Source of the DNA: Cryomorphaceae bacterium
GTDB lineage: Bacteria; Bacteroidota; Bacteroidia; Flavobacteriales; Schleiferiaceae
Length of the DNA stretch: 5,101 bases
Direction of reading: 5' to 3'
Assembly (NCBI GenBank): GCA_002685435.1
Contig: NYXD01000076.1
Location: forward strand, 8,328 to 13,428
Made by a program: the position numbers and the translations under genes. This document shows, piece by piece, positions 1 to 5,101 of this stretch. The notes under the pieces were generated by a model. That model had not been told where the DNA came from. It saw only the letters and a list, made by a program, of their open reading frames with translations, and searched no databases. Each line of letters begins with the position of its first letter. The first letter of the stretch is position 1.

Positions 1-708
1 GACATAAAAAAAATTGTTCCCTTTTACATTAAAGTTAAGCTTCAGTTACTCAAAAGATCAGTGCGGGATGTTGTTAAAGGCTATTATTTCAATTATGCGA
101 AAAGAAGGTATTCCACAAATGATTTCTCAAATTCAATCGCGTTAAAACAGGAATTAAAGCCAAATAAGGCGAAAAACAAAAATCTCCTAAGGGCCATAAA
201 GAGAATAGAGCAGATTCAGATAAACCCCAATGAGATACTCTCTTTTTGGCGAATTGTAGGCAACCCATCAAAAAAGAATGGATTTACAGAGAGTCGTTCT
301 TTAGTAAATGGCAAAATTGAAAATACCATTGGAGGCGGGTTGTGTCAACTATCGGGTCTTATGTACTATATAAGTTTAATTGCCCAGCTCGAAATTCTAG
401 AAAGACACAATCACTCTATTGATATTTATAACGAAGAAACTCGATTTACGCCTTTAGGTTCTGATGCAACTGTAGCCTATGGCTATAAAGATTTAAAAAT
501 TAGAAATAACCTGAATTGCCCCATAAAATTCAACTTTTCTATTGAAGACGATACTATCAAGGTAATGATATTGCACTCTAGTGTAATTAGGCACAACGTT
601 GTTGAATTTAAAGAAGTTATTTCTGACGATAATGTGATTGAGGTCATTACAATAATTAATAACCAAGTATATAATAATTCAACTTATAAAAAGTATCCGG
701 TCGTTTAG
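1..708 (+). CDS. VanW family protein, 5'-partial
   Basis: The reading frame is open from base 1, so the gene is cut by the window edge. A GTG at 61 exists, but the 20 codons before it (DIKKIVPFYIKVKLQLLKRS) read like the basic N-terminus usual in this family, so I place the start outside the window. Counting from base 1, the family signature is clear: FWRIVGNP near residues 83-89, GGGLCQLSGLMY at 111-121, ILERHNHS at 132-139 and GSDATVAYGYKDLKIRNN at 153-170, followed by a beta-rich tail to residue 235. VanW was named from vancomycin-resistance clusters, but most homologues are stand-alone genes of unknown biochemical role, probably envelope-related. No van ligase, dehydrogenase or sensor gene is nearby, so a resistance role is not supported. 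The gene ends directly before a decayed intergenic repeat. Confidence 0.88.
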   Translation, partial: DIKKIVPFYIKVKLQLLKRSVRDVVKGYYFNYAKRRYSTNDFSNSIALKQELKPNKAKNKNLLRAIKRIEQIQINPNEILSFWRIVGNPSKKNGFTESRSLVNGKIENTIGGGLCQLSGLMYYISLIAQLEILERHNHSIDIYNEETRFTPLGSDATVAYGYKDLKIRNNLNCPIKFNFSIEDDTIKVMILHSSVIRHNVVEFKEVISDDNVIEVITIINNQVYNNSTYKKYPVV

Positions 709-709
709 A

Positions 710-757
710 CACCTATAAATAATACAGTTAAACATGTAGGATTTATCAGAGGTCTAA
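710..757 (+). repeat. Box I, decayed fifth copy
   Basis: This aligns with box I at 3901-3960: CACCTAT at its left end, then CAGTT, AGGA, TCAGAG and a TAA at the equivalent position, with about 13 bases missing near the middle. Most mismatches in the right half are transitions. On its own it would be weak. It is supported because it is followed, with the same spacing, by an unmistakable box II. Confidence 0.55.
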
Positions 758-848
758 AGTCAAAATGAAACAGTGAACCGCTGTTGATTCATTAGGTTTA
801 TGACAAATAAAAACTTAACCCCTATTTGGCATCTCCTATGAAGACAAT
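758..848 (+). repeat. Box II leader repeat, copy 1
   Basis: Bases GTCAAAATGAAACA, TCATTAG, CCCCTATTT and CCTATGAAGACAA occur here in the same order and nearly the same spacing as in box II at 3961-4043, where they form the leader and start codon of a lipoprotein gene. Here the ATG at 838 opens only a 16-codon frame. It contains a minimal ATG-AAA-CAG-TGA frame at 765-776. Confidence 0.8.
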
Positions 849-888
849 TAAAATGTTAATGACTTGCCTATCTTTGGCAGATGAGTAG
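838..888 (+). pseudogene. Lipoprotein signal-peptide relic
   Basis: The ATG at 838 sits at the same place in box II as the true start of the lipoprotein gene at 4035. It encodes 16 residues, MKTIKMLMTCLSLADE, then TAG. The first codons match the MKTNKTLLLSC start of the 4035 gene in both bases and residues, after which the frame is lost. I read it as the remnant of a deleted lipoprotein gene. Its last codons overlap the ATG of the next gene (881), so it could instead act as a short upstream frame coupled to that gene. Confidence 0.4.
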
Positions 889-1333
889 AATAAGATCTAA
901 TTTTTCGTTGACCTTTAGTTCTTTTTTCGGTATGCTCTCAGCATTTGCTGGATTTATCTTCGGTGGACAAGAAGATACAAACTTTGAATATTTATATGTC
1001 TACGCCGGATTAGGCGGTTTGATTGGTGGCTACCTGGTCTCCAGCTGGCTCATAATGAAGCCTAATAATTATAATTTCTCAAGATTAATAATCAGTGGTT
1101 TTACAATTGGTTTTGTAAGTCCCTATACCTGTTGGATAATTGCTTTTGGTTTTGATTCCTTGGTCAATAAAGAAACTAGATTAACGTTTATTGAAAACCC
1201 AATAATGATGCTACTATCTCCTGCTAGCATGACTTTAATGAATCTTGTCTTTTTTGGATGGCTAATAATTCCTCTTGCTATCATAACACTTTTCCTTACC
1301 ACGAAAATATTACAATCTAAAAGGCCAAGTTAA
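881..1333 (+). CDS. Four-helix membrane protein, unknown family
   Basis: This 150-residue protein is strongly hydrophobic, with likely membrane segments near residues 9-28, 39-58, 69-90 and 118-141. It is glycine-rich in the first half (AGLGGLIGG, 42-50) and has a basic N-terminus (MSRIRSN) and basic C-terminus (KILQSKRPS), which suggests that both ends face the cytoplasm. There are no charged residues inside the helices that would point to a transporter or enzyme, and I do not recognise a family. The start at 881 gives the whole first helix. It lies inside the end of a 16-codon relic frame (ATGAGTAG overlap) and has no visible ribosome binding site. The gene stands alone between two copies of the intergenic repeat. 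Confidence 0.75.
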   Translation: MSRIRSNFSLTFSSFFGMLSAFAGFIFGGQEDTNFEYLYVYAGLGGLIGGYLVSSWLIMKPNNYNFSRLIISGFTIGFVSPYTCWIIAFGFDSLVNKETRLTFIENPIMMLLSPASMTLMNLVFFGWLIIPLAIITLFLTTKILQSKRPS

Positions 1334-1351
1334 TATAGAAAGGCAGGTTCT

Positions 1352-1369
1352 CTGCTCAAGCTACAGCAG
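1352..1369 (+). other. Hairpin downstream of the 881 gene
   Basis: CTGCT at 1352-1356 and AGCAG at 1365-1369 form a 5-bp stem with an 8-base loop, just after the stop of the 881 gene. There is no following T-run, so it is not a convincing intrinsic terminator. Confidence 0.3.
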
Positions 1370-1378
1370 GTAGTGAGT

Positions 1379-1462
1379 CATAGCGATAAGACAATATCGC
1401 TTATCTATTTGAGAGGATTAGAAGTGAAGTAGTTGGATGTTGAGGGTTTTCCAGAGATGTAA
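1379..1462 (+). repeat. Box I, copy A
   Basis: From 1397 to 1462 it differs from the copy at 3895-3960 at about 12 of 66 positions by hand count. Upstream, CATAGCGATA is also shared with 3877-3886. In the shared reading frame it gives SLIYLRGLEVK, a TAG, LDVEGFPEM and TAA, so the frame is broken at codon 15 but the terminal stop is kept. A perfect 7-bp inverted repeat, AGCGATA (1382-1388) and TATCGCT (1395-1401), lies at its left end. Confidence 0.85.
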
Positions 1463-1512
1463 ATGGTCAAAATGAAACAAGAAGCTACTTTTAAAATCCT
1501 AATTTTATAAAA
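1463..1512 (+). repeat. Box II leader repeat, copy A
   Basis: GGTCAAAATGAAACAAGAAG followed by CTACTTTTAAAATCCT aligns with 3961-4000 almost without gaps. The right end of box II (CCCCTATTT and CCTATGAAG) is missing. The following gene instead starts behind an A-rich stretch. Confidence 0.75.
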
Positions 1513-1524
1513 ACAAGAGAAAAA

Positions 1525-1890
1525 ATGATTAGACAAATCCAATTCATACTCCTTTCTATTTCGTTTTTCGCAATAACAAGTTGTGCGGACAGTGGTCCAT
1601 ATGAAGATGAAAATCTAGACCCTGACCTAATCGGCGAGTGGCAAGAACAAACAACAGACGACAGAAGAGAAGTGATCACTTTTGACTCTGAAGGGCGCAG
1701 TGCATTTTTTTATTTAAATGTTGTAACTGGCGTAATAGAAGGTCAGTATCAACCAATGGAATGGTATACAATAAATAATTATTTGCATCAAATATCGCAA
1801 AGCGCAGGTGTTTTCGTAAGTGAGTATGATGTAACTGATAGCATACTAACATTAGACTCAGGTACTCCTATTGCTTTTATCAAACAATAG
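1525..1890 (+). CDS. Small lipoprotein, lipocalin-like
   Basis: This 121-residue protein has a lipoprotein signal peptide: a hydrophobic stretch at residues 6-16, then the lipobox ITSC with Cys20 as the lipid-attachment site. Acidic residues follow the cysteine (ADSGPYEDEN), which in Bacteroidota often accompanies export to the outer leaflet; that location is inference. The mature part has alternating polar and hydrophobic strands: LIGEWQ at 35-40, EVITFDSEGRS at 49-59, a GQYQPMEW turn near 73-80, and YDVTDSILTLDSGTPIAFIK at 101-120. The 'GEWQ ... ITFDSEG ... W-I-NN ... L-L' pattern is that of small lipocalin-like lipoproteins, but no ligand or partner can be named. The start follows an A-rich leader (AAAACAAGAGAAAAA). 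A terminator lies 72 bases past the stop. Confidence 0.82.
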   Translation: MIRQIQFILLSISFFAITSCADSGPYEDENLDPDLIGEWQEQTTDDRREVITFDSEGRSAFFYLNVVTGVIEGQYQPMEWYTINNYLHQISQSAGVFVSEYDVTDSILTLDSGTPIAFIKQ

Positions 1891-1962
1891 AAACCTAATA
1901 CTTCAAGATTCCTAGTGGTAATTTTTTATTGTAGCGATCATTCAAATTAATTTTTTCACAAA

Positions 1963-1988
1963 GTCTCTTCTTCGGAAGGGGCTTTTTT
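1963..1988 (+). terminator. Intrinsic terminator with UUCG loop
   Basis: GTCTCTTC (1963-1970), loop TTCG and GAAGGGGC (1975-1982) form an 8-bp stem with two G-U pairs, followed by six T at 1983-1988. It ends transcripts of the 1525 lipoprotein gene. It is almost identical to the terminator at 4544-4569, and the match continues into the bases after the T-run. Confidence 0.88.
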
Positions 1989-2009
1989 ATTTCCTTACGG
2001 CAAATAGAT

Positions 2010-2082
2010 AAAACTGTCACTCAACTATTTATGCGGATTAGAAGTGAAGTAGATAGAAGTTGAGGACTTGCCAGAGTTATAA
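2010..2082 (+). repeat. Box I, copy B
   Basis: From 2017 to 2082 it differs from the copy at 3895-3960 at about 11 of 66 positions. In the shared frame it reads SLNYLCGLEVK, TAG, IEVEDLPEL, TAA. The TAG at 2050-2052 is at the same codon as in copy A, and both also share GTG for the preceding valine. No box II follows. Confidence 0.85.
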
Positions 2083-2247
2083 ATATATCCCAGCTACGAG
2101 GCACATAATGGAAGATGAGTCAACTTGTAAGGGCTACGAGAGCAAAAGTGTCTGTGTACGAGATTATATAGTATCACGGAGGTTTTACGCAATGGTTATA
2201 TTTTCCGTATTAATTAATACACCTATTCAGAAATAATAAACTTATCT
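2083..2247 (+). other. Gene-free gap after box I copy B
   Basis: The 357-base gap 1891-2247 holds the terminator, box I and this remainder. GCTACGAG occurs twice (2092-2099 and 2133-2140). An ATG at 2108 opens a 42-codon frame to 2236 with no recognisable product and no clear leader. AATACACCTATT at 2216-2227 matches the AATACACCTATG before the gene at 3356 except that the start codon is changed. I see no promoter consensus. Confidence 0.4.
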
Positions 2248-2835
2248 ATGATTTTACGAATTGAGAACTATTCCACAGGGTTTAGAGTACTTAATGGTGA
2301 TACAGTAATTCTTAGAGCAAATCACGTTAAATGGTATCGTGATGCGATTAGTTACGAGTATGATGGTAAAAAAGGGCTTATGGAACCATTGGACCTGTTT
2401 GGCACAAAATCCAACCTTATTAAAGATGGACGTTTATGTGGTGATATCATCTGGAACTGGGGTATGCCGGATTGGAAATGGGGTATGCCGAAATGGAAAT
2501 GGAGTATGCTGAAAAACATCATCAATAGCGTTATTGTACCTCCCTGGTTTTGGGGTAGATATGTATATAATCCCAGTAATGAATCAAGTTCATACTACTT
2601 AAAAGAATCTGTGAGTTTGGCGCTGCATCCTGAGCGAAAAGAGTTTTATCAACTTATTCGCACAACGGACAAAGAAAGTATACTATCAATCACGGTGCTA
2701 GGAGGTTTTATATCAAAAGCTAAAATTCATGTAGATTATAGAGGTTCACACATAGATGAAGATTTACTTGCTTTTGCAGTGTTCGCATTTAAATCTATCC
2801 AGCGAGGCAACCGTCCGTTATACACTGGTTTCTAA
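2248..2835 (+). CDS. Unrecognised protein with Trp-rich heptads
   Basis: The protein has 195 residues and no signal peptide or convincing membrane helix. The N-terminal part (1-68) looks beta-rich, with repeated hydrophobic-polar alternation (FRVLNGDTVILRANHVKWY). Residues 69-89 are three imperfect heptads, WNWGMPD, WKWGMPK and WKWSMLK, encoded by a 21-base tandem repeat at 2452-2514. The C-terminal part runs through SVSLALHPERKEFYQLI and ends with a hydrophobic LLAFAVFAF segment (174-182) and a basic tail. The overall order, beta-strands then a terminal hydrophobic helix, is loosely like tubby/LURP-type folds, but this is only an impression. It leads a three-gene run: the next ATG is 12 bases past its stop. 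The chosen ATG follows an A/T-rich leader and gives the full beta region. Confidence 0.72.
   Translation: MILRIENYSTGFRVLNGDTVILRANHVKWYRDAISYEYDGKKGLMEPLDLFGTKSNLIKDGRLCGDIIWNWGMPDWKWGMPKWKWSMLKNIINSVIVPPWFWGRYVYNPSNESSSYYLKESVSLALHPERKEFYQLIRTTDKESILSITVLGGFISKAKIHVDYRGSHIDEDLLAFAVFAFKSIQRGNRPLYTGF
2452..2514 (+). repeat. In-frame 21-base tandem repeat, three units
   Basis: Three 21-base units within the 2248 gene encode the heptad W-x-W-G-M-P-x. Units one and two are nearly identical; the third has drifted (SML in place of GMP). Being a multiple of three, changes in copy number would keep the frame. Confidence 0.85.
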
Positions 2836-2847
2836 ACTAATACGCCT

Positions 2848-3348
2848 ATGAAACTACTTACTACAATTGCAGCAGTACTGCTATCAATCTCCGCTTTCAG
2901 TCAAGACTACATAGAATACGATAATGGAACCTTCACTCAGAATGGAGAAGAATTGTCAATGGAACAAATTGAACATCTGATAGAGCAATATCAAGCTGGG
3001 TGGCGAGCTCAAGTTAATTTTAGAAGAGGTATGAGATTTAATAAAAGGGCTACTGACGAAGGGAGGCTTTCAAGGAATTTGATGGGTACAGGAGTCGGAG
3101 TAGTTGGTCTCTTTGCAGCAGGAGGAACTTATGGCATTGGCTTTTTATGGGCCAACCCATTGTTTGGAGGAGATGGTGACCAGGAAAAAGCAACTAATTA
3201 TTACCTTGCCGGTACAGCTATAACGGCAGTAACCGTCTATTCAACTGTCAAAATTTCTTCTCTCAAATATTGGCAAAACAGAAGGGAAACCTCTTTCAAT
3301 ATCGTTGCGAATAAATTGAATAAGGCTATCAAGGCTTCTAATGAATAA
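2848..3348 (+). CDS. Secreted/membrane protein, first tandem paralogue
   Basis: This 166-residue protein starts with a typical signal peptide, MKLLTTIAAVLLSISAFSQ, with likely cleavage around residue 18. The mature part has a short beta-like stretch (YIEYDNGTFTQNGEELSMEQ, 21-40), an acidic helix, a basic patch (RRGMRFNKRATDEGRLSRN), then two hydrophobic segments near 79-101 and 118-136, and a basic helix to the end. It is a paralogue of the following gene: ITQ/FTQ plus LS-x-E-x near residue 31-40, R-x-x-M-x-FNK near 60-66, two hydrophobic segments and a helical tail are shared. No known family is recognised. It is 12 bases after the 2248 gene, so probably co-transcribed with it. An inner-membrane or periplasm-facing role is inference. 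Confidence 0.8.
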   Translation: MKLLTTIAAVLLSISAFSQDYIEYDNGTFTQNGEELSMEQIEHLIEQYQAGWRAQVNFRRGMRFNKRATDEGRLSRNLMGTGVGVVGLFAAGGTYGIGFLWANPLFGGDGDQEKATNYYLAGTAITAVTVYSTVKISSLKYWQNRRETSFNIVANKLNKAIKASNE

Positions 3349-3355
3349 TACACCT

Positions 3356-3871
3356 ATGAAACTACTAACTACCATCGCAGCAGTACTCATATCAATCTCT
3401 GCTTACAGCCAAGAAAAATTAATTTACCAAGGTGACGGAATCATCACCCAAGGTCAGGATACTCTTTCATTAGAGGAGTTTAAAGGAATGTGTCTTGAAA
3501 AAAGGATAGTTAAATATCAAAAAGTCTATCGCTCACCTTCATTCTTCCCTTTTTTCAGGCGGGAAATTGGAATGACCTTTAACAAAGCCGTCAAGAAGAG
3601 TTTTGTAGGTCAAACAAAACGAGAGACTACCAAGTATAACTTGCAGAAAATAGCTTTTGGATTACCATCCATTGGGCTTGGTGCTGGTTTGATAATCTGG
3701 AACATTGGTGATTATGCAGATGGTGAAGGAGATTGGGTGCGTCCCGCAATAGGTGTTTCACTTGAGCTAGCAGGTCTTGTGATGCTAAATGACGTTTCAG
3801 CGAGAAGCAATCACAAATACCAATCCGATGTATATTTTGAAATGTTGGTATCCCGCTACAACAATAAGTAA
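3356..3871 (+). CDS. Secreted/membrane protein, second tandem paralogue
   Basis: I place the start at 3356, not at the in-frame ATG at 3341. From 3356 the protein begins MKLLTTIAAVLISISAYSQ, matching the previous gene residue for residue, and both ATGs follow the same AATAC-x-CCT bases. The 3341 start would overlap the previous stop and add five polar residues in front of a signal peptide. The product has 171 residues: signal peptide to about 18, a beta-like stretch (KLIYQGDGIITQGQDTLSLE), a basic region with REIGMTFNKAVKKS (69-82), hydrophobic segments near 97-117 and 129-145, and a helical tail. Paralogue of the 2848 gene, clearly diverged after the signal peptide. The gap to the previous gene is 7 bases. 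Its TAA overlaps an ATG (TAATG) that opens a repeat-borne short frame. Confidence 0.82.
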   Translation: MKLLTTIAAVLISISAYSQEKLIYQGDGIITQGQDTLSLEEFKGMCLEKRIVKYQKVYRSPSFFPFFRREIGMTFNKAVKKSFVGQTKRETTKYNLQKIAFGLPSIGLGAGLIIWNIGDYADGEGDWVRPAIGVSLELAGLVMLNDVSARSNHKYQSDVYFEMLVSRYNNK

Positions 3872-3876
3872 TGGGA

Positions 3877-3960
3877 CATAGCGATATGAATGTATCCCTC
3901 ACCTATTTAAGGGGGTTAGAAGTCAAGCAGTTGGATGTTGAGGACTTGCCAGAGTTGTAA
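3877..3960 (+). repeat. Box I, copy C
   Basis: This is the reference copy. It shares CATAGCGATA with copy A at its left end and is nearly identical to copy D over 3886-3960. The left end holds a 7-bp inverted repeat with one mismatch, AGCGATA (3880-3886) against TATCCCT (3893-3899), at the same place as the perfect one in copy A. Confidence 0.9.
3886..3960 (+). CDS. Repeat-borne 24-codon ORF, copy C
   Basis: ATG at 3886 to TAA at 3958-3960 gives a 24-residue peptide containing SLTYLRGLEVKQLD and EDLPEL. The frame also extends upstream to an ATG at 3871 that overlaps the stop of the 3356 gene. Against copy D there are six differences in 75 bases: three synonymous, two conservative in frame (N/K, V/F) and one that swaps TAA for TAG. 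That pattern suggests the sequence was, or is, translated. The L-rich spacing recalls a leucine-rich-repeat end. It may equally be a relic of a longer gene's C-terminus. No ribosome binding site is visible. Confidence 0.28.
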   Translation: MNVSLTYLRGLEVKQLDVEDLPEL

Positions 3961-4034
3961 GGTCAGAATGAAACAATAAACCACTTTAGAGTCATTAGAT
4001 TTACTTCAAATTAATAACATATCCCCTATTTCCT
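3961..4034 (+). repeat. Box II leader repeat, copy C
   Basis: This is the 5' leader of the 4035 lipoprotein gene. It begins GGTCAGAATGAAACAATAAA and ends CCCCTATTTCCT before the ATG, and the match to 758-848 continues into the first codons of the gene. It carries an ATG-AAA-CAA-TAA minimal frame at 3968-3979. Confidence 0.85.
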
Positions 4035-4520
4035 ATGAAGACAAATAAAACTTTACTGCTATCCTGTATTCTTGCTTTAGCATCGTGTACAACTGACCCT
4101 TGTATAGACGTCACTTGTTATAATGACGGTGTTTGTGACGATGGAACTTGTATTTGTGCTGACTGGTATGAAGGTGGAGATTGTAGCACTGAAGAAAGAG
4201 CGAAGTATTATGGTGATTACATAGGTACAGCAACCTATTTTAATACGGATGGAGATGCAATTGATAGTTTTACTGATACAATACCTGTAGTTGCGAATGG
4301 TTCAGTTGTGAGTGGATTAGTTGCAGACGGAATTCCATTGGTTTTAAACGTTTCAGGAACAGGAGGTTTCGCAATTCCCTCAACGGAAACGACTGACCCA
4401 AGCGGGACTTCGCTCACTGTCTCAGGTGATGGCTCGTTTGACAGTAACCTCTTAACCATAAACGCTACAATGGAGTTTGCACAAGACACCCTTACCTACA
4501 CATTTACAGGAAGCAAATAA
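4035..4520 (+). CDS. Lipoprotein with EGF-like domain
   Basis: This 161-residue protein has a lipoprotein signal peptide with the lipobox LASC (Cys18). Residues 23-50 form an EGF-like module with six cysteines at 23, 28, 34, 39, 41 and 50 (C-x4-C-x5-C-x4-C-x-C-x8-C) and the usual N-D-G and G-x-x-C positions; three disulfides are expected. Residues 55-161 are a Thr/Ser/Gly-rich beta domain: YYGDYIGTATYF, then alternating strands to LTYTFTGSK. The EGF plus small beta-domain layout is common among Bacteroidota surface lipoproteins of unknown function. The start is fixed by the conserved box II leader and by giving a complete signal peptide. A terminator lies 23 bases past the stop, so it is probably a single-gene transcript. 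No ligand can be named. Confidence 0.88.
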   Translation: MKTNKTLLLSCILALASCTTDPCIDVTCYNDGVCDDGTCICADWYEGGDCSTEERAKYYGDYIGTATYFNTDGDAIDSFTDTIPVVANGSVVSGLVADGIPLVLNVSGTGGFAIPSTETTDPSGTSLTVSGDGSFDSNLLTINATMEFAQDTLTYTFTGSK

Positions 4521-4543
4521 TTACAGACTACTTTAATTACAGA

Positions 4544-4569
4544 GCCTCTTCTTCGGAAGGGGCTTTTTT
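4544..4569 (+). terminator. Intrinsic terminator with UUCG loop
   Basis: GCCTCTTC (4544-4551), loop TTCG and GAAGGGGC (4556-4563) form an 8-bp stem followed by six T. It ends the 4035 lipoprotein transcript. It differs by one base in the stem from the terminator at 1963-1988, and TTTCCTT follows the T-run region in both. Confidence 0.9.
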
Positions 4570-4588
4570 GTTTCCTTGAAGCAAGTCA

Positions 4589-4663
4589 ATGAAAGTATCC
4601 CTTACCTATTTAAGAGGATTAGAAGTCAAGCAGTTGGATTTTGAGGACTTGCCAGAGTTGTAG
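4589..4663 (+). CDS. Repeat-borne 24-codon ORF, copy D (box I)
   Basis: This is box I copy D, about 92% identical to 3886-3960. ATG at 4589 to TAG at 4661-4663 gives 24 residues with SLTYLRGLEVKQLD and EDLPEL. An in-frame TGA upstream (4577-4579) rules out a longer frame here, so in this copy the peptide cannot be the tail of the preceding gene. It lies just past the terminator of the 4035 gene and would need its own promoter, for which no consensus is visible. It could be a small protein gene or a relic. Confidence 0.28.
   Translation: MKVSLTYLRGLEVKQLDFEDLPEL
4589..4663 (+). repeat. Box I, copy D
   Basis: The repeat unit matches copy C at 69 of 75 positions. Together with copy B it forms a subtype preceded by the UUCG terminator, so the shared stretch in B and D begins at the terminator and runs about 120 bases. 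Confidence 0.9.
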
Positions 4664-4684
4664 ACCTAAAAAAAGAGGATATAC

Positions 4685-4885
4685 CTATGGTTTAGAGCTT
4701 ATTTTGTTATTCTTTGCAAATACAACTCCACCCCAAATACATAAAATTAAAAGAAATCCTAGCCAAATCATTACTAAGATAAATGGGGGTTGAATATCTA
4801 ATACATCGAGTAAGACATCTACCCCCATTGATAAACCAACTAATATTATTAGATTATTCCTAAGAGTTATAAATATTTTTTTCAT
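4685..4885 (-). CDS. Small two-helix membrane protein
   Basis: This 66-residue protein on the minus strand starts MKKIFITLRNN and has hydrophobic segments near residues 11-28 and 34-56, with a charged Asp pair region between (VDVLLDVLD) and a basic tail (AKNNKISSKP). The basic N- and C-termini and two helices fit an inner-membrane hairpin with both ends in the cytoplasm. I recognise no family. The leader is A/T-rich without a ribosome binding site. It lies between the left part (box I, to 4663) and right part (box II, from 4899) of a repeat unit that is continuous elsewhere, and reads against the repeat. It is convergent with the 4035 gene and co-directional with the tRNA. The hydrophobic pattern makes a chance frame less likely, though it is short. 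Confidence 0.6.
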   Translation of the reverse strand: MKKIFITLRNNLIILVGLSMGVDVLLDVLDIQPPFILVMIWLGFLLILCIWGGVVFAKNNKISSKP

Positions 4886-4898
4886 ATTCTCAATTTAT

Positions 4899-4950
4899 AA
4901 CATTTAGTTTTTACTTGAATTATCTATAATCTCTATTTGGCCATATGAAG
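4899..4950 (+). repeat. Box II leader repeat, detached right end
   Basis: CATTTAGTTTTTACTTGAAT, then CTATTTGG and CATATGAAG, align with the right half of box II at 3993-4040 and 792-843 in the same order. The ATG at 4945 opens 24 codons that run through the tRNA terminator and so are not a credible gene. It marks the right edge of the repeat array. Confidence 0.6.
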
Positions 4951-4980
4951 CTCTACGTTTATTCTGGAGGTTTAGAACAA

Positions 4981-5009
4981 AAAAGCCCCGCATCACTGCA
5001 GGGCTTTTT
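4981..5009 (-). terminator. Intrinsic terminator of tRNA-His
   Basis: On the minus strand AAAAAGCCC and GGGCTTTT flank TGCA and TGCG arms: GCCC pairs with GGGC, then a one-base mismatch, then GCA with TGC around a 4-base loop, with A-T pairs extending the stem and a T-run downstream. It starts 5 bases after the tRNA end. The symmetric A/T flanks could also stop transcripts arriving on the + strand. Confidence 0.85.
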
Positions 5010-5014
5010 CAAAG

Positions 5015-5089
5015 GGTGAAAGACGGGGTTCGAACCCGCGACCTCCGGAACCACAATCCGGCGCTCTAACCAGCTGAGCTACAATCACC
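5015..5089 (-). tRNA. tRNA-His (anticodon GTG)
   Basis: The minus strand shows TAGCTCAG...GAGC for the D arm, a CCGGA/TCCGG anticodon stem around TTGTGGT with anticodon GTG, and GCGGGTTCGAACCCCGT for the T arm. The extra G at -1 (5089), opposite C73 (5015), is the hallmark of tRNA-His. CCA is not encoded. In the acceptor stem, GTGATTG faces CTTTCAC, which leaves two U-U oppositions at pairs 5-68 and 6-67. Confidence 0.95.
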
Positions 5090-5101
5090 ATGTTTAGGGC
5101 C

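What the first reader, a model, noticed from the sequence alone, without database searches (positions are those of the whole stretch)
710..4663. Unlabelled intergenic repeat family at almost every gene joint
Box I occurs in four clear copies (1379-1462, 2010-2082, 3877-3960, 4589-4663) and one decayed copy (710-757), all in the + orientation and all between genes of unrelated product. By hand count the pairs differ at 5 to 12 of 66 positions. The layout of unrelated small genes separated by a common element is cassette-like. Two models fit: joints left from an old tandem gene array whose genes were replaced by recombination at the joints, or a mobile or recombination-active small element.
Basis: partly seen in the sequence, partly recalled or inferred. 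Interest (0 to 1): 0.78.

Follow-up and report, generated by a model that had tools for sequence, protein, structure and literature searches.

The report
Shared integrase tails joining island genes
The repeat between these genes is the leftover last stretch of a DNA-integrating enzyme's gene, and related marine bacteria carry rows of such leftovers at tRNA genes where small cargo genes appear to be swapped by recombination inside the repeat.

Summary
The repeat is real. Four copies match far beyond shuffled controls; the fifth is clear only with its downstream flank. It is the 3' end of a tyrosine-recombinase (integrase) gene, ending ...GHSDMKVSLTYLRGLEVKQLDVEDLPEL-stop.

In related, mostly marine Flavobacteriales drafts, 12 of 15 integrases of this family have a tRNA gene or fragment just upstream. 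Arrays of the tail, in one orientation in 20 of 20 loci with two or more copies, separate small cargo genes. One filled site has empty relatives and is flanked by a 104-bp direct repeat carrying the 5' half of tRNA-Met. So these are tRNA-targeted integrative islands.

The tail behaves as a joint: its upstream and downstream sides reassort. In the array group, integrase bodies average 52% nucleotide identity and tails 81%; 18 of 36 pairs differ by more than 0.30, against 0 of 36 in a comparison group.

I favour homologous recombination between tails over an integron-like reaction: breakpoints scatter, attC-like folding is absent, and the insertion sites are tRNA genes. No exchange was observed directly. 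New variant of a known kind.

The parts
710..862 (+). Decayed copy: right half of the integrase tail (about 714-757), then the leader and start of the lipoprotein cassette
   Evidence: (D3, D8) and 70: 59 vs shuffle maximum 18 against 3912-4060; box part alone weak
1339..1462 (+). Copy 1: integrase tail with int-like left part; reading frame broken by TAG
2001..2082 (+). Copy 2: integrase tail with terminator-type left flank; contains TAG and an indel
3859..3960 (+). Copy 3: best-scoring integrase tail of the window (86.1 bits); open from the catalytic Tyr codon to the stop; gene 3341-3871 ends inside it
4582..4663 (+). Copy 4: integrase tail with terminator-type left flank; open from the Tyr codon to the stop
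1943..2000 (+). Terminator-like left flank of copy 2, shared with 4524-4581 and flanks in other loci
   Evidence: (D2)
4524..4581 (+). Terminator-like left flank of copy 4; the 249-nt left flank is 90.8% identical to that of a box in L040
3961..4034 (+). Leader of the lipoprotein cassette; the right flank is 90% identical over 294 nt to one in L040
881..1333 (+). Cargo gene, probable membrane protein (by eye), no Pfam match
1525..1890 (+). Cargo gene, lipoprotein-like (by eye); 85% identical to a protein in the array of L043
2248..2835 (+). Cargo gene; 73% identical to a protein in the array of L118
2848..3348 (+). Cargo gene of the MKLLTT family; 507 proteins at E<=1e-3; about 43% identical to proteins in L043 and L118
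3341..3871 (+). Second MKLLTT-family cargo gene
4035..4520 (+). Cargo gene, lipoprotein-like with weak EGF-type matches below curated cut-offs; 93% identical to a protein in L040 and 67% to one in L127
5014..5088 (-). tRNA-His, probable island end (an array of G007 also lies beside tRNA-His)

Best explanation
The box is the 3' end of a tyrosine-integrase gene. It is one of many copies in an array inside an integrative island that was inserted into a tRNA gene (probably tRNA-His for the window). A full island reads: tRNA fragment, integrase gene, its tail, cargo gene, tail copy, cargo gene and so on, then the restored tRNA gene. Shown: what the box is, the island structure at one locus (tRNA-Met), the uniform orientation, and the reassortment of sequences on either side of the tail. 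Inferred: the tail works as a portable stretch of homology. Recombination between tails (most likely RecA-type homologous recombination) joins different cargo to an integrase, moves cargo between islands at different tRNA genes, deletes or inserts cargo in arrays, and gives the integrase a new C-terminus each time. Split of my belief about the exchange: homologous recombination about 0.55; integrase-catalysed recombination at the tail about 0.25; mainly passive fossils of insertion and deletion, or some other cause, about 0.2.
For: Identity: translated relatives read KLQQVMGHSDMKVSLTYLRGLEVKQLDVEDLPEL-stop and end integrase genes; PF00589 passes its cut-off in 2 of 3 proteins tested. R288, K316, R384, H407 and Y416 are invariant in 13 integrases. 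Island: filled L121 against 7 of 7 fetched relatives of that locus shows its two flanks overlapping by 62-105 bp in the relative. The overlap carries the tRNA-Met 5' half that stands beside the integrase, with a full tRNA-Met at the far end. No box-profile hit at E<=1 in the 20 loci L149-L168. Twelve of 15 integrases have a tRNA gene or piece just upstream. Joint: integrases at one tRNA-Met locus (G006, G250) match at 80.7% over 1210 nt, ending at the stop codon; what follows differs (only 65 nt of G006 remain on the contig). Integrases L121 (tRNA-Met) and L122 (tRNA-Ala) are 40-54% identical in 30-codon windows of the body, but 91% over 237 nt reaching from about 56 codons before the end to 66 nt past the stop. 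Tail minus body identity exceeds 0.30 in 18 of 36 pairs of the array group and 0 of 36 of the other group. Same-left/different-right and same-right/different-left boxes exist. Homologous rather than site-specific: of 16 overlapping triplets, best breakpoints fall at box 2-14 in 7, at 27-32 in 4, elsewhere or unresolved in 5; the L121/L122 block starts about 37 codons left of the Tyr codon; exchange is also seen at gene leaders outside the box.
Against: The genome of the window is not held, so its island head and integrase were not seen. No excised circle or live exchange was observed. Tails of 60-170 bp at 70-91% identity are poor substrates for homologous recombination between species (general knowledge). 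Uniform orientation also fits a directional site-specific site. The left ends of tail copies are not evenly spread: 9 of 50 lie 72-76 nt and 12 of 50 lie 112-125 nt from the end of the profile (several share descent), which hints at a defined unit. tRNA-like fragments do occur near copies in G003 (L044, L045), as serial insertion would predict. Some arrays show no full integrase: in G001 only tails were matched. How tails were first copied without the rest of the gene is unexplained.
Confidence: 0.6

Rival explanations
1. Integron-like site-specific system: the integrase recombines tail with tail, crossing over near its own catalytic Tyr codon. Single-gene cassettes insert behind the integrase, and the first cassette supplies the integrase's C-terminus.
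For: Uniform orientation in 20 of 20 loci, spacing median 714 bp, n = 40; cargo shared between loci; 4 of 16 triplet breakpoints at 27-32, the Tyr codon being 30-32; a group of left ends 72-76 nt from the end (9 of 50), a half-site-like distance left of the Tyr codon; synonymous identity of the last codons 75.6% against 35-40% in the body.
Against: The insertion sites of these integrases are tRNA genes and no box-profile hit lies in the 20 loci L149-L168. Breakpoints scatter; the L121/L122 exchange begins about 37 codons left of the Tyr codon. The centre of the tail is less conserved than its sides (codons -6 to +1 nt identity 0.68, sides about 0.84). No general attC-like folding. An ungapped count first suggested a stronger cluster of left ends; with gaps it is weaker.
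Confidence: 0.25
2. Passive fossils: islands with their own integrase inserted repeatedly at the same tRNA gene, and older integrases eroded to their tails; the tails have no role in exchange.
For: Many copies are broken: 15 of 51 tails are open from the Tyr codon to the stop; the third-codon-position share of differences is 0.62 among 10 integrases and 0.50 among 30 ungapped copies. Four copies keep longer remnants of 163-253 nt. tRNA-like fragments near copies in L044 and L045.
Against: Random erosion should leave remnants of all lengths of a gene over 1 kb, but 46 of 50 alignable copies (51 examined) reach no more than 128 nt from the end. Twelve tRNA sequences used as queries find no fragments between the cassettes of the window, L040, L118 or L043. 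Sides of boxes reassort.
Confidence: 0.15
3. The box is a functional non-coding element (promoter, small RNA or similar) kept by selection in front of each cargo gene.
For: Several copies keep only the right half; synonymous conservation is highest in the last codons of the array group.
Against: No Rfam match at the boxes; no consistent folding signal; four cargo genes in L040 run opposite to the boxes; copies decay. Promoter activity was not tested.
Confidence: 0.05

Closest known systems
tRNA-targeted integrative genomic islands (Islander type, PMC4383910; passages seen)
   Same: Tyrosine integrase beside a displaced tRNA fragment, restored tRNA at the other end, empty sites in relatives; crossover in the anticodon region is one of the subsites that paper lists.
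   Different: Cargo is split into an array by copies of the integrase gene's own 3' end, and integrases at different tRNA genes share that end.
Tycheposons (passages in PMC10872708; the original description was not seen)
   Same: tRNA-bordered islands with a tyrosine recombinase in streamlined aquatic bacteria.
   Different: Islands of about 5-7 kb here with tail arrays; no tail array is mentioned in the passages seen.
CIME/ICE accretion (PMC5704250, PMC3146451; passages seen)
   Same: Tandem integrase-less units inside an island locus.
   Different: There units are bounded by att or target-gene repeats; here by integrase-gene tails, with no tRNA fragments found between units in four arrays.
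Integrons (recalled from general knowledge; tested)
   Same: Small genes in one array with a tyrosine recombinase, repeats in one orientation at unit boundaries.
   Different: Recombinase is not IntI by model score, repeats derive from a coding end and do not fold as attC, recombinases sit at tRNA genes.

Membership tests
tRNA-targeted integrative island | Tyrosine integrase gene inside the island, near one end | tested here: met
   Met for L121, L122, L050, L003 and others; not visible in the 5.1-kb window
tRNA-targeted integrative island | Displaced tRNA fragment at one end and intact tRNA at the other | tested here: met
   L121: tRNA-Met positions 1-40 at 14227-14188 and full tRNA at 8894-8820. 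Window: only the intact tRNA-His seen, so inconclusive there
tRNA-targeted integrative island | Empty site in relatives | tested here: met
   333-aa to MFS gene distance about 6.2 kb in G250 against 635-888 bp in G004, G246, G241, G200, G239, G003; about 3.1 kb in G238
Integron | IntI-type integrase | tested here: not met
   TIGR02249 19.1 bits against cut-off 265 for the L002 integrase
Integron | attC sites that fold as imperfect hairpins | tested here: not met
   Folding z-scores of both strands of 12 tails (2 of them integrase ends) from -2.36 to +2.11; only window copy 1, bottom strand, is below -2
CIME / accretion array | Each unit bounded by copies of the target-site repeat | tested here: not met
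   No tRNA fragments inside the arrays of window, L040, L118, L043 with 12 tRNA queries; fragments near copies in L044 and L045
Tycheposon | tRNA boundary plus tyrosine recombinase | tested here: met
Tycheposon | Further diagnostic genes of the family | not tested
   Original description not among the papers listed
Site-specific cassette system | Single fixed crossover point | tested here: inconclusive
   16 overlapping triplets: 7 at box 2-14, 4 at 27-32, 5 elsewhere or unresolved; L121/L122 block starts about 56 codons before the end

The most novel reading that the evidence does not exclude
A second, integron-independent cassette platform: a tRNA-targeting tyrosine recombinase whose own gene end is the cassette attachment site. 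Every captured cassette supplies a new C-terminus to the recombinase, and one tail design serves integrases at many different tRNA genes, so cassettes can be traded between islands.
Probability: 0.22. Interest if true: 0.88.

Novelty: new variant of a known kind. Interest (0 to 1): 0.6.

Why it matters
It gives a readable record of how small genomes of largely uncultured marine bacteria trade single cargo genes, and it explains a repeat that would otherwise look like an anonymous intergenic element. If the last 40-56 codons of an integrase can be exchanged, the cargo linked to an integrase is uncoupled from its tRNA site, and trees or classifications built on integrase C-termini would mislead. 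The tail is also a simple probe for finding cargo arrays in metagenomes.

Tried and rejected
Chance repeat: rejected. Known RNA family at the boxes: none in the window. Box in plasmid records: no match. The exact pattern in viral contigs: none. Integrase relatives in viral contigs: 7 distant ones (28-40% identity), each tail single in the stretch held; phage records 22-25% identity. attC-like folding: not supported. A single crossover point at the Tyr codon: tested by pair alignments, binned identities and triplets, not sharp. Box as tRNA-derived: the tRNA queries hit tRNA genes and fragments, not the boxes. My first, ungapped count of left ends overstated a cluster at box positions 11-16, because indels cut several alignments short; one search replaces it. 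Literature: ten searches ran; no title or abstract start in the listings describes such tail arrays. The library holds open-licence PubMed Central papers only. Four papers were opened, passages only; the rest were seen in listings.

Limits. The array group (9 integrases) was chosen by strong box matches, so its similar tails are partly built in; the contrast with its own body identity is the informative part. Two of the comparison group of 9 (L076, L077) also have one extra tail. Loci were fetched because they hold boxes or integrases, so frequencies are not unbiased. The profile was built from 19 seed tails. Box thresholds: 15 bits, 20, 23. An opposite-strand hit in L046 at 7.4 bits, E 0.78, was left out. 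Most genomes are fragmented drafts.
Full report
What is there. The window holds four clear copies and one decayed copy of a repeat, all on the + strand. All six pairs of the four clear copies beat 500 shuffles each. The decayed copy is convincing only together with its downstream flank, which matches the leader and start of the lipoprotein cassette at 3912-4060. The repeat occurs at 5 of 7 joints between neighbouring coding genes, one of them decayed.

What the repeat is. A pattern written from the four copies, with codon-like degeneracy, found 10 stretches in the collection of one genome per species (84,980 species). All ten records are titled MAG; nine titles name Flavobacteriales families, Flavobacteriales or Bacteroidetes and one names Rubrivirga. 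Translated in one frame, the repeat reads KLQQVMGHSDMKVSLTYLRGLEVKQLDVEDLPEL-stop. In several loci that frame continues upstream into a gene of about 350-430 codons. Phage_integrase (PF00589) passes its curated cut-off in 2 of 3 proteins tested and falls just below it in the third. Thirteen such proteins share invariant R288, K316, R384, H407 and Y416, which I take as the catalytic positions of tyrosine recombinases, with tyrosine instead of the usual first histidine of the HxxR motif (motif recalled). The nearest solved structures by sequence are a XerC-like recombinase, XerA and the integron integrase IntI4, E-values 2.6e-7 to 3e-5. So the box is the last 20-42 codons of an integrase gene, including the catalytic tyrosine codon.

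Arrays and orientation. In G001, seven of eight profile hits lie within about 5 kb of a 1.9-Mb draft, the seventh weak; the first whole-genome search gave six of seven. In the family of G001, 13 of 88 genomes hold at least one match to window copy 3 at E <= 0.001. In a sample of the order, 28 of 196 genomes match the integrase at E <= 0.001, many of them generic recombinases; 10 match below 1e-50. Over 39 loci with 80 boxes of at least 15 bits, no locus mixes orientations; 20 loci hold two or more boxes (61 boxes). Four cargo genes of L040 run against its boxes, so box orientation is not a by-product of gene orientation. Cargo is shared between arrays: window proteins are 85% identical to one in L043, 73% to one in L118, and 93% and 67% to ones in L040 and L127.

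The islands sit in tRNA genes. Two chromosomal loci could be followed. At the first, the distance between a 333-aa gene and an MFS-type transporter gene (name by eye) is about 6.2 kb in G250 but 635-888 bp in G004, G246, G241, G200, G239 and G003, and about 3.1 kb in G238. Comparing the filled site with these seven relatives, the two flanks overlap by 104, 105, 63, 63, 63, 62 and 62 bp in the relative. In the nearest relatives that segment is the upstream region and 5' half of tRNA-Met up to the anticodon loop. In the filled site a truncated copy stands just upstream of the integrase and a complete tRNA-Met stands at the far end. At the second locus, a gene of about 1,090 codons and a 195-aa marker gene lie 348-353 bp apart in G247 and G245 with tRNA-Ala between them, but 5.6-6.6 kb apart in G250 and G001 with the array between them. 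The integrase of G255, next to the same 1,090-codon gene, is preceded by the first 43 bases of tRNA-Ala. Of 15 integrases examined, 12 have a tRNA gene or piece within about 260 bp upstream by BLAST (Ala, Met, Arg, Leu, Asn); some of these are complete or nearly complete tRNA genes (L076, L078, L081). A 13th, L120, has a weak tRNA match of 26 bits, below the gathering score of 29. L046 and L080 have none that I count. The 20 loci L149-L168 from relatives show no box-profile hit at E <= 1. The window ends at tRNA-His, and an array of G007 also lies beside tRNA-His. Insertion at the anticodon region is a known subsite for such islands (PMC4383910, passages).

The tail is a joint. Boxes with near-identical upstream flanks have unmatched downstream flanks, and the reverse. 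L048 and L118 share 94% over 248 nt on the left and no match at E <= 1e-4 on the right. Three genomes share 94-99% over 300 nt on the right, the chromosomal end of the tRNA-Ala locus, with different left sides. Window copy 4 and a box of L040 share 90.8% on the left only; window copy 3 and a box of L040 share 90% on the right only. The integrases at the tRNA-Met locus in G006 and G250 match at 80.7% over 1210 nt, the match ending at the stop codon. The sequence after it differs, though only 65 nt remain on the G006 contig and these match another leader type. The tRNA-Met integrase of G250 and the tRNA-Ala integrase of G255 are 40-54% identical in 30-codon windows of the body. They share a 237-nt block of 91% identity from about 56 codons before the end to 66 nt past the stop. 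Among nine integrases of the array group, body and tail nucleotide identities average 0.52 and 0.81, and 18 of 36 pairs differ by more than 0.30; among nine others they average 0.61 and 0.69, and 0 of 36 do. Synonymous codon identity rises to 75.6% in the last codons of the array group against 35-40% in the body; in the other group it is 46.5% against 43-46%. Other lineages show tails that match their own integrase best: 93% against at most 80% in G108, 87% against 78% in G129.

Mechanism. Three readings remain. A site-specific reaction at the Tyr codon would explain orientation and modularity, and 4 of 16 triplet breakpoints fall there. Against it: 7 of 16 fall at box 2-14 and 5 elsewhere or unresolved (the triplets overlap, so they are not independent). 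The clearest exchange starts about 37 codons left of the Tyr codon. The centre of the tail is less conserved than its sides. The boxes do not fold in general. The insertion sites of these integrases are tRNA genes. Passive fossils are unlikely to be the whole story: 46 of 50 alignable tail copies reach no more than 128 nt from the end of a gene over 1 kb, no tRNA fragments were found between cassettes in four arrays, and sides reassort. Two loci of G003 do show tRNA-like fragments near copies. Homologous recombination between tails fits the scatter and the long block. It also fits the finding that other shared stretches behave the same way: leaders of the MKLLTT family follow different post-box segments (for example 138-255 against 53-170, 84% identical). 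I therefore favour homologous recombination, without direct proof.

State of the copies. Of 51 non-integrase boxes, 15 are open from the Tyr codon to the stop. The share of differences at third codon positions is 0.62 among 10 integrases and 0.50 among 30 ungapped copies. The copies look like decaying coding DNA, not a tightly conserved non-coding element.

Known or new. tRNA islands, tandem accretion of integrase-less units (PMC5704250, PMC3146451, passages), tycheposons (PMC10872708, passages) and integrons are the nearest known systems. I found no description of arrays separated by the integrase gene's own 3' end in the ten searches, which cover open-licence papers only and of which I saw mainly listings. 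I call it a new variant of a known kind.

Noticed in passing
window 1-708: VanW-domain protein (PF04294, 128.9 bits); far below NCBI's cut-off for the glycopeptide-resistance VanW (113.9 against 365), so not called a resistance gene
   Followed up: partly
window 2452-2514: Three in-frame 21-nt repeats encoding WGMP-like units inside the 195-aa cargo protein (D6)
   Followed up: no
window 2838-2906 and 3346-3414: MKLLTT-family genes share a near-identical leader and protein start (87% over 69 nt) while the rest differs; a second recombination joint seems likely
   Followed up: partly
L118:12853-13383 and L124:7130-7663: By eye, cargo genes appear to continue in frame into the integrase tail, giving chimeric C-termini; window gene 3341-3871 also stops inside box 3
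   Followed up: no
L046:1-2167: Two integrases of this family face away from each other with overlapping 5' ends; one runs off the contig end
   Followed up: no
L044:5799-5849 and L045:9256-9312: tRNA-Asn-like (84%) and tRNA-His-like (95%) fragments near tail copies of G003, possible displaced tRNA pieces
   Followed up: no
L169-L175 (viral contigs): Distant relatives of the integrase (28-40%), each with a single tail in the stretch held; tRNA genes in five of the seven loci
   Followed up: partly
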